Shown piece by piece: positions 1-64,000 of a DNA stretch of 64,000 nt. Origin of the DNA: Nocardioides sp. Lineage in GTDB: Bacteria > Actinomycetota > Actinomycetes > Propionibacteriales > Nocardioidaceae. The stretch covers positions 1 to 64,000 of the forward strand of contig JAOPXU010000412.1 of NCBI GenBank assembly GCA_025964985.1, written 5' to 3'. The translations under genes and the position numbers were made by a program. Each line of letters starts with the position of its first letter. Within the stretch, counting starts at the first letter, position 1. A model generated the notes under the pieces. It was not told where the DNA came from, made no database searches, and saw only the letters and a list, made by a program, of their open reading frames with translations.

Positions 1-1704
1 GGCGTCACCGCTGGAGCCGTCGGCTTCGCCGTGGTCGATGCAACGGCGGTGGACTACGACCTGGTCTCGATGTGGTGGGGTCGCAACCTGACCGGCATCA
101 TCCTCATCGTCGGATGTGCGCGTCTGCTGAAGGAAGCTCTGCAGGCGGCGGCACCAGCAGTGACGTCACCACATCGACTACATCGCCGGATGCCGCGTCC
201 GGGACTGAGACGAGCGGTTGAGACCGCAGCACTCTTGCTTGCGACTGTCGGGTGCTTCGTCTTCGCATTCGCTCACAACGGCCGGGTGCTCGTGCCGCTG
301 CTGGCACTGACCCTGTGGACCGCGATGCGCTACCCACCTTTAGCTGTGGCCGCCTTCACCAGCGCAACCGGCGCCACGGTCATCGCGCTCACTGCGGCGG
401 GGATCGGGCCGTTCGCCGTCATCGCCGACCTCGAGGACCGAGCACTGAGCATGCAGCTCACCGTGGCAGCGTTCGCCGCCGTCGGACTGGTCGTCTCCGG
501 CGCGACCGCCGACCAGCGCCGTCTCATCGACGCCGGAAGACGCAATGAACGCGAGCTCCGCGCGCGTGCCGAGCTCTACACGGCTGTCGCCGAGGCGATG
601 GAGGACGGCGTGGTCATCAAGGACGCGCAAGGGGTCGTCGTAGCTGCCAACGCTGCGGCCAGGCGGTTGTTGGCGCCAGTGCCGGGTTGTCCCGCGGGCA
701 CCGACCGCCCCATCATGCTTCGCGTCGACGGCTCGCTGCTGCCCGACGATGAGCACCCCTCGGCCCAAGCCATTCGTCTCGGCTATGCGCCGCCGCGCGA
801 CCTGGTCCTGCACAAGGCTGGCCTACCCACCAAGGTGCTCTCGGTCTCCGCCAGACGACTCCTCGGAGTCCCGGTCCTGGACACACCAACGCCGGAACCG
901 GAGGGCGTTGCTGCACCCGCGCGCGAACCCCAGCCGCCGCCCCTGCCGTGCGCGGGAACAGGTGCCGTCGTCGTGTTCCGCGACGTGACCGCAGAACGAG
1001 CACAACGAGACGAGCTGGCAGGGTTCGCCGGCACGGTCGCCCATGACCTGCGCAGCCCGCTCACCGCGGTGCGCGGCTGGGTCGAACTCAGTCAGAGCGA
1101 GAGTCAAGCAGTCGGTCACGACAGCGACCTGGCTCTGTGGCTGGGGAAGGCCTACGACGCCACCGACCGGATGGGCGTACTGATCGACGACCTCCTGCAG
1201 CACGCCAGCAGCGACGGTCACCAGTTGCGCCTCGCCGATGTGGACTTGAACCGGATCGCCGCCGAGACCGTGGCGCTGCACGGCGTCGAGGACCTCGTCA
1301 CCGTCGAGTCGTTGCCTGAGGTGTGGGCCGACGAGACTCTGGTGCGCCAATTGCTGGGCAACCTGATCAGCAACGCCGTCAAGTACGTCGAGCCCGACGC
1401 AGCCGCGCAGGTACGCGTCGCCGGTCGCGTCATCGGCGACGGCGTTGAACTCACGGTGACGGACAACGGCATCGGCATCCCGCCTGGCGAGCGCACCGCA
1501 GTCTTCGATCAGTTCTTCCGAGCTCACCTCGACCGCGCCGAGTTCCTCGGTAGCGGCCTGGGTCTCGCGGTCTGCCGGAACATCGTCGAACGCCATGGCG
1601 GCCGGATCGCCGTCGAGGCCGCACCTGCCGGGCCCGGAAGCCGTTTCGTGTTCACCCTGCCCCGCTCGGCCCGCAAGGCTGATCACAGACTCATCGCCCG
1701 CTGA
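1..1704 (+). CDS. Sensor histidine kinase (membrane N-terminus, PAS-like region, HisKA, HATPase_c); 5' end truncated by window
   Basis: Open frame runs to the left edge; H-box 'VAHDLRSPLTAVRGW', N-box 'NLISNAVKYV', G-boxes 'DNGIGIP' and 'GSGLGLAVCRNIVERHGG'. Confidence 0.9.
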   Translation, partial: GVTAGAVGFAVVDATAVDYDLVSMWWGRNLTGIILIVGCARLLKEALQAAAPAVTSPHRLHRRMPRPGLRRAVETAALLLATVGCFVFAFAHNGRVLVPLLALTLWTAMRYPPLAVAAFTSATGATVIALTAAGIGPFAVIADLEDRALSMQLTVAAFAAVGLVVSGATADQRRLIDAGRRNERELRARAELYTAVAEAMEDGVVIKDAQGVVVAANAAARRLLAPVPGCPAGTDRPIMLRVDGSLLPDDEHPSAQAIRLGYAPPRDLVLHKAGLPTKVLSVSARRLLGVPVLDTPTPEPEGVAAPAREPQPPPLPCAGTGAVVVFRDVTAERAQRDELAGFAGTVAHDLRSPLTAVRGWVELSQSESQAVGHDSDLALWLGKAYDATDRMGVLIDDLLQHASSDGHQLRLADVDLNRIAAETVALHGVEDLVTVESLPEVWADETLVRQLLGNLISNAVKYVEPDAAAQVRVAGRVIGDGVELTVTDNGIGIPPGERTAVFDQFFRAHLDRAEFLGSGLGLAVCRNIVERHGGRIAVEAAPAGPGSRFVFTLPRSARKADHRLIAR

Positions 1705-1802
1705 CGGTGCCCACGAGCCACGAGATGCACCGTGGCGGTGCTGTCGCGCCGTCGTGGAGGGGGGCCGCAACGAGCGAGACCTGGCCCGACGGCGCTCGAA
1801 AC

Positions 1803-1850
1803 CGCCGGGTGGTCGGTCGGCCGCCGGGTGGCCGGTCGGCCACCCGGCGG
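1803..1850. terminator. Bidirectional terminator-like perfect hairpin with a partial direct repeat of its left arm
   Basis: CCGCCGGGTGGCC-GGTC-GGCCACCCGGCGG (1821-1850), perfect 13-bp stem and 4-nt loop, between convergent genes; near-copy CCGCCGGGTGGTCGGTCGG directly upstream at 1803. Confidence 0.7.
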
Positions 1851-1881
1851 TAGGACGCCAGCGGTAGGGATGGGCAGCTGT

Positions 1882-3384
1882 TCAGGCGTCGTCGTCCTGG
1901 TCGAAGTCCGGCCGTGGTCCGCCGCCGCCCGGCCCGCCGAATCCGCCGCCGCCACCGGCCGTGCTGGCGTCGGTCGCGGTGAGGGAGCTGAGCTCGACGC
2001 CGTCGACGGTGACCGTGTAGGTCTCACCGGCGGTGACGCCGGCTGCTGCGACCAGGGCGCTGCTGGTGCTGGTCGTCACCGCGAACTCGGAGACGACGGT
2101 GCCGTCGCTGTCGAGGATGCTCACCAGCTGCCCGACCTCGATCCCGTCAGTGGGGACGGTGAGGACGGCGGGCGCCTCGAGGGTGCCGTTGGCGTCGAAG
2201 GCGCCGGTGCCGCCGCCTCCCGCGACCGTGGCGCTGGCGATGACGGTGGTTCCGCCGGTGAGGCTGACCGAGCCGTTGGAGTCGATGCTGTCGCTGCCGG
2301 CGTTGATGGTGACGGTGCCGCTGGTGACGCTGAGGGACACGCCTTCCTGAACTTCTTCTCCGCCGCCGGCGGTCGCGCCGGTGGTGGCGTTGAGGCCGTC
2401 GTCGCTGGCGGTGACGTCGACGCTGCCGCCGGCGATGGTGATCACGGCTGCTTCGACGCCCTCTCCGGAGCTCGGGACGACGAGGGTGCCGCCGGCCACG
2501 TAGACGGCTCCGACTGCGTCGATGCCGTCGGAGGCGCCCGAGGCGGTCACGGTGCCACCGTCGAGCAGGACCCAGCCGAGCTCGCCGGCTGTGTCGCTGT
2601 CGGACTTCAGGCCGTCGCCTTGCGCGGTGACGGTGATGTCGCCGTCCTCGACGACGAGGTAGTCCTTGCCGCGGATGCCGTCGTCGACGGCGTCGACGGT
2701 GATGGTGCCGGACAGGATGACGAGTCCGTCCTTGCCGGCGATGCCGTCGTTGCTGGTTCCGCTGACCTGCAGGCTGCCGGTGCCGGCGATGGTGAGGTCG
2801 GCCATCGAGAACAGGGTTGCTGTCGGTGCGTCCTCGTCCTCGTCGTCAGCTGAGGATGCGGCTGCGTCGGCCAGGGTGTTGGTGGTCCCGTCGGCCAGGA
2901 CGACCACGGCCTCGTCGGCGGCGGTGACCACCAGGGGCGAGGTGCTCGCAGACGTGATGTCGGCGCCGTCGAGGACGAGGACGACCTTGCCGTCGCCGGC
3001 GCTGTCGACGACCACCTGGCCGTCGCTCAGGATCCCGGCGATGAGGTAGGTGCCTGCGGTGCTGATGGTGACGACGTCGCCGTCGACCGTTGCACCGGCC
3101 CCGTCGACGGTGCTGGCGTCGTCGGCGAGGGTGATGGTGGTGGCGCCCGCGGTGTCGTAGTCGGCGTCGTCGGTCTGTGCGTGCGTGTCGTCCAGGGCGG
3201 TGGCGGTGGCGGAGACGGTCGTGGCGTCCGTCGCGGCGGTGCCGTCGGTGGTCGTGACCGTGGTGCTGGACGCAGCGCTGTCAGAGGTGGTGTCGGAGGT
3301 GGTGGCGCAGGCGCCGGCGGTGAGCAGCAGGACGCTCGTCGCGGCGGCGGCGGCGAGCCGGCGGCGCAGTGGGGTGGTGTTCAT
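1882..3384 (-). CDS. Secreted/lipoprotein carbohydrate-binding (DUF4353-type) protein
   Basis: Signal peptide with lipobox-like 'LLLTAGACATT'; repeated 'DGIxGKDxLVI..G.ITVxAxxDGL' motifs; ATG at 3384 overlaps the stop of the upstream gene. Confidence 0.8.
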   Translation of the reverse strand: MNTTPLRRRLAAAAATSVLLLTAGACATTSDTTSDSAASSTTVTTTDGTAATDATTVSATATALDDTHAQTDDADYDTAGATTITLADDASTVDGAGATVDGDVVTISTAGTYLIAGILSDGQVVVDSAGDGKVVLVLDGADITSASTSPLVVTAADEAVVVLADGTTNTLADAAASSADDEDEDAPTATLFSMADLTIAGTGSLQVSGTSNDGIAGKDGLVILSGTITVDAVDDGIRGKDYLVVEDGDITVTAQGDGLKSDSDTAGELGWVLLDGGTVTASGASDGIDAVGAVYVAGGTLVVPSSGEGVEAAVITIAGGSVDVTASDDGLNATTGATAGGGEEVQEGVSLSVTSGTVTINAGSDSIDSNGSVSLTGGTTVIASATVAGGGGTGAFDANGTLEAPAVLTVPTDGIEVGQLVSILDSDGTVVSEFAVTTSTSSALVAAAGVTAGETYTVTVDGVELSSLTATDASTAGGGGGFGGPGGGGPRPDFDQDDDA

Positions 3385-4193
3385 CGGGGACTCCTGGGTG
3401 GGTTCGGGCGGAGGTCGGGGCGGACGTTGAGGTGGCGGTCGAGTGCTCGGTGCCACTTCAGGTGCGGTAGCTCGTGGTGCAGGGCGGCCATGCCGGCGCC
3501 GTACTTGGACAGGCGCACGGGTCTGTGTCCGTGCGACCACAGGAGCCGGTCGACGGCTGAGGGAGTTGATCCGGTCTTCGTCTCGATGACGGCGATCGAG
3601 GTGCGCTCGAGGTCCTTGCCGGTGATCACCGAGGTCCAGCCGAGATCGACGTCGATCGTGACCCGCGTGCTGCCGGCGGGCAGGAGGAGCGTCGTTCGGC
3701 GGTAGGCGGTGGTGAGCACGGGTTCGAGGTCGCGCACGGTGTCCGCGCCGATGGTCTCGGTGATCAGTGCCGCGCCTGCTGGTGTGATGCCGCATTCGAC
3801 GGGGTCGGGGTGCGCGACGCGTCGCTTGACCGTCTGGCCGCGCGGGCCGGCGGTCTTGGTCTCCAGGAAGCTGCCGCCGGTGTCGAGGTAGAGCCGACCT
3901 CGGACCTTCCACCGCCCACGTCGGGACCGGCCGGAGGTCAGGTAGCTGCGACGGTCGGGGGTGTCGAGGTAGGTGGAGCGGTAGGTCATCTCGCGCCGGC
4001 CGTCGAGCTCGAGCACCCGCGTGTCCCGAGGTAGCTCGTCGAAGACGTTCGCGAGGTCACGTCGAGCGATGACGTACTTGCGGTCCACCCGTGTCTGCAG
4101 GGGCGCCACCAGGAGGAGCTCGTCGAGACCGATGGGGCCCAGTGCCTCAAGCGCTCCGAGGGCCTCGGGTGCCTGGGCTGCTGGGGCGGTCAT
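3381..4193 (-). CDS. VTC domain-containing (polyphosphate polymerase-like) protein
   Basis: 'RVDRKYVIARRDL', 'YRSTYLDTPDRRSY', 'FLETKTAGPRGQTVKRR', 'VIETKTGS' are VTC tunnel-fold motifs. Confidence 0.85.
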   Translation of the reverse strand: MTAPAAQAPEALGALEALGPIGLDELLLVAPLQTRVDRKYVIARRDLANVFDELPRDTRVLELDGRREMTYRSTYLDTPDRRSYLTSGRSRRGRWKVRGRLYLDTGGSFLETKTAGPRGQTVKRRVAHPDPVECGITPAGAALITETIGADTVRDLEPVLTTAYRRTTLLLPAGSTRVTIDVDLGWTSVITGKDLERTSIAVIETKTGSTPSAVDRLLWSHGHRPVRLSKYGAGMAALHHELPHLKWHRALDRHLNVRPDLRPNPPRSPR

Positions 4194-4870
4194 CGCAGCG
4201 ACTTCGGGTCGTGGGAGGCGACGGCGCTGCGCTCGCGCGAGGCGCGTCCGTGCGGGAGGTGCCCGGGCTCCATGGTGGTGAGGGTCGGCGGCTCGGGGTC
4301 GCCCGGCGTGGTGGTCCCGGGCTTGGTGCTCGCGGGCCGGTAGCGGACGTCGACGAGGGTGGTGTCGTTGACCAGGTCGTTGCGGACCACCTTGGCGGAG
4401 ACCACGGTCGCGCCGAGCAGCCCCTCGAGGTGTGCGACGAGCGCCGCGTCGCTGGTGTGGGCTCGGTCGAGGAGCAGCTGCTGGGTCTCGGTGCTGGGGG
4501 CGAGCCGGGGGTGGTCGCCGATGAAGACCGCGCAGAGGACCGCAGCCATCAGGACGAGGTCGGTCGTGGCGGCGCCGGTGTCGAGGCCGCCGAGCAGGCC
4601 CAGCGTGAGGGCGGCGAAGTAGTAGGCGACCTCGTGCTGTGCCAGCTCCTCGGATCGGAGCCTGATGATCGAGAGGATGCCGAACAGTCCGAGTCCGAGA
4701 CCGGCGCCGATGGTGCTGGTCGCCAGGGCAGAGGCCACGGCCAGGACCCCGACGTTGGTGGTCAGGAACGCCACCACGAGCTCGGGGCGCGGGTGGCGGC
4801 GCAGGAACAGGCCGAAGACGAGGACGGTGACGGCGACCAGGTCGGCGACGTAGAGGGTGTAGGCGGGCAT
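4190..4870 (-). CDS. DUF4956 domain-containing membrane protein
   Basis: Hydrophobic N-terminal helices followed by 'GLGLFGILSIIRLRSEELAQHEVAYYFAALTLGLLGG', typical of DUF4956; overlaps the VTC gene start. Confidence 0.8.
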   Translation of the reverse strand: MPAYTLYVADLVAVTVLVFGLFLRRHPRPELVVAFLTTNVGVLAVASALATSTIGAGLGLGLFGILSIIRLRSEELAQHEVAYYFAALTLGLLGGLDTGAATTDLVLMAAVLCAVFIGDHPRLAPSTETQQLLLDRAHTSDAALVAHLEGLLGATVVSAKVVRNDLVNDTTLVDVRYRPASTKPGTTTPGDPEPPTLTTMEPGHLPHGRASRERSAVASHDPKSLR

Positions 4871-5161
4871 CGGGGTCTCTCCAGACAGTTCGGGGTGGTT
4901 GTTCTCAGTAGGCCGTTCGCGTCAGTGCTGGGCGTGGGTGCGCCCTGTGTGCTTGCTGTGAGCGCGCTGCCTGTCGGCGACCACGTGCGCCACCGGGCGA
5001 CGCTGTCCAGCGGGATCTCGGGCGCGGCGCGGCCCGGGTCATTGGCTCCTGGAGGTCCGGGTCGGTGAGGACACGGTGGCCGCGGGGCCTGTGGGCGTCC
5101 TGCGCCGGAGCAGTGCGGGACATGGCGGTCTGCGGCCGTGCCGGCGGGCTAACCTCGGCCC

Positions 5162-5875
5162 ATGGTGCGGATCCTGCTGGTCGAGGACCACGACGCGATC
5201 CGACGCACGCTCACCCGTGGTCTGAGCGATCTCGGCGCTGTGGTGACCGCCGTTGCGACGGCGGTCGAGGCGATCCAGAGCCTTGCTGCCGATCGACCCG
5301 ACGTCGTGCTGCTCGACCTGGGCCTGCCCGACCTCGACGGCTCCGACGTGCTGACGATGGTGCGCGCGACCAGCGACGTCCCGGTCGTCATCGGCACCGC
5401 GCGTGACGACGAGCGGGAGATCGTCCGCCTGCTGGATGCGGGAGCCGACGACTACCTGGTCAAGCCGTTCTCGGCCGCGCACGCGATGGCCCGGGTGCGT
5501 GCGGTGCTGCGGCGTACGACGACACCGCTCTCGGGGGACCAGCGTGTCGTGGTGGGCGACCTGGTCATCGACCCGTCCTCGCGGACCGCGACGGTCGCAG
5601 GTGCCGAGCTGACGTTGAGCCGCAAGGAGTTCGACCTGCTCCTCGCTCTTGCCGCCCGGGCCGGCGAGGTGGTCAGCAAGGCCCAGCTGCTCGCCGATGT
5701 CTGGGGTCTCCCGTGGGGCGGCGCCGACCGTACTGTCGACGTGCACCTGTCGTGGTTGCGCCGCAAGCTGGGCGAGACCGCGGCCGCGCCGCGCTACCTG
5801 CACAGCGTCCGCGGAGTCGGGGTGAAGCTCGTCGCGCCCATCTCGGACCCGACGCCCACTACTGAGCAGCCATGA
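5162..5875 (+). CDS. OmpR/PhoB-family response regulator
   Basis: Receiver 'VRILLVEDHDAIRRTL...VVLLDLGLPDLDG...DYLVKPF' plus winged-helix C-terminus 'LSRKEFDLLLALAARAGEVVSKAQLL'. Confidence 0.95.
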   Translation: MVRILLVEDHDAIRRTLTRGLSDLGAVVTAVATAVEAIQSLAADRPDVVLLDLGLPDLDGSDVLTMVRATSDVPVVIGTARDDEREIVRLLDAGADDYLVKPFSAAHAMARVRAVLRRTTTPLSGDQRVVVGDLVIDPSSRTATVAGAELTLSRKEFDLLLALAARAGEVVSKAQLLADVWGLPWGGADRTVDVHLSWLRRKLGETAAAPRYLHSVRGVGVKLVAPISDPTPTTEQP

Positions 5876-7308
5876 GCCTGCGCACCAGCATCGTCGCTCT
5901 CGCGGTCGGGGCGGCCGCCGCCGTCCTGCTCCTGTTCACCGTCCCGGTCGCCCTGAGCACCCTCGCTGCTGAGGGTGACGAGGCTGAGCAGGAGGCCGTC
6001 ACCCTCGTGCAGGGCGTGGCCGACGTCGTCAGCAGCAGCACGGCTGACCGCGGCGACATCGAAGCGGTCGTCGAGCGCGCCAACGGGCGGCGCAATGACA
6101 CCCCGGTCACGGTCGTCCTGGCTGACGGCACCTCCGTCGGTGCTGTCCGAGAGGAGTGTGCGAGCGTCGCGCTCGACGTCGACGTCGAGGGCGACCGTGG
6201 CGACCGCGAGAGCCGCGACGACGACGAGGGCCGCGACAGCGACCTCGACGAGCTGCTGCCGACCACGGAGGTCGACGACGTCGACGTCGACGGCGGCCAC
6301 CTGGTGCGCGTCGCGGCGACCGGGGCCGGGGGCGACGTCGTGGTGTGTGGCTACGTCAGCGACGCGCAGGTGCGCGAGGCCGTCACCGAGCGACTCGGTG
6401 CCCTGGCACTCGCCGCGGTGGTGGTCCTCCTGGTCGTCGCCGCGGCCGCCCTGCTGGTGGCGCGCCGGATGGCGCGGCACCTCGTCGTCGCCACCGCCAC
6501 GGCCGACCGGCTGTCGCGTGGGGACCTCGCGGCCCGCGTGCCCGACGCGGGACCGGTCGAGGTACGCCGAGTGGGCGCGGCCTTGAACCGGCTGGCGGGT
6601 CGCATCGACGAGCTCCTGACCCAGGAGCGCGAGTCCGCCGCCGACCTGTCACACCGGCTCCGTACTCCGTTGATGGCGGTGCGCCTCGACGTCGAATCGC
6701 TGGAGGAATCGGCGGCGAAGGACGAGCTCGACGCGGACCTCGACGTCCTCGAGCGCACCCTGACCGCTGTCATCGCCGCGGCTCGCCGCCCGCAGCGCGA
6801 AGGTGTGGTGCCGGGTTGTGACGCCGTCGAGGTCGTCCGAGCCCGCCTGGACTACTGGTCGCCGCTCCTCGAGGACCAGGGCCGCTCGACCTCGCTGGTG
6901 ATCGCGGTGGATGCGACGCAGGCGCCGGTGCGGTGCGCTGCGGAGGACCTCGCGGCTGCGATCGACGCGTTGCTGGAGAACGTCGTGGCTCACACCGGCG
7001 AGACCGTTCCCGTCGAGGTCGAGATCGCCTCCGTCGACAGCGGGGGTGGCGGCGACGGTGGTCTCGAGGACCAGGTCGCCGAGGGATGGGTGCGGGTCGA
7101 GGTGCGTGACCAGGGCCCCGGCGTACCGTCGAGCGCCCTGCAACGCGGACGCAGCGATCGCGGCTCGAGCGGGCTGGGCCTCGACATCGCTCGAGCGTGC
7201 GCGGAGTCGACGGGCGGACGACTCGAGCTCGACCGGATCGACGAGTGGTCCGTGGTGCGCCTCGTGCTCGGCCCAGCCGACTCACAGGTGGTCTTGACCT
7301 CGACTTGA
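5872..7308 (+). CDS. Sensor histidine kinase
   Basis: ATGA overlap with response regulator; HAMP region, 'DLSHRLRTPLMAVRLDVESL', 'SSGLGLDIARACAESTGGRLEL'. Confidence 0.93.
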   Translation: MSLRTSIVALAVGAAAAVLLLFTVPVALSTLAAEGDEAEQEAVTLVQGVADVVSSSTADRGDIEAVVERANGRRNDTPVTVVLADGTSVGAVREECASVALDVDVEGDRGDRESRDDDEGRDSDLDELLPTTEVDDVDVDGGHLVRVAATGAGGDVVVCGYVSDAQVREAVTERLGALALAAVVVLLVVAAAALLVARRMARHLVVATATADRLSRGDLAARVPDAGPVEVRRVGAALNRLAGRIDELLTQERESAADLSHRLRTPLMAVRLDVESLEESAAKDELDADLDVLERTLTAVIAAARRPQREGVVPGCDAVEVVRARLDYWSPLLEDQGRSTSLVIAVDATQAPVRCAAEDLAAAIDALLENVVAHTGETVPVEVEIASVDSGGGGDGGLEDQVAEGWVRVEVRDQGPGVPSSALQRGRSDRGSSGLGLDIARACAESTGGRLELDRIDEWSVVRLVLGPADSQVVLTST

Positions 7309-7400
7309 TGTCGGGTTGCGGCGCCCTTCACGTCCGCGCAGCGATGGTCGGCATCGACGGGTGGCCGATCCGCGGCCGCCCGCGATGTGGAGGAGAGCAC

Positions 7401-8027
7401 GTGAGCGACACCCGCGACCCCGGCCCGGTCGATCCGATCCAGCCCGAGCAGCCCGCCCAGCCCATTCAACCCGACCCGTCCGGGCAGCCCGCCCAGCCCG
7501 AGCACCACGAGCTCGCGCAGCACGAAGCTGCCGCCGAGCCCGCCCACCCCTCGGTGCCTCCACCCCCGAGCTCGCCGCCCACCTCGACTGTCGCTGGCCC
7601 CCGGCGCGGCGGCCGTCTCGGCGCGCTGCTGGCCGGCGGCCGATCCGCGATCGTCGCTGCCGCCCTGATCGCCCTGCTGCTGCTCATCGGCGCCGGCGCC
7701 GCCGGCTTCGCGCTGGCTTCCGGCGGTGACGACGACCGGGACCGGTCGAGCCAGGGGCGCGACGGCGGACGCGACCGCGACCGCAACGGAGATGACCAGG
7801 GCAACGGCGACGATGACGCCACCGCAGCCGGGGAGCAGCCGCTGACCGGGACAGTCCTGGCGCAGGTCGCCGAGGCCGTCGAGGCGGAGTACCCCGGCGC
7901 TGTCATCGAGCGTGCCGAGACGGACGCCGACGGCGACTACGAGGCCCACGTCACCACCGCCGCCGGGGACGAGCTGACCGTCGAGCTCGACGAGACGTTC
8001 GCCGTCACCGGTGTCGAGGACGACTGA
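7401..8027 (+). CDS. Pro/Gln-rich membrane-anchored protein with C-terminal PepSY-like domain
   Basis: GTG start after GGAGGA-type RBS; one TM segment; C-terminus 'AEAVEAEYPGAVIERAETDADGDYEAHVTTAAGDELTVELDETFAVTGVE'. Confidence 0.8.
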   Translation: MSDTRDPGPVDPIQPEQPAQPIQPDPSGQPAQPEHHELAQHEAAAEPAHPSVPPPPSSPPTSTVAGPRRGGRLGALLAGGRSAIVAAALIALLLLIGAGAAGFALASGGDDDRDRSSQGRDGGRDRDRNGDDQGNGDDDATAAGEQPLTGTVLAQVAEAVEAEYPGAVIERAETDADGDYEAHVTTAAGDELTVELDETFAVTGVEDD

Positions 8028-8320
8028 TGAGCACCTCCCCGACACCTCCGGACCCGGCGCGCGCCTGGGCCTACGAGCACTACGGGTTCGCCGACGACGA
8101 TCGAGCGGCCCCGACACGCCCACAGGGCGCTGCGGTGACCACACGGACCACCACGTCGCCCCGCAGGGGATTGCGGGCCGGGCTCGTCGCTGCCGTGCTC
8201 GCACTGCTCCTCCTCGGCGGGGCCGGGGGAGCGACCCTCGCCGCGGCTGACGGCGGCGGGGACCCAGGCGGCGGCAACGGTGCCTTCGACGGCGGCGGCC
8301 GAGGCGGGGACGGCCGCTGA
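8027..8320 (+). CDS. Small single-TM hypothetical protein
   Basis: ATG overlaps upstream stop; one TM followed by Gly/Asp-rich tail. Confidence 0.65.
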   Translation: MSTSPTPPDPARAWAYEHYGFADDDRAAPTRPQGAAVTTRTTTSPRRGLRAGLVAAVLALLLLGGAGGATLAAADGGGDPGGGNGAFDGGGRGGDGR

Positions 8321-8478
8321 TGGGACCGATCGCGGCCGTGGTGTCGGCTGTCGCCGCCGTCCTCGCCCTCGTGCTCGGCCTGAGCGGGCCCGACGCGACG
8401 CCGGTCGACCCGGCCGGCATCACCAACGGCGGTGACGCCAACGGCGGGAACGGCGACGGCGTCGGGGGTGGCCGGTGA
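8320..8478 (+). CDS. Very small (52 aa) single-TM hypothetical protein
   Basis: TGATG overlap upstream and GTGA overlap downstream; MGPIAAVVSAVAAVLALVLGLSGPD... Confidence 0.55.
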   Translation: MGPIAAVVSAVAAVLALVLGLSGPDATPVDPAGITNGGDANGGNGDGVGGGR

Positions 8479-9776
8479 ACCGCGACCGCGCCACAGCCGA
8501 GTCGGTGCTGGGCCTGCTCGCCGTCGGCGGCGCGGCGGTCGCAATCTGGCCGCTGCTGGTGGCGGTCTCGGCGCCGGTCCCGGTGATCGGCCTGGTCGCC
8601 CACGTCAGCGGCATGCTCGCCGGCTACGGCGTCCTGGTCCTGCTCGTCCTGGTCTCACGGTGGCCGGTCCTGGAACGCGGGCTGGGCGCCGACGTCATGG
8701 CGCGCTGCCACGCGGTCCTCGGTCGCAGCGTGCTGGGTCTGGTGCTGCTGCACGCCGTGACCGCCGTCCTCGTCTGGGCGCAGCTGACGGGTCAGTCGCC
8801 TGCCGACGCCCTCGCGGAAGCGCTCGGGTGGCAGGGCATGGTCGCTGCGAGCGTCGGCACGGTGCTGCTCTGCGTCGCAGCCGGCGTCTCGGTGCGCGCA
8901 GCGCGCCGCAAGCTCAGCCACGAGACATGGCACCTCGTGCACCTGATGACCTACCTCGCGGTCGCGCTCTCGTTCGTGCACCAGCTCGCCGGACCCGACC
9001 TCGCCGGACGTCTGGTGCTGCAGGTGCTCTGGTCACTGCTCTACACCGGCACGTTCGGCCTGGTCCTGACCTACCGGGTCCTTGCTCCGCTGCGTTCGGC
9101 CCGGCGCCACCGGCTGCGCGTCGTGGCCGTCGTGCCGGAGGCGCCGGGCGTCGTCTCGGTCGTGGTGCAGGGCCGCCTGGTCCACGAGCTCGCCGCACAG
9201 TCCGGCCAGTTCTTCCGCTGGCGGTTCCTCACCCCGGGTCTGTGGCACGCCGCGCACCCGTTCTCGCTGTCCGCACCGCCCGTCGGTGACCGGATGCGGC
9301 TCACCGTCAAGGCGCTCGGCGACGGCAGTGGCCGCGTCCAGCAGGTGCCGATCGGCACCCGCGTCGTCGCCGAGGGCCCCTACGGCGCCATGACCGCGGT
9401 CCGCCGTACCCGCCGCGACGTGCTGCTGGTCGCTGGCGGCGTCGGGATCACCCCGATGCGCGCGCTGTTCGAGACCCTGCCACTCGCGCCCGGCCAGGAC
9501 CTGGTGCTGCTCTACCGCGCCGATGACCGCGACCAGGTCGTCTTCCGCGCCGAGCTCGACGCACTGGCAGCCGAACGCCAGGCCCGGGCGGTCTACCTGC
9601 TCGGGAACAACCCCGACCTGCTCTCACCGCGCTCCCTGACCCGGCTGGTCGCCCATCTCGCTGAGCGCGACGTCTACCTGTGCGGCCCGCCCGGGATGAC
9701 CACCGCGCTGCGCGGCTCGCTGGCCGCTGCCGGCGTGCCCGAACGACACATCCACGAAGAGAGGTTCGCCCTGTGA
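8475..9776 (+). CDS. Ferric reductase-like transmembrane / FAD-NAD(P)-binding oxidoreductase
   Basis: Polytopic N-terminus with conserved His, then 'GQFFRWRFL...HPFSLSAPPVGDRMRLTVKALGDGS', 'LLVAGGVGITPMRALFETL', 'VYLCGPPGM'. Confidence 0.9.
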   Translation: MNRDRATAESVLGLLAVGGAAVAIWPLLVAVSAPVPVIGLVAHVSGMLAGYGVLVLLVLVSRWPVLERGLGADVMARCHAVLGRSVLGLVLLHAVTAVLVWAQLTGQSPADALAEALGWQGMVAASVGTVLLCVAAGVSVRAARRKLSHETWHLVHLMTYLAVALSFVHQLAGPDLAGRLVLQVLWSLLYTGTFGLVLTYRVLAPLRSARRHRLRVVAVVPEAPGVVSVVVQGRLVHELAAQSGQFFRWRFLTPGLWHAAHPFSLSAPPVGDRMRLTVKALGDGSGRVQQVPIGTRVVAEGPYGAMTAVRRTRRDVLLVAGGVGITPMRALFETLPLAPGQDLVLLYRADDRDQVVFRAELDALAAERQARAVYLLGNNPDLLSPRSLTRLVAHLAERDVYLCGPPGMTTALRGSLAAAGVPERHIHEERFAL

Positions 9777-10453
9777 CCACGCGACCCGTCCCGACCTCCC
9801 CCACCGTCCGGTCGGCCTGGAACATCGCTCTGTCCGCAGGCGCCGGCCTGCTGGCCCTCTACACCCTCGCGGTCTGGACGATGGCCGGTCAGATCGCCGA
9901 CACCCGCGCCATGATGGTCGCCGGATCCGTGCTCAGCGATGCCATGTGGACCGACGCGCTGCTCGAACTCATCTCGCCGGCCACGGTGCTTGCCGCGCTG
10001 TGTCTCATCGTGGCCGCAGCCCTGGGACTGCGCGGCCCGGCCGCCGCGGCCTCGGCCGGAGCCACCGTCGTGGCCACCATGATCGCCTCAGAGCTCCTCA
10101 AGCTCGTCCTGGTCCGCCCGGACTGGTTCGACGACGCCGGCAACAGCCTGCCCAGCGGCCACGTCTCGGCTGTCGCAGGGCTGGCCGTGGCGGCCTACGT
10201 CGCCGTACCGCGTCCCGCGCGAGCCGGGACCGCGGCCGCCGGAGCGGTCCTCGTCGCCGCCACGGGCGCGGCGACGATGGCTCTTGGCTGGCATCGACCG
10301 AGCGACGCGGCGGCCTCGGTCCTGCTCGCCGTCGGTGTCGGTGCCGCAGTTACCTACGTGAGCGCTGGTCTCACAGGCTGTGCACCCTCTTCGAGCGGGG
10401 CCCGAGGACCGCACGAGGATGCGCCGGTGCCGCTCACCTCAGGTACGTGGTGA
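9773..10453 (+). CDS. PAP2-superfamily phosphatase
   Basis: 'KLVLVRPDWF...NSLPSGHVSAVAGLAVAAY...ATMALGWHRPSDAAASVLLA' (KxxxRP / PSGH / xRxxxxxHxxxD-like). Confidence 0.8.
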   Translation: MTTRPVPTSPTVRSAWNIALSAGAGLLALYTLAVWTMAGQIADTRAMMVAGSVLSDAMWTDALLELISPATVLAALCLIVAAALGLRGPAAAASAGATVVATMIASELLKLVLVRPDWFDDAGNSLPSGHVSAVAGLAVAAYVAVPRPARAGTAAAGAVLVAATGAATMALGWHRPSDAAASVLLAVGVGAAVTYVSAGLTGCAPSSSGARGPHEDAPVPLTSGTW

Positions 10454-11292
10454 GCGGCGGTGCCGATGGCCGCGAACGGCACAACTACCACCGGCGTCAT
10501 GCCCGGTGCCCGGCTCGCTGGCGCCAGAGGCCCCGGACCGGTGAAACGTCTGCGAAGACCACATCGGAAGGCATAGCGCGACGGAAGCTGGCCCGAGCGT
10601 TGGTGTGGTCCTCGGTCGCCTTCGCCGCCACGTGCGTCGCTGTTGTGCGTGAGGACGCTTGGCTCACCATCTTCGATGGCGCCCTCGGCGGTCCTGCACA
10701 GCATGCCACCGCCTCGCACGACGGATTGCGCAGCTTCTGGTCGTGGATCGACACAGTGCAGTCACCGCATCACCAGCGCCTGATCATGCTCGCGGCGGCG
10801 GTGCTCCTCGCGGCGTCGAGGCGGTGGGCATTGGCAGTCAGGGTGGTGCTGGTCGTCGTGGCAGCCTGGTGGGTGGCGCCGACGGCCAAGTCGGTCTTTC
10901 AGCGTCAGCGTCCCACGTGGCCGGACTCGGTGATGGTGCTGGAGAGCTTTTCCTTTCCCTCCGGACACGCCGTCGCCGGGTGGGTCCTTGCCTGCGTCGC
11001 TGTCCTGGTGGCGGCCGAGACCTGCGCTGGAGTGCGGAGGGTGGCGATCATGGTGTGCGCGGCGGGTGCTGCCGTCCTGGTCTCGCTGGACCGGGTGTTC
11101 CTCGGCGTCCACTACGTCAGCGACGTCGCTGGTGGCGCCTTCCTTGCTGTAGCTGTCACCTGCGCGGCGTGGCTCGTGGTCCCGGACCGGCTCGCACGAG
11201 CCGTAGTAGGCGACACGGCCGAGGTCAGTTGTGCGCACGGCGAGCCGACCGGCCGTGGCATCGGCGTCGAGTTCACGCGTTGGGCTGGCTGA
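10450..11292 (+). CDS. PAP2-superfamily phosphatase (second, tandem)
   Basis: 'KSVFQRQRPTWPD...FSFPSGHAVAGWVLACVAVLVA...VSLDRVFLGVHYVSDVAGGAFLA'; GTGA overlap with preceding PAP2 gene. Confidence 0.85.
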   Translation: MSGGADGRERHNYHRRHARCPARWRQRPRTGETSAKTTSEGIARRKLARALVWSSVAFAATCVAVVREDAWLTIFDGALGGPAQHATASHDGLRSFWSWIDTVQSPHHQRLIMLAAAVLLAASRRWALAVRVVLVVVAAWWVAPTAKSVFQRQRPTWPDSVMVLESFSFPSGHAVAGWVLACVAVLVAAETCAGVRRVAIMVCAAGAAVLVSLDRVFLGVHYVSDVAGGAFLAVAVTCAAWLVVPDRLARAVVGDTAEVSCAHGEPTGRGIGVEFTRWAG

Positions 11293-11545
11293 TGCGGACG
11301 TGGTTGCCGAAGGGGTCGCGGATCCCGAAGTCGATGCCGTAAGGCTGCTGCACGGGGTCTTGGGTGATCTCGATACCGGCATTGCTCAGGGTCGCGTGGG
11401 CGGCGCCGAGGGTCGGGGCGACGCTTGCCAGGGTGAGGGCCGCGGGGACGGCGATGGATGTGAGCAGGGAGCGGGACGGCCTCGAGTGGTCCTGTCTTTG
11501 GTGATGTGCCGAACGCAATCTAGTGTTTGTTACGCAAGTTAACAA
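11282..11545 (-). pseudogene. C-terminal remnant of a VOC/glyoxalase-family protein
   Basis: 'AAHATLSNAGIEITQDPVQQPYGIDFGIRDPFGNHVRISQP' matches VOC C-terminus; the rest of the fold is missing. Confidence 0.6.
11527..11545. promoter_or_regulatory. Inverted repeat, candidate operator
   Basis: TTGTTA-CGCAAGT-TAACAA, perfect 6-bp arms, in an A/T-rich island upstream of 11657. Confidence 0.4.
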
Positions 11546-11656
11546 CTTTGGGGCCGCAGTGGGGTGTCGGGTCGAGATCCTTGCCGACCTGCGGCGGGGG
11601 GAGGAGAATCCGTCCCCTGTCGGTGTCGGAGACTCGGGCCGTTCGTAAGGAACAGC

Positions 11657-12073
11657 ATGAACATCACGATCACCTGCCTTGTCCCCCTGGCTGCGGTGCT
11701 GATGGCCACCGCGTGCGGCGGCGATGACGGCTCCACAGCCGAGGGACCAGCCGAGGGACCAGCCGGCGGGTCGTCATCGGCGGCGTCGAGCGCCGCTCTG
11801 GTCCCCGCAGGCATCGTTGCCTGTCTCGTCGACGCCGGACTCGACGCCGAAGAGGTGGAGTCGGGAGACACCGCTCGCATCGAAGTGCGCTATCCCCTCG
11901 ACACCACCAAGCTCGACTTCCGCGACACGCCCGCCGATGCCGAGCAGGACCTCGAGTTCGGCGAGGCGTACGACTTCAACGACTTCATCGTCGGGTCGGT
12001 CTACGTCCTGCTCGGTGACGATGACGAATCGGCTGTGGAAGACCGGCCGATCATCGAAGGCTGCCTGTCGTGA
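11657..12073 (+). CDS. Hypothetical lipoprotein
   Basis: 'MNITITCLVPLAAVLMATACGGDDGS' lipobox signal peptide. Confidence 0.7.
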   Translation: MNITITCLVPLAAVLMATACGGDDGSTAEGPAEGPAGGSSSAASSAALVPAGIVACLVDAGLDAEEVESGDTARIEVRYPLDTTKLDFRDTPADAEQDLEFGEAYDFNDFIVGSVYVLLGDDDESAVEDRPIIEGCLS

Positions 12074-12123
12074 GTCTCATCGGCGCACAAGCCACGCAAC
12101 GGGAGCCTCGCGCCCCGGCGCGG

Positions 12124-12144
12124 GCGGCCGCTATCGGCGGCCGC
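12124..12144. terminator. GC hairpin, terminator-like
   Basis: GCGGCCGC-TATCG-GCGGCCGC, 8-bp stem, downstream of lipoprotein stop. Confidence 0.5.
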
Positions 12145-12233
12145 GCACCGGGCGTGCCGCAATTTGGTGAGTACTCCGCCGAGGATTCTCCGATCCGCCG
12201 ACACCAACGTGCTGGGTTTCCTAGGGTCCAGAC

Positions 12234-13178
12234 ATGATGCAGTCCCCCGCGGTGGCGACGATCCCGGAAGCGATCAGCGTGATGCAGGAACTGAGTTCGT
12301 CGCTGCCGGCCACGGATGGGGTGGCCTGCTTCAACAGCATGTACCTCCAGGTGACCGAGGCGGTCGGCGCGAAGCTCAGCGAGGGCGCGTTCGTCGATCC
12401 CGAGTTCATGGACCGGCTCGACGTCAACTTCGTCAACCTCTACCTGCGCAGCTACGCCGCGCACGGGTCCCAGGGGCAGGTGTGCCGTTCGTGGCGCACG
12501 CTGTTCGACCGCCGCGACGACGACCGCGTGCTGCCCTTGCAGTTCGCGCTGGCCGGCATGAACGCCCACATCAACCACGACCTGCCGCTCGCCGTGACGA
12601 TGACCTCCCAAGAACTGGGTCGACCGCCGTCGGCCCGAGGAGTCCGCGAGGACTTCCTCGCCGTCAACGCGGTCCTCGCGGAGGCCGACGACGCCGTGCG
12701 GGCCCGGCTGCAAGGCCCGGTCGCAGCGAGGCTGGACGAGCTCGCCGGTCCCGTGGACGACGTGATGGCCAGCTGGGGCATCGCGCAGGCCCGTGACCTG
12801 GCCTGGGGCCAGGCGCTGCGGCTGTGGGAGCTGCGCGAGGAGCAGCACCGCTCCGCCCGCTTCCTCGGTGCCCTCGACAGCGTCGTGTCGCTCGCCAGTC
12901 ACTGCCTGCTCGCGCCGATCGACGTGCGCGGCTCCCGTGCAGCCGACTTCATCAGCACCGCCTTCGGCGCGGTCGACGACTTCGGCGCCGGGATGCTCGA
13001 CGCCTTGTGGGGCAGCGATCGCGATGACAACCAGCCCGGCCCGTCGCTGTGGGACGACGATGATGACGGTGGCGACGACGGCGACAGTGGCGACGGTGTC
13101 GTCGACCGGGTGTTCGCCCGGCTCCGCGACCTCCGGCAAGGCGATGCCGAGCCGGTGCTTGCCCCCACCACCAGCTGA
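12234..13178 (+). CDS. DUF5995 family protein
   Basis: 'VACFNSMYLQVTEAV...FMDRLDVNFVNLYLRSY...WRTLFDRRDDDRVLPLQFALAGMNAHINHDLPLAV'. Confidence 0.75.
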   Translation: MMQSPAVATIPEAISVMQELSSSLPATDGVACFNSMYLQVTEAVGAKLSEGAFVDPEFMDRLDVNFVNLYLRSYAAHGSQGQVCRSWRTLFDRRDDDRVLPLQFALAGMNAHINHDLPLAVTMTSQELGRPPSARGVREDFLAVNAVLAEADDAVRARLQGPVAARLDELAGPVDDVMASWGIAQARDLAWGQALRLWELREEQHRSARFLGALDSVVSLASHCLLAPIDVRGSRAADFISTAFGAVDDFGAGMLDALWGSDRDDNQPGPSLWDDDDDGGDDGDSGDGVVDRVFARLRDLRQGDAEPVLAPTTS

Positions 13179-13193
13179 GGCGTCGACGGCGGT

Positions 13194-15110
13194 TCAGGTC
13201 GTCGTGGGTTCGGCACCCTTGGTCGCCTCGACCGGATCGACCGGACCGGCCGGAACGAGGCTGTCGGGTGGCGACATCGGTCGCAGGAGGCGCCGACCGA
13301 CCAGCCACCCTGCCCACGGGATGCCGATGAGGAAGAACGCCCGTTCGGGTGCGCCGGAGGTCACGTCGACGGCGTGGGTCACCTCGCCCCAGTTGAGGAT
13401 GGTGGCACTGAGCACCAGGTAGCCCACGAACATCAGGGTGCGACCGCCCTCGGGCAGGCGTTTGCTGCTGATCCGGGTGAAGCTGGAGTCGCTGAGGACG
13501 GAGTAGACGATCCCGACCACGACGGTGATCACCGCGGAGAGCCCGAAGATCGCGCCGAGAGCAGTGATCCAGTCCCCGCGGCTCAGCGCCAGCCAGGCGA
13601 ACACCGTGAACGCGGCCAGCGCGACGAGTCGTACGTCGTCGAGGCGCCGCCACCGCGCGGCGAGGACGACCGCGACCGCCACGGTCACCACGGCGTCGAC
13701 CAGGGGGTAGGAGAAGCCCGGGTTGGCGTCCCACGTCTGCAACCAGAGCTGGGGTGCCGCCCAGGCACAGATCACCACGAGGCCCGACGCCGTCTCCTTG
13801 GTCAGCAGACGTCGCTGCGACGTGCCGCGCGCCAGCCACAGTCCGACACCGAGACCCACCAGGGCGACGATGGGCAGACCGTGCTCGATGAGCCAGTCGG
13901 TCGGGAAGGCGTCGACGTAGCCGGGCAGGCGGTAGGCGTCGAAGTGGGTGACGGTGACGATCCCCGCCCCGAGCAAGACCATGAACACCAACACCGGAAG
14001 GGCCAGCACCACCACACTGCTGTAGACCAGCCGTTCCTTGGCCTGGTCGAACGCCGCGGTGACAGGGTGCCGGGTCACTGCGCGCACCAGCAGTGCGAGC
14101 AGCAGCACCGAGACCACCGTGCGCGCCACCGAGAGCCGGCTGTCGGCGAGGTAGGCCGCCCAGAAGTCGGTCTCGCGGCCGACGATCCACCAGAGCTTGA
14201 ACGCCAGCAGCACGACCAGCAGCAGTCGCAGGGCACCGACGGCGAGGTCGCGTGCGGCTTCGGCGACGCCCTCGGCCACGTCGAGGCTGAAGTCGACGAG
14301 CAGCACCCCGGAGACGAACAGCAGCGGCAGGAGCAGGGAGTCCACCTCGCCGATCGAGATCGACAGCAGGCTCTGGACCGCGCCTGGCGCTCCGTCGTCG
14401 ACGTAGGCGATGTGCACCCACAGGTGGCCGAGGAAGCACGCCGCTAGTCCCACCACGGTGCTCAGTCGCAGGACGGGTCGGGCCCAGCGGTCCACTCGCG
14501 GCACGAACGCGGCCAGGGCAGCGGCCAGCATCGCAACCCCGGGTGCGAGCCAGCCGGCGGTGATCACCTCGGAGCCGTAGCGGACGGCGAGGCTGTCGCC
14601 GACGTCGACCCCGGACCTGTTGCTGAGCCCGGCGGTCGTCACCAGGTACAGCGCTCCCACCGTCACGCGGACCGCGGCCGAGGAGGCCAGGGCGCCCCAC
14701 AACAGCAGGGTCCAGCCGACCGCGAAGGCGACCAGGGTGACCGGCAGCAGCCGCTCGGGCAGGAACACCAGCGTCGCCTCGTCGCCCGTCGGCAGCATGG
14801 TGCCGCGGCGCCACAGATCGCTGAACAGGGTCGAGGCGAGCAGGAGGGCCAGTGTCACCAGCCCGATGCGGGCTGCTTGGCGTTCGACCCAGGACGTGCC
14901 GGTCAGCGTCAGGTGGCTGTCGACGACGGGGTCGCGGAAGGCGGTCCTCCAGATGGGCCCGATGGGACGTGCGGCTCGCCGCGCCCGCCGGACGAGCGGT
15001 CCTGGCCGAGGTGCAGCACCAGCCGAGTCGGCCAGGTCGGCTGCGGTGGTCGATCCCGGTACGTCGGGAGCCGGAGACAGGGCGGACTGAGATGCGTCGA
15101 GTTCGGTCAC
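13194..15110 (-). CDS. Large polytopic membrane protein, unknown function
   Basis: 638 aa with many predicted TM helices; ATGA-type overlap with upstream gene. Confidence 0.8.
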   Translation of the reverse strand: MTELDASQSALSPAPDVPGSTTAADLADSAGAAPRPGPLVRRARRAARPIGPIWRTAFRDPVVDSHLTLTGTSWVERQAARIGLVTLALLLASTLFSDLWRRGTMLPTGDEATLVFLPERLLPVTLVAFAVGWTLLLWGALASSAAVRVTVGALYLVTTAGLSNRSGVDVGDSLAVRYGSEVITAGWLAPGVAMLAAALAAFVPRVDRWARPVLRLSTVVGLAACFLGHLWVHIAYVDDGAPGAVQSLLSISIGEVDSLLLPLLFVSGVLLVDFSLDVAEGVAEAARDLAVGALRLLLVVLLAFKLWWIVGRETDFWAAYLADSRLSVARTVVSVLLLALLVRAVTRHPVTAAFDQAKERLVYSSVVVLALPVLVFMVLLGAGIVTVTHFDAYRLPGYVDAFPTDWLIEHGLPIVALVGLGVGLWLARGTSQRRLLTKETASGLVVICAWAAPQLWLQTWDANPGFSYPLVDAVVTVAVAVVLAARWRRLDDVRLVALAAFTVFAWLALSRGDWITALGAIFGLSAVITVVVGIVYSVLSDSSFTRISSKRLPEGGRTLMFVGYLVLSATILNWGEVTHAVDVTSGAPERAFFLIGIPWAGWLVGRRLLRPMSPPDSLVPAGPVDPVEATKGAEPTTT

Positions 15111-17935
15111 GGTCGGGGCTCCAGGATCATCATGGCGCTGCCGAAGATGGTGGCGGGTACGAGCAGTCGGCCGTCGCGGGTCGCGCTGAACGACGGCGTC
15201 AGCGTGTAGCCATGCGACGGAGGCGCGAAGGCCCCCAGGAACGCTCCCGTGCGGGTGTCGTGCACCGAAATCCGGTACTCGCGTTGGTAGAGGTCGTGGG
15301 TGCGGCCCTGCTCAGCGACGTAGGTGCGGTCGCCGACGACCACAGGACGCCCGGCAAGTGCGGAGCTCAGCTGCAGCCGCCACAGCTCGGCCCCGGTGTC
15401 GGCGTCGAGGGCGAGCACGAGGCCGGACTGGTCGCCGTGCACGACGACCCCGTCGTCGGCGGCCGGCCCGAGCTCACCGAGCGGGCTCTCCACCACCCAG
15501 CGGACCTGGCCGGTCTCGGCGTCGACTGCGCCGATGCCGCTGGTGTCGGCGATCCGGAAGACCTGCCCGAACACCGTGCCGTCGTCGTACGCCAGGGCGC
15601 CCAGGGTCTGCCCGTCGGCCGCCTTCCACACCGGCTCGCCGGTGCGGCCGTCGTAACGGGCCAGACCGCCACCGCCGTAGACGACGTCGCCCACGGGCAG
15701 AGCCACGGGCGAGGTGCCGCCCATGTCACCGGGGACCTGCTGCACCCACATCGGCTTTCCGTCACGCGAGACACCCACGATCCCGGCACCCACTAGGGGC
15801 AGGAAGACGGCGTTCTCGCCGATGGCGGGCTGCGTGTACGGCGTGGGGGTGGTGGCCGGGTGCGTCCAGAGCGGGTCGCCGCCGTCCGGTCCGTAGGCGA
15901 GATACTCCTCGCCCTTCTGCACCACGACGAGGTCGTCGTCGACACTGACGCCCAGGCCCACCCCGGGCCCCTCGACCACCGTCTCGACCGTGCCGTCGGT
16001 GGTGCTGCGCAGCAGCGACTCGCCGCTGGGCGTGAAGAGGGTGGACCCAGACATGTCGGAGCCGAACGACGGCGACGCCGGCAGGTCACGAGTGCTCACG
16101 CGGAACCACACGCCACCGGTCGCCGCCTCCGCGGTGGTCGGGTAGGCGAACAGGGTGGTCTCCTGCCCGACGGCCTCGGTGTCCGCACCGATGACGAGCG
16201 AGCCGTTGACGAGTCCGAGGTCGAGGTCGCAGAGCAGGTCGCCGGAGACGCCGCGGGGCAGGTCCCACCCGGTGTCCTCGGCTCCGTCGTCGAGGTCGCG
16301 CACCGAGACCCGGCCCGCCTTGGACACGGTGATGACCTGCTCGCCGACGATCGCCGGGGCCACGACGGTGGTGGGGAGGTCGCGCTGCCAGCGCAGGTCG
16401 CCGTCCTCGAGGGCGTAGGACTCCAGGTGGTCGTCGTCACCGAGCAGCACGACCTCGTCCTCGCCGAGGGCCAGGTGGGTGGGCAGGTCGCGGCTGATCG
16501 CCTCCCACACGATGGTGCCGCCGCCGTCGAGGGCGTAGACGCTGCCGGCGTCGTCGGCGACGACCACGCGACCGTCACGCGCGAGGGGGCCGGCGGTGAG
16601 ACCGCTGCCGAGGTCTTGTCGCCACAGCTCGGAGCCGTCGTCGAGGTCCAGGGCGAAAACGCTGCCGGCCGGGTCGGCGACGACCAGTGCCCCGGTGTCG
16701 ACCGCCGGCGCCGTCGTGAGCCGCACCCCGAGGTCCTCGGTCCACTCGACCGCGCCGCTGGCCAGGTCGATCGCGGTCATCAGACCGTCGTCGCTGGCCA
16801 CCAGGGCCAGCGACCCGTCGACGGCCGGCTCGGTGGACACGATGTCGCCGAAATGGTGCACCCATCGAGCCGCACCGTCGGCGAGGTCGAGGGCCCACAG
16901 GTTCTTGGTGCCGTCGGCGACCAGTACCCGGTCGCCGGCCATGGCCGCGGTGGCGAGGATCGGGCCCTCGAGGCGGACCCGCCACCGGATGGCGCCGCTC
17001 GCGTGCTCACGGACCGTGACCTGGCCGTCCTCCTCGACCAGGACGGCGACCTCGTCGTCGCTCACGGGCGCCCAGCCCAGGTCGACGGCCGGGGTGTCGC
17101 TCCACGCCAGCGTGGGCTCGAGCCGGCCCTCGAGCACCGCACGGGTCCGTCCGGGGTCGAACCCGGCCTGGCTGCCCGGTCCCGGGTCGGCGTCCACGGC
17201 CGGTGGGCGCTCGGCGTACCAGCTGTCGGCGGCGCCGTGGAACTCGACGAGCTCCTCGGTGATGAGCTTTTGTCCGGGCAGGTCAAGCACGGTGCGCACG
17301 GCGCCGTAGCCCGGACAGGACCACTCCTCCACCACCTCGACGTCGGCGGGTTCGTCGCTGGGCTCCTCGTCGGGTGCGGTGACGGTCTGACGGGACTCGG
17401 TGTGCACGCAGTCGGTGAAGGTGCGGCCGCCGACCTCGAGGTCGGTGATGTCGAGGATCTCGGAGGTCGAGTCGAGGGTGAGCGACCCGACAAGTCCGTT
17501 GAAGGACCAGGTGGCGCCGACCTCCAGGGGCAGCTCGAAGGAGGCGGCGGGCGGTTCGACGGCGAAGTGCTGGGCCTGCTGCTGCAGGCCGTACTGGAGC
17601 AGCTGCTGTCCGTCGTCGCTGAGGTTGAGGTCGACGGTGTTGGAGGTGGGACCGCGCCCGGGATAGTCGGTGTAGCTGCTCTGCAGCTTGACCGCGTCGA
17701 GGGCCTCGGCGTTGAGTCCGGCGGGTCCGGTGATCTGCTTGGTGCGGGTCCCGGACGGCTCGTCCCCGGCACGGACGTCGTAGACCCAGGTGGTCCCCAG
17801 CTCCAACGGCTGGAGGAGGGCGAGCTCGTCGTCCTCAGGCGATGGTTCGGCGACGTGGACCAGCCCGGCCATGACAGCGGGGACCAGGACCAGCGGGGGC
17901 AGCCAGGCTGCGCCCCGCCTGGCCCGGGACGTCAT
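15107..17935 (-). CDS. Secreted PQQ-type beta-propeller repeat protein
   Basis: Repeats such as 'VFALDLDDGSELWRQDLGSGL', 'GSVYALDGGGTIVWEA', 'VLALDADTGAELWRLQLSS'; N-terminal signal anchor. Confidence 0.85.
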   Translation of the reverse strand: MTSRARRGAAWLPPLVLVPAVMAGLVHVAEPSPEDDELALLQPLELGTTWVYDVRAGDEPSGTRTKQITGPAGLNAEALDAVKLQSSYTDYPGRGPTSNTVDLNLSDDGQQLLQYGLQQQAQHFAVEPPAASFELPLEVGATWSFNGLVGSLTLDSTSEILDITDLEVGGRTFTDCVHTESRQTVTAPDEEPSDEPADVEVVEEWSCPGYGAVRTVLDLPGQKLITEELVEFHGAADSWYAERPPAVDADPGPGSQAGFDPGRTRAVLEGRLEPTLAWSDTPAVDLGWAPVSDDEVAVLVEEDGQVTVREHASGAIRWRVRLEGPILATAAMAGDRVLVADGTKNLWALDLADGAARWVHHFGDIVSTEPAVDGSLALVASDDGLMTAIDLASGAVEWTEDLGVRLTTAPAVDTGALVVADPAGSVFALDLDDGSELWRQDLGSGLTAGPLARDGRVVVADDAGSVYALDGGGTIVWEAISRDLPTHLALGEDEVVLLGDDDHLESYALEDGDLRWQRDLPTTVVAPAIVGEQVITVSKAGRVSVRDLDDGAEDTGWDLPRGVSGDLLCDLDLGLVNGSLVIGADTEAVGQETTLFAYPTTAEAATGGVWFRVSTRDLPASPSFGSDMSGSTLFTPSGESLLRSTTDGTVETVVEGPGVGLGVSVDDDLVVVQKGEEYLAYGPDGGDPLWTHPATTPTPYTQPAIGENAVFLPLVGAGIVGVSRDGKPMWVQQVPGDMGGTSPVALPVGDVVYGGGGLARYDGRTGEPVWKAADGQTLGALAYDDGTVFGQVFRIADTSGIGAVDAETGQVRWVVESPLGELGPAADDGVVVHGDQSGLVLALDADTGAELWRLQLSSALAGRPVVVGDRTYVAEQGRTHDLYQREYRISVHDTRTGAFLGAFAPPSHGYTLTPSFSATRDGRLLVPATIFGSAMMILEPRP

Positions 17936-17952
17936 GGCCGGGCGGCTCACGG

Positions 17953-20907
17953 TTACAGCCCGGCAGGGATGGTCGCGGTGAGGATGTCGTCGCCGCCGTA
18001 GACCGAGTCCTGCCACACGAGCCGGTCGCCCGAGATCGACGGGAAGCCCTGCTGGCCGGGTTGCGGCAGCAGGTCGTAGACGGCGCCGGTCGCGTGGGAG
18101 TACAAGAAAAGGTCGGTGTCGGGGAACACACCGAGCGCGTCGTTGGCCTCGGCGACGCCGCCGCCCAGCGTGGCAGTGATCTCGACGAAGACGCTGTAGT
18201 CGGCGCTCATGGCCGCGCCATACGGCTTGGCGTCCTGCGAGAGCACCGTGACGTCGCCGCCGCTGCCGACGATCGCGGCCTGGCCCTCGTCGGTCACGGC
18301 CAGCACCCGCGTGCCATGGGCAGCGACGTTGACGACCTGCCCCTCGACCTGACCGAGCTCGACGATGTCGCCCCCTGGGGTCCAGGCGAGGACACGGCCC
18401 TGCTCGGTGCCCAGGCCGACGACCCCGCCGCCGGTGCCGACGGCGGTGATGGCGTCGCCGCCCAGATCAGGCAGAGGCGTCGTGGACACCTGCCCTGCGG
18501 GGTCGACGAAGTACAGGGCGCCATCCCCTTCGACCTGCCACGCTGCGCCTTCGGCGGAACCTCCGAGGCCGGCCAGCAGGGTCGAACGGTCCGCGCCGGA
18601 CAGCTCGGTCCGGGTCCCGTCAGGTGCGGTGCGCACGATCGAGGCCTGCGAGCCGTCGGGAGACTCGAAGGTGACCACCGCGTCCCCGGAGAACGCCAGC
18701 ATGGCGGTGTCCGGGGTGCTGCTGACGTCCTCGGCACTCGCTCCGACGGAGCTGGTGTATGGCACACCCCAGTTGCCCTCGATAGCGGTCGTCCAGGCGA
18801 CCTGGTCGCCGGAGACGGCCGGGGACAGCTCGGTGACCGGGTCGCCGGAGATGAGCTCGCCGCCCACGGGGCCGACGTCGGCGCAGCCGGCGCAGATGTC
18901 GTTGCCGTCGAAGACTTCACGGGCCAGCGACAAGATCCTGGGATCAGCGCCTGCGTCGACCGCGACCTGTTCCACGGCGGTGCGCGCATCGACGAAGCCG
19001 GAGGACGGTCCGAGCTGGGTGGTCAGAGCGAAGTACACGATCCGGTCGAAGTCCTGGGCCAACGGGGACTCCAGACCGGTCGAGTTGTCGATCTTGGCCA
19101 GGGTGCTGCGGATCGTCCACAGCGAGTTGTTCCAGATGGAGGAGTTCAGGTGCACCCCGCCGTGGTCCTGGTTGCCGAATCCGAGCTCGCCGAGCCGCAG
19201 GCCCGGGTTGAGGACCGAGAGGTAGTCGCCGTAGCCGGTCCCGTCGAGCATGTAGCGGGTGGCGCGCTGCCCGTCGGGGTTGGTCGCGCAGCCGTAGGTG
19301 TCGGCCGGGATACCGGTGCAGGACTGCTCGGAGAAGCTGTCGGAGTCACGGCCGAGGTAGGCGTCGCCGATCACGTTGCCGAAGTAGTCGGCGAAGCTCT
19401 CGTTGAGCGCTCCTGACTGTCCGGCGTAGATCAGGCCGGCGCTGGTGTCGATGACGCCGTGGGTGATCTCGTGTCCGGCGGTGTCGATGTCGACGGTGGA
19501 GCCCGTGATCGGTTCGCCTCCATCGACGCACGGGTTGCCGTAGACCATCTGCGGCGGCGTGAGCGTGCTGCTGTAAAACGCGTTGCACACTGCGTCACTG
19601 TTCTCGGAGTTGACCGTGGACACCAGGCTGGAGCCCGCGTCATCCCAGGAGCGTCGCCCGAGCTGGGCGTAGAAGTCGTAGACGGCGCGGCTGAGGGCGT
19701 GCGCGGAGATCACCTCGGGGTCGGCGATCTGCGTGCTGTCGGAGGTGTAGACGGGGCCTGGCAGCTGCTCGGTGTCCCGGGCGTCGTTGGTGACGATGCC
19801 GCCGGTACCGGTCGCTGCGTCGTAGGTCGGGGTGGTCGTGTCGATCAGGGCGACGCCTTGGTCGGTCTGCTGGCCCTGTGCGGTCAGCGTCATGCCGAAC
19901 GGGTCGGTGCCGGTGACCTCCACGCTCGGTCCTTCCGCGATCCGCGGCACGGCCGCGGCGGCACCGGCGCCGGGCAACGGCGCACCGCGCACGAGCCGCG
20001 GAGCCGACCGGGTCCAGCGGTGGTGGCTGGGGACCGCGCGATCGGCGGCCAGGGCCCGGTTGTCGATGACGTCGCCGGTCGTGGCGTCGAGGTAGAACAA
20101 TCCGTCGGACAGGGTGAGACCTTCGCGCTGGCGGGTGACTCCGGCCACCGTGATCTCCCAGGTGAGCACGCCGGTGTCGTGGGGCAGCACGGTCAGCACA
20201 GGGTCGCCGACGGTCTGGCCGCCGGTGAGGGCAGCGATCCGACGGGCTGCCCGGGCCGCCGGGATCTGCGGCTGGGTGGACACGTCGAGGCCGGGGAAGA
20301 CCCGTCCGCGGACGTGGTGCAACCGGTCGTCGTCACTCGTGCCGCCGAGGCTGAAGACCAGCTCGCCGTCGCGCACCGGGACGTCGTCGAACGTCTGGGT
20401 GGCGCGGATGGTAGTGGCGGCCGGGCCGGTCTCGTCGAGCTGCAGGGTGCTGGCTTCGCCGAGGGCCAGGTCGGTGTCGTCGATGCCGAACAGCTGCTCG
20501 CCGTAGGCGCCCATGAGCTCCTCGACCACCGCAGCCCCGGACCCGTTGTCGGGATCGCCGTACCCGCCGCCGGAGAGCTCAGCGAGGTAGCCGGTGACGT
20601 CGTCTTGTCGTCCGACCCACCCCGAACCGGTGACGGCGCGCAGCTCATCGACGCCGTCCGCGAGGTCGGCCAGCCGGGCTCGCACCACCTCGGAGCTCGT
20701 GTTGCGCACGAAAGCGTCGGAGGCGATGAGGGTGGTGGGTCCGGGGCCTCCGCCGCCGAAGCCGGTGGAGGAGTCCTCATTCCGGGAGCCGTCGCAGCCC
20801 GTCGCGGCGAGCGCGACGAGCGCGACGAGCGCGGCTCCTGCAGTGCGGCGGACGGGGCTCCGGTACGAGCCGGGCGCGATCGAGGCGTTCGGTGGCGGTG
20901 TCATCAT
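17953..20907 (-). CDS. M4-family (thermolysin-like) metallopeptidase with C-terminal beta-propeller-like region
   Basis: 'HEITHGVIDTSAGLIYAGQSGALNESFADYFGNVIGD' (HExxH...E), lipobox 'LVALAATGCDGS', propeptide-like N-region. Confidence 0.9.
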   Translation of the reverse strand: MMTPPPNASIAPGSYRSPVRRTAGAALVALVALAATGCDGSRNEDSSTGFGGGGPGPTTLIASDAFVRNTSSEVVRARLADLADGVDELRAVTGSGWVGRQDDVTGYLAELSGGGYGDPDNGSGAAVVEELMGAYGEQLFGIDDTDLALGEASTLQLDETGPAATTIRATQTFDDVPVRDGELVFSLGGTSDDDRLHHVRGRVFPGLDVSTQPQIPAARAARRIAALTGGQTVGDPVLTVLPHDTGVLTWEITVAGVTRQREGLTLSDGLFYLDATTGDVIDNRALAADRAVPSHHRWTRSAPRLVRGAPLPGAGAAAAVPRIAEGPSVEVTGTDPFGMTLTAQGQQTDQGVALIDTTTPTYDAATGTGGIVTNDARDTEQLPGPVYTSDSTQIADPEVISAHALSRAVYDFYAQLGRRSWDDAGSSLVSTVNSENSDAVCNAFYSSTLTPPQMVYGNPCVDGGEPITGSTVDIDTAGHEITHGVIDTSAGLIYAGQSGALNESFADYFGNVIGDAYLGRDSDSFSEQSCTGIPADTYGCATNPDGQRATRYMLDGTGYGDYLSVLNPGLRLGELGFGNQDHGGVHLNSSIWNNSLWTIRSTLAKIDNSTGLESPLAQDFDRIVYFALTTQLGPSSGFVDARTAVEQVAVDAGADPRILSLAREVFDGNDICAGCADVGPVGGELISGDPVTELSPAVSGDQVAWTTAIEGNWGVPYTSSVGASAEDVSSTPDTAMLAFSGDAVVTFESPDGSQASIVRTAPDGTRTELSGADRSTLLAGLGGSAEGAAWQVEGDGALYFVDPAGQVSTTPLPDLGGDAITAVGTGGGVVGLGTEQGRVLAWTPGGDIVELGQVEGQVVNVAAHGTRVLAVTDEGQAAIVGSGGDVTVLSQDAKPYGAAMSADYSVFVEITATLGGGVAEANDALGVFPDTDLFLYSHATGAVYDLLPQPGQQGFPSISGDRLVWQDSVYGGDDILTATIPAGL

Positions 20908-20916
20908 CGTGTCCGC

Positions 20917-22026
20917 TCAGCCGCCGGCGAACAGGTCGATCGACCCGTTCAGCAACACGCTCCAGCTCTCCTGGGTCGCGGTGATCTCGTCGAAGGATGA
21001 GTTCTCGATGTTGATCATCAACACTGTGCCGTCCTGGCGGACCGCGGCGTAGATGTCTCCGGCGACCGGGGCGGAGCCCTGGGAGTCGGTGTAGGTCGCC
21101 TGATAGCTGATCAGCGCTGCCGAGACGACGCCGCCGAACGGCTGCAGCGGCGTGATGTCGGAGAGCTCGGTCTGGGTGTAGGTGTCGGGGGCGAGGAAGA
21201 GCTCGATCTGTCCGTTGATCACGTTGCCGGCCTCGACCGAGGCGTCCTCCACAGCACCGGTGACGATGTAGACCAGGTTGTTCTGGTCATCGGCCATGAG
21301 GACGTTGCCCTGGGGGTTGTCGGTGAGCACCTGGAAGTTCGAGGGCACGACGACCTGCACGCCGTACTCGGGCAGGGTGAGGACATCTCCGATGGCCTCC
21401 GTGGGCTGCGTCGGCTCAGCGGGCGGTTCGACCGGCGGTTCTGCCGGCTCATCGACCGGGGGGACCGGCGCATCGCTCGTCGCCGGTGCAGTCGGCGTGC
21501 TCGGCGCAGCGGGCGTGCCGGGGGCCGGGGTGGTGCCCGGCTGAGGCGCGGCGGTGCCGACCGGCTGGGGGTTCAGCACGCTGGAGCCTTGGCTGCTCTG
21601 GGACCGGTCGTCGGAAGTGGGGGAGTCGTCTCCGCCTCCGAACGCTGCGGCACCGACCGCACCGAACACGCCGGCGGCCACGACACCACCCACGATCAGA
21701 CCGATCGTCTTGCCCTTGCCGGACTTGAAGTTGCCACCAGGGGTGGCGACCGGCGCGTATGACGGCGGGGGGAAGCCCGGCCCGGCGTGACCGGGTTGCG
21801 GGGTGTATCCCGGCTGCGGGGCGTACCCGGGCTGAACGTGCTGGTCAGGCTGAACCGGCTGGCCGGGCTGGCCGGGCTGAACGGGTTGTGGAGCGTAACC
21901 CGGCTGCGGGGCGTACCCGGGCTGCTGCGGCGGCTGGGCTACGCCCTGCTGGACCGGCGGGACCGGCTGCTGAACGGGCTGCGGGGGGATGGGCTGCTGG
22001 GGGACGGGAGCCTGGGGATCGCTCAT
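20917..22026 (-). CDS. Pro/Gln-rich single-TM protein with extracytoplasmic domain
   Basis: Repeats 'QPGYAPQPGYAPQP', TM 'KTIGLIVGGVVAAGVFGAVGAAAFGGG', C-terminal folded region 'LPEYGVQVVVPSNFQVLTDNPQGNVLMADDQNNLVYIVTG'. Confidence 0.8.
   Translation of the reverse strand: MSDPQAPVPQQPIPPQPVQQPVPPVQQGVAQPPQQPGYAPQPGYAPQPVQPGQPGQPVQPDQHVQPGYAPQPGYTPQPGHAGPGFPPPSYAPVATPGGNFKSGKGKTIGLIVGGVVAAGVFGAVGAAAFGGGDDSPTSDDRSQSSQGSSVLNPQPVGTAAPQPGTTPAPGTPAAPSTPTAPATSDAPVPPVDEPAEPPVEPPAEPTQPTEAIGDVLTLPEYGVQVVVPSNFQVLTDNPQGNVLMADDQNNLVYIVTGAVEDASVEAGNVINGQIELFLAPDTYTQTELSDITPLQPFGGVVSAALISYQATYTDSQGSAPVAGDIYAAVRQDGTVLMINIENSSFDEITATQESWSVLLNGSIDLFAGG
21780..22000. repeat. Degenerate tandem repeat encoding PQPGYAPQP / QPGQPGQPVQP
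   Basis: Recurring cccggctgcggggcgtacccgggctg units. Confidence 0.6.
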
Positions 22027-23237
22027 GACTGTCCTCCGTTCTTAAGCGAGCCGCTATCGGAAGCTGTTGCTGGCGCGGACATGTGCTTGCGGGCCTGGTG
22101 GGAGGAGGAGCGGACCGAGGTGCCGCACGCGATGCAGAACATGGAGCCGACGAGCAGCATGTTTTCGCACTCGGGGCAGAAGGTCTCGACGAACGACTCC
22201 CGCTTCGACCCGGTCTTGGCTGCGTCCTCTATAGCGGCCTCGAGCAGAGCGGCTTGGAGCATCACCCGGATGCGGATGACGAGGAAGCCGAGGATGATCA
22301 GGCCCCACAGCAGCCCGAGGGCCTGGCCGAACGGCAGGTGCGCGGCGGCCCGCACGCCGAGCCAGTACAAGATGTTGGCGCCGGCTGCGAGAGCGAAGTT
22401 GCGCAGGTACAGGCCGGTGAAGCCGTCGTAGCCCTCGCCCTTGCCGGAGAACGACGCGACCGCGATGCCGGTGGCGGTGCCGTAGATGAGGGACTTGACC
22501 ACCATGACGTTCAAGACGATGACCAACCAGCTCGCCAAGCCCTGGGTGGTGCGGAACTCGCCACTGGTGAACACCGAGCCGAAGACGATGATGGTCTCGA
22601 ACGCGGCGTAAGCCGTGCCGGCGGCGATGCCGAAGGTGAGGCCGTCGATCATGTCGTCGAACTGCGGACGCCTGGCGAGCAGTACCGCCGGGAGGTTCTT
22701 GACCACCTCGGCGATCAGCGGGAGGGCCACGGCGAACAGCAGCAGACCGGTGATCGACAGCGACTCGATGCCGCCGCGTCCTGAGGACTGCAGCAGCTGT
22801 CGCCACTCGGTGTCGAAGACCCACTGGTAGAAGGTGAGCGAGACGAGCACGGCGAGTGCTCCGGTGACCAGGAACAGGCCGGCGACCACTGGGGCCGGCG
22901 CGTCCTCCCACATGTTGACGTCGTAGATGTAGACCAGGTAGGCGATCGGCACCATGAACGCCGCTGCTGCGATGGCGATCGGCAAGAAGCCCAGGGCGGC
23001 GCTGCCGACGATGAACACGGCGCTGAGGATCATCGCCCAGCGGTAGTTGTCAGCCGTTTCGCGATTGGTGTGGGGCATGATCGTGGAGATCAGCGCGAAC
23101 TGGTTGACCCCCTCCGACGACTGCACCGCGTAGGTCGACGTCCGCGAGGACGCGTTGCCGCGGAGTGAGGCTCCGCAGCGATGGCAGAAGGCTGCAACTT
23201 CAGGATTGTCGGTTGCGCAGGTCGGACAAGTTGCCAC
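22023..23237 (-). CDS. Dual zinc-ribbon membrane protein with PrsW-like (possibly inactive) domain
   Basis: N-terminal 'CPTCATDNPEVAAFCHRCG', C-terminal 'CPECENMLLVGSMFCIACG', TM core with 'LIAEVVKNLPAVLLARRPQFDDMIDGLTFGIAAGTAYAAFET'. Confidence 0.75.
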   Translation of the reverse strand: MATCPTCATDNPEVAAFCHRCGASLRGNASSRTSTYAVQSSEGVNQFALISTIMPHTNRETADNYRWAMILSAVFIVGSAALGFLPIAIAAAAFMVPIAYLVYIYDVNMWEDAPAPVVAGLFLVTGALAVLVSLTFYQWVFDTEWRQLLQSSGRGGIESLSITGLLLFAVALPLIAEVVKNLPAVLLARRPQFDDMIDGLTFGIAAGTAYAAFETIIVFGSVFTSGEFRTTQGLASWLVIVLNVMVVKSLIYGTATGIAVASFSGKGEGYDGFTGLYLRNFALAAGANILYWLGVRAAAHLPFGQALGLLWGLIILGFLVIRIRVMLQAALLEAAIEDAAKTGSKRESFVETFCPECENMLLVGSMFCIACGTSVRSSSHQARKHMSAPATASDSGSLKNGGQS

Positions 23238-23334
23238 GGTGCTGGTCTCCCTCGGGCGGGGTGATGGAGTTGTGAGGCCCGAGATGCCGTCAAGCCGGAT
23301 CCTTCACCTCGCGAACTGAGGGCGTTCGCGTTTT

Positions 23335-23363
23335 ACACAATGTGCTAGGAAAAAAGTTTGTGT
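23335..23363. promoter_or_regulatory. A/T-rich promoter region with inverted repeat upstream of 22-13 kb operon
   Basis: ACACAA (23335-23340) ... TTGTGT (23358-23363) within ttttacacaatgtgctaggaaaaaagtttgtgtgac. Confidence 0.4.
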
Positions 23364-23911
23364 GACTAGGAGGGAACGACTGTTGCGGCCGCTGGCTCTG
23401 GTCGGCTGCGGCGTCCGGGTAGTTCCGAGGCCGCGTAACGCCGAGACGCCGCCGGCGACCGATCGGTCCGTGCGCCGCTCGAGTCATGTCACAGCCGCTG
23501 ACTGGAGCGGCTAGGCCACCGTACGGTGCGATTGGATGCCGGCTGTTCGGGAGTGTGGTCGGCGCTCCGGGGCCGCCTCGTCCTATGCCGCTGCTGTGGC
23601 GGGGCGGCCTCCCGGATGCACGACTTCCCCAGGGCGACCCACGCGCAGCGCTCGCTGATGCTGCCTCGCTCTTCTCCGACGAGGCAGCACCAGCAGCAGC
23701 CGCGTCCGCTCCTGTGGGGACAAGAAGACGGACGGCGACACCGGACGACTCGGATGCTCGCCCTGGCTCCGCGACGCTAGGGACGTTCTCGCCAGCACGC
23801 AGCCGATTCGGGATGAGTCTCACCAGTTGTAGGGAAAGCGCCGTCGCCCAGGCCCGTGGGCTGAGGAGACGGGCTCGAGAGCTGGTCCCGCCCCGAGCGA
23901 ACGCGGCGGGA

Positions 23912-24097
23912 TCACTCATCGCCGAGTGGGTTGAAGGCGTACAGAAGGACAGCGCCGGCTCCGACGATGAGGCCGGCACACAGAACCGCAGCCGCGGCGC
24001 ACGCGGCCGCGATCAGGCGTGTCCGGGCCCGGTTTTCGGGCGGGTTCGATGGTTGAGCCGGGTAGGAACCGCTGCCGAACGTGTCGTTGTCGGTCAT
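23912..24097 (-). CDS. Small single-TM hypothetical protein (61 aa)
   Basis: MTDNDTFGSGSYPAQPSNPPENRARTRLIAAACAAAAVLCAGLIVGAGAVLLYAFNPLGDE. Confidence 0.55.
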   Translation of the reverse strand: MTDNDTFGSGSYPAQPSNPPENRARTRLIAAACAAAAVLCAGLIVGAGAVLLYAFNPLGDE

Positions 24098-24418
24098 CGT
24101 CCGAGTCTGTGCTTGTCCGAGCGGCTCGACGTGAGGCTTGGTACTCACCGCCGCTACACGATGAGTGCTTCGGCTGCGACAACCCAAGACCTCTGGCATC
24201 GCGACCCGAATGTGTCGACCGAACTGCCGCATGCAGTGTCCGATTTCCGCTAGCCGTGGGCCCAAATATGGTCTCAAATATCGACAAAAAGGTTCCAGTT
24301 CGGTAACGACGCGACATGTCGTGAACGACGCACAAAACACCGTCTCACCTGCGGAAACACTGCCTTCCTCCGTCGGGACAGTTCGGGCCAGATCGCGTCC
24401 CAAACCTTCTGATTCCGC

Positions 24419-24461
24419 CTACGGATCAAAATGTTCGGGGTTCGAATCCCTACAGGCGCAC
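24419..24461 (+). pseudogene. 3'-half tRNA-Arg(ACG)-like remnant (anticodon loop to acceptor stem), candidate attachment site
   Basis: CTACGGATCAAAATGTTCGGGGTTCGAATCCCTACAGGCGCA(C): T-loop TTCGAAT and acceptor 3' strand present; no matching 5' half (GCGCCTG...) about 70 nt upstream. Confidence 0.6.
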
Positions 24462-24706
24462 AAGATGTTCGAGCGACGGATCGGCCTCTGACCTGCGGAA
24501 CGCGCAGGCGGGGGCCGTCTGTGTGTCCGGGGTTCGGATCCATCGTCGTGGTCAGGACACACAACGGTGCCGGGCATGACACACAACGCACGGGTCTGCG
24601 CGACGCCGCCGGCACTGCATGGGCCCGACAACCGAACCCGGTCACGACGCATCACACGGCTCGACCGCGCTCGCCTGCGTCGTCGTCCCATCACGGAGGT
24701 CCTGTC

Positions 24707-25204
24707 ATGCGTCGCACCACGTCCACTCGCCCACTCCTCACGTCGGCCGTCCTTCTGGCGCTCGCCCTGACCGGATGCGGCGACGATGAATCGGCAGCCG
24801 TCGCGTCCGAAGGCGCGACCTCGCCGGCGACAGAACCGGCCACGACCACTGTTGACGTCGAACCGACTGCGTCACCCACCGAGACCGACACCGACTTCCC
24901 GGAGGCTGTCGAGGCGCCTGAGCAAGGCCGCACCTACGGCGTCGTCGTACTCGGTGATGCAGCGGACCTGACCGCGACACAGGAGGCGGTCGCCCAGTAC
25001 GGATTCGAGGCCTACACCGCCGACATCGGGTGCCTTCGCGGGGCCGGCCCAGCGTTGGCCATCGCGGACGGCACCATCGTCAGCTACCTGACCTTCGCCG
25101 ACATCGACGCAGCCCAAGACGTCTACTCCCTCTACACCTACCTCGAGCCCGACGCCAAGATCCTGGGTGCGGCCGCGGCCGCCATCTACTGCTTGGACGG
25201 ATGA
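24707..25204 (+). CDS. Hypothetical lipoprotein
   Basis: RBS GGAGG before ATG; 'LLTSAVLLALALTGCGDDES' lipobox. Confidence 0.75.
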   Translation: MRRTTSTRPLLTSAVLLALALTGCGDDESAAVASEGATSPATEPATTTVDVEPTASPTETDTDFPEAVEAPEQGRTYGVVVLGDAADLTATQEAVAQYGFEAYTADIGCLRGAGPALAIADGTIVSYLTFADIDAAQDVYSLYTYLEPDAKILGAAAAAIYCLDG

Positions 25205-25506
25205 CCCTCCCTCCGTGACCGCCGGCCGGGGCCTGGTGCGAAGGCAGTGACCCGCGGGGGGGTGATGAGGCGCGCTGGTAGCGCCTACTCCACTCCTGCC
25301 CGTTCTAGCCGGGCCGGGTCCGAGGATGCCCGCTTCTCAGCGGGAGATGTCGGGGCTCCTGCCAGCAGGTCGACAGTCCCGCCGACGGCGCGACCAGTGC
25401 CCGCTGAGCGGCAGGTTCGGGGGAGGTCGCTGTGCGGCAACGGCGGGAACCGCGCCCATTGGACCAACGACGCCTCTGAACGCGCGACAACGGGTACCTC
25501 GCCAGG

Positions 25507-25773
25507 GTGACCGTGTACGTCGCCTGGACATCGGCGGACCTCGGCGACTTCGATCCGTCGCGAGACCTGGCCGGGCCTTGGCGCGAGGTGGTCATCGCTG
25601 CCAGCGGGCTGGCCTTCGTGGACAGCGACGACACGCTGTCATGCGTCTACCACGCTTTGAAGTGGTCGCTTCCCGACGACGTTGCTCTCGCTGTCAGCCC
25701 GGTCGCCGACGTGCCGAAGGCCAAAGGCCTTGCACCCGGCACGAACAGCTGGCTCCGAGCGCGGTTCAGGTGA
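25507..25773 (+). CDS. Hypothetical protein (88 aa)
   Basis: MTVYVAWTSADLGDFDPSRDLAGPWREVVIAASGLAFVDSDDTLSCVYHALKWSLPDD...; protein-like composition only. Confidence 0.45.
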   Translation: MTVYVAWTSADLGDFDPSRDLAGPWREVVIAASGLAFVDSDDTLSCVYHALKWSLPDDVALAVSPVADVPKAKGLAPGTNSWLRARFR

Positions 25774-25953
25774 CGCTGACGTGCCCCGCGTCGTTCGCGG
25801 GTGGCGGCTCAGCGGCAGGGCCGCACGGTCGAGCGGGGCCAGCAGCAGCATGCGACAGGCGCGACGCCGAATGTCCAGCCAGTGCCATGGCCTCGCCCGT
25901 CCCACCCCGATGACGGCGTCGGAGGAGGCCCGCTTGGTGCTTGGCTCGACTCC

Positions 25954-26865
25954 ATGCGCATCTTCTTCACCGGCGGCAGCGGCAAGGCCGGACGCCACGT
26001 GGCGCCGTACCTCGCCTCTCAGGGCCACCAGGTCACCAACGCCGACCTCACCCCGCTCGGCGACCCCGACGTCACCGACCTCAAGGTCGACCTCACCGAC
26101 GCAGGCCAGACCTACTCGGCGCTCGCCGCCGTACCCACGCAGGCCGACCTCGACGACCCCGACCTCGACCTCACGCACGGGTCGGCGTACGACGCCGTGG
26201 TCCACTACGCCGCCATCCCCCGCCCGCTGCTCACCACCGACGCCACCACGTTCGCGACCAACATCCTCACGACCTACCACGTCCTCGAGGCCGCGACCCG
26301 GCTCGGGATCCTCAAGATCGTCTTCGCCTCCTCCGAGACGACGTACGGCGTCTGCTTCGGGCAGGGCGACCGCAGGCCGCTCTACGTGCCGGTCGACGAG
26401 GAGCACCCGGTCGTGCCGGAGGACTCCTACGCGATGTCGAAGGTGGCTGGCGAGGTGACCGCGCGGTCCTTCCACGCCCGCACGGGCGCCGACATCTACG
26501 GCCTGCGCATCAACAACGTCATCGAGCCCGACGAGTACGCCGAGCTGTTCCCGCCGTTCCTCCAGGACCCGTCGCTACGCCGCCGCAACCTGTTCGCCTA
26601 CATCGACACCCGCGACCTCGGGCAGATGACCCTGCGCTGCCTGCAGACCGACGGGCTGGGCTACGAGGTCTTCAACGTCGCCAACGCCGACATGTCCGTC
26701 GCCGAGACCACCCAGGAGGTCATCGACCGCTTCTACGACGGTGTCGAGGTGCGCCGTGAGATGGGACGAGACGAGACGTTCTACTCCATCGACAAGGCAC
26801 GCCGGCTCCTGGGCTACGAACCGGAGCACTCCTGGCGTGACGTCCTCGACGACCCGCGCGAGTAG
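25954..26865 (+). CDS. NAD-dependent epimerase/dehydratase (SDR-e)
   Basis: 'MRIFFTGGSGKAGRHVAPYLASQGHQV' Rossmann, 'DSYAMSKVAGE' YxxxK. Confidence 0.92.
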   Translation: MRIFFTGGSGKAGRHVAPYLASQGHQVTNADLTPLGDPDVTDLKVDLTDAGQTYSALAAVPTQADLDDPDLDLTHGSAYDAVVHYAAIPRPLLTTDATTFATNILTTYHVLEAATRLGILKIVFASSETTYGVCFGQGDRRPLYVPVDEEHPVVPEDSYAMSKVAGEVTARSFHARTGADIYGLRINNVIEPDEYAELFPPFLQDPSLRRRNLFAYIDTRDLGQMTLRCLQTDGLGYEVFNVANADMSVAETTQEVIDRFYDGVEVRREMGRDETFYSIDKARRLLGYEPEHSWRDVLDDPRE

Positions 26866-27457
26866 GGGCCCGTCCGCGCCATTTCGGTGACTCGGCCGAA
26901 CATGCCGGGCTCTCGGCGACACTCGCGGACGTGGACGAAGACAGTGCCGTCGTGCTCTGGACCGGTCACGGACTCCGGCCTCGGCCGCGCCGCGACGACG
27001 CAGCCGTGGTGCGCGAGTTCGGTGAGGCCCGAGGTCGCGCCCTGCTCTCGGCGATCCTCTCGGTCTACATGGTCCCCGGAGTGTTCCGAACACTCTCCGA
27101 CTTCCTGCTGCTGCCCGCCGCAGTCGACGTCGCCCGCTCCGTGGTCTACCTCGGTGACATCGGCGTCGGGCACGACCTGCTCGTCCTCGCCGTCTGGGGG
27201 CCGTCGGCCTGGCTCTGAACTTCCTCGTGGTCGACCCGTGGCTGAACCGGAGCGGGGCTGAGCCCCACGCGCCGATGGGCCCCAAGCACGGACGCACCGC
27301 AGGGGCGGACGCAACTCCAGCTGCCCAGTAGCCAGGGCCCGACCCTCAGCATGTTCAGGCGACTCGACGCACTCGACGCGACCTGAGCAACGGGCCAGTG
27401 ACCGTCCCATCGTGCATGCGCAACGTGAGACGGTGACCCGCGCCGTTCGTGCAGGGT

Positions 27458-27802
27458 CTAGTCGAGGTCGGCGGTCAAGGCTGTGCGGTCGTCGCCGGCG
27501 GAGGCGCGGTCGTCCCTGGCGTGTCCACGGTCGATCGCGGCGTGGCGGCGACCAGGAGCGTCCCAGCCGTAGGTGTCGGACGGCTCGTGGTCGACGAAGG
27601 CCCGAAGGTCTGCGTCCCGGTCCCGCTCGCTCGCCTGCCCGTCGCGGTCCTCGGCGTCGGCATCCCGGGCGTCGGCACCTTCGAGGACGTCTCGCGCGAC
27701 CTGGATGCGCTGCTCGAGCACTGACTCGCGCAGCTCCAGCTTGGCCTCGCGTCGATCGAGATCGGCCTCGCGGCGTTCGAGCTCGCGTTCACGGTCGTCC
27801 AT
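27458..27802 (-). CDS. Highly charged coiled-coil hypothetical protein
   Basis: MDDRERELERREADLDRREAKLELRESVLEQRIQVARDVLEG..., heptad-like, Asp/Arg-rich. Confidence 0.6.
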   Translation of the reverse strand: MDDRERELERREADLDRREAKLELRESVLEQRIQVARDVLEGADARDADAEDRDGQASERDRDADLRAFVDHEPSDTYGWDAPGRRHAAIDRGHARDDRASAGDDRTALTADLD

Positions 27803-27954
27803 GCCGACGAGTCAACCACGAGAATCGCCGCAGACCGTCAGCTCGCTCCCGTCCCCGCAGCGGGGGCGATCAAGGGGGCCGCTGGCCACCGCGCCCGCTG
27901 GCGACCCCGATCGTGCTCGGACGCTGGGCCGTCCGTCTTGCTCCACCGGGCGGC

Positions 27955-28641
27955 TCACGTCGTCCGCTCTGCGCGGCGTTTGATGCCGAGCATCATCTTG
28001 CGTTCCATCAGCAGGTGGATCGGTGCCAGGGCGTACTTGTTGCTCATCCAGGCGAGCGGGCTCGGTGCGAAGTCGTTCTGGAAGCGCACGACCAGTCGGC
28101 ACCGCTCGGGCCCGACCGGTTCGAGCCGGAACGTCCAGCTGGGGTAGGGCACGTGTGCCGCGTACGCCGCGGCCCGGGTCTGGGGCGGCCCCAGCACGAG
28201 CAGGTAGGGGGCGGTGATGGTGGCGACCGCGAAGCGCAGCGGGGGCTGGGTGCCCTCGGGCACCATCCGCACGATGTCGCCGACCGCGAGGTGCTGCAGG
28301 TCCGGGTCGACCCGGTCGATGCTGTGGATGTGGCACCCGACGAGGTTCTCGAGCCAGTCGTAGCTGTAGAGGCCGCCGCGGCCTTGACCCATCTGTACCA
28401 GCCACGGCCACACCGCCCTCACCGGCGCCTGGATGGTCACAGCGTGGGTGCTGCGGTACTTCGGTGTGTCGACGATGTCGTCACCGGTGATCCACTCGGT
28501 GGCCTCGGCGTCCGTGGCGCCCCACTGCAGCATCCGCCTCCAGTGCGCAGCGACCCACGCTGAGGCCGCGAGCGAGGCGATCAGGGTCGCCAGGGAGGTG
28601 CCGACCAGGAGGCGGTGGGGCGGCGGCGTGCTCGGCGTCAA
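27955..28641 (-). CDS. SRPBCC-family protein with N-terminal TM
   Basis: '[44 protein letters not shown]' typical of this SRPBCC subfamily. Confidence 0.75.
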
Positions 28642-28786
28642 GAGTGGCTCCTGGGGTGAGGGTCGGTTGCTGCCGCCGTCGTGTCGATGTCCTGAGGTGG
28701 GCCCTGGCGTGGGCGGACGACGGGGCGCGGGTGGGACCCGCTCGCTCTCGCTGCCAGAGCACGAGCCGCGGCTGAGGCGACCTGGC

Positions 28787-29095
28787 TCAGGCCGTGAGGT
28801 AGAGGCTCACCGACGGTGGTACGCCGAGGACCAGGGCGTGTCCGCGGTGCTCGAGCCTGACGCCTCGCGGGGTCCACCCGGCGTCCCACCCGTGCATGGG
28901 CAGGAGGTGGGTGAGGCTGGCCAGCAACAGGTCGGCTCGTTCCTCGGCGTCGCGGGGCTCGCGGTCGGTCGAGACGACGACCTCCACGCCGATCTCGTGG
29001 GGGGTGCGCCCCGAGAGCCGCTCGAGGCGGCGGTCCAGCTCGAGCGCGATCGGTGCCAGGTAGAGATCAGTGACGTCGTGCGGCTTGGTGTCCAT
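28787..29095 (-). CDS. Hypothetical protein (102 aa)
   Basis: MDTKPHDVTDLYLAPIALELDRRLERLSGRTPHEIGVEVVVSTDREP... Confidence 0.6.
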   Translation of the reverse strand: MDTKPHDVTDLYLAPIALELDRRLERLSGRTPHEIGVEVVVSTDREPRDAEERADLLLASLTHLLPMHGWDAGWTPRGVRLEHRGHALVLGVPPSVSLYLTA

Positions 29096-29152
29096 CGTTG
29101 CTCCTTGGGGGTCCTGCGTGCTGTCCCGCGGCGTGATCGTCTCGGGGTGTGC

Positions 29153-30874
29153 TCAGGGCGCGCTCGGTGGCGCGAGCAGCACGGGGTAGGTGGATGCCTC
29201 GAGCACCCCGCGCGCGACGGGTCCGAGGTGGGAGCGGTGCGACAGGCCGTGACGGCGGCGGCCGACGACCACGAGCTCAGGGGCGCTGACCGCTCCGACC
29301 AAGAGCTCGACGGGGTCCGCGTCGGCGACGACCCGGTGCACGGATACGTCCGGCCAGGCGCTGGTGACCTCCTCGACGGTGCTCATCCATCGCTCGCGTT
29401 GATCTGGCGTGGGGCTGCCGGCGTGCACGACGCGGAGCGGGAGGACGCGGCGGGCGGCCTCGGTGAGAGCGACAGGGAGCACGGTGGCGGCGTCATCGAG
29501 GTCCTGGATGCCGACGACCACGCAACCCACGCGTTCGGGACCGCGCGACCAGTCAGCAGGGACCGCGAAGACCGGGACGTCGGTGCGGGCGGCCACCCCG
29601 TTGGTGGTCGACCACGCGACCAGCCGCCGCAGACGGCCGAGCTGGCGGTGCTGGATGACCACGGCGCTGGCGCGCGTGCTCTCCTCCACGATGTCGCGGA
29701 CCACCGTGCCGTGCTGGAGCAGGTGGTGGGTGACCCGGATGTCGGGGCCTGCGGCTTCCCGTGCCTGCTGTGCTGCGGTCTCGAGCAGCTTCTCGGCGTC
29801 GACGACGGCCAGCCGCCAGACCTCGGCGGCTGAGACCCCGTCGACCGACGGCATCCGCACCATGTGCACGACATGGACGCCGGCGCTGCGAGCGCTGGCC
29901 TCAGCCACGGCGAAGCGGACGGCGCCGCCGGCGTCGTCGCTCCCGACGGCGACGACGACGTCGCCCGGGACCGGCGAGGCATCCGGACGTTCGTGGGCGG
30001 GGGGCTGCTCGGCCACGCGCGGTCGAGCGGTTGCCACGGGGCGGTCGTCGGCCACCAGGAGGACGGGGCAGGAGGCGTCGAGGAGCAGGCGCCGTGCGAC
30101 GGGACCCAGGTGGCTGCCCCAGGCGTGGTCGTGGTGCCGGCGTCCGCTGACCAGCAGTCGCGATCGTTGCGAGGCGTGGATCAGGGCGTCGACCGGCCGG
30201 TCGAGGACGATGTCGAGGCGCACCTTGAGATCGGGGTGGGCGGCCACCGCTTCGGCGACGGCGACGTCGAGGTCGCGGTGGGCCCGTTCGACCCAGTCGG
30301 CGCGCGCGTCGACGTCTGCCGTGTCGTGGCCGCGGGCGCGGTCGACGGCGTGCAGGACGACGAGCTCGGCGTCGCGTGCATGTGCCTCGAGCGCTGCGCG
30401 GCCGACGACGGCCGGGACCTCGCCGGCGTCCTGCACCGCGGCGGTCACCACGGCCGGTGCGCTGAGCTCCTCGCTCCAGCGGCGGGGGACGCTCAGGAGA
30501 GGAGCAGTGGCGCCGAACGCGATGCCGTCGGGCTTCGAGCCGGTCAACAGACGGTTCAGGCGGCCGTGGTGGGTGTGTTCCACGACCACGCAACGCGCCC
30601 CTTTCCCGGCTTCCACGATGCCCGCAGCGATCCAGTCGCGCTCCACGAGCTCGGCCTCGACCGGTCCCCCCGGGTAGAGGGCGAGGGCCCGTTCCCTGGC
30701 CTCGTCGAGGAGCGCCCGGCTCGGCTGGTCGCTGTCGAGCGGCGTGACGTGCACCAGGAGCAGTCGGGCGTGCCAGCGTTCGGCCTCCTGTGCCGCGGCG
30801 GCGAGTGCCGTGGGTGATCCGTCCTCCCCGATGGCGCAGACGACGGTGTCGTGCTCGTGCTGCAGCTGCTCCAT
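29153..30874 (-). CDS. Four-domain universal stress protein
   Basis: Four USP-like units; units 2 and 4 carry 'SGRRHHDHAWGSHLGPVAR' / 'VGRRRHGLSHRSHLGPVAR' nucleotide-binding motifs. Confidence 0.88.
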   Translation of the reverse strand: MEQLQHEHDTVVCAIGEDGSPTALAAAAQEAERWHARLLLVHVTPLDSDQPSRALLDEARERALALYPGGPVEAELVERDWIAAGIVEAGKGARCVVVEHTHHGRLNRLLTGSKPDGIAFGATAPLLSVPRRWSEELSAPAVVTAAVQDAGEVPAVVGRAALEAHARDAELVVLHAVDRARGHDTADVDARADWVERAHRDLDVAVAEAVAAHPDLKVRLDIVLDRPVDALIHASQRSRLLVSGRRHHDHAWGSHLGPVARRLLLDASCPVLLVADDRPVATARPRVAEQPPAHERPDASPVPGDVVVAVGSDDAGGAVRFAVAEASARSAGVHVVHMVRMPSVDGVSAAEVWRLAVVDAEKLLETAAQQAREAAGPDIRVTHHLLQHGTVVRDIVEESTRASAVVIQHRQLGRLRRLVAWSTTNGVAARTDVPVFAVPADWSRGPERVGCVVVGIQDLDDAATVLPVALTEAARRVLPLRVVHAGSPTPDQRERWMSTVEEVTSAWPDVSVHRVVADADPVELLVGAVSAPELVVVGRRRHGLSHRSHLGPVARGVLEASTYPVLLAPPSAP

Positions 30875-30964
30875 GACGGGTCTCCTTGTCGACGTGCTCG
30901 GCCTGTCCAGTGCAGCGTGCCTCGCGACCGGTCCGGCCGGTACGGGCCAGGGCCCCGGTCGGGC

Positions 30965-30978
30965 GGGACCTTCGGCCC
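30965..30978. promoter_or_regulatory. Candidate DosR-like box
   Basis: GGGAC-CTTC-GGCCC, 91 bp upstream of USP start. Confidence 0.5.
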
Positions 30979-31066
30979 TCGCTCCCGTCCGTCCGGGCAG
31001 TGGCACGTCCAGGTCGGACGGTCGCCGCACGACGGCGCGGGCGAGACCGTCAGGGCGTCGCGCGGC

Positions 31067-31681
31067 TCAGGGCAGGGCGTCTGCGGGCGGCGGTCGTACC
31101 TCGACCACGCCCGGGACGCTGGAGACCATCACCCGGGCCAGGGTGGAGTCGCCGCGGCCGAGGGCGTCGAGTCCGGCCAGGCTGACGATGCCGTCGCAGA
31201 CCTCGACACCGAGGTCGTGCAGCCCGACCGAGCCGAGGGCATCGAGCACGTCCTGGGCGAGGCCCGCATCGGCTCGTGCGAAGCACCGGACCACGTCGGC
31301 GCGACTCAGCACGCCGCGCACGCATCCCTGGTCGTCGACGACGGGGACGCTCTTGACGGTGGTGGAGGTGAGCAGGTCGACGGCGACGGTCAGCTCGGTG
31401 CCAGGGCTCACGGTGACGGCGTGAGCAGTCATCACGTCCCCGACCGTCGCGGGATGGACACGGCCGTGGTCGAAGGACCGGTTGAGGTGGGCGCGCGGGT
31501 CGTGCGGCACCAGCTCCCGGATCAGGTCGGCTTCGCTCACGACCCCGCAGAGGCGGCCGCCGGTGAGCACCACCGGCAGGGACGTGATGCGGTGCAGGTC
31601 GAGCAGCTCGAGCGCCTGCTTCACCGACGCGGTCGGGACCACGGTGACCGGGTCGAGAGTCATGATGTCCTGGACGAGCAT
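31067..31681 (-). CDS. CBS-domain protein (HRP1-like)
   Basis: 'MLVQDIMTLDPVTVVPTASVKQALELLDLHRITSLPVV...VGDVMTAHAVTVSPGTELTVAVDLLTSTTVKSVPVVDDQGCVRGVLSRADVVR'. Confidence 0.88.
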   Translation of the reverse strand: MLVQDIMTLDPVTVVPTASVKQALELLDLHRITSLPVVLTGGRLCGVVSEADLIRELVPHDPRAHLNRSFDHGRVHPATVGDVMTAHAVTVSPGTELTVAVDLLTSTTVKSVPVVDDQGCVRGVLSRADVVRCFARADAGLAQDVLDALGSVGLHDLGVEVCDGIVSLAGLDALGRGDSTLARVMVSSVPGVVEVRPPPADALP

Positions 31682-31737
31682 GGCGGTCCTCCTGACCGGT
31701 CGCCTCCAGGGTGCGTCATCGCAGAGCCTGGTGAGCA

Positions 31738-31751
31738 GGGGCGAAGGTCCC
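31738..31751. promoter_or_regulatory. Candidate DosR-like box in divergent promoter
   Basis: GGGGC-GAAG-GTCCC, 57 bp from CBS start and 58 bp from ligase start. Confidence 0.5.
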
Positions 31752-31808
31752 CCGGCGGCGGGCCGGTGCTCCCTGGTGCTGTCCTTCCGACGACCACAGC
31801 ATCGGGAC

Positions 31809-33638
<1,830 letters not shown>

Positions 33639-33665
33639 GGGCCCGGCCGCGACGACCGGCCCGAT

Positions 33666-33679
33666 GGGACCTACGGCCC
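33666..33679. promoter_or_regulatory. Candidate DosR-like box
   Basis: GGGAC-CTAC-GGCCC, 114 bp upstream of WS/DGAT start. Confidence 0.5.
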
Positions 33680-33792
33680 TGCTGCTCCAGGTACGCCGCC
33701 CCTGCTGGCGACCGCCCTCGGCCCACAGGATGGGGCGGGTCGGCGGGATCTCGCTCGACACGAACGTGTCGGCACGACGCACGGAGGTGGAG

Positions 33793-35139
33793 ATGGACAG
33801 GCTCAATGCCCTGTCGGCCGCGTTCCTGACCCTGGAGGACGTGAGCCCGGCCGTGACCGCGGTGATCGGGTCCTTCGCGGTGCTCGAGGGCCCGGCTCCG
33901 ACGGTCGACGAGGTCCGCGCCGTGATCTCGGACCGGCTGGCACTCGCGCCGCGGTACCGCCAGCGCGTGGTGCGGTCCCTGCTCGACGTCCGCGCGCCCG
34001 GCTGGGCCGACGACACGGGCTTCGACGTCGCCCGCCACGTCCACGCCTCGCCGGTGCCGGCCCCGGGGGAGCCGCCCGACGTCGGGGAGCTCATCGCCCG
34101 GGTCATGAGCCAGCGCATGGACCGCGCCCACCCGCTGTGGGACGTCTGGGTCTGCGACGGGCTGGCAGGGGGTCGCTGGGGCCTGCTAGGCCGGGTCCAC
34201 CACGCGCTGGCCGACGGGATGTCGGGCACCGCCCTGCTCCGCATGCTCTACGACGAGGTCCCGGTCGATCCCGCCGTGGTGTCCGTCCCCCGGCGCCCGG
34301 TCGGGCTCGTCGACGCTCCCGGGCTCCTCGGGACGGGCGCCGCCGTCGTGCGCGGCAGCGCCGCCCTGGCCGGCGCCCTGCGCCCGGTGCACACCACCGA
34401 GCTCATCGGGCCCGTCGGAGCCGGCCGTGCCTACGCCTGCACGACCGTGGACCTGACGGAGGCCGCGGAGGTCCGCCGGTCGCTCGGGATCACCCTCAAC
34501 GACGTCGCCCTGGCGAGCGTGGCCGGCGGGTTCCGCGCGCTGCTGCTCTCGCGGGGCCAGGAGCCGACCGCCCGGGACCTGCGGTCACTGGTGCCGGTCT
34601 CGGCCTGGCGGGGCAACGCCGTCGACCAGCCGGACAACCGCGTCACCCTGATGCTGGCCCGGCTCCCGGTGGAGATCGACGACCCGCTCGAGCGGGCGCA
34701 GGCCGTCCACGACCGCATCGCCTCCCTGCGCCGGTCCGGCGAGCCCGCCGCCGGCAGCGCCCTGCAGGCGGTGGCCGCGCGGTTGCCCTACTCCGTCGTC
34801 TCGACGGCTACGCGCTGGGGGCTCCGGCTGCCCCAGCACTCGGTGTCGGCCGTGACCACCAACGTGCCCGGCCCGCGTACGCCGCTGACCGCACTGGGCC
34901 GGTCCGTGCACGGCTTCCTCCCCTACGTCCCCATCGCCGACCGGGTCCGCGTCGGCGTCGCGATGTTCAGCTACTGCGACCAGCTCGCCTTCGGCTTCAC
35001 CACCGACCTGGACAGCACTCCCGAGGCCGAGGTGCTCGCAGCGGGCACCGCAGCGGCCTGGCGGGCGATCGTCGAGGCGGGGCGCGACCCCCGGCGGGAG
35101 ACCGCCCCGGTCCGCGCAGAGACCGAGGAGTGCTCATGA
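33793..35139 (+). CDS. Wax ester synthase / diacylglycerol acyltransferase (WS/DGAT)
   Basis: HHxxxDG motif 'VHHALADGMSG', 'LNALSAAFLTLED' N-terminus, 'TTNVPGPRTPL'. Confidence 0.93.
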   Translation: MDRLNALSAAFLTLEDVSPAVTAVIGSFAVLEGPAPTVDEVRAVISDRLALAPRYRQRVVRSLLDVRAPGWADDTGFDVARHVHASPVPAPGEPPDVGELIARVMSQRMDRAHPLWDVWVCDGLAGGRWGLLGRVHHALADGMSGTALLRMLYDEVPVDPAVVSVPRRPVGLVDAPGLLGTGAAVVRGSAALAGALRPVHTTELIGPVGAGRAYACTTVDLTEAAEVRRSLGITLNDVALASVAGGFRALLLSRGQEPTARDLRSLVPVSAWRGNAVDQPDNRVTLMLARLPVEIDDPLERAQAVHDRIASLRRSGEPAAGSALQAVAARLPYSVVSTATRWGLRLPQHSVSAVTTNVPGPRTPLTALGRSVHGFLPYVPIADRVRVGVAMFSYCDQLAFGFTTDLDSTPEAEVLAAGTAAAWRAIVEAGRDPRRETAPVRAETEECS

Positions 35140-35216
35140 CCGGCACCCACCGCCACGGGTTCCTCGAGCTGGACGTGCTCGCGAACGAGCTCCAAGCGGA
35201 GCGCCTCAGCATCTAG
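35136..35216 (+). CDS. Short coupled ORF (26 aa), possibly truncated by TAG
   Basis: ATGA overlap with WS/DGAT; MTGTHRHGFLELDVLANELQAERLSI*; coding-like 'ALQAELVALSG' continues in frame. Confidence 0.4.
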   Translation: MTGTHRHGFLELDVLANELQAERLSI

Positions 35217-35289
35217 GCCCTCCAGGCGGAGCTCGTGGCACTGAGCGGTCGGGCCGGTCAGCCTCCGGCTGCCTCCGGGACCGCTCCGG

Positions 35290-38200
35290 TCACCGCACCG
35301 TCCCGTGCTCGCGCGCGACGGGGTCGACGGGCGGGGCGTGGTCCAGGTCGACGACCGCGTCGACGAGGTCGAGGCCCACGTCGCCGTGCGTGATCCAGAC
35401 GATGCTGCGACGGCGAGGTCCGCCGAGGAGCTCGTCGGCCAGCAGCACCGCGGTCGCGTGGTCGAGGTGGGCGGCCGGCTCGTCGAGCACCAGGACCGGC
35501 TGGTCGGCCAGCAGCGACCGGGCGATCCCGACCCGGGCCCGCTCACCGCCCGAGACCTGGGCGCAGCCCTCGCCGAGCCAGGTGTCGAGGCCGTCGGGCA
35601 GGTCGTCGAGCCAGGGCCCGAGCTGGGCGTCTCGCAGCGCCCGCTCGACCTCCGCGTCACCGGCGTCCGGGCGGGCGAGGCGCACGTTCTCGACGAGCGT
35701 GGTCGCGAAGAGGTACGGGTCGTCGTCGACGAGCCCGGTCAGCCGCCGTACGTCGTCGAGGGCCATCGAACGCTCGGGCACGCCACCCAGGGTGACGGTG
35801 CCGGTAGCCGGGTCCAGGAAGCGCAGGAGCACCGCGGCGAGGGTGCTCTTGCCCGACCCCGACGGCCCACGGACCGCGATCCGTCCGCCGGGAGAGAGAG
35901 CGAGCGACACCTCGCGGGTCAGCCGTGCGTCTCGAGTCCACCCGGCGCGCATCCGGTCCACCGCCAGCCCGTGCGACGACGGCGGCGAGACCGTGACGGT
36001 GTCGCGCACCGCGGGGGCGGAGCGTTCGAGTCGCCGCAGGCGTTGCTGGGCGGCAGCAGTGCGGACGGCCAACGCGCCGGCGTCAGCCATCGGGAGGACG
36101 ACCTCGAGCAGGGCGATGGGCAGCAGGACGAGCAGGGCGGCGATCGGAGCCGACAGTGAGCTCTGCGCGACGGCGGCCCGGGCGACCTCGGCGGTGGCGA
36201 CGAGCGCGACGCCGGAGGCGACCAGCACGACCGCACGGGCCACGCCGGTCCAGGCTGCGGCGGTGCGTGACCCGCGGCCGAGCCGGTCGCTGAGCAGGGA
36301 GACCCGGTCGACCGCGGGTGCGACGGCCTGCCACATGCGCAGCTCGACGGCGTTGTGCAGGGTGTCGACGACCGAGACCGACATCGCGGCGCGGGTCTCG
36401 ACGACCTCGCGCTCGGCCCGTCGCGTGCCGGTGCGCGCGACCAGGTACGCGGCGCCGCCACCGACCGCGCAGCCCAGGCCCACCGTCAGGCCGGCCGTCG
36501 GCAGCAGCAGAGCGGCGACGACGGTCGCGAGCGTGCCGACCGCGGCGTACGTGCGGACCGGGAGGACGACCCGCAGCTCGCGGTCGACCACGCTGTCGAC
36601 GTCGTCGACGATCGAGGTGAGCACGTCGCCGCGGCGTCGTCCGAGTCGGGCCGGCGTGAGCGGGATGAGCGAGCGGTAGACCTGGACCCGTCGATCTGCG
36701 AGCACCCGCAGTGCGTCGTCGTGGGAGCGCAGACGCTCGGCGTAGCGCAGGACGGGCCGGGCCAGACCGAAGGCCCGCACCGCCACGATCGCCACCAGGA
36801 GGGTCAGCACCGCCGGGCGGGTCGAGGCCTGCACGATCAGCCAGCCGGCCGTCGCCGTGAGCGCCACCCCCGAGGCCGACGCCAGCGACCCCAGGACGGC
36901 GCTGAGCAGGAAGCGGGGTCGCCCGCCGGCCTCGACGTCGGGCGCCACCGGTGGTCGGCCTAGGCGCACCGCGCGCACGGCGCGCACGGGGCGCGTGGAC
37001 GTCGAGGGGGCCGGGACGGGCCGTTCCCGGGGGGCGGCCAGGGAGACCTCGTGATCGCCGAGGGCGATGATGGCGGGGCGGTGGGCGACCACGACGACGC
37101 CGCTGGTCCTGCCGAGATCGACGATCGTGTCAGCGATGACCTGTTCGGTGAGGGGATCGAGGTGGGCGGTGGGCTCGTCGAGGAGCACCCACGGCCGGCG
37201 GGCCAGGACGACGCGGGCCAGCGCGAGCCGAGCCCGCTCGCCCGCGGAGAGGGTGACCCCGTCCTCACCGAGGGTGCAGGCGAGCCCGCCGGGGAGCGCG
37301 CGGACGCGTTCCTCCAGGGCCACGCGGCGCAGGGCGTCCCACAGCGGCTCGTCCCCGGCGCCGGGGGCGGCGATGCGGAGGTTGTCGGCGATGCTGCCTT
37401 CGACGAACAGCGGACGTTGGGGCAGCCAGGCGATCTGCGACTGCCAAGCCGACCCGCCGACGGCGACGCCGCCGGCCTGCACGGCGCCCGAGGTGGGCGG
37501 CAGCAGCCCGGCCAGGGCGGCCAGGAGCGTCGACTTCCCGCAGCCGGACGGTCCGGTGACCACGGTGACGCCACGTGGAGCGAACCTCGCGTCGAGGCGC
37601 TCGAGCGCCGGCCGGGTCCGGCCGGGGTGCACGACGGTGAGGTCGCGCACGACGAGAGGGGCCTCGGCCGCGGCAGCACAGCCCCGGGTGCCGCCAGCCG
37701 GAGCGGCCTGCTCGACCAGGGCGTCGGCCTGCTCGAACGTCGCGACCCCCTCGGCTGCGGCGTGGAACTCGGCACCGACCTTGCGCAGCGGCCAGTAGGC
37801 CTCCGGGGCGAGGAGCAGCACCACGAGGGCCGTCTGCAGGCTGAGGTCGCCGGCGGCCAGCCGAACGCCCACCGTCACGGCGACCAGCGCGACCGACAAG
37901 GTGGCGACCAGCTCGAGCACCGCCGAGGAGGCGAACGCGAGCCGGAGCGTGCGCGCGCTGGCCCTGCGGTAGCGCTGGGTGATCTCGCCGATCCGGTCGG
38001 CCTGGACCTGCGCCCGTCGGTGGGCGACGAGCGTGGGCAGGCCGCGGACGACGTCGAGGAAGTGACCGGACAGCGAGGTCATCTCGGCCCACTGCTCGCG
38101 AGCCCGGTCGCGCGTGGCGAGTCCGACGAGCGCCCCGAACACCGGCACCAGCGGCAGCGTCGCGAGCACGATGACAGCGCTGAGCAGGTCCTGGGTGGCG

Positions 38201-38630
38201 ATGGCGGCGACGGTGAGCGGAGGCAGCAGGCAGGCGAGCACGAGCGCCGGCACGTAGCGGGTCAGGTAGGGCTCCGCCGAGCTCACGCCCCGGGTCACCA
38301 GCACCGCGGTGGCGCCGGTGGTCCCGGGCTCGTCCCGGGACGTCGCGGCGTCCAGGAGCCGTCGCCGCATCGACGTCCCGACCGTGGCGGCGGCCCTGGC
38401 GGCGAGGACGTCGCCCAGCCAGGTGGCCCCGGCGCGGGCGCCGAGCACGGCGAGGACGGCGACGCCCCAGGTGGCGGTGTCGCCGGCACGCACGACCGCG
38501 ACGACCAGTCCGGCGACGACCCACGCCTGGGCGATCACGAGCAGGGTCGTGACCACGCCGGTGCCGACGACGCCGGCCAGGGCCGACGCGGCGGGCGCGA
38601 GCTGGGCGCGCACCCGTGGGTCCGAGGGCC

Positions 38631-38634
<4 letters not shown>
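35290..38634 (-). CDS. cydDC: Fused CydD-CydC thiol reductant ABC exporter
   Basis: Two ABC-TM/NBD units in one frame; Walker A 'GPSGCGKSTLL' and 'GPSGSGKSTLA'; GTGA overlap with cydB. Confidence 0.9.
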
Positions 38635-39653
<1,019 letters not shown>

Positions 39654-39720
39654 GGGTGACGCTTTCCTGGTGCGGGTCGCGGGCGGGCGGTCGGCGGTGG
39701 TCAGCCGTGGTCGGCAGTGC

Positions 39721-41163
39721 TCAGTAGGCGAACGCGAGGCGACGGTCGGCGCCGTCCGGATCGTCCTCCCCGGGCAGCGGGAGCGGGTCGGCGCCGCGAC
39801 CGATGTAGGTGAGGAGCAGGCGGACCTCGACGACCGCGAGGACGCCGTAGAGCAGCGTCAGGACCGACAGCGAGGCGACCACCTCGAAGGTGCTCACACC
39901 GGGGGAGACGGCCCGGTCGGTGGTCATGAGCCCGAACACCGCCCAGGGCTGGCGTCCGACCTCGGTGAAGATCCAGCCGAACGAGTTGGCGAGCAGCGGC
40001 AGGAAGGGGAGCGCCACGGCAGCCGCGAGGACCCGGCGTCCGGGGGCGGTCCGGGCTCGACGTCGTGTCGCCCAGAGGATCCACGCGGCGAGAGCCGCGG
40101 CCAGCAGCCCGAGCCCGATCATCAGCCGGAAGGACCAGTAGGACACCGCGATGGGCGGGGTGTAGTCGCCGGCCGTGTAGTAGGCCTCGCCGGGGTCCTG
40201 GCCGTAGGTCTCCTCGTACTCGGCGCGAAGGTCGTTGATGCCGCGCACCTCCGCGGACGGGTCACCGGTTGCGAGATAGGACAACAGCCCCGGCACCTTG
40301 ACGGCGAAGGTCTCCTCGGACCCGTCGAGGCTCCCGAGGGTGACCAGCGAGAACGACGCGGGTGACTCGGTCTCGTAGAGGCCCTCGGCCGCGGCCATCT
40401 TCATCGGCTGGACCTCGGTCATCACCTTGCCCTGCAGGTCTCCGGTGGTCGCGCCCCCGATGCCGCTGACCAGCACCAGTGCGGCGCCGGTGCGCACGGC
40501 CGAGCGGTACATCCGGTGGTCGCCGGAGCCGTCTGCGTGGCGGCGCATGTTCCAGAAGGACACGGCGACGACGAACGCCGCTGCGGTGAGGTAGGCCGAG
40601 AGCAGCACGTGCGGGAAGGTGACGAGCTGGACCTTGTTGAGCAGGACGGCGGCGAAGTCGTTCATCTCCGCACGGCCGGTGTCGGGGTTGTAGGCGTAGC
40701 CGACGGGGTTCTGCATCCAGGAGTTGGCAGCGAGGATGAAGTAGGCCGAGAAGAGGGTGCCGAGGTGCACGAGCCAGATGCACGCGAGGTGCATCCGGGC
40801 GGGCAGCCGGTCCCAGCCGAAGATCCAGAGCCCGAGGAACGTCGACTCGAGGAAGAAGGCCAACAGGCCCTCGATCGCCAGCGGGGCGCCGAAGACGTCG
40901 CCGACGAACCGGGAGTAGTCGCTCCAGTTCATCCCGAACTGGAACTCCTGGACGATGCCGGTCACGACCCCGATGGCGAAGTTGATCAGCAGGAGCTTGC
41001 CGAGGAACTTCGTCAGGCGCAGCCACTGCGGGTTGCGGGTGCGCAGCCACGCTGTCTGGTAGCCGGCGACGATCGCCGTCAGTCCGATCGTGATCGGCAC
41101 GAACAGGAAGTGGTAGACGGTGATGATCGCGAACTGCCAGCGCGCGATGTCAGTCGGGTCCAC
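39721..41163 (-). CDS. cydA: Cytochrome bd oxidase subunit I
   Basis: 'MDPTDIARWQFAIITVYHFLFVPITIGLT', 'GRQPWAVFGLMTTDRAVSP'. Confidence 0.97.
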   Translation of the reverse strand: MDPTDIARWQFAIITVYHFLFVPITIGLTAIVAGYQTAWLRTRNPQWLRLTKFLGKLLLINFAIGVVTGIVQEFQFGMNWSDYSRFVGDVFGAPLAIEGLLAFFLESTFLGLWIFGWDRLPARMHLACIWLVHLGTLFSAYFILAANSWMQNPVGYAYNPDTGRAEMNDFAAVLLNKVQLVTFPHVLLSAYLTAAAFVVAVSFWNMRRHADGSGDHRMYRSAVRTGAALVLVSGIGGATTGDLQGKVMTEVQPMKMAAAEGLYETESPASFSLVTLGSLDGSEETFAVKVPGLLSYLATGDPSAEVRGINDLRAEYEETYGQDPGEAYYTAGDYTPPIAVSYWSFRLMIGLGLLAAALAAWILWATRRRARTAPGRRVLAAAVALPFLPLLANSFGWIFTEVGRQPWAVFGLMTTDRAVSPGVSTFEVVASLSVLTLLYGVLAVVEVRLLLTYIGRGADPLPLPGEDDPDGADRRLAFAY

Positions 41164-41272
41164 GGGTGCTCCTGGGGTGGGCCGGCGCCCCGCGCTCGAG
41201 TGGGCGCGGCGGGTCGGGTCGACCCTAGGAACGCTCGTTGAGCCGCAACACGGTCGTCGGGCCCGCCTCGCG

Positions 41273-41286
41273 AGGACCTAGGTCCT
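41273..41286. promoter_or_regulatory. Candidate DosR-like box
   Basis: AGGAC-CTAG-GTCCT, perfect palindrome, 110 bp upstream of cydA start. Confidence 0.5.
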
Positions 41287-41457
41287 GGCCCTCGTCCCGA
41301 CCCACAGGAGCCCGGCGGCCGTCTCCTCGGTGCGGCGAGCGTCCCGCTCGGTGCAGCAACGCCCAGCCCATCGCGATGAACGCCGCGGCGAGGGTGCGCA
41401 CGGTGCTGCCCGACCCTGAGAGCGAGACCCCGAGGACCATGACGGCACCGTGCACCG

Positions 41458-43197
41458 TCAGGGACCATCGGCCCCGGCCGCGGTGTCGGGCGACGTGACC
41501 GGCGCCGCGCGGCCCGCGTCCTGCAGCAGCTGCCGCGCCCGGGCGATGGCCGTGGGTGTGTCGTGCAGGATGCGGCCCTCGGACCGCATCGTCTCGACGT
41601 CGCCGAGTGCCTCCATCACGTCCTCGTGCCCGGGCTGCAGACCGGAGAGGAGCACGATGACGTTGCGGCGCTCCAGCCGGGCGACCGTGTCGGCCAGCAT
41701 CCGTGCCCCCGTGGCGTCGATGGAGGTGACGCGCGACATCCGCAGCACGATGGCGTCGACGTCGAACACGTCGGGCAGCTCGAGCAGCCGGTGGGCCGCA
41801 CCGAAGAACAGCGGCCCGTCGATGCGGTACACGACGATGTGCTCGCCCAGGAGGGCGTGTCCTTGCGTGTCTTGGCCGTCCTCCTCCGCGAGGGGCACCT
41901 GCTCGATGTTGGCGGAGCGCGCCACCGTCCGCAGAGCGAGCACGACGGCGACGGCCACCCCCACGCCTACCGCGACCACGAGGTCGACCGCGACCGTGAC
42001 CCCGAAGGTCAGCACCACGATCGCGGCGTCGGACCGGGTCGAGCGCAGCAGCGCTCGCAGGGCTCCGGTCTCGACCATGCGCACGCAGGTGGCGAACAGG
42101 ACCCCGGCCAGCGCGGCGAGCGGCAGTGCTGAGACCAGGGGACCGGCCACGAGCACCATCGCCAGCAGCGTGAGCGAGTGCGTGATCGCGGCCAGCCGGG
42201 ACCTGGCGCCGGCGCGGACGTTGACGGCGGTGCGGGCGATGGCGGCGGTGGCGGGGACCCCGCCGAAGAGAGGGGTGACCATGTTGGCCAGTCCTTGGCC
42301 GAAGAGCTCGCGGTCGGGGTCGTGGTGCTCGTCGACCGTCATCGCGTCGGCCACCGTGGCGCACAGCAGGCTCTCCAGGGCAGCCAGTGCAGCGATCGCG
42401 AGAGCGCTGGTGACCAGGACTCCGAGGGCGCCGGCGTCGACGAACCCCAGGGACGGCGCAGGCAGCGTCGAGGGCAGGGGGCCCAGCACCACGACGTCCA
42501 GGTCCAGGACCGACGTCGCTCCGCTCGCCGCAGCGAGACCGATCAGCGAGAACGGCAGCCGAGGCCGCCACCGCCCACCCCAGAGCATCAGGGCCGCCAC
42601 ACCGGACGCGAGCCCGACGGGTGCGGCGTGCGGCTCGTGCGCGAACTGGACAACGGCGTCGAACGCGACCGCCCAGACCTTCTCGCTGCCTTCTTCCGCC
42701 TCGACGCCCAGGGCGACCGGAAGCTGCTGCAGTGCGATGACCACGGCGATGCCTGCCGTGAAGCCCTCGAGGACCGAGACCGGCAGGAACCGCACGTAGC
42801 GCCCGAGGCGCAGCAGCGACATGCCGATCAGGAACAGGCCGGCCATCAGACCCACCATCAGCACGCCACCGGGTCCGTGCACGGCGACGACGGGGAGCAG
42901 CACCACCGTCATGGCCCCGGTCGGCCCCGAGACCTGGACGTTGGAACCGCCGAACACGGCGGCGACGATGCCTGCGACCACGGCGGTCGCGAGCCCGGCC
43001 TCGGGCCCGAGGCCGGAGGCGGCCCCGAAGGCCAACGCCAGCGGCAGGGCGACCACGGCGACCGTGAGGCCGGCGATGAGGTCGCGGCCCGGTGCCCGGC
43101 GTACGGCCTCGACGTCGGCTCGGACCGGGAGCAGCGCGGAGAGACGCCCCAGTCCTCGGCGCACGCCGCTGCGCTCGTCACCGGGCAGCACCGCCAT
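41458..43197 (-). CDS. SulP-family anion transporter with STAS domain
   Basis: 'DLIAGLTVAVVALPLALAFGAASGLGPEAGLATAVVAGIVAAVFGGSNVQVSGPTGAM'; C-terminal STAS. Confidence 0.93.
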   Translation of the reverse strand: MAVLPGDERSGVRRGLGRLSALLPVRADVEAVRRAPGRDLIAGLTVAVVALPLALAFGAASGLGPEAGLATAVVAGIVAAVFGGSNVQVSGPTGAMTVVLLPVVAVHGPGGVLMVGLMAGLFLIGMSLLRLGRYVRFLPVSVLEGFTAGIAVVIALQQLPVALGVEAEEGSEKVWAVAFDAVVQFAHEPHAAPVGLASGVAALMLWGGRWRPRLPFSLIGLAAASGATSVLDLDVVVLGPLPSTLPAPSLGFVDAGALGVLVTSALAIAALAALESLLCATVADAMTVDEHHDPDRELFGQGLANMVTPLFGGVPATAAIARTAVNVRAGARSRLAAITHSLTLLAMVLVAGPLVSALPLAALAGVLFATCVRMVETGALRALLRSTRSDAAIVVLTFGVTVAVDLVVAVGVGVAVAVVLALRTVARSANIEQVPLAEEDGQDTQGHALLGEHIVVYRIDGPLFFGAAHRLLELPDVFDVDAIVLRMSRVTSIDATGARMLADTVARLERRNVIVLLSGLQPGHEDVMEALGDVETMRSEGRILHDTPTAIARARQLLQDAGRAAPVTSPDTAAGADGP

Positions 43198-43880
43198 CAG
43201 GTGGGCCCGTCGTCGTGCGCTGGCCGGTGTCGGAGGCCTCGCCCGGCGCTCATCCTGGCCTCATGGGCGGTGGACGGACGCGTCGGAGCACCGGCGCCGG
43301 CGCGGCGGGCGACGACGAGCCCGGCCGCCCAACCCGGAGCCCTCCCGTGGTCGGGCGGGTGCAGGCCGTCGACCTGGAGGCCGCTGCGCACGATCAACCA
43401 GGCGTTGACCGAGTTGGAGTTCCACATCTCGCCGGCGTGCTGCTCGTCGCGACCCCAGGTGTACGCCGGGACGGCAGCCACCAGGTCCAGGAGGAGCTGG
43501 GCGGTGTGCCGGTCGCTGCTCAGCCGCTGGGGGCTGTCGACGGCTGAGGCGAGGTCGCCGATGACTCCCTCGCGCCAGCGGTGCACGGCGTAGCGGAAGC
43601 ACCGGCTCCGTCCGAGGACGGGGAGCCCGACCGGGCCCCGGACCACCACCTCTCGGTCCGCACGGCTGGGGCTCCAGTCGGGGGTCATCTCGATCGTCCA
43701 CCGCACCCCGTCCACCCGGACCGAGAGCGCCGTGTGGAAGAGCCGCTGGCGGCGCCGGTGCTGGCGCGCGGCGGCGAGGGCCTCGAAGGCGCGGCCGCTG
43801 GCGCGCACCAGTGCCGAGCCGGGTCCCGAACCGAGCGGGATCCAGACGAGCTCGACACAGGACGCGGGCGTGGACGTCAT
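43197..43880 (-). CDS. Hypothetical protein (227 aa)
   Basis: Overlaps adh stop (ATGA) and sulP start; MTSTPASCVELVWIPLGSGPGSALVRASGRAFEALAA... Confidence 0.65.
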   Translation of the reverse strand: MTSTPASCVELVWIPLGSGPGSALVRASGRAFEALAAARQHRRRQRLFHTALSVRVDGVRWTIEMTPDWSPSRADREVVVRGPVGLPVLGRSRCFRYAVHRWREGVIGDLASAVDSPQRLSSDRHTAQLLLDLVAAVPAYTWGRDEQHAGEMWNSNSVNAWLIVRSGLQVDGLHPPDHGRAPGWAAGLVVARRAGAGAPTRPSTAHEARMSAGRGLRHRPAHDDGPT

Positions 43881-44923
43881 CGGACCAGGTCGAGCGTCTC
43901 CGATGCGTGCGCGTACTGGAAGACGATGCGGGCGGGGACGTCGCCGGCGAGCACCTCGGCGATGGCGTCGTTGACGTCCTCGAGCTCGCGGGTCTGCGAG
44001 ACGACGCGGGTGCGGCCGGCGGCGTGGAGGGCGAACACCTCGACCAGGTCCTGGCGGGTGCCGACGATCGATCCGATGACGGACAACCCCTTGATGACGG
44101 TCTCGAAGATCGGCACCGTCATCGCGCCGCCGTCGGCCGGCAGCGCCAGGCACACGAGACGCCCCCCGCGACGCAGCGAGGCGAAGGCCTGGTCGAAGAC
44201 GTGCGGCGAGGCGGCTAGGACGACGGCGACGTCGAGACCGCCCAGGGCGTGGAGCGCCTCGACGGGCTCGACGACGCCGGCGTTGACGGTGTGGCTCGCG
44301 CCCAGCTCGTGGGCGAGCGCGAGCTTGTCGGGCTTGACGTCGATCGCCACCACCGTGCCGCCCATGATCTGCGCGTACTGGATCGCCAGGTGACCCAGGC
44401 CGCCGATGCCGAAGACACCGACCCGCTCGGTGGGGGCGATCCGCGCCACCTTCATCGCCTTGTAGGTCGTCAGCCCGGCACAGGTCAGGGGCGCCGCGTC
44501 GATCGAGCTGACCCCGTCGGGCACGGGTACGACGTGGGAGGCCTGCGCGACGGCGTACTCGGCGAAGGCGCCGTCGACGGAGTAGCCACTGTTCTGCTGC
44601 TGCTCGCAGAGGGTCTCGCGACCGTCGACGCAGTAGCGGCAGGCGCCGCAGGCCGAGGCCAGCCAGGCGATCGCCACCCGCTCGCCGATCCAGCGCGAGG
44701 TGACCCCCGCGCCGAGCTGCTCGACGATGCCGATGCCTTCGTGGCCCGGCACGAACGGCAGCGGCGGCTGCACGGGCCAGTCCCCGCGAGCGGCGTGGAT
44801 GTCGGTGTGGCACAGCCCGCAGGTCTCCAGGCGGACCAGCACCTGCCCAGGTGCCGGCACCGGGACGTCGCGCTCCTCGATCGTGATCGGCTCCGTGTAC
44901 GACGTGACGACTGCTGCTTTCAT
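43877..44923 (-). CDS. adhP: Zinc-dependent alcohol dehydrogenase AdhP-type
   Basis: 'LETCGLCHTDIHAARGDWPVQPPLPFVPGHEGIGIVEQLG', structural Zn Cys cluster 'CGACRYCVDGRETLC', 'GIGGLGHLAIQYA'. Confidence 0.93.
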   Translation of the reverse strand: MKAAVVTSYTEPITIEERDVPVPAPGQVLVRLETCGLCHTDIHAARGDWPVQPPLPFVPGHEGIGIVEQLGAGVTSRWIGERVAIAWLASACGACRYCVDGRETLCEQQQNSGYSVDGAFAEYAVAQASHVVPVPDGVSSIDAAPLTCAGLTTYKAMKVARIAPTERVGVFGIGGLGHLAIQYAQIMGGTVVAIDVKPDKLALAHELGASHTVNAGVVEPVEALHALGGLDVAVVLAASPHVFDQAFASLRRGGRLVCLALPADGGAMTVPIFETVIKGLSVIGSIVGTRQDLVEVFALHAAGRTRVVSQTRELEDVNDAIAEVLAGDVPARIVFQYAHASETLDLVR

Positions 44924-45020
44924 GGCGGGCCTCTCGTGGCGGGTGCACCGCGGTGGGTGCGCTGCCTCCAGCGTGCCTCCGCCGAGGCGGGCCCTGCAGG
45001 GCCACTGGGCCACCAGCCAC

Positions 45021-45034
45021 GGGCCCTAGGTCCC
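45021..45034. promoter_or_regulatory. Candidate DosR-like box (divergent adhP / USP promoter)
   Basis: GGGCC-CTAG-GTCCC; additional half-site GGGACCTTC at 45047. Confidence 0.5.
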
Positions 45035-45140
45035 CGATCCGTGTGCGGGACCTTCGCCTCTGCCCGGCCTGCTGCGCCGCGACGATGATCGCGTCATCGC
45101 TGCCTCGATCGCCCGTCCACCACGTCCGCGTTCCGTCGTC

Positions 45141-45998
45141 GTGGCCGTAGGGCCGTCCGGGTCGCAGGCAGCCCTGCTCCTCGGTGCCCGGCTCGCCGTC
45201 CGCACCGGGGCACCCCTGCACCTGCTGCATGTCGTGGAGCTCGCGCCGGGTGCCGTTCCTCCGCTGCGCCCGCCCCACGGGCCCCCAGGGCCGTCGGGCG
45301 CGCAGGTCCTGCACCGGGCTGGGGTCCGAGCGCGTGAGCTCGTGCGTGACGCCGTCCCGGTCTCCGGTGAGCTCGCGCACGGCCAGATCGTCGATCGCGT
45401 CCTCGCCGGCGTCGCTTCGGCCGCCTACCTCGTCGTGGAGCAGTCCGACCAGCCCGCCTGGGCTCCCAGTGGAGGTGAGGTCTGCGCCCAGCTGGCCGAC
45501 CAGGTGGCGGTGGCGGTCTTCTCGGTCCCGCGGCTGCCCGCCCCTGTCGACCCGCCGGCCCCCTTCGCCACGATCAGCGTCGGGGTCAAGGACCCCCTCA
45601 CGAACGGTGCGCTGATCAGTGAGGCCAGGAGCCTCGCCCAGTCGGTCCGGGGCCGGCTCCGAGTCGTCCACGTCGCCGAGCGGAGCGAGCACGCCGAGGC
45701 CCGTGATCTCCTGGAGACCACTGTTCACCGCCTCGACGGCCTGGAGGTCTCCTCAGCTCCGACGGTCGAGACATCGATCGAGGTCACCGAGGGCCTGCCG
45801 GTCTCGGTGCTGCGCGAGACGTCGAGCGACTCCGCGGCCCTGGTCCTCGGACGTCACCACCGACACCGCGCGGGTGGAGGGACTCTCGGTCCCGTCGCTC
45901 GCTCGCTCGTGCACCGGTCGGGCTGCCCGGTGCTGCTGCCCAGTCCGTCTCGATCGGCGTCGTCCGGCGAGTGGGTCTTCCAGACCGAGTGGGCCTGA
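45141..45998 (+). CDS. Universal stress protein (two domains); start uncertain
   Basis: 'VAVGPSGSQAALLLGARLAVRTGAPLHLLHVVE' and 'VLGRHHRHRAGGGTLGPVARSLVHRSGCPVLL'. Confidence 0.82.
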   Translation: MAVGPSGSQAALLLGARLAVRTGAPLHLLHVVELAPGAVPPLRPPHGPPGPSGAQVLHRAGVRARELVRDAVPVSGELAHGQIVDRVLAGVASAAYLVVEQSDQPAWAPSGGEVCAQLADQVAVAVFSVPRLPAPVDPPAPFATISVGVKDPLTNGALISEARSLAQSVRGRLRVVHVAERSEHAEARDLLETTVHRLDGLEVSSAPTVETSIEVTEGLPVSVLRETSSDSAALVLGRHHRHRAGGGTLGPVARSLVHRSGCPVLLPSPSRSASSGEWVFQTEWA

Positions 45999-46024
45999 GT
46001 CGCACGACGGGCCCGCGGCGCCCG

Positions 46025-46507
46025 TCAGCGCGCCGACAGGTCCGGTCGGCCCGGTCCGGCCACCGTCACGCTCTCGTGGATCTCGCGGACGTGGCGCTCG
46101 ATGACCCGCATCGACTCGGTGTTGCCGTGCAGCTCGAGCTCCTGGGTCCGGAAGTCGTGGTCCGCCTTGGCGCGTTGGAACTCGGCCTGTCGGTTCTGTC
46201 CGATCATCACGAACGTCGACAGGAAGATCGCCTCCAACGACACGACGAGGGTGAGCGTCGGCCACGGGGTCTGCTCCATGACGAGCATCCAGGTCGCGAA
46301 GACCACGACGTGGACGTAGACGAAGGGCATCGAGCCGGCGAACCGGGTGATGAGGTCGGCCACCCTGACCTGTACGTCAGCGGCGCGAGCGGTCTCGTGG
46401 GCAAGGACCGCTGGATGCCGGCGCACCCGCAGCGCGCCCAGGGCGTCGAAAGGCGCTGACGGTCCGGTCTGGCTGGCGCCGTCGGGACTCGCAGGGTCAC
46501 TGGTCAC
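46025..46507 (-). CDS. DUF1003 domain-containing membrane protein
   Basis: 'VADLITRFAGSMPFVYVHVVVFATWMLVM...PTLTLVVSLEAIFLSTFVMIGQNRQAEFQRAKADHDFRTQ'. Confidence 0.88.
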   Translation of the reverse strand: MTSDPASPDGASQTGPSAPFDALGALRVRRHPAVLAHETARAADVQVRVADLITRFAGSMPFVYVHVVVFATWMLVMEQTPWPTLTLVVSLEAIFLSTFVMIGQNRQAEFQRAKADHDFRTQELELHGNTESMRVIERHVREIHESVTVAGPGRPDLSAR

Positions 46508-46511
46508 GGAT

Positions 46512-47180
46512 CTAGTGGCTCGCGCCGAGCAGCTTGGAGGCCATCACGGCGGCCTGGGTCCGCCGTTCGAGGCCCAGCTTGGACAGGATGCTCGAGACGT
46601 AGTTCTTCACGGTCTTCTCAGCCAGGAACATCCGCTCGCCGATCTGCCGGTTGGTCATGCCCTCCGCGATCAGGGCCAGGAGCTTCAGCTCCTGGTCGGT
46701 GAGGCCTGAGAACTCCGGGGCGGTCGTCGTCGGGTGTCGGAGCCGATCGAGCACCCGCGCGGTGAGGGAGGGGTCGATGAGCGACTTGCCGTCCGCGACC
46801 TGTCTGATCGCGGTGACCAGGTCGTTGCCCTTGATCTCCTTCAGCACGTATCCGGCGGCGCCGGCCATGATGGCGGCGAACAGTGCCTCGTCGTCGTTGT
46901 ACGACGTGAGGATGAGGGCCTTGATCGACGGGTCGATCGAGCGGATCTCTCGGCACACCTCGACTCCCGAGCCGTCGGGCAGACGGCCGTCGAGCACGGC
47001 CACGTCTGGAAGCAGCGCCGGGATCCGGCTGGCGGCCTCGACCGCTGATCCGGACTCGCCCACGATCTCGATGTCGCCGCTGCTCTCCAGCAGGGCGCGC
47101 AGGCCCTGGCGCACGACCTCGTGGTCGTCGAGCAGGTAGACGCGGATCTTCGGATCGATGGGGAGCTCCTCGTGGTGCAA
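46512..47180 (-). CDS. devR: DosR/DevR-like NarL-family response regulator
   Basis: 'IRVYLLDDHEVVRQGLRALLESSGDIEIVGE...DVAVLDGRLPDGSGVEVCREIRS...LILTSYNDDEALFAAIMAGAAGYVLKEIKG...LSGLTDQELKLLALIAEGMTNRQIGERMFLAEKTVKNYVSSILSKLGLERRTQAAV' closely resembles remembered M. tuberculosis DosR. Confidence 0.85.
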   Translation of the reverse strand: MHHEELPIDPKIRVYLLDDHEVVRQGLRALLESSGDIEIVGESGSAVEAASRIPALLPDVAVLDGRLPDGSGVEVCREIRSIDPSIKALILTSYNDDEALFAAIMAGAAGYVLKEIKGNDLVTAIRQVADGKSLIDPSLTARVLDRLRHPTTTAPEFSGLTDQELKLLALIAEGMTNRQIGERMFLAEKTVKNYVSSILSKLGLERRTQAAVMASKLLGASH

Positions 47181-47241
47181 GCACGGACGGACGGCGGACG
47201 ACGGACCGTTCCACCCTCACAGCCGTCGTGGGGTCGCGACA

Positions 47242-47255
47242 GGGCCGATGGTCCC
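47242..47255. promoter_or_regulatory. Candidate DosR-like box (devR promoter)
   Basis: GGGCC-GATG-GTCCC, 62 bp upstream of devR start. Confidence 0.5.
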
Positions 47256-47310
47256 TGGTCGGTGGGCCAGGACGAGCGGGACGTCGGTGCAGACCTTTGA
47301 CGACCAGACG

Positions 47311-47324
47311 GGGACCTTCGGCAC
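47311..47324. promoter_or_regulatory. Candidate DosR-like box (arc operon promoter)
   Basis: GGGAC-CTTC-GGCAC, 69 bp upstream of permease start. Confidence 0.4.
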
Positions 47325-47392
47325 TGCTCGGCCCGAGCCGGCCGGTGGTTGCGTGAGCAGCGTCGGGGGGTCCCCTCCGCGGGGAGGGACAG

Positions 47393-48829
47393 ATGACGCA
47401 GATCGAGCACCGACCGGACGTGGCACCACCCGAGGAGGGTGAGCGGCTCGGACTCCCCCAGTCGACCGCGCTGGTCATGGGCAGCATCATCGGCGTCGGG
47501 ATCTTCAGCCTGCCCTACGCGATCGCGAGCTACGGGCCGATCAGCCTCGTCGCCATGCTGGTCGCCACCATCGGGGCCGGCGCTCTGGCCATGTTGTTCG
47601 CCGTCATGTCGCGTCGCCTACCGGCCGACGGTGGTCCCTACGCCTACGCCAGGGTCGCCTTCGGCAACGGTCTCGGCTTCAGCAACGCCTGGTCCTACTG
47701 GATCACGGCGTGGGCTGGCAACGCCGCCATCGTGGTGGGCTGGGTCTACTACGTCGAGACGTTCGTCAACAAGGACAGCACCGTCGTGTGGTCCATCGCC
47801 ATCGCCCTGGTCGGTCTGTGGATACCCGCGGCCGTCAACCTGACGGGCGTGCACAACATGGGCGTCCTCCAGGTGTGGACCACGGTGCTGAAGTTCGTGC
47901 CCCTGGCCCTGATGTCGACGGTCGGCCTGTTCTTCATCAGCTCCGGCAACTACACCCCGTTCAACACCAGCGGCGAGAGCGACCTGTCCGCCATCGGCGG
48001 CGCGATGGCGATCTGCCTGTTCAGCTACCTCGGCGTCGAGACCGCCTCGGTGGCGGCCCGCAAGGTCCGCGACCCGGCCCGCAACGTGGGCCGTTCGACG
48101 ATCTTCGGCACCCTGGCCAGCGGTGTCGTCTACCTGCTCTCACTGGTGGCCGTCTTCGGCATCCTGCCGGCCAGCGCGCTCGCCATCGACAGCAACAGGG
48201 CCTCCTACTCAGCAGCCGCCGACTCGATCGTGGGCAGCGGCGCCTGGGCCGGCAACCTGGTGGCCCTGGCCGTCATCGTCTCGGGCATCGGCGCCCTCAA
48301 CGGCTGGACCATGATCTGCGCCGAGATGCCGCTGGCAGCCGCCAAGGACGGGCTGTTCCCGAAGCGGTTCGGAACCCTGTCACGTCGCGGTGTCCCCGCC
48401 TTCGGCATCATCGCCTCGACCGGGCTCGCCTCGATCGCCGTCGTCATCAGCTACCTCGGCACCAACGGGGCGTCGGTCTTCACCACCCTGGTCCTGATGA
48501 CCGGCATCACCGCAGCGATCCCGTTCGCGTTCTCTGCGCTCGCCCAGATCACGTGGCGCTGGCACGACCACCAGGCCGGGCACACGCCGCGCCTGGTCCT
48601 CGACCTCGCCGTGGCGGCGGTGGCCCTGCTGATGTCGCTGGCCTTCATCTACTACTCCCGCAACACCGGCAGCTCCTGGTACGTCGTCTGGGGCCCGTTC
48701 CTGATGGCCGGCGGTGCCTCACTCGTCGGCATCCCGGTCTACCTGGCCATGCGCAGCACCATGACCGTCCCCGAGCCCGTCCCGCCGCACCCGGGCTCCT
48801 CCGTCACCCTCTCGAAAGGCCCGAACTGA
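47393..48829 (+). CDS. APC-family amino acid permease, likely arginine/ornithine antiporter (ArcD-like)
   Basis: '[37 protein letters not shown]...'; first gene of arc operon. Confidence 0.85.
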
Positions 48830-50070
48830 TGACCTTCCACGTCGACTCCGAGGTCGGAGTCCTCAAGCAGGCGATCGTGCACCGACCCGGCCTCGAGCTG
48901 AGCCGCCTGACCCCCGCCAACGTCGATGAGCTGTTGTTCGACGACGTGATGTGGGCCGACCGCGCTCGCACCGAGCACGACGCCTTCGTCGTGCAGCTGC
49001 AGGAGCACGACGTGCAGGTCCACGAGTTCTCCACACTGCTCACCGAGGCACTCGACGTGCCAGGAGCGCGTGAGTTCGTCCAGGAGGTCCTGACCACGGC
49101 CACCCGGTTCGGACCCGCACTCGACGCGCCGCTCGACGAGCTCGTCGCCACGACCCCGGCCCCGGTGCTCGCGGAGCTGCTCATCGGCGGAGTCCTCAAG
49201 CGCGACGTCAGCGCACTCCTGCACGCACCCAGCCTGTTGATGGACTACCTGCGCCCCGACGACTTCCTGCTCCGTCCACTGCCCAACCACCTGTTCCAGC
49301 GTGACAACTCGGCCTGGATCTACGACGCGGTGTCGGTCAACCCGATGGCGAAGGCCGCCCGTCAGGGCGAGACGATCAACTCACGGGTCGTCTACAACTT
49401 CCACCCGATGTTCACCGCCGCGCCCGTCGACTTCCTCTACGGCAACGACGCACTGAGCCACGAGAGCGCGACCATCGAGGGCGGCGACATCACGGTCATC
49501 GGCAACCGGGCCGTGATGATCGGGATGGGCGAACGCTCAACCCCCCAAGGCATCGAGATCTTGTCCCGCAACCTGTTCCGCGCCGGAACGGTCGACACGG
49601 TGATCGTCGTCGAGCTGCCGCGCGAGCGGACGTTCATGCACCTCGACACGGTCATGACGATGGTCGACCACGACGCCTTCTCGGTCTTCCCCTACCTGCC
49701 GGCCGACCTCCGCTCCTTCACCTTGCACCGGGTCGGCGAGGGCGGCGACTTCAAGATCGAGGAGAACAGGGAGCTCTTCGCGGTCGTGGCCGACGCCCTG
49801 GGCGTCGACAAGGTGCGACTGCTGCGCACCCGCATCGACCAGCGTGGCGCCGAACGCGAGCAGTGGGACGACGGCAACAACTTCCTGGCCGTGGCCCCCG
49901 GTGTCGTCCTCGGCTACGAGCGCAACACCGTCACCAACCGCTACCTCGCCGACGAAGGGATCACCGTCGTGCCCGTGGTGGGTGAAGAGCTCGGACGTGG
50001 CCGCGGCGGCCCGCGCTGCATGACCTGCCCCATCGAGCGCGACGCCGTCACCGCCGAGGTGTCGGCATGA
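48829..50070 (+). CDS. arcA: Arginine deiminase
   Basis: '[47 protein letters not shown]', '[22 protein letters not shown]', C-terminal '[16 protein letters not shown]'. Confidence 0.97.
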
Positions 50071-51146
50071 CCACCACTGCTGACCCGTCCACGGCTGCGG
50101 CCACGGATGGGGCTCACCACGCGGCCGACGCGCCGACGGGCGCCCTCGACCTGAGCGGTCGCAGCTTCCTCAAGGAGCTCGACTTCACTGCCGACGAGTG
50201 GCGCTCGTTGCTCGCCCTGTCGCAGGACCTCAAGGCGGACAAGAAGCAGGGCCGCGAGATGCAGCGGCTGCGTGGCCGCAACATCGCCCTGATCTTCGAG
50301 AAGGCCTCCACCCGCACCCGTTGCGCCTTCGAGGTCGCCGCCCACGACCAGGGCGCCCACGTCACCTACCTCGACCCCACCGGTTCCCACCTGGGACACA
50401 AGGAGTCGGCCGCCGACACCGCCCGGGTCCTGGGCCGGATGTACGACGGCATCGAGTACCGCGGTTTCAGCCAGGAGACGGCCGAGACCCTGGCCCGCCA
50501 CGCCGGCGTACCGGTCTGGAACGGACTCACCGACCACTGGCACCCGACGCAGTCGTTGTGCGACATGCTCACGATGCGCGAGCACAGCGACAAGCCCGAC
50601 AGCGAGATCTCGTTCGCCTTCGTCGGTGACGCTGCCGACAACACCTCCAACTCGCTGCTGGTCGCCGGCGCCATGCTCGGCATGGACGTGCGGATCGTCT
50701 CCCCGGTCTCCCTGTCGACCCCCGACGACGTCGTCGAGGCGGCCCGGGTGATCGCCGAGGAGACCGGTGCGCGGATCACGCTCACCGACGACATCGAGAG
50801 CGGGCTCCGCGGCGTCGACTTCGTCTACACCGACGTCTGGGTCTCCATGGGCGAGCCCGTCGAGGCATGGGGCGAGCGCATCGCCCTGCTCACGCCCTAC
50901 CAGGTCACCACCCAGATGCTCGCCGACACCGGCAACGCTGCGGTGAAGTTCATGCACTGCCTGCCTGCGTTCCACGACCGAGCCACGGAGGTCGGCGAGG
51001 AGCTCTACCGGCAGACCGGTCTCACCGCGCTCGAGGTGACCGACGAGGTCTTCGAGTCCGAGGCCTCGATCGTGTTCGACCAGGCCGAGAACCGGATGCA
51101 CACCATCAAGGCCGTCCTGGTCGCCACCCTGGGTGGCCCGCGATGA
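50067..51146 (+). CDS. arcB: Ornithine carbamoyltransferase
   Basis: '[38 protein letters not shown]', '[10 protein letters not shown]'. Confidence 0.97.
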
Positions 51147-52066
51147 GGATCGTGGTCGCGCTCGGGGGCAACGCGCTGCTCCAGCGTGGTGAGAAGCCGG
51201 ACTCCGCCATCCAGATCGAGCACGTCGCGCAGGCCGCCCCCGCCCTGGCGGCGATCGCGGCCGAGCACGAGCTGGTCCTGGTGCACGGCAACGGACCGCA
51301 GGTGGGGATGCTCGCCCTGGAGTCCGCGGCTGACAGCACGTTGAGCGAGCCCTACCCGTTCAGCGAGCTCGTCGCCGAGACCCAGGGCCTGATCGGCTAC
51401 TGGCTGCAGCAGGCGCTGACCAACGCCGGCCTGACCTCGCCGGTCGTGACGCTCGTGACGCAGACCGTCGTCGACGCCGCCGACCCGGCGTTCGCGCACC
51501 CGACGAAGTTCGTCGGAGCCGGCTACGACGAGGCGACGGCTCGAGACCACGCCGAGCGGCGCGGGTGGTCGGTGCGTCTCGACGGCTCCGCGTGGCGCCG
51601 GGTCGTGGCCTCGCCACTGCCGGTACGCATCGTCGAGATCGACACCGCTCGGATCCTGCTGCAGCACCGCACCACGGTCGTGCTGGCCGGCGGGGGAGGG
51701 GTCCCCGTGCTCGACCAGCCGCACGGCCTGCAGGGGGTCGACGCCGTCGTCGACAAGGACCACGTCGCCGCCCTCGTCGCGACCCGGCTCGAGGCGGACC
51801 TGCTCGTGATGCTCACCGACGTAGCAGCCGTGATGACCGACTACGGGACGCCCGAGCAGCACCCGATCCGCCACGTCAGCGCCGCCAACCTCCGCGCCGG
51901 CGACTTCCCTGACGGCTCGATGGGGCCCAAGGTCACCGCTGCTTGTGCCTTCGCGACCGACACCGGTGGACGCGCAGCCATCGGGTCGCTGCTCGACGTG
52001 GCCGACGTCGTCTCCGGCGCGGCGGGCACCCAGGTCACTGCCGTGCGCGTCGGGCAGCCCGCATGA
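51143..52066 (+). CDS. arcC: Carbamate kinase
   Basis: '[19 protein letters not shown]', '[13 protein letters not shown]', 'GGGGVPV', 'VIDKD'-like '[12 protein letters not shown]'. Confidence 0.96.
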
Positions 52067-52857
52067 CCGCGGTGGCTCGGGCCGTCGCCGGCCGGCCGGA
52101 CCGCGAGGACCTCGACGCCGTGCCGGTGGCTCGGGCCGTCGCGCTGAGCAGGACCTACGGCGAGGGCGACGCGATGGTCACCGCCCTCGACCGCGTGTCC
52201 GTGGACTTCGAGCGCGGTCGACTGACGGCGATCATGGGACCCTCCGGATCCGGCAAGTCGACGCTCATGCACTGCATGGCGGCCCTCGACGCCCCGTCCG
52301 CAGGGCAGGTCTTCATCGACGGGACCGACATCAGCCACCTCAAGGACCGGGCCCTGACCAGGTTGCGACGCGACCGGCTGGGCTTCGTCTTCCAGGCCTA
52401 CAACCTGGTCCCGACCCTGACGGCCCGGGAGAACATCACCCTCCCGCTGGACATCGCCGGCCGGGCCGTGGACCAGCAGTGGTTCGACACCGTGGTCGAC
52501 ACCCTCGACCTGCGCGACCGGCTCGGACACCGCCCGGATGAGATGTCCGGGGGCCAGCAACAGCGGGTCGCCTGTGCCCGTGCGTTGCTCGGGCGACCAG
52601 CGATCGTCTTCGCCGACGAGCCCACCGGCAACCTCGACTCCCACGCGAGCCGCGAGATCCTGCGGTTCCTGCGGGCCTCCGTGGACGACTTCGGCCAGAC
52701 CATCGTCATGGTCACCCACGACCCCTCGGCGGCGACCTTCGCCGACCGGGTCATCTTCCTGGCCGACGGTCGCCTGGTCGCCGACCTCGCGCGGCCCGAC
52801 CTCGCCACCGTCCTCGCGCAGATCCAAGCCCTCACCCCCGACGACGCGGACAGCTGA
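52063..52857 (+). CDS. ABC transporter ATP-binding protein (MacB/LolD type)
   Basis: Walker A 'GPSGSGKST', signature 'MSGGQQQRVACARALLGRPAIVFADEPTGNLDS'. Confidence 0.96.
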   Translation: MTAVARAVAGRPDREDLDAVPVARAVALSRTYGEGDAMVTALDRVSVDFERGRLTAIMGPSGSGKSTLMHCMAALDAPSAGQVFIDGTDISHLKDRALTRLRRDRLGFVFQAYNLVPTLTARENITLPLDIAGRAVDQQWFDTVVDTLDLRDRLGHRPDEMSGGQQQRVACARALLGRPAIVFADEPTGNLDSHASREILRFLRASVDDFGQTIVMVTHDPSAATFADRVIFLADGRLVADLARPDLATVLAQIQALTPDDADS

Positions 52858-55379
52858 TGCTGCGGGTGACGCTGCGCGGGCTCCAGGGACACGTCCTGCG
52901 CCTGCTGCTGACCGCGGCCGCGGTGATGCTGGGCGTCTCGTTCGTCACCGGCACGTTCGTGCTCCGCGACAGCATCGACGGCGCGCTGCACGGTCTCATC
53001 GCCGGTGCCTCGGCCGGCCAGGACGTCTCGGTCCGCGGTGTCGAGGTCGAGACCGACGACGTCTCGGACGGCCTGCGGCCCGGCGTACCGCTGGGCCTGG
53101 TCGAGACGGTCGCTGCGGTGGACGGCGTCGCCCGGGTCTCACCCGACCTCGCCGGGACGGGAGTCATCGCCGGCAGCGACGGCCGACCGGTCCGCAACAG
53201 CGGCGCGCCCGGCCTCGCCTTCGCCTTCGCCGTCGACGACCCGGCCTTCACCCTGGTCGACGGGCGTGGCCCCGGAGCCCCCGACGAGGTGGCGGTCGAG
53301 AGCGCCACGCTCGCCAAGAGCGGCCTCGCCGTCGGTGACACCACGCGCGCAGTCATCGGAGGCCGCACCGGGTCGGTGACCATCACCGGCGAGGTGTCCT
53401 TCGGGACCCTGTTCGGCGCCACCGCCGTGCTGGTCGACGACGACACCGCGCGTGAGCTCTTCGCCCCGGACGGCACCGTCACGTCGCTGACGGTCACCGC
53501 GAAGGACGGCGTCGACCAGCAGCAGCTGCAGGTGGCCGTGTCGGCGGTGCTCCCGGCGTCGGCCGAGGCGGTCACCGGCGAGGCGGTGCAGGCTGAGAGC
53601 GAGGACGCGGTCCAGGAAGGCCTGGGCTTCTTCACGACCTTCCTGCTCGTCTTCGCGGCCGTCGCCCTGTTCGTCGGCGGCTTCATCATCATCAACACCT
53701 TCGCCATGCTGGTGGGCCAACGCGCCCGCGAGCTGGCGCTGCTGCGCGCCCTCGGCGCTTCGCGCGGTCAGGTGCTGCGCGCAGTCCTGGGCGAGGCGGT
53801 CATCGTCGGGATCGTCGGATCCCTGCTCGGGATGGGCCTGGGTGTCCTGGTCGCCTGGGGCGCACTGGCTGGGATACGGGGACTGCTCGACGTCGACCTC
53901 GGCAACGACCTGCCCGTGTCTGCCTCCACGTTGGGGATCAGCATGCTCGTCGGTGTCGCGGTGACGGTGGTCGCGGCGGTGCTTCCCGCCAGGCGTGCTG
54001 CGCGCACGGCGCCGGTGGCCGCGATGCGGGGCGACCAGCCCGGGCGAGCCGGCAGCGTGCGACGCCGTGGCCTCATCGGCGCGGCGATGCTGGTGTGCGG
54101 CGCGGTCGGTCTGCTCCTGACCGTGACCCGTGACGAGGTCGCGTGGGCCGGCGCCGGCGGTGCGGCGTTCGTCGCGACCTTGGGCGTGCTCGTCATCGCT
54201 CCCTGGGCAGCCACCCCGGTCGTGCGCGCGGTGTGCGCGCCGTTCGTCGCGGCCGTGGGCGTCGTGGGTCGCTTGGCGCGACAGAACACCCTGCGGGTGC
54301 CGCGGCGCACGGCGGCCACGGCCAGCGCCCTGATGGTCGGGCTCGCCCTGGTCGCCGGCATCTCGGTGCTCGCAGACAGCGTCCGAGCCAGCGTGACCGA
54401 AGGTGTGTCCGAGGAGCTCACCGCCGACTTCGCGCTCAGCGGGGGACTCTCCCCGGTACCCGCCACCCTCGCCCCGATCGTGCGAGACCTGGACGGGGTC
54501 GACGCGGTGGCGGCGATCAGCCAGGTCCCGATCCGCATCGACGGCTTCTCGAGCGCCGCCACCGCTGCGACAGCGGCTGACGTCGCCGACACCTTTGACG
54601 TCGACATGGCCGCGGGCGCCCTCGCCGACCTCGCGGGCAACGGCGTGATGGTCGACGAGAGCACAGCTGCGGAACAGGGCTGGTCCGTCGGAGACGAGGT
54701 GAGCGCCACCCTCGGCGTCCTGACCGGCGAGGAGCTCGTCATCACGGGCATCTACGAGGACAACCAGGGCTTCAGCCTCCACGTGCTCGTGGACCGCGCC
54801 CTCTACGAGCAGGCGGTGCCCGCCGCCCAGCGCAGCGACCAACAGGTCTTCGTGCGCGCCGAGACCTCTGCGGACCTGGCGGCGCTGCGCACCGCCCTCG
54901 AGACGGCCGTGGCCCCCTACCTCGTCGTCGAGGTCCAGAACGCCGAGCAGTTCGCGGACGCACAAGGCAGCTCGATCGACCTGGTGGTCAACCTCCTCTA
55001 CGTGCTGCTCCTGTTCAGCGTCGTCATCGCCGTGCTCGGCATCATCAACACCCTCGCCCTCTCGGTCCTCGAACGCACCCGAGAGATCGGGCTCCTGCGA
55101 GCAGTCGGCCTGGGACGACGTCAGCTGGGCGCGATGATCACGATCGAAGCCGTCGCCACAGCCGTCTTCGGCGCGGTGCTCGGCACCGTGCTGGGCGTCG
55201 GCCTCGGGGTCGCGCTGCGCTACGGCCTGCGCGCTGAGGGGCTCACCGACCTGGGCATCCCCTGGAGCCTGATCGTCATGATGCTGGGCGCCTCGGTCCT
55301 CGTCGGGATCATCGCCGCCGTCGCCCCGGCCGTACGGGCGTCGCGCCTGCACGTGCTGCAGGCGATCACCCGGGCCTGA
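52857..55379 (+). CDS. ABC transporter permease with two FtsX domains
   Basis: 'GGFIIINTFAMLVGQRARELALLRALGASRGQVLRAVLGEA' and 'VLGIINTLALSVLERTREIGLLRAVGLGRRQLGAMI'. Confidence 0.95.
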   Translation: MLRVTLRGLQGHVLRLLLTAAAVMLGVSFVTGTFVLRDSIDGALHGLIAGASAGQDVSVRGVEVETDDVSDGLRPGVPLGLVETVAAVDGVARVSPDLAGTGVIAGSDGRPVRNSGAPGLAFAFAVDDPAFTLVDGRGPGAPDEVAVESATLAKSGLAVGDTTRAVIGGRTGSVTITGEVSFGTLFGATAVLVDDDTARELFAPDGTVTSLTVTAKDGVDQQQLQVAVSAVLPASAEAVTGEAVQAESEDAVQEGLGFFTTFLLVFAAVALFVGGFIIINTFAMLVGQRARELALLRALGASRGQVLRAVLGEAVIVGIVGSLLGMGLGVLVAWGALAGIRGLLDVDLGNDLPVSASTLGISMLVGVAVTVVAAVLPARRAARTAPVAAMRGDQPGRAGSVRRRGLIGAAMLVCGAVGLLLTVTRDEVAWAGAGGAAFVATLGVLVIAPWAATPVVRAVCAPFVAAVGVVGRLARQNTLRVPRRTAATASALMVGLALVAGISVLADSVRASVTEGVSEELTADFALSGGLSPVPATLAPIVRDLDGVDAVAAISQVPIRIDGFSSAATAATAADVADTFDVDMAAGALADLAGNGVMVDESTAAEQGWSVGDEVSATLGVLTGEELVITGIYEDNQGFSLHVLVDRALYEQAVPAAQRSDQQVFVRAETSADLAALRTALETAVAPYLVVEVQNAEQFADAQGSSIDLVVNLLYVLLLFSVVIAVLGIINTLALSVLERTREIGLLRAVGLGRRQLGAMITIEAVATAVFGAVLGTVLGVGLGVALRYGLRAEGLTDLGIPWSLIVMMLGASVLVGIIAAVAPAVRASRLHVLQAITRA

Positions 55380-55415
55380 GCCCGCGCCGACGCCAGCCGG
55401 ACACCGGCGGGGCGA

Positions 55416-58232
55416 CTACGACGAGGGGCGCGGCTCCGGCACGGGTACCTGACCCGCTGCTCTCGACTCCGTCGGGGCGCCCCGGAGTCGGAGCGAGAGA
55501 CCCTTGTCGACGGCCACGACCAGGGAGACCACAGCGGTGACGCCCGCGATCTTCAACCACGCAGTGGCCTCGAGCGGCGCGGTGCCGAAGACGTCGTTCA
55601 TCACGGGTAGGTAGGTGAATGCCGCCTGGAGGAGGACCTGGAGGAGCACGCCTCCCACGACCCATCGGTTGGTGAGCAACCCGAGGCGCCAGGAGGCGCG
55701 CGTCAGGGAGCGACAGCTGAGGAGGTAGGCGATCTCGACGGCGACGAAGACGTTGACCGCAGCGGTCCGCGCCTCCGCGAGGCCCGCGCCCCGGCCCTGC
55801 TCGGAGACGAACACCCACCACGACGCTGCCACGAGCAGGCCCGCGACCAGTGCTGTGCGCCAGACCAGGGCGCGGGTGAGCAGCGGGAGGTCGGGGGCTC
55901 GCGGCGGTCGCTGCATGATCCCGGGCTCGTGCTGCTCGAAGGCCAGCGTCAGCCCGAGGACCACCGCGGTGGTCATGTTGATCCACAGGATCTGGGTCGG
56001 CAGGATCGGCAGCGCACCACCGAACAGGATCGCGACGAGGATGACGAGCCCCTCGCCCATGTTGGTGGGCAGCGTCCAGACGATGAACTTGGTCAGGTTG
56101 TCGAAGACGCCACGACCTTCCTCGACCGCGGCCTCGATGGTCGCGAAGTCGTCGTCGGCCAGCACCATGTCGGAGGCGTCCTTCGCGACCTCCGTCCCAC
56201 CGCGACCCATGGAGATCCCGATGTCGGCTCGACGCAGCGCGGGAGCGTCGTTGACGCCGTCCCCGGTCATGGCCACGACGTGACCACGCTTCTGCAGCTC
56301 CTCGACCAGGCGCAGCTTCTCCTCCGGCGACACCCGGGCGAAGACCCGTGAGCCGGAGACCGCTGCGGTGTACTCCGCGCCGCTCATGGCGGCGAGCTCG
56401 GCCCCGGTGACGACGACCCGCTCCTCGACGGGGCGGTCCTCGACACCGACCTCGGCAGCGACGGCGGCCGCGGTCGCTGCGTGGTCGCCGGTGATCATCT
56501 TGACCTCGATGCCGGCGGCGTGGCAGGCGGCCACGGCCGCGGTCGCCGCGGGCCGGGGCGGGTCGATCATGGCTTGCAGCCCGGTCAGCACCAGCCCTCC
56601 GCCCAGGTCTGCTGCAGTCGTCGCATCGGACGCCGCCCGGAGGTCGACCGCGGTCGCGAGCACCCGCATGCCGCGACCTGCCAGCACCTCGGCAGCGGAC
56701 TCGACCGCGCGGACATCGAGCGGTCCGGTGGTCCCGTCGCTGCGCAGCCAGCCGTGGCACAGCCCGGCCACCTGTTCCACAGCGCCCTTGACGAGCAGGA
56801 TGCGGCGCTCGCTGTCGTGCTCGCTGTCGTGCTCGCTGTCGGTGTCGCGGTGCAGGGTGGCCATGTAGCGGGTCCGCGAGTCGAACGGCACCGTGGCCAC
56901 CCGGCTGTGTCCGAGCTCGCCGGCGTCGTGCACGCCGGTCTTGAGTGCGACGACCTTCATCGCCGCCTCGGTCGGGTCACCCGCGATCTGCCACTCCTCG
57001 TCGATGAGGCTGACCGCAGCGTCGTTGCACGCGGTCCCGGCGACCAGGCACCACCGCAGCGCAGCGAGGGTGGCCACGTCGACCTCGGTGCCGTCGTGGG
57101 TCACGTCGCCGTCGGGTGAGTAGCCGGCGCCGCTGACGTCGTAGGAGCCGTCGGGGGTCCAGATGGCGCGCACCGTCATCTGGTTGGTGGTCAAGGTGCC
57201 GGTCTTGTCGGTGCAGATGACGGTGGTCCCGCCGAGGGTCTCGACCGCCGGCAGCAAGCGTACGACCGCGTTGCGCGAGACCAGGCGCTTGACCCCGATG
57301 GCCAAGGTGATCGTGACCGCCGCGGGGAGTCCCTCCGGGATGGCGCCCACCGCGAGAGCGACCGCGGCCGTGAACATCGTCGGTGCGTCCTCGCCGCGGG
57401 CGGTCCCGATCGCGAACGCGACCGCGGCCAGCGCGACGATCACCATCGTCAGGACGGCGCTGAAGTGCGCCAGCTTGCGGGTCAAGGGCGTGGCGAGCAC
57501 CGTGGCCCCGCTGACCAGGCGGTGTATCGCGCCGAGCTCGGTGTCGCTGCCCGTGGCGACGACCACGGCGCGGGCCGAACCGGACCGCAGGAAGCTGCCC
57601 GCGTAGAGCATGTTGCTGCGGTCCGCCACCCGGGTCGCTGCGGCGAGGACCGCATCCAGCTTGTCCACCGGCACCGACTCCCCGGTCAGGGCGGACTCGT
57701 CGACGAGCACCTGGGTGGCGTCGAGGACGCGCAGGTCAGCCGGCACCTTCTCGCCGGCCTCGAGGAGGACCAGATCGCCGGTGACGAGGTCCTCGGAGGT
57801 GACGGTGCGGACGCTCCCGTCGCGAAGGACGCGGGTCTCGGTGTGGGCCAGGGAGCGGAGGTGGTCGAGTGCCTCGAGGGCCTTCGACTCCTGCACGAAA
57901 CCGACCAGCGCGTTGACCAGCACCACGCCGAGGATGACGCCGGCGTCGACGTACTCGCCGAGCACGGCGGTCGTGGCCGCTGCGGCCAGCAACACGTAGA
58001 TCAGGGGGCTGTGGACCTGGCGCAGCATCCGCAGGACGAGCGGGTCGCGGCGAGGCGCTGCGAGTGCGTTGGGTCCGAGCCGCGACAGCCGGTCGTGTGC
58101 CTCGTGCTGGTCGAGGCCGCGCTCAGCGTCGGTCCCCAGCCGGTGCAGCACCTCGGCGGAGGCGGCGGTGTACGGCGCTGGCGGCGCAGAGGGGGCCTGG
58201 GCCGTTCGTCCGTCACGGGACACGACATCCAT
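55416..58232 (-). CDS. P-type cation-transporting ATPase (P2-type, CtpF-like)
   Basis: 'CTDKTGTLTTNQMTV', 'MTGDGVNDAPALRRADIGISMG', N-terminal cation ATPase region. Confidence 0.95.
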   Translation of the reverse strand: MDVVSRDGRTAQAPSAPPAPYTAASAEVLHRLGTDAERGLDQHEAHDRLSRLGPNALAAPRRDPLVLRMLRQVHSPLIYVLLAAAATTAVLGEYVDAGVILGVVLVNALVGFVQESKALEALDHLRSLAHTETRVLRDGSVRTVTSEDLVTGDLVLLEAGEKVPADLRVLDATQVLVDESALTGESVPVDKLDAVLAAATRVADRSNMLYAGSFLRSGSARAVVVATGSDTELGAIHRLVSGATVLATPLTRKLAHFSAVLTMVIVALAAVAFAIGTARGEDAPTMFTAAVALAVGAIPEGLPAAVTITLAIGVKRLVSRNAVVRLLPAVETLGGTTVICTDKTGTLTTNQMTVRAIWTPDGSYDVSGAGYSPDGDVTHDGTEVDVATLAALRWCLVAGTACNDAAVSLIDEEWQIAGDPTEAAMKVVALKTGVHDAGELGHSRVATVPFDSRTRYMATLHRDTDSEHDSEHDSERRILLVKGAVEQVAGLCHGWLRSDGTTGPLDVRAVESAAEVLAGRGMRVLATAVDLRAASDATTAADLGGGLVLTGLQAMIDPPRPAATAAVAACHAAGIEVKMITGDHAATAAAVAAEVGVEDRPVEERVVVTGAELAAMSGAEYTAAVSGSRVFARVSPEEKLRLVEELQKRGHVVAMTGDGVNDAPALRRADIGISMGRGGTEVAKDASDMVLADDDFATIEAAVEEGRGVFDNLTKFIVWTLPTNMGEGLVILVAILFGGALPILPTQILWINMTTAVVLGLTLAFEQHEPGIMQRPPRAPDLPLLTRALVWRTALVAGLLVAASWWVFVSEQGRGAGLAEARTAAVNVFVAVEIAYLLSCRSLTRASWRLGLLTNRWVVGGVLLQVLLQAAFTYLPVMNDVFGTAPLEATAWLKIAGVTAVVSLVVAVDKGLSLRLRGAPTESRAAGQVPVPEPRPSS
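56808..56842. repeat. 12-bp tandem repeat (about 3 copies) inside P-type ATPase
   Basis: (ctcgctgtcgtg)n, encodes DSEHDSEHDSER. Confidence 0.75.
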
Positions 58233-58289
58233 GCCCCCAGCCTGGTCGGGGCCGGGACCCACGCGCAGCGGCGGACGACCCGGACCGCA

Positions 58290-58303
58290 GGGCCGAACGT
58301 CCC
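58290..58303. promoter_or_regulatory. Candidate DosR-like box (divergent ATPase / devS promoter)
   Basis: GGGCC-GAAC-GTCCC, 58 bp upstream of ATPase start. Confidence 0.5.
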
Positions 58304-58411
58304 TGTCGGACCTGGGTGTCGACCCGCCTGGGAACCTCCTCCGCGAGATCGCGGCTACTGTGAGAGACCTCCCGCACCTCGACGGTCTCGAGGGCACCAC
58401 GCGCCACGAAC

Positions 58412-60079
58412 GTGAGGGAGATGAGGACGATGCCCACTCTGCGGGCCACCAGCTCTTCCACCCAACCGCAGCTGCGCCGACTGTTGGAGGCCAACCGCAG
58501 AGCCGTCGAGCACCTCGACCTCCGGCTCGCGCTGCGTCAGATCATCGAGGCCGCGGTCGACCTCGTGGGCTGTGCCTACGGCGCGATCGGCGTGCTGGGC
58601 CCTCACGGCAGGCTGGAGGAGTTCATCCACACCGGGATGGACGCCGACACCGTGGCGCGCATCGGCCCCACACCGGAAGGTCGCGGCCTGCTCGGCGCGC
58701 TGATCGAGGACCCGCAGCCGGTGCGGCTCGAGGTGATCGCCAGCGACGACCGCTCGGTCGGGGTGCCGCCGGGTCATCCACCGATCACGAGCTTCCTCGG
58801 GGTGCCGCTGGAGGTGCGCGGCGAGGTCTACGGCCACCTCTACCTCGCTGACCCTCGACCCGGCGCGTTCAGCGCCGAGGACCAGGTGCTCGTCGAGGCA
58901 CTGGCGACGACCGCAGGTGTCGCGATCGCCCATGCCCGCCTCTTCGAGGAGAGCAAGCGACGCGAGCAGTGGACGGCGGCCACGACCGAGATCACCCACG
59001 AGCTGTTGACCAACGAGCACGTCGACACGCTGCAGCTCGTGGCGCAGCGCGTCCTCGGCCTGGCCAGCGCCGACCTGGTGGCCGTCGTGCTGACGCACGG
59101 CGAGAGCGAGCCGTACGACGGGCTCCACGTCGACCGAGCGGCAGGCGTCCACGCGGAGGACGTGGTCGGCCGACCGCTCGAGGCAGGCGACAACATCATC
59201 CGCCGCTGCCTGCGGACCCGGCGACCGCAGCTCATCGAGGCGTGGACCGAGAGCGCCGGGACCCGCCTGCTACCCCGCGACGCGCTGGGCCCGGCCATGG
59301 CGGTCCCGCTGCCCGCGGGCGTCGGGGTGCGCGGGAGCCTCTTCGTGCTGCGCGACGTGGCCGCGGCGCAGTTCACCGAGTTCGACCTCGACGTGGCGGC
59401 GTCGCTCGCCGGTCACGCCGCCTTGGCCCTGGACCGATCCGATGCTCGAGCAGCGCAGGCGCACCTGCGCACGCTGGAGGACCGTGACCGGATCGCGCGC
59501 GACCTGCACGACCACGTCGTCCAGCGGCTCTTCGCCGCCGGCCTGAACATCCAGAGCGTGTGCGGCGCGCTCGGTGCCGGTCCGGCCTCGGATCGGTTGA
59601 GCGCCCAGGTCGACGAGATCGACGCGACCATCCGTCAGATCCGCACCACCATCTTCGCCCTCAACGTGGACAAGGGTGCGACCGCGAGCCTGAGGGCCCA
59701 GATCCTGTCGGTGATCGCGGTGACGGCCGTGGTGCTGCCGGCGCCACCGGAGGTGACGTTCCGAGGGCCCCTGGACCTGTTGGTCCCCCCGTCGATGTTC
59801 GCCGACGTCAGCGCCGTCGTGCGCGAGGCACTGACCAACGTCGGCCGACACGCGCAGGCATCGAGGGTCGAGATGGTCGTGAGCGCGACCCCGACCGAGC
59901 TGCGGATCGAGGTGCTCGACGACGGCCGAGGCGTCGCGGAGGACGTCAGCCTGAGCGGCCTCGACAATCTGCGCCGACGCGCCATCGCCTTGAGCGGGTC
60001 CTTCGAGCTGACCAAGCGGGCCGGGCCTGGCACCCGGCTGACGTGGTCGGTCCCCTTGAGCGAAGAGCCCCGCCGCTGA
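58412..60079 (+). CDS. devS: DosS/DevS-like GAF-GAF-HisKA_3 sensor kinase
   Basis: 'GCAYGAIGVLGPHGRLEEFIHTGMDADTVARIGPTPEGRGLLGALIEDPQPVRL...PPGHPPITSFLGVPLEVRGEVYGHLYL', H-box 'RDRIARDLHDHVVQRLFAAGLNIQ', ATPase 'NLRRRAIALSGSFEL'; start could also be 58430. Confidence 0.85.
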   Translation: MREMRTMPTLRATSSSTQPQLRRLLEANRRAVEHLDLRLALRQIIEAAVDLVGCAYGAIGVLGPHGRLEEFIHTGMDADTVARIGPTPEGRGLLGALIEDPQPVRLEVIASDDRSVGVPPGHPPITSFLGVPLEVRGEVYGHLYLADPRPGAFSAEDQVLVEALATTAGVAIAHARLFEESKRREQWTAATTEITHELLTNEHVDTLQLVAQRVLGLASADLVAVVLTHGESEPYDGLHVDRAAGVHAEDVVGRPLEAGDNIIRRCLRTRRPQLIEAWTESAGTRLLPRDALGPAMAVPLPAGVGVRGSLFVLRDVAAAQFTEFDLDVAASLAGHAALALDRSDARAAQAHLRTLEDRDRIARDLHDHVVQRLFAAGLNIQSVCGALGAGPASDRLSAQVDEIDATIRQIRTTIFALNVDKGATASLRAQILSVIAVTAVVLPAPPEVTFRGPLDLLVPPSMFADVSAVVREALTNVGRHAQASRVEMVVSATPTELRIEVLDDGRGVAEDVSLSGLDNLRRRAIALSGSFELTKRAGPGTRLTWSVPLSEEPRR

Positions 60080-60091
60080 GGCACGCAGGTC

Positions 60092-61015
60092 TCACGACGT
60101 CGGAGCAGGGCCGCCGTGCACGACGACGACGTCGCACTCGGCGCGTTCGAGGACGGAGGCCACGGAGCCGAACAGGAAGTCGTCGACGAGGTTCTGCGGA
60201 TGACGGCCCAGGACGAGCAGGTCCGCGCCCTGGGAGGCTCTGACGAGCTGGTGCACCCGGGTGCCGCGGACGAGCTCGAGCTGGTCCTGGACGTCCGGGA
60301 ACTTCTCTCGCATGCCGACCGCGGCCTGGGAGAGCCATGAGCGCTCGCCCTCGAGCCCGCGATCGTCGTCGGTGACGACGTGCTCGTCGTCGCCGAGGTG
60401 GGTCGGGTCCCACACGACCCGGAGGACCGTGAGTGGGAGCGAGCGGCACGACGCCAACCGGTAGCCGAGCTCGACCGCCGTGCGGGACTCCTCGCGGTCG
60501 TCGACGGCCACCACGACGCCGCTGCGAGGGGCAGTGCCTGCGGGGAGCCGCACGACCACCACAGGACACGCGGCGTGCTTGGCCACGGTCGCGCTGACGG
60601 ATCCGAGCAGCACCGAAGCCACCGGACCGCGACCACGTGATCCGACGACCAACATCGCCGCGTCCTCAGCCAGGTCGAGAAGCATCCGACGAGCGTCGAG
60701 CGAGGTGTTGAGCCGGGTGTGGACCGCGAGGTCCGGGTGCTCGTCGAGGACCTGCTGACGTGCGGCGTCGAGCAGCTCGTGGCCGGCCGCCTCGACCAGC
60801 TCGAGCAGTCCGCTGACGTCGATGCCCGGCTGGCCCATCCACAGGGTGTCGCCGCCCATCGTCAGGTGCGAGGCGTGGGCGATCGTCAGGGGGCGGTGCT
60901 CGATGACGGCCTGCTCCACGGCCCAGCCCAGCGCCTGCTCACCGCCGGGTGAGCCGTCGATGGCGACGACGATCGTGCCCGAGGGCCCGGCGGCGGGGGT
61001 CGTGGGAGAGGTCAT
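60092..61015 (-). CDS. Universal stress protein (two domains)
   Basis: 'TIVVAIDGSPGGEQALGWAVEQAVIEHRPLTIAHA', 'LVVGSRGRGPVASVLLGSVSATVAKHAACPVVVV', second USP unit. Confidence 0.93.
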   Translation of the reverse strand: MTSPTTPAAGPSGTIVVAIDGSPGGEQALGWAVEQAVIEHRPLTIAHASHLTMGGDTLWMGQPGIDVSGLLELVEAAGHELLDAARQQVLDEHPDLAVHTRLNTSLDARRMLLDLAEDAAMLVVGSRGRGPVASVLLGSVSATVAKHAACPVVVVRLPAGTAPRSGVVVAVDDREESRTAVELGYRLASCRSLPLTVLRVVWDPTHLGDDEHVVTDDDRGLEGERSWLSQAAVGMREKFPDVQDQLELVRGTRVHQLVRASQGADLLVLGRHPQNLVDDFLFGSVASVLERAECDVVVVHGGPAPTS

Positions 61016-61074
61016 GGGTCCTACGGTGCTGGCTCCCCGGTGTCCTGCGACACGGTCAGGTGTCCTGAATGCCC

Positions 61075-61088
61075 GGGCCCTTCGGCCC
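61075..61088. promoter_or_regulatory. Candidate DosR-like box (USP side)
   Basis: GGGCC-CTTC-GGCCC, 60 bp upstream of USP start. Confidence 0.5.
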
Positions 61089-61114
61089 CAGCGGCGCGTG
61101 GTTGCGCCTCGGGC

Positions 61115-61128
61115 GGGCCGTTGGTCCT
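61115..61128. promoter_or_regulatory. Candidate DosR-like box (phosphoketolase side)
   Basis: GGGCC-GTTG-GTCCT, 58 bp upstream of phosphoketolase start. Confidence 0.45.
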
Positions 61129-61185
61129 CTGGTCGGCGGACCTCTGCCCGTTCTGGCAGGCGACGGGGCGCAGGACGATGGGTTG

Positions 61186-63579
61186 ATGACTTCTTCGCGG
61201 GTGGCCGCCGTCGATCTCGACCAGCTGGATCCGCTCGATGAGTCCGAGGTCGCGACCGTGGACGCCTGGTGGCGGGCGGCGATGTACCTCACCGTGGCCC
61301 AGGTCTACCTGCGCGACAACGCGCTCCTGCGCGAGCCGCTCACCGCCGAGCACGTCAAGCCGCGGCTCCTGGGGCACTGGGGGACGAGCCCGGGCCTGGC
61401 GTTCGTCTACGCGCACCTCTCGCGGATGATCCGCGAGACCGGGCAACAGGCGATCTACCTCGCCGGTCCGGGACACGGGGGACCGGCGTTGGTCGCGGCG
61501 GCCTGGCTGGAGGGCACCTACTCCGAGGTCTACCCGCACGTGACGCGCGACGCGGCCGGAGCCCAGCGGCTGGTCCGGCAGTTCTCCACCCCGGGAGGGA
61601 TCCCGAGCCATGTCTCGGTCACCACGCCGGGGTCGATCCACGAGGGCGGCGAGCTCGGCTACGTCCTGGTGCACGCCTTCGGTGCGGTGATGGACGCCCC
61701 GGACCTCCTGGCCGTCGCCGTCGTGGGTGACGGGGAGGCGGAGACGGGCCCGCTGGAGGGTTCCTGGAAGGGGATCTCGTTCCTCAACCCGGCGCGCGAC
61801 GGAGCGGTTCTCCCCGTCCTGCACCTCAACGACGCCAAGATCAGCGGACCCACGGTCCTGGGTCGCAAGGACCCGGCCGAGGTCCGTGCGCTCTTCGCCG
61901 GCCACGGCTACGAGGTGGTCGAGGTCGAAGGGTCCGACCTGCCGGGCATGCACCAACGGTTCGCCGCTGCACTGACCCACTGCTGCTCCCGCATCCGACG
62001 CATCCAGGACGACGCCCGCAGCGGCCGGTGGGACGGCTCGCGGCCACGCTGGCCGATGATCGTGCTCCGTAGCCCGAAGGGCTGGACCGGACCGCACGAC
62101 GTCGACGGCGTCCGCGTCGAGGGGACCTTCCGCTCCCACCAGGTCCCGCTCTCCGGGGTGCGCGAGAACCCGGCGCACCTGGCGCTGCTCGAGGCGTGGC
62201 TGCGGTCCTACCGTCCCGAGGAGCTGTTCGACGACGCAGGGCGCCCGACCACCGGCGCCAACGACCCGGTCGGTCGGCTGCGGATGAGTGCGACCCCGGC
62301 AGCCGGCGCAGGGCAGTCGTCCCCGGACCTCGTCCTGCGCGACTTCCGCCGCCACGCCGTCGGCGTCACGACTCCAGGTGCCACCCAGGAGGAGTCGACC
62401 CGCCGCCTGGGTCGCGTCCTGCGTGACGTGTACACGGACAACCCGACGAGCTTCCGCCTGTTCTGTCCTGACGAGACCCGCAGCAACCGGCTCGGTGACG
62501 TGCTCGAGGTGTCGGACCGCGCCTTCATGGAGCGGGTCGAGGACGGCGACGAGCAGCTGTCCCACGACGGGCGAGTCATGGAGGTGCTCTCGGAGCACAA
62601 CTGCCACGGCTGGCTCGAGGGCTACACCCTCACCGGGCGGCACGGGCTGTTCGCGACGTACGAGGCCTTCGCCATGGTGAGCGCCTCACAGACGGTGCAG
62701 CACAGCAAGTGGCTCGAGGAGGCCGACGGACTCCGGTGGAGAGCGCCGGTGCCGAGCCTCAACGTGCTGCTGACCTCGACCGCCTGGCGCAACGACCACA
62801 ACGGCTTCTCCCACCAAGGACCTGGACTGATCCAGGTCATGCTCACCCACCGCGGTGACGTGACCCGGGTCTACCTGCCGCCGGACGCGAACTGCCTGCT
62901 GTCGGTGGCCGACCACTGCCTGCGGTCGCGCTCCTACGTCAACCTGGTCGTCATCGACAAGCAGCCCCAGCTGCAGTACCTCGACATCGACGCCGCTGCC
63001 GCCCACTGCGCAGCCGGAGCCGGGATCTGGGACTGGGCCGGCAACGACGACGGGGCTGCCCCGCCCGACGTGGTGCTGGCCTGTGCCGGCGACACCCCGA
63101 CGTTGGAGACGGTAGCGGCGGCACAAATCCTGCGCGAGCGCCTACCGGCGCTGCGGACCCGGGTCGTCAACGTCGTCGACCTGATGTGTCTGGTGCGACC
63201 GGGCGACCACCCGCACGGCATGCGCGAGACCTACTTCCGCGAGCTGTTCACCGACTCCGTCGACGTCGTCTTCGCGTTCCACGGCTTTCCCGGCGCGATC
63301 CACCAGCTCGTCCACGGGCGTCCCGACCCGGGACGGTTCCACGTGCGTGGGTTCATCGAGCAGGGCACGACCACGACGCCGTTCGACATGACGGTGCTCA
63401 ACCGTCTCTCCCGCTACCACCTGGTCATCGACGCCCTGCACAACGCAGCGTCGCTGCCGCAGGGGGCCCAAGAGCTCGAGGACTGGTGCGCCGCCAAGCT
63501 GGCCGAGCACCACGCCTACGTCTGCGAGCACATGGAGGACCTGCCCGAGATCAAGGAGTGGCGAGTCAGCCGCCCCTGA
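61186..63579 (+). CDS. Phosphoketolase family protein (Xfp-type)
   Basis: 'GHWGTSPGLAFVYAHLSRMI', 'YLAGPGHGGPALVAAAWLEGTYSEVYPHV', 'VVGDGEAETGPLEGSWKG', 'FCPDETRSNRL', 'HGWLEGYTLTGRHGLFATYEAF'. Confidence 0.97.
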   Translation: MTSSRVAAVDLDQLDPLDESEVATVDAWWRAAMYLTVAQVYLRDNALLREPLTAEHVKPRLLGHWGTSPGLAFVYAHLSRMIRETGQQAIYLAGPGHGGPALVAAAWLEGTYSEVYPHVTRDAAGAQRLVRQFSTPGGIPSHVSVTTPGSIHEGGELGYVLVHAFGAVMDAPDLLAVAVVGDGEAETGPLEGSWKGISFLNPARDGAVLPVLHLNDAKISGPTVLGRKDPAEVRALFAGHGYEVVEVEGSDLPGMHQRFAAALTHCCSRIRRIQDDARSGRWDGSRPRWPMIVLRSPKGWTGPHDVDGVRVEGTFRSHQVPLSGVRENPAHLALLEAWLRSYRPEELFDDAGRPTTGANDPVGRLRMSATPAAGAGQSSPDLVLRDFRRHAVGVTTPGATQEESTRRLGRVLRDVYTDNPTSFRLFCPDETRSNRLGDVLEVSDRAFMERVEDGDEQLSHDGRVMEVLSEHNCHGWLEGYTLTGRHGLFATYEAFAMVSASQTVQHSKWLEEADGLRWRAPVPSLNVLLTSTAWRNDHNGFSHQGPGLIQVMLTHRGDVTRVYLPPDANCLLSVADHCLRSRSYVNLVVIDKQPQLQYLDIDAAAAHCAAGAGIWDWAGNDDGAAPPDVVLACAGDTPTLETVAAAQILRERLPALRTRVVNVVDLMCLVRPGDHPHGMRETYFRELFTDSVDVVFAFHGFPGAIHQLVHGRPDPGRFHVRGFIEQGTTTTPFDMTVLNRLSRYHLVIDALHNAASLPQGAQELEDWCAAKLAEHHAYVCEHMEDLPEIKEWRVSRP

Positions 63580-63659
63580 CCGCCCGCACGAGGGTCGTCC
63601 GCGATGCTCGCGGCTCGGGGGTGGCGGCCTGCCGTCGATCGGACATCCGGCTCGTGACG

Positions 63660-64000
63660 TCAGGCGCGGGAGCGTTGGCCCCGGACGTCGTCGGGGACCA
63701 GCTCGACCCACATCGCCTCCCGGCCCGTCGCCCAGGGCGCAGGTCGGACCGGGGTCCACAGTGCAGCGAGGGTCGCCGCGTCCTCGACCGGGTGCACGGC
63801 ACCGGTGACGGTCACGGCCCAGGAGGCCTGCTGGTCGCCCTGCAGGTCGTCGAGCTGCAAGGTGACAGGTCGCGCCAGGACACGTCGTGCGAGCGGCCCG
63901 AAAGCGGCGGCACGCAGATGGATCCGTCCTTGGCCGGCGACGTACGGCGTCATGGCGACCTCGACCCGGTCATCCGTGCAGAAGCACAGCCGTCCGAACC
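63660..64000 (-). CDS. Pyridoxamine 5'-phosphate oxidase-family (split-barrel flavin) protein, truncated by window end
   Basis: Frame reads '...GRLCFCTDDRVEVAMTPYVAGQGRIHLRAAAFGPLARRVLARPVTLQLDDLQ' and is open at the right edge. Confidence 0.65.
   Translation of the reverse strand, partial: FGRLCFCTDDRVEVAMTPYVAGQGRIHLRAAAFGPLARRVLARPVTLQLDDLQGDQQASWAVTVTGAVHPVEDAATLAALWTPVRPAPWATGREAMWVELVPDDVRGQRSRA

Follow-up and report, generated by a model that had tools for sequence, protein, structure and literature searches.

The five genes described here would, at a probability of about one half, specify a membrane scaffold or sensor, made up of a catalytically dead PrsW-fold protein and a Mog1-type partner, and a lipoprotein M4 protease module to which it is coupled. 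Judged by gene order in relatives, we read the locus as two modules, module A (P0001-P0002) and module B (P0003-P0004-P0005), and not as one ancestral operon. It was found in a Nocardioides draft genome (4.48 Mb in 426 contigs, 89.7% complete, 6.2% contamination) on contig C85, in a window of 64,000 nucleotides, by which we mean the whole stretch of DNA that was analysed. The individual families are known. The initial annotation knew of no described system with this set of genes, and we likewise found no description of the combination in the open-access literature, a search outside of which most subscription journals lie.

Gene layout and spread of the two modules

Positions 13194-23237 of the window are filled by five co-directional minus-strand ORFs with a high GC3 of 0.86-0.91 throughout. 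As had been described, they are adjacent and either overlap or lie 2-9 bp apart. The junctions of P0001 with P0002 and of P0004 with P0005 are 4-bp overlaps (ATGA and GTGA, respectively), a 9-bp gap (20907-20917) separates P0002 from the M4 gene P0003, and the gap between P0003 and P0004 is 2 bp if P0004 starts at GTG 17950. This start is the likely one, rather than 18016: in relatives the PQQ gene begins beyond the M4 stop, so that the 64-bp overlap of the M4 and PQQ genes probably reflects a wrongly assigned start codon. A single A/T-rich promoter had been assumed in front of the five genes. The A/T-rich stretch upstream of P0001 (about 23331..23368, minus strand) exists and is a possible promoter, but a scan for sigma-70-type promoters gave no match on either strand, a neutral result as these organisms may use other promoters. 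Nor do relatives support the assumption: in them M4-PQQ-P0005 is divergent from P0001-P0002 wherever the junction is visible. The single terminator-like site falls within the M4 gene and is no better than chance. Because module B lies directly downstream of module A and in the same direction, the five genes are nevertheless probably co-transcribed in the source genome. The ~2.5 kb upstream of P0001 (23240-25800) are of lower GC and without a convincing gene, and may mark the insertion point of the locus.

All five families are adjacent, with module A divergent from M4(-M4)-PQQ-P0005, in Nocardioides RYN_190 (L046) and in the culturable species N. szechwanensis (L047/L058) and N. psychrotolerans (L059/L062), with ispF or carD nearby in each case. 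In RYN_201 (L056) P0001 is divergent from M4-M4-PQQ-P0005, and the sequence examined ends before P0002. RYN_190 carries two tandem M4-propeller genes that are ~54% identical (L046:5408-11291), and the same is seen in RYN_201. Every locus found with P0005, i.e. that of the window and those of the four named genomes, also has PQQ, M4 and P0001 adjoining; the gene order of module B is conserved in each with M4 adjoining P0001, and P0002 is present in four of the five, those in which the sequence examined extends that far. The scan that found P0005 in the four other genomes relied on short conserved patterns, so that some copies may have escaped it. Full-length relatives of P0003 (E<=1e-60) occur in four of 200 genomes of the family, source genome included. 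Partial arrangements were seen as well: in genome G026 M4 is the only module B gene beside the P0001-P0002 pair, and divergent from it, and G173, which belongs to another genus, carries M4 in this position but neither PQQ nor P0005. In seven genomes that belong to other families of the order, uvrB adjoins the pair (7/7) and coaE mostly lies on its other side (6/7), with one to three P0002-like genes and no peptidase, which argues that module A does not need module B. Judged by their spread across genomes, the pair is the more widely distributed and presumably the more ancient of the two modules; module B, complete in a few Nocardioides only, is the younger one.

Of the single five-gene operon first proposed, the conserved linkage stands, whereas the relatives have two modules in opposite orientation. 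A comparison of gene neighbourhoods, suggested at the time, finds that the families stay linked but that the full five-gene set occurs in Nocardioides only; the proposal was to fall if co-occurrence did not reach beyond close relatives, and for the full set, confined to this genus, that is partly the case. The co-directional order of the window is the exception, the relatives with a visible junction all being divergent. We think it real, even in a draft assembly, since the genes on both sides of the 9-bp junction are complete. A search for flanking inverted repeats as the cause of an inversion gave, near the junctions, nothing beyond weak repeats such as chance would produce, and plasmids contained no match to P0001 or P0005. 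The carD contig of the source genome (C203; L077, L078) ends just short of the site that carries the system in relatives.

This distribution can also be read as an ordinary nutrient-scavenging exoprotease operon beside a conserved membrane pair with which it has nothing to do; their proximity would then stem from a shared ispF/carD location and be functionally meaningless. We take this to be a serious possibility, at odds clearly below even. Across most of the order the pair has no peptidase beside it, these genomes commonly encode M4 proteases, and modules that are divergent in relatives need not share regulation. On the other hand, the locus of the window is set away from the ispF/carD neighbourhood and its modules are nonetheless together and co-directional; full-length P0003 relatives were not seen apart from P0001-P0002 where the flank is readable, and the pair is also found near two other peptidase types (see below).

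Some further features were noted in passing. An AMP-binding enzyme (31482-33638, plus strand) is split over ORFs 31482-32927 and 32946-33638, which match positions 1-302 and 315-384 of the PF00501 profile and point to a frameshift, a pseudogene or an assembly error. At 1882-7308 a Cthe_2159-type carbohydrate-binding protein and a DUF4956 protein adjoin a response regulator/histidine kinase pair. A LanM-like lanthionine synthetase gene (DUF4135 and LANC_like) is present in genome G044 at L055:10242-13058, close to its P0001 locus.

The membrane pair P0001-P0002

P0001 (22023..23237, minus strand) is a polytopic protein of the PrsW fold with a zinc ribbon at either end. It matches the PrsW-protease family PF13367 (E 2.6e-7, 30.8 bits against a cut-off of 23.5) as well as Zn_Ribbon_1. 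The fold and the zinc ribbons of the initial annotation's dual zinc-ribbon PrsW-like protein are thus present, but the catalytic residues of PrsW are absent. We aligned 11 members of the P0001 family with eight other PF13367 matches from five genomes. The EExxK motif reads AExxK in P0001; across the family its first glutamate is replaced by Ala, Ser or Gly (by Ala or Ser in copies from Nocardioides and elsewhere in the order), and no such motif is present in the copies of another Nocardioides, G119, and of the distant family f17. Both active-site histidines, which have been placed in TMH5 and TMH6 (PMC4602095), are replaced in all aligned family members and present in the canonical paralogues. 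EExxK is retained in all eight other matches, one of them in the source genome, where a canonical PrsW is encoded on contig C73. The alignment script had chosen the canonical frames by EExxK; a recheck of the matched intervals without that choice again gave EExxK in 8/8. P0001 retains one glutamate of EExxK and the glutamate of motif 2.

Since the PrsW residues are lost, we regard P0001 as a pseudoprotease, predicted to be catalytically dead and not credible as a protease, with a small residual chance of proteolysis through an unknown active-site geometry. An active intramembrane protease of the PrsW type would offer a different role for P0001, namely to activate the M4 zymogen, to release P0002 or to cut an anti-sigma factor. 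The Pfam match over cut-off and the two remaining glutamates favour such a role, and Zn-ribbon PrsW proteins have been noted before and predicted to be active signalling peptidases (Zhang et al. 2012, PMC3482391). We consider it unlikely and rejected it, given the replacement or absence of the EExxK motif across the family, against its retention in every other PF13367 match, the replacement of both histidines and the lack of an anti-sigma gene among the five. The same authors proposed that PrsW proteins take part in the export of polymorphic toxins (PMC3482391). A PrsW-fold gene that adjoins genes for large exported proteins is reminiscent of the systems described there. However, no toxin domain was recognised by Pfam or NCBIfam in any of the five proteins, no PrsW-toxin fusion is present and P0001 has lost the PrsW residues, so that this explanation was discarded as very improbable.

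P0002 (20917..22026, minus strand) begins with a Pro/Gln-rich region, followed by one transmembrane segment (~residues 105-132 by hydropathy), a Pro/Thr stalk and a C-terminal domain (residues 206-369; 20920..21411, minus strand). The Pro/Gln-rich single-TM protein of the initial annotation was therefore correctly recognised. The AlphaFold model of the C-terminal domain (pLDDT 84.7) found matches by Foldseek with a probability of 1.00, an E of 4e-6 and a TM of up to 0.62, among them human Mog1, PsbP, SciW/EagT6, DcrB and mycobacterial MTC28, LpqN and Apa. We accordingly assign the modelled ectodomain to the Mog1/PsbP/LpqN-type fold. No named sequence family, LpqN or other, matched P0002 over the Pfam cut-off, and T7SS_Rv3446c did so below threshold only.

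A P0002-like gene follows P0001 in each main locus that was seen to that side, in Nocardioides, in other families of the order and in family f17, and six of these genes were absent from the profile used. In G119, which carries module A without module B, P0001, the transmembrane segment, the stalk and the Mog1-type domain are joined into a single stop-free frame of 687 aa. Adjacency and fusion together are the strongest evidence that the two proteins share a function. Identity between species amounts to 69-76% for P0001 and to 40-55% for P0002-P0005, as for a conserved P0001 core with fast-evolving exported parts, although exported proteins may simply evolve faster.

Module B and the peptidases near the pair

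P0003 (17953..20907, minus strand) carries both M4 domains (PF01447, 63 bits; PF02868, 67 bits) and matches bacillolysin/thermolysin in phmmer searches. Its active site (HEITH 479, NESFAD 502, GGVHLNS 583) bears out the M4 metallopeptidase with intact HExxH...E that had been annotated. The protein has a lipobox (ATGC), an N-terminal region of ~330 residues that appears to resemble an M4 propeptide, and propeller-type repeats (TIGR04275) at the C-terminus. The active site is kept in all P0003 copies and the lipobox in most of them. P0004 (15107..17950, minus strand) is an exported multi-propeller protein of the PQQ/BamB fold with an additional N-terminal domain. The PQQ-type propeller of the initial annotation holds as far as the fold is concerned (Pfam PQQ_2, E 5e-56), but phmmer and the best named matches are BamB-like; with four isolated cysteines and without the vicinal Cys-Cys of the PQQ site, P0004 was dismissed as a PQQ-dependent dehydrogenase. 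P0005 (13194..15110, minus strand) is indeed polytopic, with ~14 hydrophobic segments by hydropathy. It has no match in Pfam or NCBIfam, and its AlphaFold model is poor (pLDDT 42) and unusable.

Peptidases of other types were found near the pair. The G119 fusion begins 56 bp after the gene of a clostripain-like (C11) peptidase (L085:7503-11736). In two genomes of family f17 (L086:8178-14999 and L088:1825-9851) the genes for a zinc-ribbon PrsW-fold protein, a Mog1-type protein and a polytopic protein of 805-838 aa are followed in the same direction by an S53/S8-type peptidase gene. One of these peptidases matches Pfam S8 (E 7e-7) and the other is 78% identical to it; the S53 label is our own reading of the sequences. 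In G393, one of the two, a gap of ~730 bp precedes the S53-type gene, which is thus not tightly coupled. In L088 a second, diverged zinc-ribbon PrsW-like gene follows the peptidase, with no P0002-like gene adjoining. The C-terminus of the f17 polytopic proteins may resemble P0005, a lead only: hhalign aligned 86 C-terminal columns with an E of 9e-4 and a probability of 23%, and the best non-family match of the P0005 profile had a best-domain E of 0.003, against 0.37 for reversed proteins. A Mog1-type domain within these polytopic proteins was not significant (E 0.05-0.17).

Coupling of the pair to different secreted peptidases (M4, C11, S53) is suggestive of a recurrent theme, three types being a small count, noticed post hoc, against seven peptidase-free loci. 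The dead PrsW-fold/Mog1 pair could be a general actinobacterial scaffold that deploys or controls surface peptidases, with the peptidase swapped by lineage and a P0005-related polytopic partner in distant families. We offer this extension tentatively and consider it rather doubtful.

Proposed model and relation to known systems

For the locus of the window we favour the reading that module A is a scaffold or sensor and that a surface protease is coupled to it. P0001 and P0002 would form a membrane complex, in which the zinc ribbons of P0001 are probably cytosolic. The Pro-rich tail of P0002 and its stalked Mog1/PsbP-type domain would lie on opposite sides of the membrane, the domain probably outside. 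Through this domain the pair may bind exported proteins or envelope ligands, and through the zinc ribbons it may report or recruit; it would not cut. Module B would yield a membrane-anchored M4 protease with its own propeller, probably secreted as a self-cleaving zymogen, together with P0004 as an exported BamB-fold propeller protein, while P0005 may anchor the module B proteins or help in their export. We infer a functional link between the modules, physical contact and a direction of signalling included. If the scaffold reading is true, the locus represents a pseudoprotease system in bacteria that is linked to proteolysis at the cell surface. A family match is often all that lies behind the name protease for members of the PrsW family, and such an automatic name is misleading here: the zinc-ribbon subfamily has lost the catalytic residues, yet it is the most conserved part of the locus.

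P0001 resembles the PrsW family (PF13367; B. subtilis PrsW) in its over-cut-off sequence match and its polytopic nature, and differs from it in the missing first glutamate of EExxK, the two missing active-site histidines and the extra zinc ribbons at both ends. With the Zn-ribbon PrsW proteins of PMC3482391, for which a signalling role was proposed, it shares the joining of a PrsW domain to Zn-ribbons; going by that paper's description, the lost residues and the constant Mog1-type partner set P0001 apart. P0003 has the catalytic domain and active-site residues of thermolysin/bacillolysin M4 peptidases but adds a lipobox and C-terminal propeller-like repeats, and its gene lies in an operon with genes for a BamB-fold propeller and a polytopic protein. 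The fold of the P0002 domain is that of Mog1/PsbP-fold proteins (LpqN, MTC28 = Rv0040c, Apa, the Eag chaperones SciW/EagT6, DcrB, PsbP), and MTC28 and Apa share its Pro-rich secreted or surface context. Unlike these proteins, to which its identity is only 10-16%, P0002 contains a transmembrane segment, begins with a Pro-rich tail and has P0001 as its partner. In its logic, the putative P0001-P0002 scaffold is comparable, in our own view, to the iRhoms.
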